Positions 1 to 41,710 of a DNA stretch of 41,710 nucleotides are shown here, in pieces. The position numbers and the translations under genes are program-made. The DNA lies in assembly GCA_003566455.1 (NCBI GenBank), contig PXDF01000114.1, positions 1-41,710 on the forward strand. Direction: 5' to 3'. Under the pieces are notes generated by a model. It had not been told where the DNA came from. It searched no databases and was given only the letters and a program-made list of their open reading frames with translations. The first letter of the stretch is position 1. Every line of letters begins with the position of its first letter. The stretch is from Desulfonatronovibrio sp. (GTDB lineage Bacteria > Desulfobacterota > Desulfovibrionia > Desulfovibrionales > Desulfonatronovibrionaceae).

Positions 1-596
1 AACCCAGTCTGGACAAGACCTCCAGGGAAAAAATCGAAATAATCATCAAAGAGTCCAAAAGGCTTGACAGTATCCTCAAGAATCTCATCACCTTTTCCCG
101 GCCTACCACTTCCCAGGAAAGGGAAGTCAATGTAAACCGGATACTTATGGATATCATGCAGCTTTTCCGTCTCAGCTGCGAAGAGCAGAACATCAAAACC
201 GAGACTGAAATCGATCACGGCCTTGCTCTGGCCAGGGGAGATCCAGAACTAATCAAGCAAGGCCTCATAAACGTTATTAAAAATTCCATTGAGGCCATGC
301 CTGATGGGGGTAATTTGACCCTTTCCACCTTCATGGAAGAAAACTTCATAGTGATAAAGGTGGGAGATACAGGAAAAGGAATACCTAAAAATATCAGGGA
401 GAAGGTTTTCAGTCCCTTTTTTTCCACAAAAAGAGGAGAGGCAGCCGGTCTTGGCCTGGCCATGACCAAAAAAATTGTAGAAGACATGGGTGGAAGGCTT
501 GAACTCTTCAGCCAGGAGAACAAAGGCACTATGGTTATCCTTTATCTGCCTCCGTCCGTGGCCCTGGAAAATAAACAGGACCAGCCTGAATCCTAG
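1..596 (+). CDS. Sensor histidine kinase, C-terminal part (truncated by window edge)
   Basis: The open frame runs in from the left edge (first full codon at base 3) and stops at 594-596, so the N-terminal sensor region is outside the window. The visible part begins in the dimerisation helix after the phospho-acceptor histidine (LDSILKNLITFSRP). It continues through a complete HATPase_c ATP-binding domain: N box (INVIKNSIEAMP), G1 (DTGKGIP), F box (FSPFFSTK) and G2 (GLGLAMTKKIVEDMGG). The family autophosphorylates on His and passes the phosphate to a response regulator. No regulator gene adjoins it here. The nearest one, at the far end of the window, is about 39 kb away and need not be its partner. 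The methionine at 147 is internal and should not be taken as the start. Confidence 0.9.
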   Translation, partial: PSLDKTSREKIEIIIKESKRLDSILKNLITFSRPTTSQEREVNVNRILMDIMQLFRLSCEEQNIKTETEIDHGLALARGDPELIKQGLINVIKNSIEAMPDGGNLTLSTFMEENFIVIKVGDTGKGIPKNIREKVFSPFFSTKRGEAAGLGLAMTKKIVEDMGGRLELFSQENKGTMVILYLPPSVALENKQDQPES

Positions 597-661
597 ACCT
601 GCCAACCCATCTTACCAAGGGACTGTTAAACTGTTCATGTAAATCTTAACTCGGCTCCGGG

Positions 662-667
662 TATAAT
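662..667 (+). promoter_or_regulatory. Candidate sigma-70 -10 box before the second histidine kinase
   Basis: A perfect TATAAT lies 38 bases before the ATG at 705. No convincing -35 hexamer is seen 16-18 bases upstream, so this is a weak call. There is no good Shine-Dalgarno sequence directly before the ATG at 705. Confidence 0.3.
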
Positions 668-704
668 CTCGAAGCGAGGCACTGAAAAGACCAAAGCTAT
701 TTTC

Positions 705-2546
705 ATGACTAAAAAAACAGTAGTTGCCAGCCTGATCATTCTGATTTTACTTTCATCCGCGGTTTTTTTAATGGCCATCCGGGCCAATAAAGAACTGGGG
801 GAGGTGGTGACCAGCCAGTTCAACGCCCAGCAGCTTACTCTTGCCCGAAAAATCGCCCAAGATATAGAATCTCATTTTGGATTTCTTGAGACGGCCCTGG
901 TCACATACTCCAGACACGCCCTTGAAGGGGACCTGAAGGAACAATCTCAACATCACTACCAGATCCTCAGGGACTGGCAGGTTGTCGCCCTTGGGATACT
1001 TCATTACAACAGCGAGGACCGCGCGCTGACTTCAAGCCCTGCCCTTGAATCCCTGGATGAGCTTGGTCTGGAATTTCCCAGGGAAGAATTCTTAAAGTCC
1101 TTGTCTTTACATAATCAGACTCCATTTTTTTATAGCAGGGCCATCAAACCGGCATCCGGCCCATTTGAACATACCAGAGTTATATTGCTCGCCACTCAAA
1201 GCGGGTATGTCCCGCGAACAGGGGTTCTGGATGAGGCCTCGAATGAATTTCACGTGACCTTCTTTGTGATGGACGCCCAGGAAATAGCCCGTCGCTACGC
1301 ACATGGAGTGGTGTCGGGCAAAACCGGATATCCCTGGGTGATCGATGATCAGGGGTATTTCATTTATCACGTGGAAGAAGACTTTCTGGGACAGAACTCC
1401 CTGACCGTCCGCCACGACAAAAACCCCACCATATCCTACCAGAAAATAAACGACATTACCAGGCAAAAACTTTTACAGGGAGAAGAAGGAACAGACTGGT
1501 ATATCTCAGGATGGCACAGGGATGTGATCACGGAAATGAAAAAACTTGTTGCCTTCAGCCCGGTAAACTTTCCTCCCGGTTTCCCGAGTGACTCAACTCA
1601 TATTGTCTGGTCGGTGGGCCTGGCGGCTCCGGATACCGAGGTTTACGGTCTGATCCAGCCCATTGTGATCAGGCAATGGTCTGTGGTGGGACTGTTCGTA
1701 ATAATCATTGTTTCCGGTCTGCTGACCCTGTATCTTATATCTCTACGCTGGAATCAGGATCTTGCCAGAAAGGTTGAGGAAAAAACCATACATCTTGTCA
1801 GATCCCAGGACCTTTTGCAAAAGGAAAAAGAAAAAGTTGAGCTGAGCCTGCAGGCTCTTGTTGAAGCTCAGAGGAAACTGGTTCAGTCTGAAAGATTCGC
1901 GGCAATAGGTGAAGCAGCGTCTCACCTTTCCCATGAAATAAAAAACCCTCTCATGATCATGTCCGGTTTTGCCAGGCAGGTCATGCGAACTTTCCCAGAG
2001 AATGATCCCAACAGGGAAAAGCTTGATATCATCTCCGGGGAAGCAAAACGCCTGGAAAGCATGCTCAATCAGGTCAGAAATTTCACCAGACCTCAATTAC
2101 CTCAGAAGGAACTGGGACAAATAAATGACCTCATCCGTGAAACTTTGCAGCTGGTCCAGGAAGAACTGGACATGGCCAGGGTAAGTCTGGAGCTCAACCT
2201 GTCCCCGGACCTGCCCAGCTCATACTTTGACCGGGCACAGTTGAAACAGGTGCTCATAAACCTGATCAAAAACGCCTGGGAAGCCATTCCCGGAGGAGGA
2301 ACAATATCCATATCCACGGGCCTGGAAAGGGAGCGGATCATGGTTTCCATAGAGGACACAGGGGTGGGTATCTCCGATGACAAGCTCAAGCAGATTTTCA
2401 GTCCATTCTTCACCACCAAGGAGAAGGGAACAGGGCTGGGACTGGCAGTCACATACCGGATAATTCAGGATCACCAGGGTGATATTAAAGCGAACAGCAC
2501 GGTGGGCCAGGGATCCAGGTTTACCTTTTATCTGCCCCTGCAGTGA
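705..2546 (+). CDS. Membrane sensor histidine kinase with periplasmic Cache-like domain
   Basis: This is a 613-residue two-component sensor. A membrane segment at about residues 5-24 and a second at about 324-346 bracket a periplasmic region of roughly 300 residues. That region looks like a Cache ligand-binding fold (WVIDDQGYFIYHVEEDFLGQ near residue 211). A charged coiled coil (about 350-395) leads to the HisKA H box with phospho-acceptor His410 in SHEIKNP. The HATPase domain follows with N box (INLIKNAWEAIPGG), G1 (DTGVGIS), F box (FSPFFTT) and G2 (GTGLGLAVTYRI). No HAMP domain is recognisable. No in-frame start was found upstream of 705, and the Shine-Dalgarno is poor. The preceding gene is also a kinase fragment with a similar catalytic core, which suggests a duplicated kinase pair. 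The ligand cannot be told from sequence. Confidence 0.92.
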   Translation: MTKKTVVASLIILILLSSAVFLMAIRANKELGEVVTSQFNAQQLTLARKIAQDIESHFGFLETALVTYSRHALEGDLKEQSQHHYQILRDWQVVALGILHYNSEDRALTSSPALESLDELGLEFPREEFLKSLSLHNQTPFFYSRAIKPASGPFEHTRVILLATQSGYVPRTGVLDEASNEFHVTFFVMDAQEIARRYAHGVVSGKTGYPWVIDDQGYFIYHVEEDFLGQNSLTVRHDKNPTISYQKINDITRQKLLQGEEGTDWYISGWHRDVITEMKKLVAFSPVNFPPGFPSDSTHIVWSVGLAAPDTEVYGLIQPIVIRQWSVVGLFVIIIVSGLLTLYLISLRWNQDLARKVEEKTIHLVRSQDLLQKEKEKVELSLQALVEAQRKLVQSERFAAIGEAASHLSHEIKNPLMIMSGFARQVMRTFPENDPNREKLDIISGEAKRLESMLNQVRNFTRPQLPQKELGQINDLIRETLQLVQEELDMARVSLELNLSPDLPSSYFDRAQLKQVLINLIKNAWEAIPGGGTISISTGLERERIMVSIEDTGVGISDDKLKQIFSPFFTTKEKGTGLGLAVTYRIIQDHQGDIKANSTVGQGSRFTFYLPLQ

Positions 2547-2630
2547 TGTACTTTTCAATTTGCCTGTTCAGCTCTCAACTCTCGGGGTTGTATTTTTCAC
2601 AGGGACAGGTTATATTAAATATTATATATA

Positions 2631-2769
2631 AATTGAGCGATTTGACCTGTGACTGCTTGATAAGCCTCTGTCATTGCGGGAACCTGAAGTGCGCGTGGCA
2701 ATCTCATAGTAACTGACTGAGATTGCTTAGCTTCCCTCGCAATGACAGATAAAAATCGCTCAATTCAGG
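2631..2769. repeat. Palindromic intergenic repeat, copy A
   Basis: This element has nested inverted repeats. The outer ends are a perfect 13-bp pair (2631-2643 with 2753-2765, AATTGAGCGATTT). A middle pair of 11 bp, CTGTCATTGCG, lies at 2668-2678 with 2738-2748. An inner 9-bp pair, GCAATCTCA, lies at 2698-2706 with 2718-2726. The ends match, in the opposite orientation, those of the element at 39904-40055. The GTCATTGCGAG...GCAATCTC core resembles a widespread class of bacterial intergenic palindromes. It lies between two plus-strand genes and has no coding capacity, so it is probably a non-autonomous (MITE- or REP-like) element. Confidence 0.75.
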
Positions 2770-2808
2770 TCATTATTAATCTGCAACTTTTTTCCAAGGA
2801 GGAAATGT

Positions 2809-3084
2809 ATGACCCCAAACAAAGATGATCTCAAAGCAAAAATAATCTCTCTTTTCCCTGAGATTAAAAAGTATGGCCTGGAATTTGACCTGGAAATGGA
2901 CAAGGCCAACAACGCCTGGCTTGCCAGGTTTAAGAAGAATGAGCATGAACTGGCCACTCATTTGGAAGAAAAGGACATTGAGGAATGTCTGAGCGGCATC
3001 AAATGCTTTAATCTGGGAATCCAGCTTGGACAGTTTATCCGCAATTATTGCGAGGACGGCAAAGACTGCAAGCTTGGCCTTTAA
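2809..3084 (+). CDS. Small protein with paired CX5C motifs, unknown function
   Basis: This 91-residue soluble protein has a strong Shine-Dalgarno (AAGGAGG) about 6 bases before the ATG and a terminator just downstream, so it is very likely expressed as a single-gene unit. It is acidic and lysine-rich with no signal peptide or membrane segment. The C-terminal third holds four cysteines as two CX5C pairs, C60/C66 and C81/C87, which could bind a metal or form disulfides. I do not recognise the family and assign no function. The upstream 260 bases contain repeat copy A, so any promoter must lie within or beside the element. Confidence 0.75.
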   Translation: MTPNKDDLKAKIISLFPEIKKYGLEFDLEMDKANNAWLARFKKNEHELATHLEEKDIEECLSGIKCFNLGIQLGQFIRNYCEDGKDCKLGL

Positions 3085-3111
3085 TACCACAGATCATGTT
3101 TTCCCAAACTG

Positions 3112-3148
3112 AAAAAGGGATCAAGGCAACCAGCCCTGATCCCTTTTT
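3112..3148. terminator. Rho-independent terminator, bidirectional
   Basis: A 12-bp perfect inverted repeat, AAAAAGGGATCA (3112-3123) with TGATCCCTTTTT (3137-3148), has a 13-base loop. The T run on plus terminates the 91-residue gene. The A run on the other side could terminate the convergent DUF1844 gene. Confidence 0.85.
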
Positions 3149-3175
3149 TAGTTGAAGATAACTGGATTTTTAAAA

Positions 3176-3598
3176 TCAACTGGCCTTCTGGACGTATTTC
3201 ATCCTGACTTCAAAGAGAAAATCCCTGAGCACCTTTTCTTCATCCGGGGTCAGGTTGCCTCTGGTTTTCTGTTCCAGCATGGCCAGAATATCGATTGTAT
3301 GCTTAGCCATGGGCAGATTAACACTGGGCTCTCCACCTTCCTGCTCGGCTATCTCACCAAGATGCATCAGTGCTGAAGAGCTGAGGGACAGGACAAAGGT
3401 AAAAAAGTCAACCTTTGGTAAAGGGGTATCTTCCCTGGCTGATACTTTTTTGTAATCTTCGGCAACCTTTTTGCGCTCCATTTTTTTGGCATGGCTTTCT
3501 TCAGGCTTGCTTTCCGGCGTCTGTTCCTCTTTTACATGATCATCATCATATTTGATTCTCCTGTCAGTCACCTTGATTTCTTCATTTTCCTGATTCAT
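3176..3598 (-). CDS. DUF1844 family protein
   Basis: The C-terminal 75 residues match the DUF1844 pattern: a hydrophobic FFTFVLSLSSSALMHLGEI, then NLPMAKHTIDILAMLEQKTRGNLTPDE-type helices. The N-terminal half is a charged, low-complexity stretch rich in Glu and Lys. I chose the ATG at 3598 (140 residues) because GGAGG lies about 8 bases upstream. An in-frame ATG at 3628 would add ten residues but has no ribosome binding site. The family is common in Desulfobacterota and has no established function. It is convergent with the 91-residue gene and shares its terminator. Confidence 0.8.
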   Translation of the reverse strand: MNQENEEIKVTDRRIKYDDDHVKEEQTPESKPEESHAKKMERKKVAEDYKKVSAREDTPLPKVDFFTFVLSLSSSALMHLGEIAEQEGGEPSVNLPMAKHTIDILAMLEQKTRGNLTPDEEKVLRDFLFEVRMKYVQKAS

Positions 3599-3696
3599 AT
3601 TCTTAACCTCCTCAAAAACATTTTTCATTGTTCAAGACTCAAGAACAAAGGTCTGATAGTTGAAAAAAATTACGGCCTCCACCCTCTGCCCTTTCC

Positions 3697-4845
3697 TCAA
3701 TTATCCAGGGTCTGCTCATAAGCTGACATGGCCTGTTCAAGATAGTCCCTTGCTCCTGAAAATCCCCCCTGTCTGACCAGTGCTCCCCTTAGGGCGAAGA
3801 GTCCTGCCAGCAGATCTGGCCAGTCCACGTATCCCATGTGTCCCAGGCGGACGATTTTTCCCTTGAGATGATCCTGGCCTCCGGCCATAAGGACTTTATA
3901 CTCCCTGGCAGCTGTATTCAAAAGCTCTACTCCGTCAATGCCCGGAGGCAGCTTGATGGAGGTCAGGCCCCAAGTATAATTATTGCCGGCCAGAAGTTCA
4001 AGTCCCAGGCATTTCACTCCGGTTCTGACCATCCTGGTCATGGCCATCTGCCTGTTAAAAATCCTTTCAAGCCCCTGTTCCTGAAAATATTGCAGGCACT
4101 GTTCCAGGGCAACAATAAGGTTAATGGCCGGAGTAAAAAGAGTCTGCCCTGCCAGGCATTTTTCCCTTTCTTTCAGCAGGTTGAAATAAAAATTTCTGGA
4201 TTTTATCTCACGAGCCCTGTTCCAGGCCTTTTCACTCAGAGCGATAAAGGCCAGGCCCGGCGGGAGCATCATGCCCTTCTGGGAACCCGTCAGCAGACAG
4301 TCCAGCCCCCATTCATCCATGGGACATGGGGATATGCCAACGGCTGATATCCCGTCGACAACAATAATTTTATCCTTTAGCCGACAAAGTCTGGCCAGCT
4401 CCTGAACCGGATGAAGAACTCCTGTTGATGTTTCAGAAGCCTGCACCAGAACCCCGCTGATATCTGGAAACCTGGACAGAGCGTTCTCCACATCCCTGGG
4501 CTTGACAGAATGACCCCACTGCAGGGGCAGGGCAACGATATCCAGGCCATGAGCCTCGGAAATCTCAGACCATCTCTGTCCGAATTTTCCCGCCTCAACC
4601 ACCAGCACCTTTTCACCCGGGGCAAAAAGACTGGTCACCGCCGCAGACATGGCTCCTGTGCCTGAAGAGGTCAGGGTCAATACAGGCTGTTCTGTGCAGA
4701 AAAGATATTGCAGTCCGGTCTGGACCCTTTTCATGATGTCTTTGAAATCCTGTTTGCGGTGGTGAATCATGTCTCTGGCCAGGGCCAGCCGGATATTTTC
4801 CGGTAATGGGGTCGGTCCCGGGGTCAGCAGTCTCAATTTATCCAC
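3697..4845 (-). CDS. PLP-dependent class V aminotransferase (serine-pyruvate / alanine-glyoxylate type)
   Basis: This 382-residue protein is of normal length for the alanine-glyoxylate / serine-pyruvate aminotransferase family (fold type I, cytosolic). The Gly/Ser/Thr-rich cofactor loop is LTLTSSGTGAMSAAV, the Asp that holds the pyridine nitrogen is in VVDGISAVG, and the Schiff-base lysine is in TGSQKGMMLPPG. The start is GTG at 4845 with AAGGAG about 9 bases upstream. Family members interconvert glyoxylate, alanine, serine and pyruvate, but the true substrate pair cannot be read from sequence. It lies downstream of polA on the same strand with a 206-base gap that holds an octamer repeat. Confidence 0.88.
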   Translation of the reverse strand: MDKLRLLTPGPTPLPENIRLALARDMIHHRKQDFKDIMKRVQTGLQYLFCTEQPVLTLTSSGTGAMSAAVTSLFAPGEKVLVVEAGKFGQRWSEISEAHGLDIVALPLQWGHSVKPRDVENALSRFPDISGVLVQASETSTGVLHPVQELARLCRLKDKIIVVDGISAVGISPCPMDEWGLDCLLTGSQKGMMLPPGLAFIALSEKAWNRAREIKSRNFYFNLLKEREKCLAGQTLFTPAINLIVALEQCLQYFQEQGLERIFNRQMAMTRMVRTGVKCLGLELLAGNNYTWGLTSIKLPPGIDGVELLNTAAREYKVLMAGGQDHLKGKIVRLGHMGYVDWPDLLAGLFALRGALVRQGGFSGARDYLEQAMSAYEQTLDN

Positions 4846-5000
4846 TCAACTTGTCTCCTTTATTATTCAGGTGTTATGCCAACAATGCATCCTGTGTTTT
4901 TGTGTAAATATTTCTATATTACCGCACCGACTCACTGACTACTGAAGCACCAACGCACTGTCTTACCTCTTCCCTCTTTGCGCTTACCACTCTGCCCACA

Positions 5001-5056
5001 GATTCACCGATTTACCGATTCACCGATTCACATATTCACCGGTTCACCGATTCAAC
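5001..5056. repeat. Tandem octanucleotide tract (7 units of GATTCACC type)
   Basis: There are seven consecutive 8-base units. The consensus is GATTCACC, and each unit differs by at most two bases. The polA stop codon (5052-5054) lies inside the last unit. The same octamer family forms a longer tract at 19703-19806. A short related stretch (ACTCACTGACTACTGA) occurs at about 4929-4945. Confidence 0.85.
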
Positions 5057-7598
5057 CATGCGCCTCAGCCCAGTTTTTACCCACTCCCCAGTCAACCACC
5101 AGGGGAACATCAAGTTCTTCCACATTGCTCATGACAGCTCCCAGCCGTCTGCCGGCCTCTTCAGCCCTGGATTTATCAACCTCCATCACCAGTTCGTCAT
5201 GAATCTGGAGAATAAGCAAGGCTCCCATTTTTTTCAGCTCATCATCCCGGTCAACCGCCAGCATGGCCTTTTTAATCACATCAGCGGCTGAACCCTGAAC
5301 CACTGTATTAATGGCCATTCTCGCGGCCTGCTGGGAGAGGTTTGAATTCCTGGAGTTAATTTCCGGCAAAAGCCTTCTGCGCCCGGCAATGGTAGTCACA
5401 TAGCCTTTTTCAGAGGCGGATTTTTCTATGTCATCATAAAACTGGCGAACCTTTTCCAGCTTGCTGAAATATTTTTCGATGAATTTTTTAGCCTCATCAA
5501 GGGAAATTGTCAGTTCCCGGCTCAGCTTCTGAGGCCCCATGCCGTAGAGCAAACCAAAATTAATGGTCTTGGCCTTTCTGCGCTCATCCGGGCTGACCAT
5601 TGAGATTTCCTTATCAAAAAGGAGTCCGGCCGTGCGTGTGTGAATATCCTCTCCCCTGGAAAAAGACTCCAGAAGGTTGGGATCCCGGGACATATGGGCC
5701 ATGATGCGCAGCTCAATCTGTGAGTAGTCCGCTGAAACCATAAGTTTCCCGGGCCCCGGCACGAAACAGGCACGCATCCTGGGCCCGAACTCCCCCCGGA
5801 TGGGGATATTCTGCAGATTGGGTTTGCTGCTGGACAATCTGCCCGTTGCCGTGGCCAATTGATTGAAAGTGGTGTGCAGGCGGCCGTCTGAACCCACCTT
5901 TTCCGGTAAAGGTTCAAGATAGGTGGACCTCAGTTTTTCAAGGGTCCTGAACTCAAGAATGAGACCGATGATTGGATGAGCCCCCTTCATGGACTCAAGC
6001 ACAATATTGGAAGTGGAAAAGGCCCCTTTAGGTGTCTTGCGCCTGGGTTTAAGTTCAAGCTCGTCAAAGAGAACAGCCGCGGTCTGCCGGGTGGATCTGA
6101 TATTAAACTCTTTACCGGCCAGGGCGAAAATTTCTGAGGTAAGTTCCTCCAGCCGCTCCTTGACCTTTTCCAGAAAAAGAGAAAAAGCATTCAGGTCTAT
6201 GCCGATTCCCGCTGCCTCCATCTTTAAAAGCACCGGAATCAGGGGCATCTCCAAATCCCGCATCAGGGTTTCAAGCCCGGCTGATTTAATTCTGTTTTCC
6301 AGGAGTCTTCCGATCTTAAGGGCTGCCAGACCCTTATTCTCCTCATTGGCATCAACTTCAGGAGAATACACCCTGAATATGTGTTCAAAATCATATTCCC
6401 TGGCTTCCGTGTTGAGCAGATAAGCTGCCAGGGAAATATCAAAAAAGTCCGGGGGGTCGGTACTGAGCCACGCTTTATGGGAGGCTGCCAGCTCTTTGAG
6501 TGAAAAAACATAAGTTTTCAGACAAGTAAGCATTTTTTGCAATTCTTCAGGTTCTGACTCCAACTGCCACTCTTCACCATTAATTCCCAGGATAAACCCT
6601 TTTTCAGTCTGGAAAAGGCCAGCCGCGTCAATGCCTTTAAGATCCGGAATCCCCTTCCTGGGTGATCCGGGCCCGCTGTTCAAAGAAAGAAGTGAGTGCC
6701 GGATCTCTTTCTTCACGCTTATCCCTGGAAGCTCCCGTAAAAGAGAATTGAATTCATACTTTTTTAAAAAATCAGCCAGGGACGGATTGTCAATGGGTTC
6801 AAGGGTAAGATCCCCTGCACTCAACTGTTGCCCGCAATCATACCTGAGTCTTGTGAGTTCACGGAAAATGAAAATATTATCCAGATGATCCCTGATTTTT
6901 TTCTGATCTTTGGCTGGAAGTTCATCAAACTCATCCCTGATCATCTCCAGACTGGGAAATTTTGTCATGATGATCCTGGCCGTTTTGGGCCCGATCCCCG
7001 GCACTCCGGGTATATTATCCGAACTGTCGCCCACCAGGGCCTGAAAATCAGGCCATTGCCCCGGTTCAAGGCCAGTGTCCCGCCTGAAATCATCAACAGT
7101 TATAAGCATATCCTTTTTAACACCCGGATCCCACATGAACACCTGGTCGTCCAGAAGTTGCTTCAGGTCCTTGTCCGAGGCCACAATAACTACAGCGTGA
7201 TCCTTCTTCAATGCCTGAGTCTGTCCGGCAATAAGGTCGTCCGCCTCAACCCCGTTGGACACGAATGTTTTGAAACCCATAAGCCTGACCCCTTCCAGGG
7301 CAGGATCAATCTGAACAGTCAGGTCTTCAGGCATTTTGGGCCGCTGGGCCTTGTATTCTTTATAGATTTCGTTTCTGAAGGTAGGCCCTTTTCCGTCAAT
7401 GAAGAAAGCGGCGTACCTGGGTTTTTCCTCCCTGATCAGTTTAAACAGGATCCGCAGGACAATGAAGATGGCATTGGTGGGAAACCCGTCAGATCTTTTC
7501 AGGTCAGGAAAAGCATAAAAGGCTCTATACATAAATGAACTGCCATCTATGAGGAATACCGGGTCACTCTTCAGAGCAAGCTTTTTTTTCAGCGTCAT
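5052..7598 (-). CDS. polA: DNA polymerase I
   Basis: This 848-residue family A polymerase serves in Okazaki fragment maturation and repair. The N-terminal third (about 1-290) is the 5'-3' flap exonuclease domain, with FLIDGSSFMYRAF, VEADDLIAG and GDSSDNIPGVPGIGPKTA. The C-terminal half carries polymerase motif A (SADYSQIELRIMAH), motif B (RRKAKTINFGLLYGMG) and motif C (QIHDELVMEV). The middle segment is short, and the DxE-type metal motif of a working 3'-5' proofreading domain is not apparent. This fits a length about 80 residues below the E. coli enzyme, so proofreading is probably absent. The ATG at 7598 overlaps the end of the upstream DHH gene by 35 bases, suggesting translational coupling. 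Confidence 0.97.
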   Translation of the reverse strand: MTLKKKLALKSDPVFLIDGSSFMYRAFYAFPDLKRSDGFPTNAIFIVLRILFKLIREEKPRYAAFFIDGKGPTFRNEIYKEYKAQRPKMPEDLTVQIDPALEGVRLMGFKTFVSNGVEADDLIAGQTQALKKDHAVVIVASDKDLKQLLDDQVFMWDPGVKKDMLITVDDFRRDTGLEPGQWPDFQALVGDSSDNIPGVPGIGPKTARIIMTKFPSLEMIRDEFDELPAKDQKKIRDHLDNIFIFRELTRLRYDCGQQLSAGDLTLEPIDNPSLADFLKKYEFNSLLRELPGISVKKEIRHSLLSLNSGPGSPRKGIPDLKGIDAAGLFQTEKGFILGINGEEWQLESEPEELQKMLTCLKTYVFSLKELAASHKAWLSTDPPDFFDISLAAYLLNTEAREYDFEHIFRVYSPEVDANEENKGLAALKIGRLLENRIKSAGLETLMRDLEMPLIPVLLKMEAAGIGIDLNAFSLFLEKVKERLEELTSEIFALAGKEFNIRSTRQTAAVLFDELELKPRRKTPKGAFSTSNIVLESMKGAHPIIGLILEFRTLEKLRSTYLEPLPEKVGSDGRLHTTFNQLATATGRLSSSKPNLQNIPIRGEFGPRMRACFVPGPGKLMVSADYSQIELRIMAHMSRDPNLLESFSRGEDIHTRTAGLLFDKEISMVSPDERRKAKTINFGLLYGMGPQKLSRELTISLDEAKKFIEKYFSKLEKVRQFYDDIEKSASEKGYVTTIAGRRRLLPEINSRNSNLSQQAARMAINTVVQGSAADVIKKAMLAVDRDDELKKMGALLILQIHDELVMEVDKSRAEEAGRRLGAVMSNVEELDVPLVVDWGVGKNWAEAHG

Positions 7599-8634
7599 TC
7601 TTTTCCTTTAAAGCCGTGACTCCGTTTCCGGCTGGCTTCTTGGACTTGATTCTTTTTTTAAGGTTTATTTCCGAAAGTCTCTGTAGGATAAACTGCTGGC
7701 AATGAGTATTGTCGATTTTATCAAGGGAAATTTCCGCTCGGGCCATCTGTTTATGCCCGCCCGCGGTTCCAATATTCCCGAACATCTGAGAAGCCATTTT
7801 TCCCATATCCTTTCTCAGTCCGTCTCCCCTGAATACCACCACCAGTGAATTCTGGTGAATACCGCTGACTATATCCCATGATATATTATGGATGCGCAGG
7901 AAAAAATCAGCCAGGATAACAAGTATGTCCGGAGACTCCACCTTGCCCATGAACACAGAGGCCCCGTTACCCATAAGCTTGACCTTGCGGAAGGCCAGGG
8001 AAAAATACTTGAGCCACTCCTTGTGGAACTCAGAGCGGACAATCTTCTGCAGCAGCAATGGATTGTAGAACTTGGTCAGGTATCTGAATGCCCTGATGTC
8101 CACATCGCAGAACTTGCGCTCAAAACTCTGGGTGTCGGTCTTTATCCCGTAAAGAAGTGCGGTTGCGAGAAGCTTGCCCGGCCGGATATTCAGGTTGTAA
8201 AGGTATTCGGTCAGAAGGGAGCTTGTGGCACCGTAATCCGGGTTTATTTCCATGTACAGAGCCTCAACCGGTTTTTCCTTTTTAAGAGGATGATGATCCA
8301 GAACAACTGAGAACTTGATTTTTTCAAATTGCGGATGATGATGGGGCTGAGAGTCAACAAGGGCAAACCTGTCATACTGGGCCGCCAGAAGAGGCGTCAG
8401 CTTCAGAATGGGAATGCGCAGAAGCTTGATCATGGCCAGGTTGTCAGGTCTGGAAATTTCATTGACATGAGCGATAGCCACTGTCTGGACCTTGCGGTAT
8501 AGAATGCGCTTCAACGCCATGGCTGAGGCCAGGGCATCCGGATCAGCATTGATAAGGATGAGCAGGCGCTCATCCTTATTGAAAAGCTTGATCATATCAT
8601 TGAGTTTTGAACCCAGATTTCTAAAATAAGCCAT
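7564..8634 (-). CDS. DHH/DHHA1 family phosphoesterase (NrnA-like)
   Basis: This 356-residue protein has the DHH phosphoesterase signatures in order: NADPDALASAMAL (motif I), DSQPHHHPQF (motif II), LDHHPLKK (motif III, the DHH itself), GATSSLLTEYL (motif IV), and near the C-terminus a DHHA1-type GTAGGHKQMARAE substrate loop. Related enzymes (NrnA) degrade short RNA oligonucleotides or pAp, using Mn2+. Its role here is inferred only. The C-terminal tail is Lys-rich. The stop codon overlaps the start region of polA, so the two are likely one transcript and may serve nucleic acid turnover and repair. Confidence 0.88.
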   Translation of the reverse strand: MAYFRNLGSKLNDMIKLFNKDERLLILINADPDALASAMALKRILYRKVQTVAIAHVNEISRPDNLAMIKLLRIPILKLTPLLAAQYDRFALVDSQPHHHPQFEKIKFSVVLDHHPLKKEKPVEALYMEINPDYGATSSLLTEYLYNLNIRPGKLLATALLYGIKTDTQSFERKFCDVDIRAFRYLTKFYNPLLLQKIVRSEFHKEWLKYFSLAFRKVKLMGNGASVFMGKVESPDILVILADFFLRIHNISWDIVSGIHQNSLVVVFRGDGLRKDMGKMASQMFGNIGTAGGHKQMARAEISLDKIDNTHCQQFILQRLSEINLKKRIKSKKPAGNGVTALKEKNDAEKKACSEE

Positions 8635-8734
8635 AAATCCTCATTTGATTTTTACAGGAAGACCGGCCACCACCATGATTACTTTGTAACACACCTTATC
8701 TCTCCTGCCTGATTTATCGACTGCCAGAACCAGG

Positions 8735-9472
8735 CTAAGAAAAATCCATCCCCCAGGAGTCAGCCATTTGAATCAAAATATCTCTGGAGTCAAGAAAATC
8801 CTGTAAGGTAAAAATCTCCAGAAGCACGCTGGTTCCATCCTTAACCCGGGATAAAATCAGTTGCAATGTTCTTTTACCGGACTCAGTCATTACAGTAAGG
8901 CCAACATGTCCGGTATGATCCTCTCTTCCGTAGACATGGACAAGTGCAGTCCTTTCCCAGACAATATCCTCCTCAAGTATGCTCATCTGATCATAGGCCA
9001 AGATATGTCCTATATCCAGGCATACTCCTAGCCCTTGCTCCTCAACAACTTCCCAAAGATTGGAAAGGTCATGGCCACTGACATTCTCCACAAGAAGCTG
9101 TCCTGGATCAAACCCGCTCTTTTGCCAGAGCAGGGAAAATTCCTCAAGATGTCCGGCGTCTGCAGGGGGATGAAGCACAAACTTATCCGGAGACAGAAAG
9201 CCGGTTTTTTGAACCAGGGCGGCTACCACCTGGAAAACATGGCCAGATCCATGGGTCCAGTTAAGGTCCAGAGGCAGATGGACATGATACTTCAGTCCCA
9301 ACCCGGCCAGACTATTGGGAATATCATTTCTAGTATAACAAAGACAAGCCCTGGTTTCAAAAAAGGTCAGGCCCACCTCGCTTACCAGGTTTTTCAAAAC
9401 CATGACGTTATCCTGAATAGTTCCAGGCACCACGGAAGAAGGACCAGCCAGGGTAAATGTCTTTTTGCTCAT
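8735..9472 (-). CDS. TIM-barrel protein of the sugar phosphate isomerase / AP endonuclease 2 type, possible cobamide-remodelling CbiR
   Basis: This 245-residue soluble protein carries scattered features of the xylose isomerase-like TIM barrel: early strand VGLTFFETRACL, YHVHLPLDL, FVLHPPADAG, LLVENVSGHDL, CLDIGHILAY, VHVYGRED and LLEIFTL. The acidic and His residues at strand ends are what the fold uses to bind divalent metal. The HVHLP and LHPP pattern resembles CbiR, a cobamide phosphodiesterase used to rebuild corrinoids, as I recall it. That assignment needs a profile search. No cobalamin riboswitch was seen upstream. The start is ATG at 9472. The flanking genes are nucleic-acid enzymes and give little help. 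Confidence 0.6.
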   Translation of the reverse strand: MSKKTFTLAGPSSVVPGTIQDNVMVLKNLVSEVGLTFFETRACLCYTRNDIPNSLAGLGLKYHVHLPLDLNWTHGSGHVFQVVAALVQKTGFLSPDKFVLHPPADAGHLEEFSLLWQKSGFDPGQLLVENVSGHDLSNLWEVVEEQGLGVCLDIGHILAYDQMSILEEDIVWERTALVHVYGREDHTGHVGLTVMTESGKRTLQLILSRVKDGTSVLLEIFTLQDFLDSRDILIQMADSWGMDFS

Positions 9473-9882
9473 ATCCGTCTCAAAGCTGTTTGGCTGAAAA
9501 AGTTGACGATTATAAAATTTATGTCTTTAAACGCATTAATAATACTTTATTTTCAATATAAAAAGATATACGCAGAACATGCGTTTGAAATTTTTTTTTG
9601 AGAATATGCTTCTGTCCGGGGAAAAAATAATCTGTTGCTTTTTTTGAACAGGGGGGATAAGTATCCCAGCAGTTGATCAGACATGCGTATTGAGGTGCTT
9701 CATCTGATATGAAAAAGGTAAAATGTTTTTTCCAGCATCATCTCAATCCCCTTCATGTTTACTGCAGATTAAGGGGCGCGGGTCTGAGGCCTGTCATGGC
9801 CCAGAGAATGTGCGTCTATTACGAAAAATTCTTCTATAATGTTCTTCTCAAATAGTCTTGCCCAGAGGCTCAGCCCTTTCCT
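9473..9882. other. 410-base intergenic region, no gene recognised
   Basis: The part near 9510-9600 is AT-rich. It includes, on minus, a TATAAT-like -10 (9514-9509) 37 bases before the 9472 start, without a good -35. The rest has no convincing ORF, riboswitch, terminator or repeat that I can support. Confidence 0.4.
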
Positions 9883-12800
9883 CTAGACCAGCTTTAACTT
9901 TTTTTCCTTCCTTGCCTTCTGAATCTTGCCCCTGGTCGCCTGAACTCCATCTAAAGGCAACTCATTCAAAAACTTTGTCTTTTTCAGGTTTAGCTGGCGG
10001 CCGAAAATCTTTCTTGAACCGGCCAGGCTGAGGAACAGGCTTTTTTTAGCCCTGGTCAGAGAAACATAAAAAAGTCTTTTTTCTTCCTCAGGATCCCATC
10101 TTTTCCCCGCGGGATCGATCTGCCCCAGGAGAACGTCTGTTCCGGCAAAGGGAATAATCCCGTCCTCCAGGCACGGCAGAAAAACAGCTTCGAATTCCAG
10201 GCCTTTGGCCGCGTGCATGGTCATGATCATAACTTTTTGAGCTTTTATATCCACCTGGGCCAGGTCACTCTCCAGGCTGATATTGCTCATCAATCCGGCC
10301 CATCCTCCCAGCCTGTAATACTCCTGCTCCATGGTTGTAAAAGCCTTTCCTTTCCAGAAAATTCGATCAAATGGAGGCACATCCTCTAGATACGCGGCCA
10401 GGCTTTTGGGACCACCGGCCAGTACCTTTTCCGGGCAGTCAAACACCTTTTTATCGCCTGTTATTCCCATAACCTGGGCCACAGCCCTAAGGATAAGCTC
10501 CACCCTCGGGTCCTTGAAATATGGCTGATTTTCAGGAACGCTGACAGGAATTCCTCTGCGCTGGAGTTCTTTTTCCAGAAAAGGAATAAGTCCTTTGAAC
10601 CTGACTAAAATGGCGATATCCGACGGTGCCAGGAAAACTCTGCCCGAAGACATATCGCTCTGCCAGTGGGATGTTCCTCCAAGCATGGTCTTGATTTTTT
10701 CCCCGATCCAGTGACCTTCCTGCGATGAATTTACAGCCTGAAACAAATATATTCTCCCAGGTATATCATTCTGAGCTACAAGCCCGGGGTCGCCGGGAAA
10801 CAGGGCCTGGGAAAAATCAAGAATAGTCTGAGAAGAGCGGTAGTTCCTGGACAGGTTGATAAGTTTAAGATCAGGCCAGTACTGTGTCATGGTCTGTCTG
10901 ACATCTTTCAAGGCCCCCCTGAATCCATAGATGGATTGCCTGGGGTCTCCAATCCCGAAAAACCCCTGTCCGCTTTCAGGAAGAAGGTTTCGGATCAGGC
11001 TAAGCTGAAGCATGGACAAATCCTGAATCTCATCAACCAGGAGGTGGGTATACGGCCGGACAAACTGTCCGCTTTTGATCTCTTCCAGCCAGAATTCCAG
11101 CAGGTCGTTATAGTCAACCAGGTTCCAGTCCTGTTTCTGACGGGCGTAATGTTCTCCAGGCCCAGGTATAGATTCACGTTTTTCTCTGGCTAATGCCAGT
11201 TCCATCCAGGCATCCTTGAGGGCCGCGCCCTTGAGCTCAGGGTTGGCTATGGAGAATACCTTTCTGGCTTCATCATCCCCCAGAATCAGGGGTTGCTCAC
11301 CATAAATACTCTGCCAGTATTCATAGGCCAGGGCATGGATGGTTTCCGCCCGAGGCAGGGACTGTTCAGGACCCCGGGCCTCGGCCAGTCTTTCCTTGAG
11401 CTCCTGGGCAGCCTTCCGGGTAAAGGCAAGAATAAGGATATGCCTCGGATTAACGCCGCTATTTAGAAGTCCATCCACCTTGCCCATAAGGGTCTGGGTC
11501 TTGCCTGTACCTGGTCCGGCCAGGACCAGGAGCGGACCATGGTCATATTCAACGGCGAGTTCCTGCTCAGGATTCAGCCCCATATCCTTTTCCTTGACCA
11601 CTTCAGGACCTGAACCGATAAGCTTATCCGGGCCGATTCGTATATATTCGTCAATGTCCCCGGGAAAGGGTATGTCCACAATTCCCTTGCCCTTTTTGAA
11701 CTCATGGCGCTCTTTTTGTGAAAAAACACTGATTTTTCCAAACTGCCCGTCAAATCCAGGATCGCGGATAACCTCTCCAGCGCGCATGCGCTTGATTGCG
11801 GTTGCCAGAACCGAAGAGTACCTGGCCAGGTCCTCAATGGGCACGTTCTGCAGAATATTCATTTCCGAGCCAAAAAGCGAAACCACCTTATTATAAAAAG
11901 TCTGCACTTTCTTGGTCTTGGGGCCAACACCCACAAACTCGGCGATCATCTCTTTCAAAGGTATGATAGAAAAATAATCAGGCTGAAAAGAGGGTTTTAA
12001 TGCTGATTCACGGTCAGCCAGGGAAAACACCCTGTTCAACACGCCAACAGTAACTTCCCTGCCGCAAACCGGACAGCGCCCCTTGTTGGACCTGGTCTGC
12101 CTGGGATCCATAACTACCCCGCATTTTCTGTGTCCGTCCAAATGATATTTTCCCTCTTCAGGATAGAACTCAAGGGTTCCAAGGAATCTATGACCCAGAC
12201 CTTCCCGGCGCAGGGCCCTGTAAATACCTTCATAGCTCATCTCACCCTGAAAAATATTGACCTCGCGGCCCAGGTTTTCTGCTGAATGGGCATCGGAATT
12301 GGACACCAGGGAAAACCGGTCCAGCTTGCTCCACATCCAGTTCATTTCAGGATCAGAGGACAAACCTGTTTCCAGGGCGAAAATATGGGATGACAAGTCC
12401 TTGAAACATTCTTCCAGGCTGTCAAAACCTGACTTGGAGCCAAACAGGGAAAACCACGGGGTCCAGATATGGGCCGGGATTACATAGGCAAAAGGATCAA
12501 TCTCAAGGACCATTTCCAGAAGGCTTCTTGAGTCAAGTCCCAGGATGGGTCGTCCGTCAGACTCAAGGTTGCCTGTCCGGGCCAGTTTCTGGTTGAACTT
12601 TCTGGCCTGATCAAAGCCGGGCATAAACACCAGATTATGAATCTTGCGGACTTTGCCTCCCTGTTTGTAGATGGAGCTGATTTCCGAGGAAAGGACAAAC
12701 CTTGTTCTGGGTTTTATTTCATGTCCGAATCCAGGCACTTTGGAGCTTAAATCCTGGTCATCCTTGAGATATAAAAGCCCGTCCTGTCCCTGGTACAGAT

Positions 12801-12966
12801 GACGATCCAGCATATCCATCCATCCAGGGTGGGTGAAGTCTCCAGTGCCCACCACGCTTATGCCCTTGACATGCGCCCACGCGGCAAGGCTGAGCGGGTC
12901 AAGGTCCCTGCTGGTGGCCCTTGAAAAACTGGAGTGAATATGCAGATCTGCCAGAAAGATATCCAT
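9883..12966 (-). CDS. EndoQ-like PHP nuclease fused to UvrD/Rep-family helicase
   Basis: This 1027-residue fusion has two parts. Residues 1-about 420 resemble endonuclease Q: a PHP metal site (H9, H11 in LHIHS; D43 in GTGDFTHPG; E95; H166 in PAHIWTPW; NSDAH at 223-227) followed by a Cys-rich zinc-like element (C282, C298, C301). Residues 463-1010 are a superfamily 1A helicase: Walker A GPGTGKT (484-490), AFTRKAAQELKERL, DEIQD (645-649), GDPRQSIYGFRG (673-684), LSRNYRSS, MTMHAAKGLEFE and YVSLTRAKKSL. EndoQ nicks DNA 5' of deaminated bases. UvrD helicases unwind from such nicks, so a deamination-repair machine is a reasonable inference. The start is ATG at 12966, one base after the stop of the upstream MogA-like gene. 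Confidence 0.9.
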   Translation of the reverse strand: MDIFLADLHIHSSFSRATSRDLDPLSLAAWAHVKGISVVGTGDFTHPGWMDMLDRHLYQGQDGLLYLKDDQDLSSKVPGFGHEIKPRTRFVLSSEISSIYKQGGKVRKIHNLVFMPGFDQARKFNQKLARTGNLESDGRPILGLDSRSLLEMVLEIDPFAYVIPAHIWTPWFSLFGSKSGFDSLEECFKDLSSHIFALETGLSSDPEMNWMWSKLDRFSLVSNSDAHSAENLGREVNIFQGEMSYEGIYRALRREGLGHRFLGTLEFYPEEGKYHLDGHRKCGVVMDPRQTRSNKGRCPVCGREVTVGVLNRVFSLADRESALKPSFQPDYFSIIPLKEMIAEFVGVGPKTKKVQTFYNKVVSLFGSEMNILQNVPIEDLARYSSVLATAIKRMRAGEVIRDPGFDGQFGKISVFSQKERHEFKKGKGIVDIPFPGDIDEYIRIGPDKLIGSGPEVVKEKDMGLNPEQELAVEYDHGPLLVLAGPGTGKTQTLMGKVDGLLNSGVNPRHILILAFTRKAAQELKERLAEARGPEQSLPRAETIHALAYEYWQSIYGEQPLILGDDEARKVFSIANPELKGAALKDAWMELALAREKRESIPGPGEHYARQKQDWNLVDYNDLLEFWLEEIKSGQFVRPYTHLLVDEIQDLSMLQLSLIRNLLPESGQGFFGIGDPRQSIYGFRGALKDVRQTMTQYWPDLKLINLSRNYRSSQTILDFSQALFPGDPGLVAQNDIPGRIYLFQAVNSSQEGHWIGEKIKTMLGGTSHWQSDMSSGRVFLAPSDIAILVRFKGLIPFLEKELQRRGIPVSVPENQPYFKDPRVELILRAVAQVMGITGDKKVFDCPEKVLAGGPKSLAAYLEDVPPFDRIFWKGKAFTTMEQEYYRLGGWAGLMSNISLESDLAQVDIKAQKVMIMTMHAAKGLEFEAVFLPCLEDGIIPFAGTDVLLGQIDPAGKRWDPEEEKRLFYVSLTRAKKSLFLSLAGSRKIFGRQLNLKKTKFLNELPLDGVQATRGKIQKARKEKKLKLV

Positions 12967-12967
12967 T

Positions 12968-13744
12968 TCAGACCCCTGCGGCGCAGTCAGCCTTGTCGCC
13001 CTGCAGCTTTTTTAAGGCGTGCTCCAGAGCGGGAAGGACAACCCCCAGATTCTCCCTGACCCCCTTTGGACTGCCCGGAAGAGTAAGTAAAATGCTCTGA
13101 CCCAGAGTTCCGGCTGCAGCCCTGGAAATCATGGCATGAGGAGTCTTGGTCAGAGAATAATTGAGCATGCCCTGTTCAAAGCCGGGTATGCGCTTGTCAA
13201 TTATATCCAGGGCCACTTCAGGAGTTATGTCCCTGGGGCCCAGTCCGGTGCCTCCCGTGGTAATAATCAGATCAAAACCAGCAGTCAGGGACAGGTGTAT
13301 CAGCAGAGATTTCAAGAGACCGTAATCATCAGGAATAATAAAGCCCCTGAAAAGGCTCAGCTCAAGAGCAGACCCGGTGATTTCCTCAATAAGAGGGCCA
13401 CTCTTATCGTGTCTCTGACCCTTTGAACCCTTGTCACTGAGGGTGATCCAGGCCAGTGAAAAGCCATGACGCATAAAGGTCAAATCAAGACTCTGTTCCA
13501 TGGAAAAATCATCCAGGGCCTTGAGCTTGAGAAAAATCCCCCCCCTGCCCCTGGCATCAGTCATCCAGATTTTGTCCGTCACCTGGAATTTTTGTTCAAC
13601 CCGGGACAGGTATGTTCCAGCTCTGAGTTCCATAATGGTCTCGTAACCGGATGAGTAAAATATATCCTTTCCCTGAAGGCTGTCCGGACCAACAATATAT
13701 TCATTCCCTGTGGAAAAATTTTTTTTGCCTCTGATTCTGATCAT
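12968..13744 (-). CDS. MogA/MoaB-type molybdopterin protein with N-terminal extension
   Basis: This 258-residue protein starts at ATG 13744. A TTG at 13753 is also possible, but AGGG lies only about one base before it and about 12 before the ATG. Residues from about 90 on match the MoCF-binding (MogA/MoaB) domain: SDKGSKGQRHDKSGP, IIPDDYGLLK, LIITTGGTGLGPRDITPE, and LTLPGSPKGVRENL. These proteins adenylylate molybdopterin before metal insertion. Formate dehydrogenases and similar enzymes of sulfate reducers need this cofactor or its tungsten form. The first about 85 residues are a separate small domain that may be a MOSC-like module, which I cannot confirm. It is one base from the EndoQ-UvrD gene, probably co-transcribed. 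Confidence 0.82.
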   Translation of the reverse strand: MIRIRGKKNFSTGNEYIVGPDSLQGKDIFYSSGYETIMELRAGTYLSRVEQKFQVTDKIWMTDARGRGGIFLKLKALDDFSMEQSLDLTFMRHGFSLAWITLSDKGSKGQRHDKSGPLIEEITGSALELSLFRGFIIPDDYGLLKSLLIHLSLTAGFDLIITTGGTGLGPRDITPEVALDIIDKRIPGFEQGMLNYSLTKTPHAMISRAAAGTLGQSILLTLPGSPKGVRENLGVVLPALEHALKKLQGDKADCAAGV

Positions 13745-13898
13745 TGATGACAAGCCCTGATACTACAGATTGTTTGAAAAAAACGCTTATCCCTGCACCA
13801 GGCCACACACTGGCCGTCAGCACAATTGAACAATTTCCAGTGGAGGCTTCGGGGTTCTGACATTTATACTCTGACCTGTGAGATCTGTCATCCGTCTT

Positions 13899-14606
13899 CT
13901 ATCCCCCAAGATATGCCTTGCGGACTTCCGGATTTTTGAGCAAACTTTCAGAACGGTCTTCAAGAACTATCCTGCCCACCTCCATCACGTAGCCCCTGTT
14001 GGCCAGTTTGAGGGCTGCCCGGGCGTTTTGCTCAACCAGAAGAACCGTCACGCCACTTTCATTGATCTGCTTTATCGTTTCAAATATGGATTTAACCAGT
14101 ATCGGGGCAAGACCCAGGCTTGGCTCATCCAGCAGAAGAATCCTGGGATTGGCCATCAGCCCCCTGGCTATGGCCAGCATCTGCTGCTCGCCCCCGGACA
14201 GAGTCCCGGCCAGTTGCTCACGGCGCTCTTTCATGCGCGGAAAAAGTTCAAATATCCATGCCAGCGTCTTCTGGACATTTTCCTTGTCATTCAAGGTAAA
14301 GGCACCGAGATTAAGATTCTCCTGGACCGTAAGGGTTGAAAAAACCCTTCTGCCTTCGGGCACCTGGGCAATACCGTACTTGACCACTTCATGCCCCTGA
14401 AGCTTGCTTATTTTTGTGTCCTTGTAAAATATTTGCCCTTTTTTGGGACTGATCAGTCCGCTGATGGTCATGAGGGTAGTTGACTTGCCTGCTCCATTAG
14501 CCCCGAGAATGGTCACAATCTCCCCTTCATCCACTTCCAGGTTGATGCCGTGCAGCGCTTCAACGTTGCCATAATTAACATACAGGTCCTCAACTGTCAG
14601 CAGCAT
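13899..14606 (-). CDS. livF: Branched-chain amino acid ABC transporter, ATPase LivF
   Basis: This 235-residue ABC ATPase is the LivF type. Walker A is GANGAGKST, the signature is LSGGEQQM, Walker B is RILLLDEPSLGLAP, and the H-loop region is VTVLLVEQNARAALK. It energises import at the inner face of the membrane together with LivG. It is the last gene of the liv operon, two bases after livG. The ATG at 14606 begins MLLTVEDLYVNYG, as usual in this family. Confidence 0.94.
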   Translation of the reverse strand: MLLTVEDLYVNYGNVEALHGINLEVDEGEIVTILGANGAGKSTTLMTISGLISPKKGQIFYKDTKISKLQGHEVVKYGIAQVPEGRRVFSTLTVQENLNLGAFTLNDKENVQKTLAWIFELFPRMKERREQLAGTLSGGEQQMLAIARGLMANPRILLLDEPSLGLAPILVKSIFETIKQINESGVTVLLVEQNARAALKLANRGYVMEVGRIVLEDRSESLLKNPEVRKAYLGG

Positions 14607-14608
14607 GT

Positions 14609-15379
14609 CTATTCCTCATCCTCGTCAATCCCCAGGTAAGCCTCAATAACTCTTTGATCGCTGGTGATCTGCTCCGCATTGCCCTGAGCAATCAGAGCCC
14701 CGTGTTCCAGAACAACAATATGTTCACAGATGCGCATGACCAGGTTCATGTCATGTTCAATGAGAAGCACAGTCAGTCCTCTGTCCTGCATTTTTTGAAT
14801 CAGTCCCACCAGCTGCTGGGTTTCAAAGTCATTCATGCCTCCGGCAGGCTCATCAAGAACAATGAGCTTGGGGTTGCTGGCCAGAGCCCTGGCTATTTCC
14901 AGAAGTCTCTGGTTGCCGTAAGAAAGGTTCATGGATTTAAGGTCCATGTGTTCTTTAAGTCCTACAAACTCCAGTTCCTTAAGGGCCCTGGCCAGGGCCA
15001 TCTTCTCTTCTTTGCGCTGAAAGGAAAGCCTGAGCATGGAAGAAAAAATCCCGGAACGCATCCTGCAATGACAGCCGGCCAGCACATTTTCAAGAACAGA
15101 CAGGTTTTTGAATAAACGAATGGTCTGGAAAGTTCTGGCAATTCCCAGAGAGACTATTTTGTGAGTCTTTAATCCCTCCAGGTTATGGCCGTTGAAAAAT
15201 ATTTCTCCCTGATCCGGGACATAATTGCCTGTAATCAGGTTAAAAACTGTTGTTTTCCCTGCGCCGTTGGGCCCGATGAGGCCGACAATTTTTCCCTGAT
15301 CAACGTCAAAGCTGACATCGTTGACCGCCATCAGGCCCCCGAATTTCTTGGTCAGATTCTGGATGCTCAGCAGGGTCAT
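14609..15379 (-). CDS. livG: Branched-chain amino acid ABC transporter, ATPase LivG
   Basis: This 256-residue ABC ATPase is the LivG type. Walker A is GPNGAGKTT, the signature-like motif is LSYGNQRLLEIARAL (LivG often has LSYG), and Walker B is LIVLDEPAGGMND. The C-terminal segment IAQGNAEQITSDQRVIEAYLG is typical of LivG. The start ATG at 15379 overlaps the livM stop as ATGA (4 bases), indicating translational coupling. Confidence 0.94.
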   Translation of the reverse strand: MTLLSIQNLTKKFGGLMAVNDVSFDVDQGKIVGLIGPNGAGKTTVFNLITGNYVPDQGEIFFNGHNLEGLKTHKIVSLGIARTFQTIRLFKNLSVLENVLAGCHCRMRSGIFSSMLRLSFQRKEEKMALARALKELEFVGLKEHMDLKSMNLSYGNQRLLEIARALASNPKLIVLDEPAGGMNDFETQQLVGLIQKMQDRGLTVLLIEHDMNLVMRICEHIVVLEHGALIAQGNAEQITSDQRVIEAYLGIDEDEE

Positions 15380-16338
15380 AGGGTTTCGTCTCCGGGCTTG
15401 ATTTTATGAGTGGCATATTTTCTGGGCAGAGGCGGCAGAAAACCCTGCGGCCTGAAAACCATCATGGCCACCATGGCCGCCCCGAAAACCAGCATCCTGG
15501 CCCCGGCAAACTGCCGGAAAATCTCTGGAAGGCCTACAATGAGAAACGCGCCCAGGATTACCCCTCTTATGCTTCCTGAACCGCCGAGGATAACAATGAC
15601 GAACAGAATGACCGATTCCCAGAAATTAAATGACTCAGGTGAAATAAGGGTCATTTTGGAAGCGTAGATATTGCCCACCATGCCGGCCCAGAAGGCTCCG
15701 AGCACAAAGGCTATCAGCTTGTAATAGGCAACGTCCACCCCGCTTCCCTCGGCCGCCACCTCATCGTTTTTTATATAATTCAGCGCCCGCACAAAACGTG
15801 ACCTCTCCAGCATATAAAACAAAAAAACGCTGATAGCCAGAAATGACCATATATAATAAAAAAATTCATGGGGCCGGCGTATGGTTAAACCGAAAAATTC
15901 CGGTCTGGAAATTCCGAAAATTCCGTTGGATCCGCCGGTGAGACCGAATACATTATTGACCAGGGCGATGCGCACCACTTCCACAATGGCAATGGTCACA
16001 ATAAGCAGATAATCCCCGCGCAGATGGATAATGGGCCTGGCCACCAGATAAGCGAACAGAGCTGCTGCCGCTCCGCTCACCGGAAGAAGCAGCAGAATGG
16101 GAATGCTGTAAGAGGTATTGAGGACCGCCGCGGTATAAGCCCCCACCGCGAAAAAGGCCGCGTGCCCCATATGAAAAAGGCCGGTATAACCTACGATAAA
16201 ATTCAGGCTCAGAGCCAGAATTGCGTAAAGACCTATATTGTTGATTACATCAATCCAGTAGGCATTGAGGAAAAACGGGCATGAAAAAATGGCCGCCGAG
16301 AAAACCAGGACCATTAAGGGGTTTTTATATTTTAACAT
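15376..16338 (-). CDS. livM: Branched-chain amino acid ABC transporter, permease LivM
   Basis: This 320-residue polytopic inner-membrane protein has the LivM pattern: several hydrophobic helices, NFIVGYTGLFHMGHAAFFAVGAY near the start and GGSGSIRGVILGAFLIVGLPE toward the end, the EAA-like loop that contacts LivG/F. It forms the translocation path with LivH. The start at 16338 has a weak Shine-Dalgarno (GGAAGA), and a 110-base gap separates it from livH. Confidence 0.93.
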   Translation of the reverse strand: MLKYKNPLMVLVFSAAIFSCPFFLNAYWIDVINNIGLYAILALSLNFIVGYTGLFHMGHAAFFAVGAYTAAVLNTSYSIPILLLLPVSGAAAALFAYLVARPIIHLRGDYLLIVTIAIVEVVRIALVNNVFGLTGGSNGIFGISRPEFFGLTIRRPHEFFYYIWSFLAISVFLFYMLERSRFVRALNYIKNDEVAAEGSGVDVAYYKLIAFVLGAFWAGMVGNIYASKMTLISPESFNFWESVILFVIVILGGSGSIRGVILGAFLIVGLPEIFRQFAGARMLVFGAAMVAMMVFRPQGFLPPLPRKYATHKIKPGDETL

Positions 16339-16448
16339 CCGCGTATCTTCCAGCTACAAATCCTGTAAGTTCAAGGTTCAAAGCTCAACATCCATGAATT
16401 CATGCCCATGTCAGGAAAAACAGCAGTCAAGGCCGATGGACTAAAAAA

Positions 16449-17354
16449 TCAGACTTTGTCCGCCACCCTTTCGCCCAGGAGTCCAGTGGGCCGGAAAATG
16501 AGAATCAGGATAAGAACAATAAAGGCAATTCCGTCCTTCCAGGCCGTGGAAATAAAGGCCGCCCCCAGAGCCTCGATCACCCCCAGAAGAAGACCGCCAA
16601 GCATTGCTCCGGGTATGTTGCCGATGCCTCCCAGAACCGCGGCGATAAAAGCCTTGAGCCCATAGGACCAGCCCATGGTAAAATTAACCTGCCCGTAGTA
16701 CAGACCGATCATCACCCCTGCCGCCCCACCCAGAGCTGGACCAATAAGAAAGACCAGAGATATGATCCTGTTGACATTAATGCCCATCAGCCTGGAAGCG
16801 CCGTGGTCAATGGCCACGGCTCGAATAGCGGTTCCAGTCTTTGTTTTCTGGACGAAAAAATAAAGAATGCCCATGAGGCTAAGGGAAGTCAGAAGAACAA
16901 GAATTCTCAGAAGCGGCACGTCCAGACCCAGTATGTTCAGAGTGATCCGGGGCAGAATATCGTCGGGATAAACCCTGAATCTGGGACCCCAGATAAGCAT
17001 GACCAGGTTGGAAAAAAATATTGAAGCCCCCAGGGCCGAGACCACGGCTGACAAACGGTCTGCCTGCCTGACCGGCCGGTAGGCCACCCTTTCCAGTATG
17101 ACCCCGATGATCCCGACCAGAAACATGACCATCGTTATCAGCAACAGTATGCCGGCAAATGGACCCAGATACTCGGCAACCGCCCAGGTGGCCAGAATGG
17201 TCATGCCCAGGTAGGAACCGATGGTGAAAAGGTCACCGTGGGCAAAGTTGATGAGCCTCATAACCCCGTAGACCATGGTATATCCCAGGGCGATAAGTGC
17301 GTATATTCCGCCTACGGCCAGGCCGTTGATGAGCTGTTCAAAGAAAAATTCCAT
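16449..17354 (-). CDS. livH: Branched-chain amino acid ABC transporter, permease LivH
   Basis: This 301-residue polytopic membrane protein is the LivH type. It begins MEFFFEQLINGLAVGGIYAL, carries LIALGYTMVYGVMRLINFAHGD and, near the C-terminus, the conserved GLKAFIAAVLGGIGNIPGAM loop. It follows livJ on the same strand, but the 265-base spacer holds a perfect palindromic terminator and an intergenic repeat. These suggest lower expression of the permease genes than of the binding protein. Confidence 0.94.
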   Translation of the reverse strand: MEFFFEQLINGLAVGGIYALIALGYTMVYGVMRLINFAHGDLFTIGSYLGMTILATWAVAEYLGPFAGILLLITMVMFLVGIIGVILERVAYRPVRQADRLSAVVSALGASIFFSNLVMLIWGPRFRVYPDDILPRITLNILGLDVPLLRILVLLTSLSLMGILYFFVQKTKTGTAIRAVAIDHGASRLMGINVNRIISLVFLIGPALGGAAGVMIGLYYGQVNFTMGWSYGLKAFIAAVLGGIGNIPGAMLGGLLLGVIEALGAAFISTAWKDGIAFIVLILILIFRPTGLLGERVADKV

Positions 17355-17467
17355 TTCTTTTTACCTGGGGCTGAATGATTAATGATCAAGCTGCCTTTAT
17401 ATCAGTATGATAAAAAGCTCCCTGTTGAGTCACGCGAAACACGTGACGTCCAAAAATTCCAAGTGTA

Positions 17468-17531
17468 CGGCACCCACTTGTGTTGATGTTAATCTGGCGC
17501 ATGTCATTACTGACATCTCAGGTGGGTGCCG
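17468..17531. repeat. Palindromic intergenic repeat, copy B (core)
   Basis: A 13-base arm CGGCACCCACTTG (17468-17480) pairs with CAGGTGGGTGCCG (17519-17531). The one mismatch can pair as G-U in RNA. The 38-base loop is the same length as in copy D and identical at 26 of 38 positions. A second hairpin, ATGTC/GACAT, sits inside the loop in both copies. A separate hairpin, GTCACG/CGTGAC (17429-17434 with 17442-17447), lies upstream. Confidence 0.75.
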
Positions 17532-17577
17532 GACGAAGCGGCAATTGGGAGATTTTAAGCGCCCTGCTAAAGTCATT

Positions 17578-17609
17578 AAAAAACGCGCCGGTTAACCGGC
17601 GCGTTTTTT
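17578..17609 (-). terminator. Perfect palindromic terminator after livJ
   Basis: This is a 32-base perfect palindrome centred on GTTAAC, with GC-rich stem arms (CGCGCCG) and six A/T on either side. It starts 10 bases downstream of the livJ stop and can terminate in both directions. It probably attenuates read-through from livJ into livHMGF. Confidence 0.85.
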
Positions 17610-17619
17610 AACGTCATCA

Positions 17620-18744
17620 TTATTCCTGCATTATAAAATTGCCTTGTCCGTCAACCCGGTAAAGACGGTAAAGCTCTCCAACTCTGTCACCATGCTGGTC
17701 AAAAGAAATGGCTCCTGTCAGTCCCTCGATGCTGAGCTCATTGTGCATATATGCGGCCAGTTCATCCTTATCCAGGGAACCAGTCGCTTTTATGGCCTCT
17801 GAAAGCACCAGGAACCCGTCTCCAGCCAGTACGGCCCAGATAGAGCCGGGATTGGAGCCGTATTTTTCATTGAATGAACTCAGAAAATCCCTGGCCTGGG
17901 GAGTGTCCAGATCCTGAGGCACTGGTGGGCTCAGGAAATAGAAGCCTTCAGCAGCTGAAGTTCCGGAAATGGATACCAGGTCCGGATTGTTGGTAGCGTC
18001 GCCGCCAAGAAAAGGAACGTCCCAGCCCATCTCGCTTTTCTGTCTGAGAAGCAGCCCGGCTTCGGGATAGTAACCGGTAAAGAAAACCACTTCAGGGTTT
18101 GCCCGTCTCAGCCTGGACAGAATAGTGCTGTAATCGCGCTCTCCTGGCGTCAAGGCGTCAAAAAAAACTATCTCCTTGTTGTCCTGCTCAAGAAGCCCCC
18201 TGGTTTCATCGGCCAGTCCTCTGGCATAGGATGTGTTGTCATGAAGAATCGCCACTTTGCCGTAGCCCATGTCAGCTATTGTTTCCGAGGCAACACGCCC
18301 CTGTTCGTCGTCCCTTGGCGAAGTGCGGAAAAAATACTTGAGACCCTTCTGGGTCAGGCGGATTGAAGTCGCGCCGTTGGCGATCTGAATGATGCCGAAG
18401 TCATCATAAATACCCTGGGCAGCCTCGGTAATGGAGGAACCATAAGTTCCAATAACAGCGGTTATGTCTCTGGTGGCCAGGCGGTTAGCTGCTGAAACCG
18501 CGGTTCTAGGGTCGCCTCCGTCGTCTTCAACCAGAACCGTTACCTTCTGTCCGTTAATTCCTCCGGCCGCGTTGACCTCATCCGCCATGAGCAGGACAAT
18601 GTCTCTCATATCCTGGCCCTCACTGGCCCAGGATCCCGTCAGTGGGCACATGAGTCCGATCCTGATTTCCGCCCAGGCGCTTCCAACGCCCATCAAAAGA
18701 GCAATTGCCAGGGATAACACCAAAAATTTAACGCGTGTCTTCAT
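17620..18744 (-). CDS. livJ: Branched-chain amino acid ABC transporter, periplasmic binding protein
   Basis: This 374-residue protein has a Sec signal peptide (hydrophobic LVLSLAIALLMGVGSAWA, cleavage after AWA near residue 25). A mature Leu/Ile/Val-binding fold follows: EIRIGLMCPLTGSWASEGQD, ADEVNAAGGINGQKV, VIGTYGSSITEA and KVAILHDNTSYARGLADE. It collects an amino acid or a similar ligand in the periplasm and delivers it to LivHM. The specificity cannot be read off. A strong AAGGAGG lies 8 bases before the ATG at 18744. It is first in the operon, as is usual for abundant binding proteins. Confidence 0.93.
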   Translation of the reverse strand: MKTRVKFLVLSLAIALLMGVGSAWAEIRIGLMCPLTGSWASEGQDMRDIVLLMADEVNAAGGINGQKVTVLVEDDGGDPRTAVSAANRLATRDITAVIGTYGSSITEAAQGIYDDFGIIQIANGATSIRLTQKGLKYFFRTSPRDDEQGRVASETIADMGYGKVAILHDNTSYARGLADETRGLLEQDNKEIVFFDALTPGERDYSTILSRLRRANPEVVFFTGYYPEAGLLLRQKSEMGWDVPFLGGDATNNPDLVSISGTSAAEGFYFLSPPVPQDLDTPQARDFLSSFNEKYGSNPGSIWAVLAGDGFLVLSEAIKATGSLDKDELAAYMHNELSIEGLTGAISFDQHGDRVGELYRLYRVDGQGNFIMQE

Positions 18745-18922
18745 TTACTGCCTCCTTAAGAATGTTTTTAAAAAAATGTCTGACATATTGAAATCATGGA
18801 TGATTTTACAAGACATCAAAATTATTAACCAATCCTCCATGGTAGCTGAACTCTGATAATGGAAACGCTGAGTCAAATCAAGACTAAATGTAAATGATCA
18901 ATCAAGTCCAATGCCCAGTCAA

Positions 18923-19408
18923 TCAGATCAGATCCACACTCTTGATGACTACCTGCTCTTTGGGCACATTTTCGTGAAACCCCTTTGAAACTGTTTCAAC
19001 CTCTGCAATCCTGTCCACGACCTCCATTCCTTCAGACACTCTTGCAAACACGGCGTAGCCGAAATCTCTGGCCCCATGATCCAGGAAGTGATTATCAGCA
19101 AGATTGATAAAGAACTGGCTTGTGGCACTGTCTCTGTCCCTGGTCCTGGCCATGGCCAGGGTTCCGCGCATATTCAGCAGTCCGTTTCCGGCCTCATTTT
19201 TGATGGGCGGATCAGTCTTTTTGTCCTGCATGTCCAGAGTCATGCCGCCGCCCTGAATCATAAAGCCGGGAATGACCCTGTGAAAAATAGTATCCTTATA
19301 AAATCCCTGTTCTATATAGCTCAGAAAATTCTTCACTGTGACCGGAGCTCTTTCAGCTTCCAGGTCAATGACAATATCTCCGAAATTAGTGCTGATTAAT
19401 GCCTTCAT
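18923..19408 (-). CDS. Cyclophilin-type peptidyl-prolyl cis-trans isomerase
   Basis: This 161-residue protein has the cyclophilin core: [15 protein letters not shown] with the catalytic arginine in [43 protein letters not shown] and VVDRIAE. It has no signal peptide, so it is cytosolic and speeds proline isomerisation during folding. A Shine-Dalgarno (GGGAG) lies about 6 bases before the ATG at 19408. It is a single gene, divergent from the RND operon. PpiB is a likely name, but the paralogue cannot be fixed. Confidence 0.92.
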
Positions 19409-19491
19409 TTCATCTCCCTTTGGTTATGGTTATGGTTTACAGCTGACACTGTCCTAACAGAGTATAATATTATCAAGCATGCTCTGCTGAT

Positions 19492-19518
19492 TGCACAAAA
19501 ATGCACAATGCTGCACAA
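19492..19518 (+). promoter_or_regulatory. Three phased TGCACAA boxes, candidate activator sites
   Basis: TGCACAA occurs at 19492-19498, 19502-19508 and 19512-19518, with exactly 10 bases between starts. The boxes would therefore face the same side of the helix. They lie about 60-90 bases upstream of the sigma-54 promoter, as expected for a bacterial enhancer-binding protein site. The binding protein is unknown. Confidence 0.5.
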
Positions 19519-19578
19519 ATCACTGGCTTTGCAATTTTTCTTTATGATAACCATTTGATTTATAAAGCATTGTCTCTA

Positions 19579-19594
19579 TGGCACATGGGTTGCA
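19579..19594 (+). promoter_or_regulatory. Sigma-54 (RpoN) promoter
   Basis: The sequence TGGCACATGGGTTGCA fits the consensus TGGCACGNNNNTTGCA with one change (A for G at position 7). The invariant GG (-24) and GC (-12) are correctly 12 bases apart. Transcription would begin near 19606 and run through the octamer tract into the RND genes with an approximately 300-base leader. Confidence 0.75.
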
Positions 19595-19702
19595 GACGTC
19601 AGCAAATAGCCAATAAGGACGCAAAAATCAACTTATCTTCCAAGGCCTGACCTGGTCTCATCCAGCTCTTTCACATACCAGCGCGCCACCCCCGCACTGC
19701 CC

Positions 19703-19806
19703 ACTGACCCACTGATTCACTGACTAACTGATTCACTGACTAACTGATTCACTGACTCACCGATTCACTGACTAACTGATTCACTGACTAACTGATTCAC
19801 TGATTC
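19703..19806. repeat. Tandem octanucleotide tract (13 units)
   Basis: There are thirteen back-to-back 8-base units, mostly alternating ACTGATTC and ACTGACTA, with ACTGACCC, ACTGACTC and ACCGATTC as variants. The units share GATTCAC(C/T) with the tract at 5001-5056. It lies in the leader between the sigma-54 promoter and the RND adaptor gene. Confidence 0.88.
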
Positions 19807-19901
19807 CTCCGGACCCGGGTTTACTTTATCCTGCATAATGATTAAAAGTTCTGAGTTCATATTAACCCATTGGCGAGTAGACACTTTTTCAGGATAAATT
19901 C

Positions 19902-21080
19902 ATGAAAAAAATTTTCCCCTTGATAGTCATCTTATCTTTTATGAGCTTTGTGACCTACAAAGTATATACTGATATTTTAAGCCCGGATGAAACCACTGAC
20001 AGATCCCGGGCACCTGCCCAGGCCGTAAGCGTTGAGCCTCTGCGTAAAGCCACTCTGCATCATACTGCCGAACTCACAGGAAGCCTTACAGCCCAGAGTG
20101 AATTCATTGTGGCATCCAACGTATCAGGAAGACTGGAAAAATTATATTTTGATATCGGAGACAGGGTTAAAAGAGGAGACCTTATCGCCCAACTGGAGAG
20201 CGAAGAATTCGTCCAGCAGGTCCAGGTAGCCCGGGCCGAATTCGAGGTTGCCCAGGCCAATCTGGGGGAAAGCGCAAGCGAGCTGACAGTCTCTGAAAGA
20301 GAACTGGCCAGGGCTATTCGCCTGGTGGAAAGCGGCAGTCTTTCTCAGTCTGAACTGGATCAGATCCAGGCCAATTATGAAGTGCGCAAGGCAAGACATG
20401 AGGTGGCCCAGGCTCAGGTCCGACAGAAAGAAGCCGCCCTTGAAGCCGCCAGGGTCAGACTCTCCTACACCAGAATCATTGCCAGATGGGAGGGCGAGCC
20501 TGATGCCAGGGTGGTGGGCAGGCGGTTTACCAATGAAGGCGCCATGCTTCAGGCTAATGAACCAATCATATCCATTGTAAGTACTCGAAATCTTATTGCT
20601 GTAGTTAATGTTATTGAACGCGATTTTCCATTTATCAGGGTCGGCCAGGCCGCAACGGTCAAAGCTGATGCCTATCCTGATAAAACTTATGAAGGCGAGG
20701 TCATTAGATTTGCTCCGGTATTGGAGGAAACTTCGCGTCAGGGAAGGGTTGAGGTGTTGGTGGCCAACCCTGAAGATCTTCTGGCCCCGGGGATGTTTGC
20801 CCGGGTCAGGCTTGAATTTTCCAGGGTCGAAGACGCTGTTGCAGCTCCAAGGGCGTCCCTGGCCAGGCGCAACGGTCTTCAGGGTGTGTTTCTTGTTGAT
20901 GAAGAAAATATGAAGGCAAACTTTATCCCGGTCACTGTGGGGCTCATTGACCGGGACCTGGCCCAGATCAGGGAACCGGAAATTGATGGCTACGTGGTTA
21001 CTTTGGGCATTCATCTCCTGGAAGATGGTATGAACATTGTCATTCCTGAAAGGCAGTCCGCGGGGCAAGAGAAACAATAG
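19902..21080 (+). CDS. RND efflux periplasmic adaptor (membrane fusion protein)
   Basis: This 392-residue protein has an N-terminal membrane anchor or signal sequence (residues 4-20; no lipobox Cys). The typical adaptor order follows: beta-barrel strands (VASNVSGRLEKLYFDIGDRVKRGDLIAQLES, the lipoyl-like hairpin), a long coiled coil rich in Ala, Gln and Glu (about 100-200), a second lipoyl half and a C-terminal beta-barrel (EVLVANPEDLLAPGMFARV). It connects the RND pump to an outer-membrane channel. No TolC-type gene is in this window. AGGA lies 9 bases before the ATG. The stop is immediately followed by the pump start. Confidence 0.92.
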   Translation: MKKIFPLIVILSFMSFVTYKVYTDILSPDETTDRSRAPAQAVSVEPLRKATLHHTAELTGSLTAQSEFIVASNVSGRLEKLYFDIGDRVKRGDLIAQLESEEFVQQVQVARAEFEVAQANLGESASELTVSERELARAIRLVESGSLSQSELDQIQANYEVRKARHEVAQAQVRQKEAALEAARVRLSYTRIIARWEGEPDARVVGRRFTNEGAMLQANEPIISIVSTRNLIAVVNVIERDFPFIRVGQAATVKADAYPDKTYEGEVIRFAPVLEETSRQGRVEVLVANPEDLLAPGMFARVRLEFSRVEDAVAAPRASLARRNGLQGVFLVDEENMKANFIPVTVGLIDRDLAQIREPEIDGYVVTLGIHLLEDGMNIVIPERQSAGQEKQ

Positions 21081-24000
21081 ATGGACAAGCTGACCATCTT
21101 CTCAGTAGGCCGGCCAGTTTTTGTAACCATGGCCACGCTTATTGTCCTCATTCTTGGGTCCATATCCCTGTCCAGAGTCCCCATAGACCTTATGCCGGAC
21201 ATCACCTATCCAACCCTGAGCGTCAGAACTAACTACTCCAATGCCGGGCCCCAGGAAGTGGAGACGCTTATTACCCGACCACTGGAAAGGGCCTTCAGTG
21301 CCGTACCAGGGGTTGAACAGATATATTCAAGATCCCTGGAAGGCGCGAGCGATATCCGCATAACCTTTGCCTGGGGAACGGACCTGGACTCGGCAGCCAA
21401 TGATCTGCGCGATCGTCTTGACCGGGTTGTTTCCAGCCTTCCTGATGACGCTGACAGGCCTTTTCTGCGCAAATTCGACCTGGCCAGCTTTCCCATACTC
21501 ATTCTTGGTGTTTCCAGTCGCCTTGACCCCATCCAGACCAGAAGACTGATCGAAGATCAAGTGCGTTACCGGGTGGAGCGGGTTCCTGGAGTTGCTTCAC
21601 TGGATATCCGTGGAGGACTGGACCGGGAAATCCATGTCAGCCTCATCCCCGGTCGAATTCAGGCCCTGGGCTTGCCTCTGGATGAAATAATCCGACGGAT
21701 CAGGGAGGCCAATGTCAACCAGCCGGCAGGAATCCTGGAGAGCGGTCCTTATGAAGTCTCCATCCGGACCCTGGGGGAATTTACCGACCTGGAGGAGCTG
21801 GGACGGACAATAATCGCTGTTGACCAGGGCTCAACCGTGAGGCTGCGGGACATCGCTGATATCCAGGATTCCTGGGAAAGAGTGACAAGAATGGTCCGGG
21901 TGAATGGCCAGCCGGGGGTTCAACTGGCTGTAAACAAACAGTCCGGGACCAATACCGTTGAGGTGTCCAGGCAGGTTTTACAGGAAATTGAGCGGGTAAA
22001 CAGAGACCTCCCCCAATTGCGCATAGTGCCCATTATAGATACTTCCCAGTATATTCAGCGTTCCATATCCAATGTTTCCATGGCCCTGTTTTACGGCGGT
22101 TTTTTCGCTGTTCTGGTCCTGCTTTTCTTTCTGAGAAGCATCAGGGGCACAGCCATAGTAACAACGGCCATCCCCATTGCCATAGTGGCCACATTCATAA
22201 TCATCTATTTCGGCGGGTTTACCGTCAACCTCATGACCCTGGGCGGGCTGGCTCTGGGTGTGGGCATGCTTGTTGACAATTCCATCGTGGTCCTGGAAAA
22301 CATCCATCGCCAGAGAGAACAGGGCGTGCCTCCTCCCCAGGCAGCCATTCAAGGCACAAGGGAGGTGGCTGCCGCCATTACCGCCAGCACAATGACCACC
22401 CTGGCGGTTTTTGTGCCACTGATCTTCGTCCGGGGCATGGCCGGGGTCATGTTCACCCAGCTGGCCTATGTTGTAGGCTTTTCCCTTTTGTGTTCACTGG
22501 CCGTGGCCCTGACACTTGTGCCCATGCTTTCGTCAAGATTCCTCATACCCGTAACCAGCATGCGGAATCAGGAGGAATGTCTTAAAAATAAAATAAACAC
22601 AATTTCCTGCAACTTTTTTCAGAGCCTTGAAGACTCATACAAATCCACCCTGGCATTCTGCCTGAAGCACCGAGTTTTGACCATTGCCTGCTCTGTACTC
22701 GTTTTGTTGGGAAGTCTGGCCCTGGTTCCCCATATTGGAACGGAAATGATGCCTGAAACAGATGAAGGGGAAGTAAGGATCACTATTGAAATGGAAGTAG
22801 GATCCAGACTTTCCCTTCTGCATTCCACCGCCCTGATGGTAGAGGAAATTCTGGAAAGGGATCTGCCTGAGGCTGAAAACATTATCACTTTTCTGGGCGG
22901 AGCCGGTTGGCGATTCTCAGGATCCCACGTAGGAGAAATCCGCATAGGTCTCGTGGAGCAGAGCAAAAGAGACCGTTCCAGCCAGGAAATTGCAGCTGAC
23001 CTTCGCAGAAAACTCAGCCATATCCCAGGGGCGACCATAAGAACCCGGGCGGGTCAGGGACTTTTTATTCTCCGTATTGGGACCAGTGATGGAGACCGGA
23101 TTGAAGTGGAAATCAGAGGCTATGATCTGGACATAGCCTCAGCCCTGGCTGACAGGGTTCAATCCATGGTGGAGGAAGTTGAAGGCGTGGGAGACGCCAG
23201 AATAAGCAGGGAAACCGGTGTGCCTGAAGAAATGATCATAGTGGACAGGGCCAAGGCTGAAAGCATGGGGGTCACTGTATCGGCAGTGGCCAACGCCATC
23301 CAGACCGTTTTGTCAGGATCAAGGGCCGGCAACTACCGCGACGGGGGTGATGAGTACTCCATACTGGTCAAGCTTAAAGACTCCGAATTTATGCCCCTGG
23401 AGGAACTTCTGGATATTACCATAAGCGGCCAGGGCGGGATTCCTGTTGTTCTGCGCAATCTGGTGGATGTGCGATCCGGCTTTGGTCCCATGAGCATTGA
23501 GAGAAAAGATCAGGAAAGAATTATTACCATATCCACTGATCTTACCAGTCGTGACTTGAGCTCCGTGATAGGCGACATCAGGGAAAGGCTCCGCTTGATG
23601 CCTTTGCCGCAGGGATTCAGCATAACTTTTGGCGGAGACTACGAAGAACAGCAAAAGGCATTCAGTGAACTGAGCATTGGTCTGATTCTGGCCCTGCTCC
23701 TTGTTTACATGGTCATGGCCTGTTTATATGAATCCCTGCGCGATCCCTTTATTGTCATGTTTTCAGTTCCCCTGGCCATAATCGGAGTGGTGCTCATGCT
23801 CTTTCTCACCAGCACAACCTTTAACATCCAGTCATACATCGGATGCATAATGCTGGGAGGAATACTTGTGAACAACGCCATCCTTCTGGTGGCCCAGACC
23901 AATATGGTCCGCAGGGAGGATGGCCTGGAAATGTTTGCCGCCATCCAGGAGGTTGGAAGAAGAAGGCTCAGGCCCATTCTCATGACCGCCCTGACCACCA

Positions 24001-24176
24001 TATTTGGCCTGCTCCCCCTGGCCATGGGAGTGGGTGAAGGAGGAGAGGCACAGGCTCCCATGGCCAGGGCCATTATTGGCGGCTTGACCAGCTCCACCCT
24101 TATAACTCTGGTTTTTGTCCCGGTCATGTATTCATTCATAGCCAGGAAAGATGATCCTGAAAACCACAAGGGGTGA
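21081..24176 (+). CDS. RND efflux pump, AcrB/HAE-1 family permease
   Basis: This 1031-residue inner-membrane proton antiporter of the HAE-1 type is normal in length. It has two homologous halves, each with a hydrophobic anchor, a large periplasmic porter loop and a helix bundle. The TM4 proton-relay motif is LALGVGMLVDNSIVVLENIHR. Other family signatures are PIDLMPDITYPTLSV near the N-terminus and MTALTTIFGLLPLAMGVGEG near the C-terminus. The substrate cannot be predicted: drugs, solvents, bile-type detergents or metabolites are all possible. The ATG directly follows the adaptor stop, and the pair is an operon under the sigma-54 promoter. Confidence 0.95.
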   Translation: MDKLTIFSVGRPVFVTMATLIVLILGSISLSRVPIDLMPDITYPTLSVRTNYSNAGPQEVETLITRPLERAFSAVPGVEQIYSRSLEGASDIRITFAWGTDLDSAANDLRDRLDRVVSSLPDDADRPFLRKFDLASFPILILGVSSRLDPIQTRRLIEDQVRYRVERVPGVASLDIRGGLDREIHVSLIPGRIQALGLPLDEIIRRIREANVNQPAGILESGPYEVSIRTLGEFTDLEELGRTIIAVDQGSTVRLRDIADIQDSWERVTRMVRVNGQPGVQLAVNKQSGTNTVEVSRQVLQEIERVNRDLPQLRIVPIIDTSQYIQRSISNVSMALFYGGFFAVLVLLFFLRSIRGTAIVTTAIPIAIVATFIIIYFGGFTVNLMTLGGLALGVGMLVDNSIVVLENIHRQREQGVPPPQAAIQGTREVAAAITASTMTTLAVFVPLIFVRGMAGVMFTQLAYVVGFSLLCSLAVALTLVPMLSSRFLIPVTSMRNQEECLKNKINTISCNFFQSLEDSYKSTLAFCLKHRVLTIACSVLVLLGSLALVPHIGTEMMPETDEGEVRITIEMEVGSRLSLLHSTALMVEEILERDLPEAENIITFLGGAGWRFSGSHVGEIRIGLVEQSKRDRSSQEIAADLRRKLSHIPGATIRTRAGQGLFILRIGTSDGDRIEVEIRGYDLDIASALADRVQSMVEEVEGVGDARISRETGVPEEMIIVDRAKAESMGVTVSAVANAIQTVLSGSRAGNYRDGGDEYSILVKLKDSEFMPLEELLDITISGQGGIPVVLRNLVDVRSGFGPMSIERKDQERIITISTDLTSRDLSSVIGDIRERLRLMPLPQGFSITFGGDYEEQQKAFSELSIGLILALLLVYMVMACLYESLRDPFIVMFSVPLAIIGVVLMLFLTSTTFNIQSYIGCIMLGGILVNNAILLVAQTNMVRREDGLEMFAAIQEVGRRRLRPILMTALTTIFGLLPLAMGVGEGGEAQAPMARAIIGGLTSSTLITLVFVPVMYSFIARKDDPENHKG

Positions 24177-24533
24177 AATCATTTTTTCCCCGTGCCAAAT
24201 TCAGGCTGCCCATCCTGGATTGAAGTATGATTATTAGTGTCTTTGCGTGGGAAGAGAAGCAATCTCAACCAGGCAAGACGGGATAGACAATCACTCTGCC
24301 AATTATCAAAAAAACCCAAAAAAAAGTTGCAATTATTTAAGCAATACTTTAGCCATGTTTGAAGCCAGGACCAAATTCCGGCTTAGCTTAAGCCTGAATT
24401 GAGCGATTTTTCATGTCATTGCGAGCCCGGCACCCACTTGGGTTAAGATTATCCTCTTTTTTATTATGGTTTTTAGGGGAAATTTATTCAGGATGATGGC
24501 AAGGACTTACTTAACCATACAAAGGAGTAAAAA
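24177..24533. other. 357-base intergenic region with partial repeat
   Basis: This region holds the partial palindromic repeat at 24393-24453. A decayed stretch at about 24240-24300 shares GAAGCAATCTCA with copy A. No gene was recognised. Confidence 0.5.
24393..24453. repeat. Palindromic intergenic repeat, copy C (left half only)
   Basis: The end sequence CCTGAATTGAGCG is followed by GTCATTGCGAGCCC and CGGCACCCACTTGGGTTAA, matching the left half of copy D (39904-39960) with few changes. The right arm is missing: the match ends near 24453, so this is a truncated or recombined copy. Confidence 0.7.
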
Positions 24534-26060
24534 ATGCAGCTTCATCAGAGATTTATCCATACAGCTAAAAAATATTCCAGCAAGATTGCAATCCATGATA
24601 TAGCCACGGAAAGAAAGCTGACCTATGAACGAATGCTCATTGTCACCCTGATCCTGGCCAAGCGTTTTAAAAAGATCAAAAGCCAATATATTGGGATCAT
24701 GGTTCCCACCTCAGCCGGGTGCATGCTTTCAAACCTGGGAGTGCTGATGGCCGGAAAGGTTCCGGTAATGATCAACTATGCAACCGGCGCGAGGGATAAT
24801 GCGGTCTATGCTCAGGGGAAATGCCATTTTCAGACCATTATTACCAGTAAAAAACTCCTGGAAAAACTTGATATTGAGCCTGTTGAAGGCATGGTCTTTC
24901 TGGAAGATCTGGTGGCCTCCATCGGTTTGGCTGAAAAACTGCCCGCCCTTATCAAGTCCAAAATGCCTGAAAAGATGCTGATGAAACTGGTGCATCACGG
25001 TGATATGGATGAAACCGCCGTTATCCTTTTTACAAGCGGAAGCGAAAAGGAACCCAAGAGCGTCCAGCTTTCACATAAGAATATAGGCCATAACCTGGAC
25101 AACATTCCCAAAATCGTGGATCTGGGTCCTGATGATATATTCCTGGCCAGTCTGCCTCTTTTCCATGTCTTTGGACTGACCGCCAATTTCTGGCTTCCCA
25201 TCTCCCTGGGGACTAGCATTGTCACTTATCCCAACCCCCTTGAATTCAAAGTCATCAGCGGACTGGTCAAGGAATACGGCGTTACCATAATGACCGGTAC
25301 TCCATCCTTTTTCCATGGTTATCTGAAAAAATCCCAGCCTGGAGATTTTTCCTCTCTCAAGGCCGCCCTTTCCGGCGCGGACACCCTGGCCCCTCAGATT
25401 TATGATGGCTTCATGGAAAAGCATAATATCAAAATCCTGGACGCCTATGGAACAACAGAGACCAGTCCGGCAATTTCAATCAACACTCCCACGGTCAGCA
25501 AAAAGGGTACTGTTGGTAAACCCATTCCAGGGGTGGAAGTGAAAATCATGGACGTTGAGACTGATGAGCAGCTCCCGCCGGGCAAGGTGGGCAAAATTCT
25601 GGTCAAGGGAGATATGGTCATGAAAGGCTATCTGGGTGACCTTGAGGAAACTTCCATGCGCATCCATGCCGGCTGGTACGATACAGGAGACATGGGCATG
25701 CTGGATGAGGAAGGCTTCCTCTGGCACAAGGGTCGGCTGAAAAGGTTTGTCAAGGTTGGAGGGGAAATGGTTTCCCTGGTTCGAGTGGAAGAAGTTCTCA
25801 ACAGCCTGATCCCTGATGACGTTCTCTGTTGCGTGGTTGATGTTCCAAACCCCACCAAGGGAGCTGACGTGGTCGCGGCCATAACCAGCAACAGCCTCAA
25901 CAACCGGAAGATTGTCAAGCAGATGAGCAAGGAACTGCCCCAAATAGCCCTCCCGAAAAACTTTTACGTTATTGAGGATATTCCTGTAATGGGCTCAGGC
26001 AAGGTCAACTTCCGGGAAGTGGAAAAAATATGCAGAAAGCTCAGCGCTGAAGGCAAATAG
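24534..26060 (+). CDS. AMP-forming acyl-CoA / acyl-ACP synthetase-like ligase
   Basis: This 508-residue member of the adenylate-forming ANL superfamily has the motifs A3 VILFTSGSEKEPKSVQLSH, A5 DAYGTTETSPAIS, A7 GWYDTGDMGML and A8 KGRLKRFVKVGGEMVSL. The conserved C-terminal catalytic lysine is probably in GSGKVNFRE. It activates a carboxylic acid as acyl-adenylate and passes it to CoA, or to acyl carrier protein. Its overall similarity to the ligase half of Aas suggests fatty acid recycling, but the acid is unknown. AAAGGAG lies 8 bases before the ATG. It is a single gene with no clear partner. Confidence 0.85.
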   Translation: MQLHQRFIHTAKKYSSKIAIHDIATERKLTYERMLIVTLILAKRFKKIKSQYIGIMVPTSAGCMLSNLGVLMAGKVPVMINYATGARDNAVYAQGKCHFQTIITSKKLLEKLDIEPVEGMVFLEDLVASIGLAEKLPALIKSKMPEKMLMKLVHHGDMDETAVILFTSGSEKEPKSVQLSHKNIGHNLDNIPKIVDLGPDDIFLASLPLFHVFGLTANFWLPISLGTSIVTYPNPLEFKVISGLVKEYGVTIMTGTPSFFHGYLKKSQPGDFSSLKAALSGADTLAPQIYDGFMEKHNIKILDAYGTTETSPAISINTPTVSKKGTVGKPIPGVEVKIMDVETDEQLPPGKVGKILVKGDMVMKGYLGDLEETSMRIHAGWYDTGDMGMLDEEGFLWHKGRLKRFVKVGGEMVSLVRVEEVLNSLIPDDVLCCVVDVPNPTKGADVVAAITSNSLNNRKIVKQMSKELPQIALPKNFYVIEDIPVMGSGKVNFREVEKICRKLSAEGK

Positions 26061-26101
26061 ATTTCCCGGTAAGTTTCATGAGCACGAATCCGGACAGCTT
26101 C

Positions 26102-26782
26102 TCAGGTCATAATCATCGTAAAAAGAACTACGTAAAAAAGGGCTGGGAGAAGATTGGTCACATTGACCTTTTTGATATCCAAAAGGGAAAGCCCTATACC
26201 CATAATCAGCAATCCGCCAACAGATGTGATCTGAGTGATGATTTCAGGGCTGAAAAAAGCCTGCGACTGTGAGGCGGCAATGGTTATTGAGCCCTGATAC
26301 AAAATAATGGGCAGGGCTGAAAACAAAACTCCTATCCCGTATGTTGCCGCCAGGGGAATGCTGATGAAACCGTCAAGGATGGATTTGGTCAGCAGAATAG
26401 TCCTGTCCCCCCTGATTCCCTCGTCAATGGATCCCAGGATGGCCATGGAGCCTATGCAGAAAATAAGTGACGCGGTGACAAACCCGTCCGTGAACCGGTC
26501 GTCCTTTGATTTAATCCTGGTTTTGAGCCAATTGCCAAAGCTGGTCATTTTCTCATCAAGTTTCAATAGCTCCCCGGTAACCGCACCCAAAAGCACTGAA
26601 AAAACAACCAGTATAATATTGTCATATTGCAGGGCCATATCCAGTCCTATGACCAGAACGCAAAGTCCAATGCCCTGATAGACAATTGTTCTTACTCTGT
26701 CCGGGAAATTTCTGCCCAGCAGAACTCCCATAAGGCTGCCCAGTATTATGGCTGCGGCGTTAACAAAAGTGGCAATGGGCAT
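26102..26782 (-). CDS. DUF554 family membrane protein
   Basis: This 226-residue integral membrane protein has the DUF554 pattern: NAAAIILGSLMGVLLGR at the N-terminus, a conserved GxxxG-rich helix, TDGFVTASLIFCIGSMAILGS in the centre and GGLLIMGIGLSLLDIKKVNV near the end. It has about six hydrophobic helices. The family is called a putative transporter but has no proven substrate. AAAGGA lies 8 bases before the ATG at 26782. It is convergent with the acyl synthetase gene. Confidence 0.9.
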   Translation of the reverse strand: MPIATFVNAAAIILGSLMGVLLGRNFPDRVRTIVYQGIGLCVLVIGLDMALQYDNIILVVFSVLLGAVTGELLKLDEKMTSFGNWLKTRIKSKDDRFTDGFVTASLIFCIGSMAILGSIDEGIRGDRTILLTKSILDGFISIPLAATYGIGVLFSALPIILYQGSITIAASQSQAFFSPEIITQITSVGGLLIMGIGLSLLDIKKVNVTNLLPALFYVVLFTMIMT

Positions 26783-26838
26783 TTTCGAAATCCTTTATAA
26801 ATAAAACTTGCAGACTAAAATGATTATTGGGGTGAGAC

Positions 26839-26865
26839 AAAAAAAAGCGCCCCTTTGGGGCGCTT
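26839..26865 (-). terminator. Terminator after lpxC
   Basis: The palindrome AAGCGCCCC / GGGGCGCTT has a TTTG loop at 26845-26865. A T run follows on minus (the A run at 26839-26846 on plus). It lies 27 bases past the lpxC stop. Confidence 0.85.
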
Positions 26866-26891
26866 AAAAAACTGAACAAAAACAATTTGAA

Positions 26892-27815
26892 TCAAGCCAT
26901 GGCCGGCTCCCTGCAGGGAACTGTTTCAACCTCGGGCGCATCATGGCCAAGAATCTGAGATTCAAAATCCACGGCCTGGAGATAATCATCCTTGTGAGTG
27001 TGCAGAAAACGGAAAAAGGAATTATTAAAGGCATGACCAGAGCATTGAACCTCAAAAAAACCCCAAAGGTTAACGCCCATCAGGGTCATATCACCCATAA
27101 AATCAAGAACTTTATGCCTGACCAGTTCATCCCTGAAACGCATGCCCCCGGGATTGATCACCCCATATTCGTCAAGGACAACGGCGTTGTCAAGAGATCC
27201 TCCAAGGGCCAGACCCATGCTTTGCAGCTTTTCCACATCTCTTAAAAATCCGAAGGTCCTGGCTTTGGCCAGTGATCTGATAAACTCCTGGGGATCATGT
27301 TCAAAAACAAAAGTCTGCTCACCAACCATTGGATGGTCAAATTCAATTGTGTATTTTATTTTCATGCCTTTGTAGGGAGTCACCTTTATCCAGCGCCTGT
27401 CCTCCTTAAACATTACAGGCTTCCTGAAAGCCATGACCTGCCTGGACTTACGCTGTTTTCTTATGCCTGCTGAACGAAGCAGAAAAACAAATGAGGCTGA
27501 ACTTCCATCCATTATGGGCAGTTCTGTTCCTTCAACCTCAATATTTATATTGTCAATGCCAAGGCCATTTACCGCTGCCAGCAGATGCTCCACCGTGGAA
27601 ATGCGTACTCCGTTTTTCCCGATGGTTGTGGCCAGGTCAGTAGAGGTAACATTATAGGGACTTAAATCAAGCCTGCGCTGGCCATCAGGTCCTTTATACA
27701 CAAAAACAATACCTGTGTCCTCATGGGCGGGCCTGAGATTGAGAAACACCTTCTGGCCGCTGTGCAACCCGATTCCAGAACACTTTATTTCTTTTTTAAT
27801 GGTTTGCTGCTTCAT
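26892..27815 (-). CDS. lpxC: UDP-3-O-acyl-N-acetylglucosamine deacetylase
   Basis: This 307-residue zinc amidase catalyses the committed step of lipid A synthesis in the cytosol. It removes acetate from UDP-3-O-acyl-GlcNAc. Family motifs are all present: KCSGIGLHSGQ, STVEHLLAAVNGLGIDN (first zinc His), MDGSSASFVFLL, FRDELVRHKVLDFMGDM (zinc His and Asp) and CSGHAFNNSF (catalytic His region). GGAGG lies 7 bases before the ATG at 27815. The gene shows that the cell has an LPS-type outer membrane. Confidence 0.97.
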   Translation of the reverse strand: MKQQTIKKEIKCSGIGLHSGQKVFLNLRPAHEDTGIVFVYKGPDGQRRLDLSPYNVTSTDLATTIGKNGVRISTVEHLLAAVNGLGIDNINIEVEGTELPIMDGSSASFVFLLRSAGIRKQRKSRQVMAFRKPVMFKEDRRWIKVTPYKGMKIKYTIEFDHPMVGEQTFVFEHDPQEFIRSLAKARTFGFLRDVEKLQSMGLALGGSLDNAVVLDEYGVINPGGMRFRDELVRHKVLDFMGDMTLMGVNLWGFFEVQCSGHAFNNSFFRFLHTHKDDYLQAVDFESQILGHDAPEVETVPCREPAMA

Positions 27816-27966
27816 GTATATCCTCCAGGACCCACAGACTTAGCAAAAAGCATACCTAAAATTTTTGTATATAACATGCTGTAATCAAATGATTATTATT
27901 TTGCAACACTTTTCAATAATGTGACTTTTAAGCAAAAGTTGTTTTTTTGTAACAAGATATGTCTTG

Positions 27967-28001
27967 ATGCGCCTGCAAAAAGTCTTTTTTTGCAGGCGCA
28001 T
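27967..28001 (-). terminator. Strong inverted repeat, likely terminator
   Basis: A 15-bp perfect inverted repeat, ATGCGCCTGCAAAAA (27967-27981) with its complement (27987-28001), has a 5-base loop. It lies just past the stop of the 4Fe-4S protein gene (28029) and upstream of lpxC. The T runs are inside the stem. Confidence 0.7.
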
Positions 28002-28028
28002 TTGTCTTGCTGAAAACAGATTACTGCC

Positions 28029-28529
28029 TCACCAGCTTCCTGGTGAGGGACATTCAGGACAGATGATATATTTCCTGACCCGCTCATGTGCTTCTCTGGC
28101 AGCTGGGCTTTGATTTTTCTGCAACTCCCTGCTGTCACCGATTATCAGAGCGTCACAGGGGCACATTGCCGCGCAGGCCGGGCCCAGTCCCGCCCTTGAG
28201 ACGCACATGTCACATTTGGCCACAGGATTGTCCCTGCCTGTACAAATTATGGCAACATAAGGGCAGGCCAGGATACAATTCTTTGTTTTGCATCCGCGGC
28301 AGACTTCTTCATTCAGCCTGACAATTCCAAGATCATCCTTGAATATGGCCTTTTCTTTACACACCTTCACGCATTTGGGATTTTCACAATGCTGGCAATA
28401 AAGGGGAACATGCAGACCATAGCTGGTCCTGGTCATGATTATCCTGGGAACCTGATATACGAACCTGCATACAGCCTCACAGGTTCCGCAGCCGATGCAC
28501 TTGCTGTAATCAAGATACAGGGTTTTCAT
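28029..28529 (-). CDS. 4Fe-4S ferredoxin-type electron transfer protein
   Basis: This 166-residue protein is of the DmsB/HycB-like ferredoxin type with four cysteine clusters: CIGCGTCEAVC, CQHCENPKCVKVC, CRGCKTKNCILAC and CDMCVSRAGLGPACAAMC. I chose ATG 28529, which gives MKTLYLDYSKCIGC as in homologues. A TTG at 28562 with AAGG about 10 bases upstream is an alternative that adds eleven residues. It has no signal peptide, so it works in the cytosol. It follows a GltD-like flavoprotein on the same strand and probably passes electrons to or from it. The physiological partner is not evident. Confidence 0.85.
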   Translation of the reverse strand: MKTLYLDYSKCIGCGTCEAVCRFVYQVPRIIMTRTSYGLHVPLYCQHCENPKCVKVCKEKAIFKDDLGIVRLNEEVCRGCKTKNCILACPYVAIICTGRDNPVAKCDMCVSRAGLGPACAAMCPCDALIIGDSRELQKNQSPAAREAHERVRKYIICPECPSPGSW

Positions 28530-28575
28530 TTTGAATTTTAAGGAAACCTTCTGTTTAAACAATATTAAATTGACC

Positions 28576-29673
28576 TTATCTCAGGTCCTCTTTCAGGATA
28601 ATTTCATCCTTGTATTCATCCAGACGATTCTGGCTTTTAAGAGATAGCCACTGATCAAGGGATTTTGCCGCTTTCAGCCCACTGTATACGGCGTTGCCTA
28701 TCCTGCTGGGACCGGTAAGAGCGTCTCCTGCCACGAATACCGAGTCCATGCTGGTCATATGAAGCCAGCGGACCTGGCCCTTGCGCACATGTTCCAAACC
28801 CAGATCATGGGCAAAAGGAGGCGTGGCAATCTCGCCGATGGCCGTCACCACCAGGTCAACATCAAGCCTGAACAGCTCTCCATCGCACACTAAAGGGCTG
28901 CATCTTCCTGATTCATCCGGTTCAGTCAGCCTGCATCTGGCCAGCTCAATACCTTCAACCCGCTCCCTGCCGAAAATCCTGACCGGTGAAACCAGTTCCA
29001 TGCATTTGGCTCCGGATTTTTCCAGCAGGTCTATTTCCAGTGTCCCGCATGGTGCCTCATTCCTGGTTCTGCGATATATATGATAAACTTCCCGGGCCCC
29101 TTCAGCCATGGAAGAATGAATCACATCCACGGCAGTAAAGCCGGCCCCGATAACCGCCACCTTTTTCCCTTTGATTTCCGGAACATTTACTCTGGCGATA
29201 TCATACTGAGCCGCCCTGACAGGAAAAAGAAACTCCAGCCCTGAATAAACCCCGGTCAGATCTGTTCCCGGGATATTCAATCTTCTGGACTTCCAGGTAC
29301 CAGTACATATGAGGACCGCGTCATTATCCTGCACCCGCCCCCCAAGACTTTTATAGTTGTAAGCATATTCATCCCCTGCTTCCTGATGCATGGGTTCTGA
29401 ACCACAGATCTTGGTGCAGAGCTTGAAGTCCACACCATAATCACTTTCAAGCTTTTTAACAGCTTCCTCAATATTGGAACCAGGGATCCTGTGCCCGGGA
29501 ATGCCGAAAACCATCAATCCCCCGGCCTTGGGAAGCTTATCGTATACTTCCACCTGATAGCCCATACAGGCCAGGTACCCAGTGGCGGCCAGTCCTGACG
29601 GGCCGGCCCCGATTATGGCCACCTTTCGGCCATTTTTGGGAGGTGGAGTCTGACAGAGAAATGTAAAATCCAT
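28576..29673 (-). CDS. GltD-like NAD(P)/FAD oxidoreductase
   Basis: This 365-residue flavoprotein resembles the small subunit of glutamate synthase and related enzymes (NfnB, PreT). The FAD fold begins KVAIIGAGPSGLAATGYLA, then comes GIPGHRIP. A second Rossmann fold, GKKVAVIGAGFTAVDVI, is for NAD(P)H, and the C-terminal FAD motif is FVAGDALTGPSRIGNAV. The N-terminal Fe-S domain of GltD (about 100 residues) is missing. The neighbouring 4Fe-4S protein, 13-47 bases downstream, could replace it. It is separated from qmoC by a terminator, so it has its own transcript. Its substrate is unknown. Confidence 0.88.
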   Translation of the reverse strand: MDFTFLCQTPPPKNGRKVAIIGAGPSGLAATGYLACMGYQVEVYDKLPKAGGLMVFGIPGHRIPGSNIEEAVKKLESDYGVDFKLCTKICGSEPMHQEAGDEYAYNYKSLGGRVQDNDAVLICTGTWKSRRLNIPGTDLTGVYSGLEFLFPVRAAQYDIARVNVPEIKGKKVAVIGAGFTAVDVIHSSMAEGAREVYHIYRRTRNEAPCGTLEIDLLEKSGAKCMELVSPVRIFGRERVEGIELARCRLTEPDESGRCSPLVCDGELFRLDVDLVVTAIGEIATPPFAHDLGLEHVRKGQVRWLHMTSMDSVFVAGDALTGPSRIGNAVYSGLKAAKSLDQWLSLKSQNRLDEYKDEIILKEDLR

Positions 29674-29693
29674 GTTTATATGCCCAAATCCTT

Positions 29694-29724
29694 AAAAAAA
29701 AAGGCCCCGCTGAAGCGAGGCCTT
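29694..29724 (-). terminator. Terminator at the end of the qmo genes
   Basis: The hairpin arms are AAGGCCCCGC and GCGAGGCCTT with a TGAA loop (29701-29724). A run of Ts follows on minus (A run 29694-29702). It lies 30 bases past the qmoC stop. Confidence 0.85.
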
Positions 29725-29753
29725 ATTTGATTACTTTGCAAAAGTAAAGCTGA

Positions 29754-30896
29754 TTATTCGCTTAACCCTTTTCTGCCGATCTGCCTCGCGTAGGCCAGGG
29801 CCACGGTTCTGTAAACAAGATGAGCCAGTTTGGACCAGGGCAGGTAAGCAAAAAGCATGAACACGCTGACCAGATGCAGGTAATATACTATATAGGCTGG
29901 TGCGGCCGCGTCAGCAAGCCTGAATATCTGAGCCAGAAATCCGGTAACAACCACAAACCAGATCACACCGATAAGGTACCAGTCATAATAGGAGTTAACG
30001 CTTTTCTTGGGATCAGCATTGAGCCTTGACCTGGTCAGATAAACCAGACCCACAATCAGGGCGATGCCTCCCGCGTTGGCCAGGATCTTGACCGGATTCC
30101 ATAAAGCCAGAGGTGTGGTCATGCCGAATCCGAAGAGTTTATCGGTCCAGTAGAAAAAGGCGACTATTCCGGTCACTATGGCCAGGGCCACGAATCCGTA
30201 AAACACCAGCAAATGCCCCGGATATCTGTCTTTATTGGATTCACATTCCTTGAACTTGCGGTGGTTGATGATTTCATCTTTGACAACCCCGATCAAAGAC
30301 ATCAAAAAGCCTGGCGCGTCTTCTTTGGGCGTCAGGCCAGACTCCTTGAAAGATGAAAACATCTTTCCGATGGACGCGGCAAAAGTGAAGACCACAAAGA
30401 GAACCGTAAGGATAAAAATTGGATCTATGGCTGCCAGGGTTGGAAAGACCTTGGCAAATATAATGGTTCCTTCAGGAATCTTCAGGCCTGTGGACACGGC
30501 CCAGACTATCAGAAAGATTACGGCTGGTATGGCAAAGAGAATCGGCAGATACTTTGCCGAACTCATCCATTCCCCGACTATGGCCGGTCTGGCCAGGGAT
30601 TTGTATGCCATGTTCCGAAGCGCTGCCAGCAGGTCTGCCGGCTTGGCCCCTCGCGGACAGTTGTCAGAGCACTCTCCGCAATTATGACACAGCCAGATAT
30701 CAATGTCGTTGACCAGCTTATCCTTGAGACCCCATTGAGCCCAGACCATTTCCTTTCTTGGGAATGGAGCCTCCTCTGGTGAAAGGGGGCAGACCACGCT
30801 GCAGGTGGCGCATTGGTAGCACTTTTTGAGGGACTCACCTCCAGCGGCCTGCATTTCCCGGATAAATTGAACATTCGGTTCTAATCTTGTTGCCAT
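29754..30896 (-). CDS. qmoC: Quinone-interacting membrane-bound oxidoreductase, subunit QmoC
   Basis: This 380-residue protein has an N-terminal HdrC-like ferredoxin region with two 4Fe-4S clusters (CYQCATCSVVCP and CHNCGECSDNCPRG). About six membrane helices of the cytochrome b / NarI type follow, with conserved His residues for heme. It anchors the Qmo complex and passes electrons from menaquinol toward AprBA. AGGAGG lies about 9 bases before the ATG at 30896. It is the last gene of the sulfate-reduction block. Confidence 0.95.
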   Translation of the reverse strand: MATRLEPNVQFIREMQAAGGESLKKCYQCATCSVVCPLSPEEAPFPRKEMVWAQWGLKDKLVNDIDIWLCHNCGECSDNCPRGAKPADLLAALRNMAYKSLARPAIVGEWMSSAKYLPILFAIPAVIFLIVWAVSTGLKIPEGTIIFAKVFPTLAAIDPIFILTVLFVVFTFAASIGKMFSSFKESGLTPKEDAPGFLMSLIGVVKDEIINHRKFKECESNKDRYPGHLLVFYGFVALAIVTGIVAFFYWTDKLFGFGMTTPLALWNPVKILANAGGIALIVGLVYLTRSRLNADPKKSVNSYYDWYLIGVIWFVVVTGFLAQIFRLADAAAPAYIVYYLHLVSVFMLFAYLPWSKLAHLVYRTVALAYARQIGRKGLSE

Positions 30897-30907
30897 CTAT
30901 AAACCTC

Positions 30908-31684
30908 CTAGAAGCCCTTGTATGGATTTGGTCCGAAGCCTTCAATCTGTTCAATGAAGTCATCAATCATTTTGGGTATCTTGTCATATTCATCTATTGA
31001 GATCTGCTTCTGCTGGACTCTTTCAGCCTCAACCTGCAGACGTTCCAGGGTCTCACCGATATTGTCCATTCTCTTGTTGCAGAGTTCGCTGCCCTTGATG
31101 AAATGGCATTGATAGTCATCCCCGTATTTGCAGCCAAGGAGAAGAACCCCGTCCAATCCCTTACTCATGGCCTCTGCTATCCACTGGGTATTGACCGAGC
31201 CAAGGCATCTGATGGGGATAAACCGCACATAGGAAGACCATTTGTTCTTGCGCATGGCGGCCATGTCCAGAGCGGGATAGGCGTCGTTCTCACAAACCAG
31301 AACCAGCATTCTATAGCCGCCTTCTTCCTCATCCTCAGGCACCTGGATCGAGCCGATCATTTCATTGAGCATTGACACGCTGTAATCGTCAAAAGAGATT
31401 ACACGTTCAGGACAGGCACCCATGCAGGTTCCGCATCTGCGGCACCTTGTGGTGTTGGGTTCAGGCGTGCCCTTTTCATCGTCATCAAGAGCTCCAAAGG
31501 GACATTCTTCAGTGCAGCGCTTACACTGGGTGCAGCGGACCATATTAAACTTGGGATAGCCTGGATCTCCTGATCTTGGGTGAACCGCCACTCCCCTGTT
31601 GATGGACTCAAGGCATTGAATGGATTTAAGGGCAGCTCCAGCCGCGTCGTCCTTGGCAGTACTCATGGACATGGGCTGACGCAC
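30908..31684 (-). CDS. qmoB: QmoB, C-terminal part (ferredoxin and MvhD-like), separated by an in-frame stop
   Basis: The reading frame is the same as that of the N-terminal part, and translation of 31684-31741 gives the expected joining sequence (NYICFPYETRRTGIYAAG). Two 4Fe-4S clusters follow (CTQCKRCTEECP, CRRCGTCMGACP), then an MvhD-like domain (VLVCENDAYPALDMA, CLGSVNTQWIAEAM, LLLGCKYGDDYQCHF). The methionine at 31684 has no Shine-Dalgarno, so this segment is unlikely to be a natural separate gene. It belongs with the 31742-33091 segment. The intact product would be 727 residues plus or minus the missing residue, the usual QmoB length. Confidence 0.85.
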   Translation of the reverse strand: MRQPMSMSTAKDDAAGAALKSIQCLESINRGVAVHPRSGDPGYPKFNMVRCTQCKRCTEECPFGALDDDEKGTPEPNTTRCRRCGTCMGACPERVISFDDYSVSMLNEMIGSIQVPEDEEEGGYRMLVLVCENDAYPALDMAAMRKNKWSSYVRFIPIRCLGSVNTQWIAEAMSKGLDGVLLLGCKYGDDYQCHFIKGSELCNKRMDNIGETLERLQVEAERVQQKQISIDEYDKIPKMIDDFIEQIEGFGPNPYKGF

Positions 31685-31741
31685 GCAGCCGGCCGCGTAA
31701 ATGCCTGTCCTTCTGGTTTCATAAGGAAAGCAGATATAATT

Positions 31742-31744
31742 TTA
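31742..31744 (-). other. In-frame TAA interrupting qmoB
   Basis: The stop lies between GFAD and NYICFPYET. No frameshift is involved, since the frame is open on both sides. The whole interrupted gene spans 30908-33091. A single base change (for instance TCA to TAA) would account for it. Confidence 0.9.
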
Positions 31745-33091
31745 ATCGGCAAATCCGTCAAAAAGATCCAGGTCAGGAATCTGTTCACCCAGACGGTAAC
31801 CAAGCTTGAGTACTGGTTCATCAGCTATGGTGGGAACCATTCCGGTGGCCAGGACCAGAAGGTCGACCTCAACCTCGAAGTCTTCACCCAGCAGGTTGTC
31901 TGTCACTTTGACCAGCACCTTTCCATTTTCACCCTCAGTTACTTCCTGAATTTCAGATTTGGTCAGAAAGATTCCCGGGTCATCCTGGGCAGCCCGGTAA
32001 TAATTTTCGTATACTCCGGGAGTGCGCATGTCTTTATAGAAGATATAGGCCTTGGCTTCATCGTTTAGTTCACGGATGTAACCGGCCTGCTTGAGAGAGC
32101 CCATGCAGCATACTGATGAACAATAGCTCAGATGCTCAGCGTCTCTTTGCCCGGCGCACTGAATAAAAGCCGCGCTCAGAACCGGCTGCCCGTCTGATGG
32201 ACGGTTGAGCTTGCCGTTTTTGGCCAGTTGTTCAAGCTCAACATTGGTCACAACGTTCTTGATTTTGCCGTACCCAAGGCTGTCCAGTTTGGAGGCGTCA
32301 TAGGGCTTCCAGCCAGTGGCCAGAATAACAGAGCCTATGCTCAGGACCTGCTCTTCATCGCCCTGCTTGACCGTAGCCTTGAATTTCCCGGGGGCTCCCT
32401 TGATGAGCTGCAGGCTGGTCTTGGTCATGACCTTGATCTTGTCGTTAGCCTCAACCCTGGAGATAAGTTCATTGATCGACGGTGCTTCAGCTTTCTCATA
32501 AGGATGTTTTGTGGGAGTCTGCTTGTACATTTTCGCCGCAAATCCGCCCAGTTTATCTTCTTTTTCAACCAGAACGACATCATATCCGGTTTCAGCCGTG
32601 TCCAGGGCCGCTGTAAGACCTGTTAATCCCCCGCCCAGAACCATAATGGTCTTGTCCAGTTCAATGGGCTCTGCTTCAGGCTTGGTCTTGCGGTCAAGCT
32701 TGGCCACGCTCATCTTGATATAGTCTCTGACCATCATGGTCAAAGGATCAGACATCTCATCCTCTTCAGGTTCAGGCAGCCCTGGATCATGAAAAGACCA
32801 GACAGCCAGCTCGCGAATATTGGCCCGGTCAACAACCACATCCGGGCCGAAATCAAAAACATCCCACATAACACGGGGGGAACAGGCGGCCACGCAAACC
32901 CGGTTTACGCCTTCACCGTCTATGTCATTTTGAATCTGAGCCAGACCTTCTTTGCCGCATAAAAAAGGAACCTGCTTCATGACAGCCGGAGAACACTCCT
33001 CATCAATGTACTCCGTAACCTTTTCCATGTTAACGTTTTCTCCGATTTCGCAACCGGTGCAGATATATACTCCAATTTTTTTGTCAGCCAT
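31742..33091 (-). CDS. qmoB: QmoB, N-terminal part (HdrA-like FAD protein), ended by an in-frame TAA
   Basis: This 449-residue segment is the flavin half of QmoB. The N-terminal CTGCEIGENV is followed by the FAD fold VLGGGLTGLTAALDTAETGYDVVLVEKEDKLGG. An internal CSSVCCMGSLKQAGYI and RTPGVYENYYRAA pattern is as in HdrA. It lacks the final FAD-closing segment, which lies downstream of the TAA. AGGAGG lies about 10 bases before the ATG at 33091, six bases after the qmoA stop. The Qmo complex links menaquinone to APS reductase and may also use a soluble partner for electron confurcation. Confidence 0.88.
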   Translation of the reverse strand: MADKKIGVYICTGCEIGENVNMEKVTEYIDEECSPAVMKQVPFLCGKEGLAQIQNDIDGEGVNRVCVAACSPRVMWDVFDFGPDVVVDRANIRELAVWSFHDPGLPEPEEDEMSDPLTMMVRDYIKMSVAKLDRKTKPEAEPIELDKTIMVLGGGLTGLTAALDTAETGYDVVLVEKEDKLGGFAAKMYKQTPTKHPYEKAEAPSINELISRVEANDKIKVMTKTSLQLIKGAPGKFKATVKQGDEEQVLSIGSVILATGWKPYDASKLDSLGYGKIKNVVTNVELEQLAKNGKLNRPSDGQPVLSAAFIQCAGQRDAEHLSYCSSVCCMGSLKQAGYIRELNDEAKAYIFYKDMRTPGVYENYYRAAQDDPGIFLTKSEIQEVTEGENGKVLVKVTDNLLGEDFEVEVDLLVLATGMVPTIADEPVLKLGYRLGEQIPDLDLFDGFAD

Positions 33092-33097
33092 TGTGAC

Positions 33098-34345
33098 TTA
33101 CCTCCTAACCGTTTGAATAGCTTTAAGGGCCGCGCCGGTAGCAGTCTCGGCCGATGTCATAACATCCAGCGGCATTTTTGCGCATCCAACGGCGAAAACA
33201 CCCTTTTCCTCTCCACCGATGATAAATCCTTGGTCGTCTTTGGCCACATCAAGGGCCAGATCCTCAACCGCGATGGATGGCTGCATGCCGGTAGCCAGAA
33301 CAACCAGATTGAATCTCTCTTCAACTTTCAATCCGCCCATAATATCTTCCGCAGTAACGATGACGTCGCCTGAACCCGGTTCTTCTTCAATCTTGGCAAC
33401 TTTGCCCTTGACCATCAATACTTTTTCGTCCTGCTGAATATTATTTAGAAATTTTTCATATCTGCCTGGAGCCCGAAGATCTATGTAATAAATCACAACT
33501 TCAGCATCAGGATATTGCTCCCGGATATATGTGCAATGTTTAAGGGACGCCATACAGCAAATATAAGAGCAATAGTCCAGGTGGTTCTGATCCCTTGAGC
33601 CGGCGCACTGAACAAAGGCTATTCTCTTAGGTTCGGCCCCGTCCGAAGGCCTCTGTATTTTGCCGTCTGTGGGGCCTGCGGGAGCAGCCAGCCTTTCCAG
33701 CTGCATATTGGTGATAACGTTGGGAATCTGGCCACCGCCAAGATTGGTCAGCTTTTCCACATCATAGGGAACCCAGCCCGTGGCAACCAGCAATGAGCCC
33801 ACATTCAAAGTAATCTCTTTTTCCTTTTCCTCAAGGTCAATGGCCTGATATTCACAGGCTTCCACACATTTGGCGCAGGAAGTACCCTCACAGACCTGAT
33901 CGTCGATTACATATCTCATGGGGAATGACATAAGATGAGGTCTGTAAATGGCTTTGGTTTTGCCCACGTTAAAATCAAAATCACTGTTTCTTTCCACCGG
34001 GCATACCTCAACACATTTGTCACAGGCGGTGCAATTGTTGTTGACGTATCTGGGTTTGATCCTGATCTTGACCTCGTAGTTGCCAGGTCCGCCTGATACT
34101 CCAACAACTTCAGCCAGAGTAAAGTATTTTACCCTGGGATTATTTTTAATTCGCTGAAAATTGATTTCCAGACCACAGCTGGGAGGACAAAGTTTAGGGA
34201 AATAATGCTTGAGTTGCGCCACACGTCCTCCCAGATATGGCATTTTCTCCACAATGAACACCTCGTGTCCCACTTCAGCGGCTTCCAGAGCGGCTGTCAG
34301 GCCGCTGAATCCGCCGCCGATTACAAGAATACTGTTATTGGACAT
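33098..34345 (-). CDS. qmoA: Quinone-interacting membrane-bound oxidoreductase, subunit QmoA
   Basis: This 415-residue HdrA-like flavoprotein has FAD motif VIGGGFSGLTAALEAAEVGHEVFIVEK, CPPSCGLEINFQRI, a 4Fe-4S motif CTACDKCVEVCPVER and a second Cys-rich stretch CEGTSCAKCVEACEYQAID. It also has CSYICCMASLKHC. It is soluble, sits at the cytoplasmic face with QmoB, and is the first subunit of the complex. GGGAGG lies about 8 bases before the ATG. The hairpin at 34440-34471 between aprA and qmoA suggests partial termination, or a separate promoter. Confidence 0.95.
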   Translation of the reverse strand: MSNNSILVIGGGFSGLTAALEAAEVGHEVFIVEKMPYLGGRVAQLKHYFPKLCPPSCGLEINFQRIKNNPRVKYFTLAEVVGVSGGPGNYEVKIRIKPRYVNNNCTACDKCVEVCPVERNSDFDFNVGKTKAIYRPHLMSFPMRYVIDDQVCEGTSCAKCVEACEYQAIDLEEKEKEITLNVGSLLVATGWVPYDVEKLTNLGGGQIPNVITNMQLERLAAPAGPTDGKIQRPSDGAEPKRIAFVQCAGSRDQNHLDYCSYICCMASLKHCTYIREQYPDAEVVIYYIDLRAPGRYEKFLNNIQQDEKVLMVKGKVAKIEEEPGSGDVIVTAEDIMGGLKVEERFNLVVLATGMQPSIAVEDLALDVAKDDQGFIIGGEEKGVFAVGCAKMPLDVMTSAETATGAALKAIQTVRR

Positions 34346-34439
34346 TCTAAATCCTCCCTGATTAATTGCCTTATCTTACGAAAATGGCCTAAGGCCAGAC
34401 TGAAACCAAGACAGCTGCTTCAGCTCGGGCTTAGACCAT

Positions 34440-34471
34440 AAAAAAGGCTGCGGGCCTGTAAGCCCGCAGCC
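34440..34471 (-). terminator. Terminator or attenuator between aprA and qmoA
   Basis: A 10-bp perfect GC-rich stem, GGCTGCGGGC / GCCCGCAGCC, has a 6-base loop, with six Ts following on minus. It lies 8 bases past the aprA stop. It could reduce transcription into qmo, giving AprBA more product than Qmo. Confidence 0.88.
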
Positions 34472-34478
34472 GGTTAAT

Positions 34479-36482
34479 TTAGGCCTTGTCCCATGTCGGG
34501 TCAAAGATCTGAATGTATGGTTTCTTAAAGAAGGTCATCTCGCCTTTTTCAGGATCATACTTGGAGTTGGTAAAACACAGCCATTCCTCCTCATTGAGAC
34601 CCATGAAGTCGGAACGGTAGTAGAAGCCAGGGTACCTGGTCTCCTTGCGGAATCTGATGTGCATGGTATGCAGGCGAACGGTCCACAGGCGATGGTAGTT
34701 TTCCCAGGCCCGCATCAGTTCGTGCAGATCGCGGGCGCACAGCTTCAATGAGTCTTCCTGCAGCCAGTCCAAATGGGTGTTCAAAACCTTGAGCAGGGCC
34801 TCGGATGTGACGAAGTAGGTGGCGACTCCAGCGCCGTACTCATCGGAGTACTTGATGAGGCGCATCATGAAGTTGCGGGGGGGGATGTACTTGGGGTTAA
34901 TGTCAGGCGCGGTTGATCCGCCCTTGAACTCTTCATAGGTATACCAGGGCTGGTAAACCATCTTGACCAGTTCTTCGTTGGTCTGCTTTAATGTAGGCTT
35001 GAAGTCCTTGTGGTCAACACACCAGCGGACCATGGCCTTGGCCGCTACGCGTCCTTCAGCGTGGGCGCCCGAGGAGAACTTGTGCCCGGAAGCGCCAACT
35101 CCGTCGCCGGCGGTCCACAGACCCATGACCGTGGTCATGCGGTTGTAGGCCTTGCCGTTGGCGGCCTTGACCTTGTATTCATCAGGCACCCAGTCCTCGT
35201 CCGGACCAGAAACCCAGATACCGCAGCAGCCGGAATGGGAACCAAGCAGATACGGCTCAGTGGGCATCATTTCAGAGCCGACATTTTCCGGCTCAATATT
35301 CATGCAGGCCCACAGGTTGGCCTGACCAACACACATGTCCAGGAAGTCTTCCCAGGCTTCTGATTCAAGGTGCTTCTGTTCTTTCTTGGACAGTTCCTTA
35401 AAGGTGTTCTGCAGGGCAGTGGCGGTGTCCATATAGATGGGTCCCAGGCCATTCCTCATTTCCTCAAGGGTCGTGTGGTTACGCAGGCAGGCAGGCATGA
35501 CCTTGCCGGTTGCGTAGCCCAGCTTCTGGTAAGGTTCCAGCAGATGCGCATTCTTTACAGTATAGTCTTCGCCCAGGGCGTTGGTGGCCTTGGCCTTGAA
35601 GAGCAGGAACCAGGCGCCGACAGGTCCGTAGCCGTCCTTGAACCGGGCCGGGCAGAACCTGTTCTCCATCATGGTCATTTCAGCGCCGACCTCAGAGCAC
35701 ATGGTATAGGTGGATCCTGCGTTCCAGACCGGATACCAGGCCCTGCCCATACCTTCACCGGTGGAGCGGGGGCGGTAGACGTTAACAGCGCCGCCCGCGG
35801 CCACCAGTATGGCGTTGGCCTTAAAGACGTATACTTTGTTTTCTCTTGTGGAAAAGCCCACAGCGCCAGCGACCCGGTTGGGCTCGTTGGCGTCCAGGAG
35901 CAGCTTGACCACAAAGCAGCGTTCAATATAGTTGTCCTGGCCAATGGCGTTCTTGGCTGCTTCAGCCACCAGGACCTTGTAGGATTCGCCGTTGATCATG
36001 ATCTGCCAGCGGCCGGAACGCACAGGCTTGGCTCCGTTGCGCACGGCCATCCCTTTTTTCTTGGCTACTCCTCCGTCAATGCGCTTGCCGTCATCGTCGG
36101 TGACCCAGATGGGCAGGCCCCATTCCTCGAACAGATGCACGGAATCGTCAACAGTGCGGCCCAGATCATAGACCAGGTCTTCGCGGACGACTTTCATCAG
36201 GTCGTTCTGCACCATGCGTGCGTAGTCCTCAGGGGTGTTATCGCCAAGGTAAGTGTTGATGGCGGACAGGCCCTGGGCTACCGCTCCTGAGCGCTCCAGG
36301 GCTGCCTTGTCAACCATGAGATAGCTGATGCCGTATTTGTCCGCCCACGGCTTGATTTCAACGGCAGCACCACAACAGGACATGCCGCCGCCTACCAGCA
36401 GACAATCAACACTGATTTCCTTTACTTCGGGCTCGCCGATGGGCACGCCCAAATTCTGACTCTTAGATGGAATAACAGGCAT
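34479..36482 (-). CDS. aprA: Adenylylsulfate (APS) reductase, alpha subunit
   Basis: This 667-residue flavoprotein, with AprB, reduces APS to sulfite and AMP in the cytosol. It shows the FAD Rossmann start (DCLLVGGGMSCCGAAVEIK), LSAINTYLGDNTPEDYARM, the FAD loop GAVNVYRPRS, PEPYLLGSH-type active site GSHSGCCGIWVSG and FSSGAHAEGRVAAKAMVRW. The length is close to known AprA. AAGGAGG lies before the ATG at 36482, 58 bases after the aprB stop. It is the hallmark of dissimilatory sulfate reduction. Confidence 0.97.
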   Translation of the reverse strand: MPVIPSKSQNLGVPIGEPEVKEISVDCLLVGGGMSCCGAAVEIKPWADKYGISYLMVDKAALERSGAVAQGLSAINTYLGDNTPEDYARMVQNDLMKVVREDLVYDLGRTVDDSVHLFEEWGLPIWVTDDDGKRIDGGVAKKKGMAVRNGAKPVRSGRWQIMINGESYKVLVAEAAKNAIGQDNYIERCFVVKLLLDANEPNRVAGAVGFSTRENKVYVFKANAILVAAGGAVNVYRPRSTGEGMGRAWYPVWNAGSTYTMCSEVGAEMTMMENRFCPARFKDGYGPVGAWFLLFKAKATNALGEDYTVKNAHLLEPYQKLGYATGKVMPACLRNHTTLEEMRNGLGPIYMDTATALQNTFKELSKKEQKHLESEAWEDFLDMCVGQANLWACMNIEPENVGSEMMPTEPYLLGSHSGCCGIWVSGPDEDWVPDEYKVKAANGKAYNRMTTVMGLWTAGDGVGASGHKFSSGAHAEGRVAAKAMVRWCVDHKDFKPTLKQTNEELVKMVYQPWYTYEEFKGGSTAPDINPKYIPPRNFMMRLIKYSDEYGAGVATYFVTSEALLKVLNTHLDWLQEDSLKLCARDLHELMRAWENYHRLWTVRLHTMHIRFRKETRYPGFYYRSDFMGLNEEEWLCFTNSKYDPEKGEMTFFKKPYIQIFDPTWDKA

Positions 36483-36540
36483 AAATACCTCCTTAACTTG
36501 CTAAAAAATTTTCAAGTTTTTCAAAACTGGACTTGCTGCA

Positions 36541-37032
36541 CTACACAGCGGGATTTTTCCAAACCTCAGTGTAGTCGGGGTTTTTGACCTCAACCTTCTT
36601 GTTGATGACATTCTTGGGCATTGGCCATTCAGTCATGTTAAAAAGCTTTTCATCATTAATGTCGCCAGGATCGTCCGCCTTGCCCTCATAAGGTTTGATG
36701 GTGCCTTCTTCAGTGGTCCTGATGGGGAACTTGAAGCGCTGGATGTTGCCGTTGCGGAACTGAATGGTCCACATGATGTCGCCGCCGCTGCGCATGGGAA
36801 TGCTTGTGCCGCCCATTGGAGCGAAGTCGGCGTATGGACGGGCCTCGATGGCGCCCTGGGGGCAGATCTTGACGCATGAGTAACATTCCCAGCAGGCATC
36901 CGGCTCCTGGTTGTAAGCCAGCATCGTTTCAGGATCCAGGATCATCAGGTCGTTGGGGCAGATATACATGCATGCTGTCTTTTCTCCGCCCTTACAACCG
37001 TCACATTTGTCTGGAAGTACAAAGGTTGGCAT
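36541..37032 (-). CDS. aprB: Adenylylsulfate (APS) reductase, beta subunit
   Basis: This 163-residue ferredoxin-like protein has two 4Fe-4S clusters (CDGCKGGEKTACMYICP and CWECYSCVKICPQGA), then a C-terminal tail that wraps around AprA in known structures. It delivers electrons to the AprA flavin. AAGGAGG lies about 8 bases before the ATG at 37032. It is preceded by a 300-base spacer rich in inverted repeats and followed by aprA. Confidence 0.97.
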   Translation of the reverse strand: MPTFVLPDKCDGCKGGEKTACMYICPNDLMILDPETMLAYNQEPDACWECYSCVKICPQGAIEARPYADFAPMGGTSIPMRSGGDIMWTIQFRNGNIQRFKFPIRTTEEGTIKPYEGKADDPGDINDEKLFNMTEWPMPKNVINKKVEVKNPDYTEVWKNPAV

Positions 37033-37332
37033 AAAGAATCCTCCTTAATTATAGGTTTTTGTTTTCTACTTACTAGCCCATAACCTGGGCTTGAAAGACC
37101 TGACGGAGACATTTCCGTCCGCCTTCCTCGACAAAAACAAAGTATTCATTGAGTTTTACCTGGCAAAAAATTACTCAGTAAAACCTGTATATCTTTGTTC
37201 GGATTTCCTTGTCAAGGCCAAACATATTCAGGCAGGAAGCACGCATCATAAGTACTTCCTGCCCTTTTCCGCAGTCCGGATGGACGTTAGTTAGAATTCG
37301 GGCAAACGCCCCATCCGGAAAGGGGGCTAAAA
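37033..37332. other. 300-base aprB leader with several inverted repeats
   Basis: The region contains these pairs: AGCCCA/TGGGCT (37075-37080 with 37086-37091), GTTTTAC/GTAAAAC (37153-37159 with 37178-37184), GGCAGGAAG/CTTCCTGCC (37231-37239 with 37255-37263), and TCCGGATGG/CCATCCGGA (37275-37283 with 37311-37319). A TATAAT lies at 37053-37048 on minus, but without a -35. The dyads may form a terminator for the upstream gene and a regulatory leader for aprBA. I saw no gene. Confidence 0.45.
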
Positions 37333-37686
37333 TTAATCAATTTCCGGCGCGGGAAGATAATCAGATTCCTTGGCTGCCAGATCCTTGATTTCAGCAACCC
37401 TGGCCAGAGTATTGTCAATCACCTCTGGTCCCAGGGACTTGGCCTTGGCGATTTCCTCGAACAGAGTCCGGTTGAAGGCCAGGGGAGTATCAGTGATACA
37501 GCTTCTGGTATCAATGCGGGCCGTATCAAATTCCGAAAGGATGAGATTGGCCTTATCATCGGGCATTTCCATGGTAAAAGCCTTGAGGTTCCCGCCGAAC
37601 ATGTATTCGACCTTGTCCTCCAGCCCACTGCCTTTGATGGCATTCATCCGTTTATCGTCCAGAAGAACTACGAATAGCTTGGACAT
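37333..37686 (-). CDS. Conserved-position unknown protein between sat and aprBA
   Basis: This 117-residue acidic soluble protein has no signal peptide, membrane segment or cysteine cluster (a single Cys). It begins MSKLFVVLLDDKRMNAIKG. AAGGAGG lies about 9 bases before the ATG, and it starts 35 bases after the sat stop, so it is very likely co-transcribed with sat. I do not recognise the family. By position it may serve sulfate activation or AprBA, but that is inference only. Confidence 0.8.
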   Translation of the reverse strand: MSKLFVVLLDDKRMNAIKGSGLEDKVEYMFGGNLKAFTMEMPDDKANLILSEFDTARIDTRSCITDTPLAFNRTLFEEIAKAKSLGPEVIDNTLARVAEIKDLAAKESDYLPAPEID

Positions 37687-37721
37687 AAAAAATTCCTCCT
37701 TATAGTATGTTCAGTCAGGAC

Positions 37722-39086
37722 CTAAACGTCCAGGTCAGGTAGATCCACTTCCAGATTCTTGTCCTGCTGGACTACATAGTTCTGGTTGCAAAATGGGAAG
37801 TCGAAGACTTTCCACCATTTGACCACTGCCTTGTACACTTCAGGCCTGAAAATGACCCTGGGCGGGAAAATGCCCTCGCCCACCATTCCGCGGATAAAAC
37901 TGCCGCTGAATTTTTCCTTCTGCTTGGTATGACCGCAGGACTCGCTGTAGGCGATTTCCTGACAAACCGGGCAATACCAGAACTCTCTCATGTTCTGGGG
38001 TCTGATCTTCAGGCCATACTCCACATCGCAGACGGACTTTTCAAAGCCGAAGCTGGGGATACCCTTGTCCCAGAGGGTCTGGGTGGCGAACATGTCATAG
38101 TATTCACCCACAGCGGCATGGTCCCGGCCGAACATGTGGTGGGTGCAGCCCATGTTCTGGCGGATGATTCCGTGCAGCATGGATTCCAGGGGATTGCCGT
38201 AACGCATGTCCCACAGGGTGAAGGAAACAAGATGACGTTCGGGCTTGATATAATTGCCCAGGTTCGTTGCTTCGTGGCCTTCAAGGATGGACTCGTCAGG
38301 ATAGTCGCCTTTACGCTTGACCCCGATAATGGCGTTGACCTGAATGCCATGGCAGGGCTCAATATCCCCTGTATAGGCGGCGTTCTTCATCAGGTGTTCG
38401 TGGCCCACGTGGGGAACGTTCCTGGTCTGATGGTTGATTACCGTATTCCAGCCGCGCTTTTTGTACTCCTCGCGGCTTTTGAGGGGAGGCAGCCAGAAAC
38501 GGTCAAAGGGCGCCCTGAACTTTGGCTCATTGATAATGGTGTACTTACCAGCGAGGACCACCGGATTGAGGCTCTTGTAAATAACCCACCCCGGATGCTT
38601 GGCGTTGAAGGGTTCCTGGACCACCTCGGGGTTGGCCTCTGGAGTGCCGAAAACCCTGTGGGCCAGGGCTTCAGTATCCTTGATTCTCCAGACTTCCTCA
38701 ACATCCAGAATGGCAAAGGGCTTGCCTTTGAGCCGGAGCAGAACCCGGTCTCCAGCGGTTACGCCCAGCTGCTTGTAATCTTCCTCGCTGATGTCAAAGA
38801 CCAAAGGATAAGGAAATATCCAATCGTTTAAAAGCCTTCTCTCCTTGAGGATCCTTTCCACTTCGGCCTCTTTCATGGAGCCTTCCACCGGGCTGAAAAA
38901 CCCGTAACAGATGGACATGATCTCCCGGTAAACATTACGCACGGGCACGCCCTTCTCGTTCAGGGTAGGCTTGATGTCGTAAACCGGACAACCTTTGGCC
39001 AGTTTCTTGGCCAAACCAGGATCCCTCACAACTCTCTCTTCAAGTCTGCCCCCGTGAGGCGGGGGAGCTGTCATTCTCAATGACAT
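37722..39086 (-). CDS. sat: Sulfate adenylyltransferase (ATP sulfurylase)
   Basis: This 454-residue enzyme makes APS and pyrophosphate from sulfate and ATP, the activation step of dissimilatory sulfate reduction. Family motifs are TRNVPHVGHEHLMKNA (HxxH nucleotide site) and GRDHAAVGEYYD. A C-terminal zinc-type Cys/His cluster is CPVCQEIAYSESCGH. AAGGAG lies 6 bases before the ATG at 39086. It is the first gene of the block, and a candidate redox-regulator site lies about 100 bases upstream. Confidence 0.97.
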   Translation of the reverse strand: MSLRMTAPPPHGGRLEERVVRDPGLAKKLAKGCPVYDIKPTLNEKGVPVRNVYREIMSICYGFFSPVEGSMKEAEVERILKERRLLNDWIFPYPLVFDISEEDYKQLGVTAGDRVLLRLKGKPFAILDVEEVWRIKDTEALAHRVFGTPEANPEVVQEPFNAKHPGWVIYKSLNPVVLAGKYTIINEPKFRAPFDRFWLPPLKSREEYKKRGWNTVINHQTRNVPHVGHEHLMKNAAYTGDIEPCHGIQVNAIIGVKRKGDYPDESILEGHEATNLGNYIKPERHLVSFTLWDMRYGNPLESMLHGIIRQNMGCTHHMFGRDHAAVGEYYDMFATQTLWDKGIPSFGFEKSVCDVEYGLKIRPQNMREFWYCPVCQEIAYSESCGHTKQKEKFSGSFIRGMVGEGIFPPRVIFRPEVYKAVVKWWKVFDFPFCNQNYVVQQDKNLEVDLPDLDV

Positions 39087-39555
39087 CGCAAACTCCTTGG
39101 GTTAGATGTTCTACTTAAAAAACAGAATAAAGGGCTATTCCTTATAAAGAATGCACAAGGGCTCAGATTAATAACCATCCTCATCCTTGTGAATTTATGA
39201 ACATGATATATTTTTCTTTTCTGACATGCAACATTTAATTTGGTCAAAATTTAAAAAAATATTATTTTTATTATATGCGCGGCTTTTGATAACCCTGTTT
39301 ATTTTGTCAGGTAAAAAAACAGGTTACCATCATAGCTGGCTGAAGACAAAAGCTTTTTTTCATGGTCGGGACTAGAACATTAAAAATAATTTTTTTCCGG
39401 AAAAAAATCAACCTTTTTCAGCAAAAACCCTGCTCTGAGATTTTCCTTGTTCATTCAGGCACATACTCTTATGTTCAAAGAACAGGTTTAACTTAAATTA
39501 TCCATTGAATCCAAAAGGTCAAATAATTATTTTAAAAGTATGAGAGGATGACGAC
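39087..39555. other. 469-base AT-rich divergent regulatory region upstream of sat
   Basis: This region separates sat (minus) from the small membrane protein gene (plus). It holds a candidate regulator site at 39187-39204 and long AT-rich runs, for example 39240-39290. No gene was recognised. Confidence 0.5.
39187..39204. promoter_or_regulatory. Candidate Rex or HcpR operator upstream of sat
   Basis: The sequence TTGTGAATTTATGAACAT has a perfect left half of the Rex site (TTGTGAA) and a partial right half (four of seven bases). It fits an HcpR-type TTGTGA-N6-TCACAA about equally well. Rex is known to repress sat in Desulfovibrio vulgaris. This is only a candidate. Confidence 0.3.
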
Positions 39556-39897
39556 ATGAATCAAAATCTTGTTTTGAGGATCCAGGGTGGTTTTGAATTG
39601 TCCAGCCTGCTTTTTTTCTTTACAGGCTACTATACTGAAATTTTATGGCTCATGTTTCTGGGCGGGGCCATGCTGATCATTGACAACCTCATGACCATCA
39701 TTTTCCGGCTGATTAACCCTGTGTACCCTCTGCTGCTGGCGGTTCTGCTGAGCCTTTTCTTTACTCCCTGGTATATCGGCGTGCTCATGGCCTGCGCGGT
39801 CTTTACACTTCTTGGCATTCCCAATTCCTTCATGAAACTTTGGGATCCGGCCAATGTGCTCAAAAAGGCTCAGGAAAAAACTGGCGGGTTAAATTGA
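39556..39897 (+). CDS. Small membrane protein, unknown function
   Basis: This 113-residue protein has about three hydrophobic segments (roughly residues 17-40, 45-75 and 72-95, partly merged), with little charge outside them. A short hydrophilic C-terminal tail ends ANVLKKAQEKTGGLN. GAGAGG lies 9 bases before the ATG. It is divergent from sat, with repeat copy D just downstream. No family was recognised, and it could be a small scaffold or transporter subunit. Confidence 0.65.
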   Translation: MNQNLVLRIQGGFELSSLLFFFTGYYTEILWLMFLGGAMLIIDNLMTIIFRLINPVYPLLLAVLLSLFFTPWYIGVLMACAVFTLLGIPNSFMKLWDPANVLKKAQEKTGGLN

Positions 39898-39903
39898 TTT
39901 GAT

Positions 39904-40055
39904 CCTGATTTGAGCTATTTTTATCTGTCATAGCGAGCCCGGCACCCACTTGGGTTAATATTGCCTTGGCTTATGTCATTCTGGACATCTCAAGTGGGTG
40001 CCGGGCTCGCTATGACAGGCTTATCAAACAGTTACAGGTAAGATCTCAATTCAGG
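39904..40055. repeat. Palindromic intergenic repeat, copy D (best preserved)
   Basis: A 28-bp perfect inverted repeat lies at 39925-39952 with 39991-40018 around a 38-base loop. Outside it are ends related to those of copy A in opposite orientation: CCTGATTTGAG at the left and CTCAATTCAGG at the right. The left portion ends near 39924. The stretch GATAAGCC-like next to the right arm matches the left flank of copy A. It lies between two convergent genes, where it could also terminate transcription. Confidence 0.85.
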
Positions 40056-40066
40056 CCGATAATTAT

Positions 40067-41518
40067 TCAGCTTTTGAATTCCTTGCCTGATATTCCAGCC
40101 TCTTTCATCAGCCTGTGCAGGTATTGCCTTTTAACGCCTATTTCCCCGGCCGCCCTTGAGATATTGCCCTGGTACTTTTCAAGGGATCTGGCAATATAAT
40201 CGGCCTGAAACCTTTTAATAATTACCTCCCTGGCATCCTTAAAGGGCATATCAAAAATGTCCGAGTGCGTCATGTCATTAAAAGCCCCGCTGTCCTGGCC
40301 CATGGACAGATCATCCAGGGTGACAACCTCATCAGAGGCCAGTATGACTCCCCGTTCAATCACGTTCTCCAGTTCCCGGACATTTCCGGGCCAGGACCAG
40401 TCCATAAGCTGGTCCATGGCTTCCCGGGATATTTTTTTTATATGCCCCCTGCCGTGTAGGACTGAATATTTCTTTAGAAAATGATCCACCAGAAGGGGAA
40501 TATCTTCTTTACGTTCTCTGAGAGGGCAAAGAAAGATGTTAATAACGTTAAGCCTGTAAAAAAGATCTTCCCTGAACTCACCGGTGGAAATCATCTCCTT
40601 GAGGTTCTGATGTGTGGCCGCGATATACCTTATATCTACCCTGTAAGTCTTGTTTCCTCCCACAGCCTTGTATTCTCCTTCCTGGATAAGCCGGAGCAGC
40701 TTGACCTGCATTGAAGGATCAAGATCTCCTATCTCGTCCAGAAACAGGGTGCTCCCTGAAGCTTCTTCAGCCAGCCCTTTTTTGTCCTTGAACGCTCCAG
40801 TAAAAGATCCGCGGACATGGCCGAACAATTCAGACTCAATCAGGTTTTCAGGAATGGCGCTGCAGTTTATGGTAATCATTTCTCTATCCCTGCGGTCGCT
40901 GCAGGCGTGAATGGCCCTGGCCACCAGCTCCTTGCCGGTTCCGGACTCGCCTGTGATAAGAATGGTGGCCGAGGTTTCAGCCACCTGTGCTATCCTGGCC
41001 ATAAGTTCCCGCAAAGGCTGACTGTTGCCGATCATGAATGGACCCGAAGGCCACTGGTTGAGTTTTTTTCTGAGGTATAAATTTTCAAACTCTAGACGGC
41101 GCCACCTGAGGGCCTGATCAACAATACGATAGATTCGGTCTTTGCGAAAAGGCTTGGTAATATAATCAAAGGCCCCCTTTCTGGTAGCCTCAACCGCTGA
41201 CTCTATGGTTCCATAAGCTGTCATGATTATCACGGCGGTTGAGCCGGATTTTTTCCTGGCATGCTCAAGAACATCCATTCCGCTCAAATTGGGCATTTTA
41301 AGGTCTGTAATTATCAAGTCCGGGTTTTGCTCATCTATCATTCTTATAGCCTCAACCGGATCATCACTGGTAAGAACACTCAAGCCGGACCGGCTTGACA
41401 GCATCCTGTCCAGAAGAACAAGCATGTCCTTTTCATCATCCACTATAAGAATTTTGGCTTTTTCCTGAATATTGTCGCCCAGCATAAAACCAGCCGTTGT
41501 TCTGGTGTTTTCTTTCAT
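40067..41518 (-). CDS. Sigma-54-dependent response regulator (NtrC family)
   Basis: This 483-residue transcription activator has a receiver domain (acceptor D72 in LIITDLKMPN, lysine in TKPF), an AAA+ domain with Walker A GESGTGKE (190-197) and sigma-54 contact loop GSFTGA (237-242; the usual motif is GAFTGA). Walker B STLFLDEIGDL and a C-terminal Fis-type helix-turn-helix (GNISRAAGEIGVKRQYLHRLMKE) follow. Phosphorylation by a kinase would switch on sigma-54 promoters. The kinase partner is not adjacent. The start at 41518 has no clear Shine-Dalgarno, and an internal ATG at 41485 is an alternative. It could act on the sigma-54 promoter at 19579, which is unproven. Confidence 0.95.
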   Translation of the reverse strand: MKENTRTTAGFMLGDNIQEKAKILIVDDEKDMLVLLDRMLSSRSGLSVLTSDDPVEAIRMIDEQNPDLIITDLKMPNLSGMDVLEHARKKSGSTAVIIMTAYGTIESAVEATRKGAFDYITKPFRKDRIYRIVDQALRWRRLEFENLYLRKKLNQWPSGPFMIGNSQPLRELMARIAQVAETSATILITGESGTGKELVARAIHACSDRRDREMITINCSAIPENLIESELFGHVRGSFTGAFKDKKGLAEEASGSTLFLDEIGDLDPSMQVKLLRLIQEGEYKAVGGNKTYRVDIRYIAATHQNLKEMISTGEFREDLFYRLNVINIFLCPLRERKEDIPLLVDHFLKKYSVLHGRGHIKKISREAMDQLMDWSWPGNVRELENVIERGVILASDEVVTLDDLSMGQDSGAFNDMTHSDIFDMPFKDAREVIIKRFQADYIARSLEKYQGNISRAAGEIGVKRQYLHRLMKEAGISGKEFKS

Positions 41519-41669
41519 GATTTTTTATATATAACCAATTAAAATTATGAATAAATATTGAAACATGACCGAACGCCGAATTTTAAGATAAAAAAACAAT
41601 TATCAGGCAATACTTTGCTTGATTTCTAAATTCAAGTAAGATAAATCCTAACGCCTAGTCAATCACCTT

Positions 41670-41697
41670 AAAAACTCCTCTATCCAGGAGTTTTTTT
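41670..41697. terminator. Rho-independent terminator near the right edge
   Basis: The stem CTCCT/AGGAG has a six-base loop and is extended by A and T runs (AAAAA and TTTTTTT), forming a bidirectional hairpin. The gene it terminates lies outside the window. Confidence 0.7.
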
Positions 41698-41710
41698 CAA
41701 GGGACGCCCC

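Follow-up and report, generated by a model that had tools for sequence, protein, structure and literature searches.

Excision by UvrABC-UvrD-PolA and by MutL-UvrD proceeds through a nick, then 3'-5' unwinding and then resynthesis, and UvrD-type helicases translocate 3' to 5'. The nuclease EndoQ makes a comparable first cut. According to the available part of PMC4357722, it nicks DNA 5' of the lesion and leaves a 3'-OH and a 5'-phosphate. The available part of PMC8307549 reports that cleavage needs residues E76, H84 and H139, that T and A are excluded by H139, G169 and S171, and that AP sites and some oxidised pyrimidines are also cut. Archaeal EndoQ binds PCNA, and bacterial EndoQ homologues carry clamp-binding consensus sequences at their C terminus, as described in the accessible part of PMC4858679, in which the word 'helicase' does not occur. 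As far as the accessible part of PMC4357722 goes, the route from the EndoQ nick to finished repair has only been modelled so far: strand-displacing synthesis by a polymerase with Fen1 is foreseen, with removal by a helicase, once EndoQ and EndoV have both cut, as the alternative.

We found no description of an EndoQ-helicase fusion, or of the activity of a fused form, in the open EndoQ literature, a survey with subscription papers mostly outside its scope. None is present in the available parts of PMC4357722, PMC6202378, PMC8307549, PMC11354406, PMC3820547, PMC4858679 and PMC12448304. PMC4357722 does mention a Desulfovibrio homologue in the part available, and its domain figure may show a longer protein.

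A preliminary description of a 41,710-nucleotide stretch of Desulfonatronovibrio sp. DNA (contig PXDF01000114.1; this whole stretch is called the window hereafter) had proposed such a fusion between an EndoQ-like nuclease and a UvrD helicase. We establish here that the fusion is real and that it is more general than that description could tell. It probably represents a single-polypeptide excision-repair enzyme, in which an EndoQ-type nick would be followed by helicase lifting of the lesion flap, with PolA and a ligase finishing the repair. The chemistry follows that of the known enzyme; what we have not found described is the link with a dedicated helicase, seen across many phyla and in a class where UDG and EndoV are mostly missing.

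The fusion gene

Analysis of the window's open reading frames places the whole protein in one minus-strand frame with an ATG start, and the plus-strand frame of the same interval has stops throughout. As the single frame matches both PfuEndoQ by phmmer and the Pfam UvrD-helicase and UvrD_C models, the proposed fusion is borne out. Its features are as follows.

9883..12966, minus strand: EndoQ-UvrD fusion gene, 1027 aa (open reading frame, Pfam, phmmer, predicted structure)
11698..12963, minus strand: EndoQ-like nuclease half, aa 2-423, with PHP, zinc-type and C-terminal regions (match to PfuEndoQ 5zb8, Z 47.4, and residues)
12064..12132, minus strand: zinc-type element H279-x2-C282 ... C298-x2-C301 (alignment)
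11587..11679, minus strand: disordered linker, aa 430-460 (pLDDT < 50)
9925..11598, minus strand: UvrD-type SF1A helicase half, aa 457-1014 (Pfam, alignment, structure comparison)
9886..9903, minus strand: C-terminal tail KKLKLV, degenerate, at the site of the clamp-type QLxLF motif of relatives (alignment of tails)

An AlphaFold2 model was computed from the window protein aligned to 53 fused relatives. It has a mean pLDDT of 83.8, with disorder at residues 430-460 and from 1017 to the end, and low confidence in the 2B region and the tail. The pTM is 0.56, and how the model positions the halves towards each other was neither trusted nor used.

The EndoQ-like half

PfuEndoQ (5zb8) matches residues 6-414 of the fusion by phmmer with an E-value of 1.8e-56, at an identity of only about one third. 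In comparisons with solved structures, for which Foldseek was also used, residues 2-423 of the predicted model superpose on 5zb8 with a Z of 47.4 over 386 aligned residues (rmsd 2.4). The similarity thus spans the whole nuclease half, not the PHP domain alone.

The PHP metal ligands and the SDAH motif are present in the fusion protein. Across 41 fused and 40 non-fused frames aligned together, the equivalents of PfuEndoQ D6, H8, H10, E76, H84 and H139 are conserved in every row; those of E167, G169, S171, D193 and H195 are conserved in every row that reaches them, that is, all but one fused row (L050) cut after H139. The metal residues are therefore intact, as had been claimed, and a PHP pocket lacking metal ligands, named at the outset as the observation that would speak against a nuclease, was looked for and every ligand was found in place. 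The zinc-like Cys element, also described as intact, is so only in part. Three of the four Cys of the EndoQ element (CPxCG) are kept, and the first is replaced by His, giving an H-C3 site instead of C4. This His, a plausible ligand judging from the sequence, occurs in 40 of the 41 fused rows (the remaining one being the cut row) and in 39 of the 40 non-fused ones.

The NCBIfam equivalog TIGR00375 scores 187 bits on the fusion, below its cut-off of 326.6, which was reached in none of the 297 genomes of the phylum sample. We therefore call this half 'EndoQ-like' and do not file it under TIGR00375. Compared with the described enzymes (PfuEndoQ, TkoEndoQ, MacEndoQ and Bacillus pumilus EndoQ), it shares the fold over the whole length and all the active-site and pocket residues checked; most fused relatives also have a C-terminal clamp-type motif, comparable to the PIP box of archaeal EndoQ. 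It differs by its fusion to a helicase, its H-C3 site, its score below the TIGR00375 cut-off and the degenerate clamp motif of the window protein.

These features suggest that the EndoQ-like half would cleave 5' of dU, dI and AP sites. Alternatively, it might have changed its substrate, for example to oxidised bases or AP sites only, with the helicase serving their long-patch repair. The low identity with PfuEndoQ, the exchange of a zinc ligand from Cys to His in the bacterial branch and the cutting of AP sites and some oxidised pyrimidines by EndoQ itself (available part of PMC8307549) would be compatible with such a shift, but G169, S171 and H139, the pocket residues to which the exclusion of T and A is ascribed, are retained, and we hold a changed substrate to be very unlikely.

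The helicase half

The Pfam models UvrD-helicase and UvrD_C match the second half of the protein with 137 and 117 bits (cut-offs 23 and 25.6). Residues 463-1012 of the predicted model are closest to Rep (1uaa, Z 34.6), with PcrA and UvrD entries at 33.4 and less. Walker A, DExQ, RNYRS, the motif-V region and the motif-VI Arg are all intact, and the Walker Lys, DExQ Glu, RNYRS Arg, motif-V region His and motif-VI Arg are kept in 92 of 92 fused rows (20 from the class, 72 others), in line with the earlier statement that the SF1A motifs are complete. By family membership, this half is expected to unwind DNA with 3'-5' polarity at the expense of ATP.

It is nevertheless not a canonical UvrD, PcrA or Rep. 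Fold (Z 33-35) and motifs are shared, whereas the fusion helicase sits on its own branch, has shorter 1B/2B stretches, lacks the canonical C-terminal tail and is tethered to a nuclease. The NCBIfam equivalog cut-offs for PcrA, UvrD and Rep (911.2, 1144.45 and 951.45 bits) are not reached by the fusion, which scores 206, 178 and 206 bits. In a tree of 102 helicases, which included 8 of the 20 class rows and left out fragments, 96 fused, adjacent or free helicases are set apart from six canonical UvrD-like ones with a support of 97. The window protein has 157 residues in the 1B stretch and 208 in the 2B stretch, where six canonical UvrD-like helicases have 180-192 and 252-276. A shortened 2B as a trait of all fusions was considered and rejected: its median is 209 in the 20 class rows and 246 (range 124-307) in the 72 other fused rows.

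Distribution of fused, paired and separate forms

Within the window's class, 197 of 199 genomes gave a match to the EndoQ part; the exceptions, G193 and G150, are drafts of 94% and 96% completeness. Among the matches listed, the class frames are mostly about 1000 aa or longer, and 19 of the 20 class loci examined encode the fusion, the twentieth (L053) being cut by a contig end. In the phylum sample, sub-cut-off TIGR00375 matches occur in 194 of 297 genomes, in frames mostly near 400-480 or near 900-1190 aa; all 20 long-frame loci examined, and L143 in addition, contain a UvrD-type helicase. A scan of named genomes, in which the best 80 of at least 587 relatives were analysed, yielded 60 fused loci, 5 with adjacent genes, 11 with EndoQ alone and 4 cut by contig ends. 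As to the taxonomic range, which the preliminary description proposed to survey, the fused loci among these best 80 of at least 587 fall under 14 phylum labels, as taken from record titles, with several 'Deltaproteobacteria' counted as Myxococcota. Isolate genomes with the fusion include those of Desulfonema magnum, Saccharopolyspora hirsuta and Actinoallomurus soli.

In the five adjacent loci (L199, L204, L212, L214 and L223, among the same best 80 of at least 587), the helicase gene lies directly downstream of the EndoQ gene on the same strand. EndoQ followed by a separate helicase gene was also found in the phylum loci L137 (3 bp apart), L139 and L124; L124, with a stop between the halves, and L190, with two overlapping frames, may be artefacts. 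In L212 (6001-9721, Peregrinibacteria), a longer helicase frame of 865 aa overlaps the EndoQ gene. Six changes of the fused or free state are required among the 96 non-canonical helicases of the helicase tree, and ten changes of the fused or alone label in the EndoQ tree, where the contig-cut L053 was labelled alone, which indicates several gains or losses of the fusion within one helicase group.

Among the matches listed, free helicases of 500-610 aa occur in 12 of 25 genomes with EndoQ alone and in 1 of 25 genomes without EndoQ, where the short frame starts at a contig end; this comparison is biased, as the query came from an EndoQ genome and loci were taken by score. Seven loci (L149, L151, L152, L154, L159, L160 and L162) encode free UvrD-like helicases of about 500-590 aa with Q..LF-type tails, unlinked to EndoQ in genomes that nonetheless bear it.

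The pairing of a UvrD-like helicase with a nuclease also recalls the Gabija system GajAB. An anti-phage role of that kind would have the nuclease attack modified phage DNA, for example uracil- or hypoxanthine-bearing, with assistance from the helicase. PADLOC, run on three proteins, returned GajB- and DRT-type helicase matches on the fusion alone, the best model being GajB with 191 bits over the helicase half only, and no GajA-type partner was found among the 8 window proteins scanned. The Gabija nuclease belongs to another family than EndoQ; here, the nuclease is EndoQ-like, on a single chain with the helicase, chromosomal and near-universal in the class (197/199), with conserved housekeeping neighbours. 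A suggested antiviral role for Bacillus EndoQ is repeated in the available part of PMC8307549, yet the near-universal presence and conserved neighbours, together with the absence of phage matches to the EndoQ half and of any plasmid record covering 80% of the fusion, make an anti-phage nuclease-helicase most unlikely in our view. A mobile or phage origin of the gene was likewise rejected, the plasmid matches listed being to the helicase only.

The C-terminal clamp-type motif

We searched for the pattern Q[LMQ]x[LMI][FLIMY] within the last 20 residues, leaving L143 and L091, both cut by contig ends, and also L053 out of the counts. Such a tail is present in 49 of 53 fused proteins from the scan of the best 80 of at least 587 relatives, in 13 of 19 from the phylum and in 9 of 20 from the class, compared with 0 of 311 and 2 of 585 control ORFs from the same loci. 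Among EndoQ-alone proteins, 16 of 39 and 5 of 16 carry such a tail, or 26 of 39 and 12 of 16 with a looser pattern. At split EndoQ/helicase loci it is often found on both proteins, and the canonical UvrD tails examined are without it. A loose clamp tail is present on helicases in 6 of 13 resolved EndoQ-alone cases and in 0 of 15 EndoQ-absent ones, two loci having been left out; this comparison has the same bias as that of the short free helicases above. The fused relatives may accordingly be clamp-binding proteins, to judge from their tails.

The window protein itself has no QL[SD]LF-type beta-clamp motif; it ends in KKLKLV, and KPAW, RSLF, NKLF and PRLF tails occur in its family. This degeneration counts against clamp tethering in this species. 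It also bears on a rival reading, in which the two halves serve one cellular process without acting on the same lesion. The helicase would then be a general SF1 translocase, associated with the clamp or the fork, that carries EndoQ along DNA to lesions at replication forks and has no role in nick unwinding. The clamp-type tails on both split halves (for example L199, L214, L223, L137 and L139), the binding of archaeal EndoQ to PCNA (accessible part of PMC4858679) and the existence of other free helicases of the group unlinked to EndoQ all agree with delivery. However, the window protein's family has lost the clamp motif and retains both catalytic halves, and we consider a mere delivery function rather unlikely.

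Other repair genes

Of 60 class genomes, 9 have UDG (PF03167, a model that matches 13 of 14 control genomes) and 51, among them that of the window, lack it; EndoV was found in none of the 60, again including the window genome. From the EndoQ, UDG and EndoV families, that genome (96.5% complete) yielded no initiator other than the fusion. Since UDG is present in 264 of 297 genomes of the phylum sample, its absence is a trait of the class. EndoQ, found in 194 of the same 297 genomes, coexists with UDG elsewhere in the phylum, and we rejected the idea that it is a general UDG substitute. ExoIII was detected in 31 of 31 class genomes and EndoIV above cut-off in 6 of 31. The available part of PMC4357722 tells of nicking at uracil by Mth212, an ExoIII from a different organism, and ExoIII could share the uracil/hypoxanthine task in the window genome.

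It seems to us an even bet that EndoQ and a dedicated UvrD-like helicase, whether fused, paired or unlinked, form a widespread bacterial alternative-excision repair, usually on the beta clamp, and that uracil and hypoxanthine repair in the window's class is initiated mainly by this system. The recurrent pairing across phyla points to a little-studied repair route. If the proposal is true, a glycosylase-free route of uracil repair would be added to many bacterial phyla, and a class mostly without UDG and EndoV offers a clean setting for a test by removal of a single gene.

Conserved neighbours of the fusion

Downstream of the fusion lie the following genes.

8735..9472, minus strand: CbiR, cobamide remodelling phosphodiesterase (over the NCBIfam cut-off)
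7564..8634, minus strand: DHH-family phosphoesterase, conserved class neighbour (Pfam and class loci)
5052..7598, minus strand: DNA polymerase I with 5'-3' exonuclease domains, conserved class neighbour (Pfam/NCBIfam)

The order fusion, CbiR, DHH, PolA, aminotransferase recurs in the class. Among the 19 usable class loci (L053 was not usable), a same-strand downstream DHH gene is present in 15 and PolA in 12; no such cluster was seen around fusions in the phylum loci outside the class. To call the fusion a 'self-contained' repair protein, as had been done, is too strong, since finishing the repair also requires a polymerase, a flap nuclease and a ligase. The DHH gene overlaps polA and is conserved beside it across the class. 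Its product weakly resembles Mn pyrophosphatase and DHH phosphodiesterases, with a best E of 0.00029, and a role in clearing away short repair oligonucleotides is no more than conjecture. CbiR, being over its cut-off, has a TIM-barrel likeness to AP endonucleases that should not be taken as a sign of repair.

Proposed mechanism

We propose that the EndoQ-like half would recognise uracil, hypoxanthine or an abasic site and cut 5' of it, which would yield a 3'-OH and a 5' end carrying the lesion. The UvrD-type helicase joined to this half, travelling 3' to 5' on the intact strand, would be driven into the lesion-bearing 5' side and so raise it as a flap. PolA, encoded in the same cluster, would then extend the 3'-OH and trim the flap with its 5'-nuclease, and a ligase would seal the strand. 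Most relatives would stay attached to the beta sliding clamp through their C-terminal clamp-type motif, much as archaeal EndoQ is held on PCNA by its PIP box; in the window genome's family this motif has decayed. Such a scheme would work like UvrABC-UvrD-PolA and MutL-UvrD repair, with a nick, 3'-5' unwinding and resynthesis, except that nick and unwinding reside on one polypeptide and the expected lesions are deaminated bases. In terms of the two models outlined in the available part of PMC4357722, the fusion would fit the helicase step and the missing EndoV a single cut.

This scheme is based on the predicted fold, the active-site residues, the recurrent fusion, the split and co-occurring helicases, the enrichment of the tail motif and the absence of UDG and EndoV model matches; from these we infer substrate, polarity, order of steps, clamp binding and the activity of the fusion. 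The domain identification and the 'nick and unwind' idea of the preliminary description are well supported: sequence and predicted structure agree with them, as do the recurrence of the fusion, the split neighbours and the co-occurrence, with the activity itself expected by analogy. Counted against an excision-repair enzyme are the sub-cut-off TIGR00375 score, the protein's own degenerate tail, the coexistence with UDG elsewhere in the phylum, the ExoIII of all 31 class genomes and the lack of a PolA/DHH cluster around the fusions examined outside the class. The natural fusion points to a helicase as the likely next factor after the EndoQ nick.

The adjacent MogA-like gene

One further gene precedes the fusion.

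12968..13753, minus strand: MogA-like gene (MoCF_biosynth), one base upstream of the fusion (Pfam/NCBIfam)

The gap of a single base noted earlier is correct, the MogA-like gene ending at 12968 and the start codon of the fusion lying at 12966. The remark that this adjacency has no obvious reason carries little information, as relatives have intervening genes or gaps. A functional link was rejected: genes or gaps intervene in the 20 class loci, and no MogA match adjoins the fusions in 60 phylum loci outside the class. The adjacency is therefore taken to be chance context or simple co-transcription. In the MogA-like protein, the MoCF domain is preceded by some 95 N-terminal residues that no Pfam model matches.
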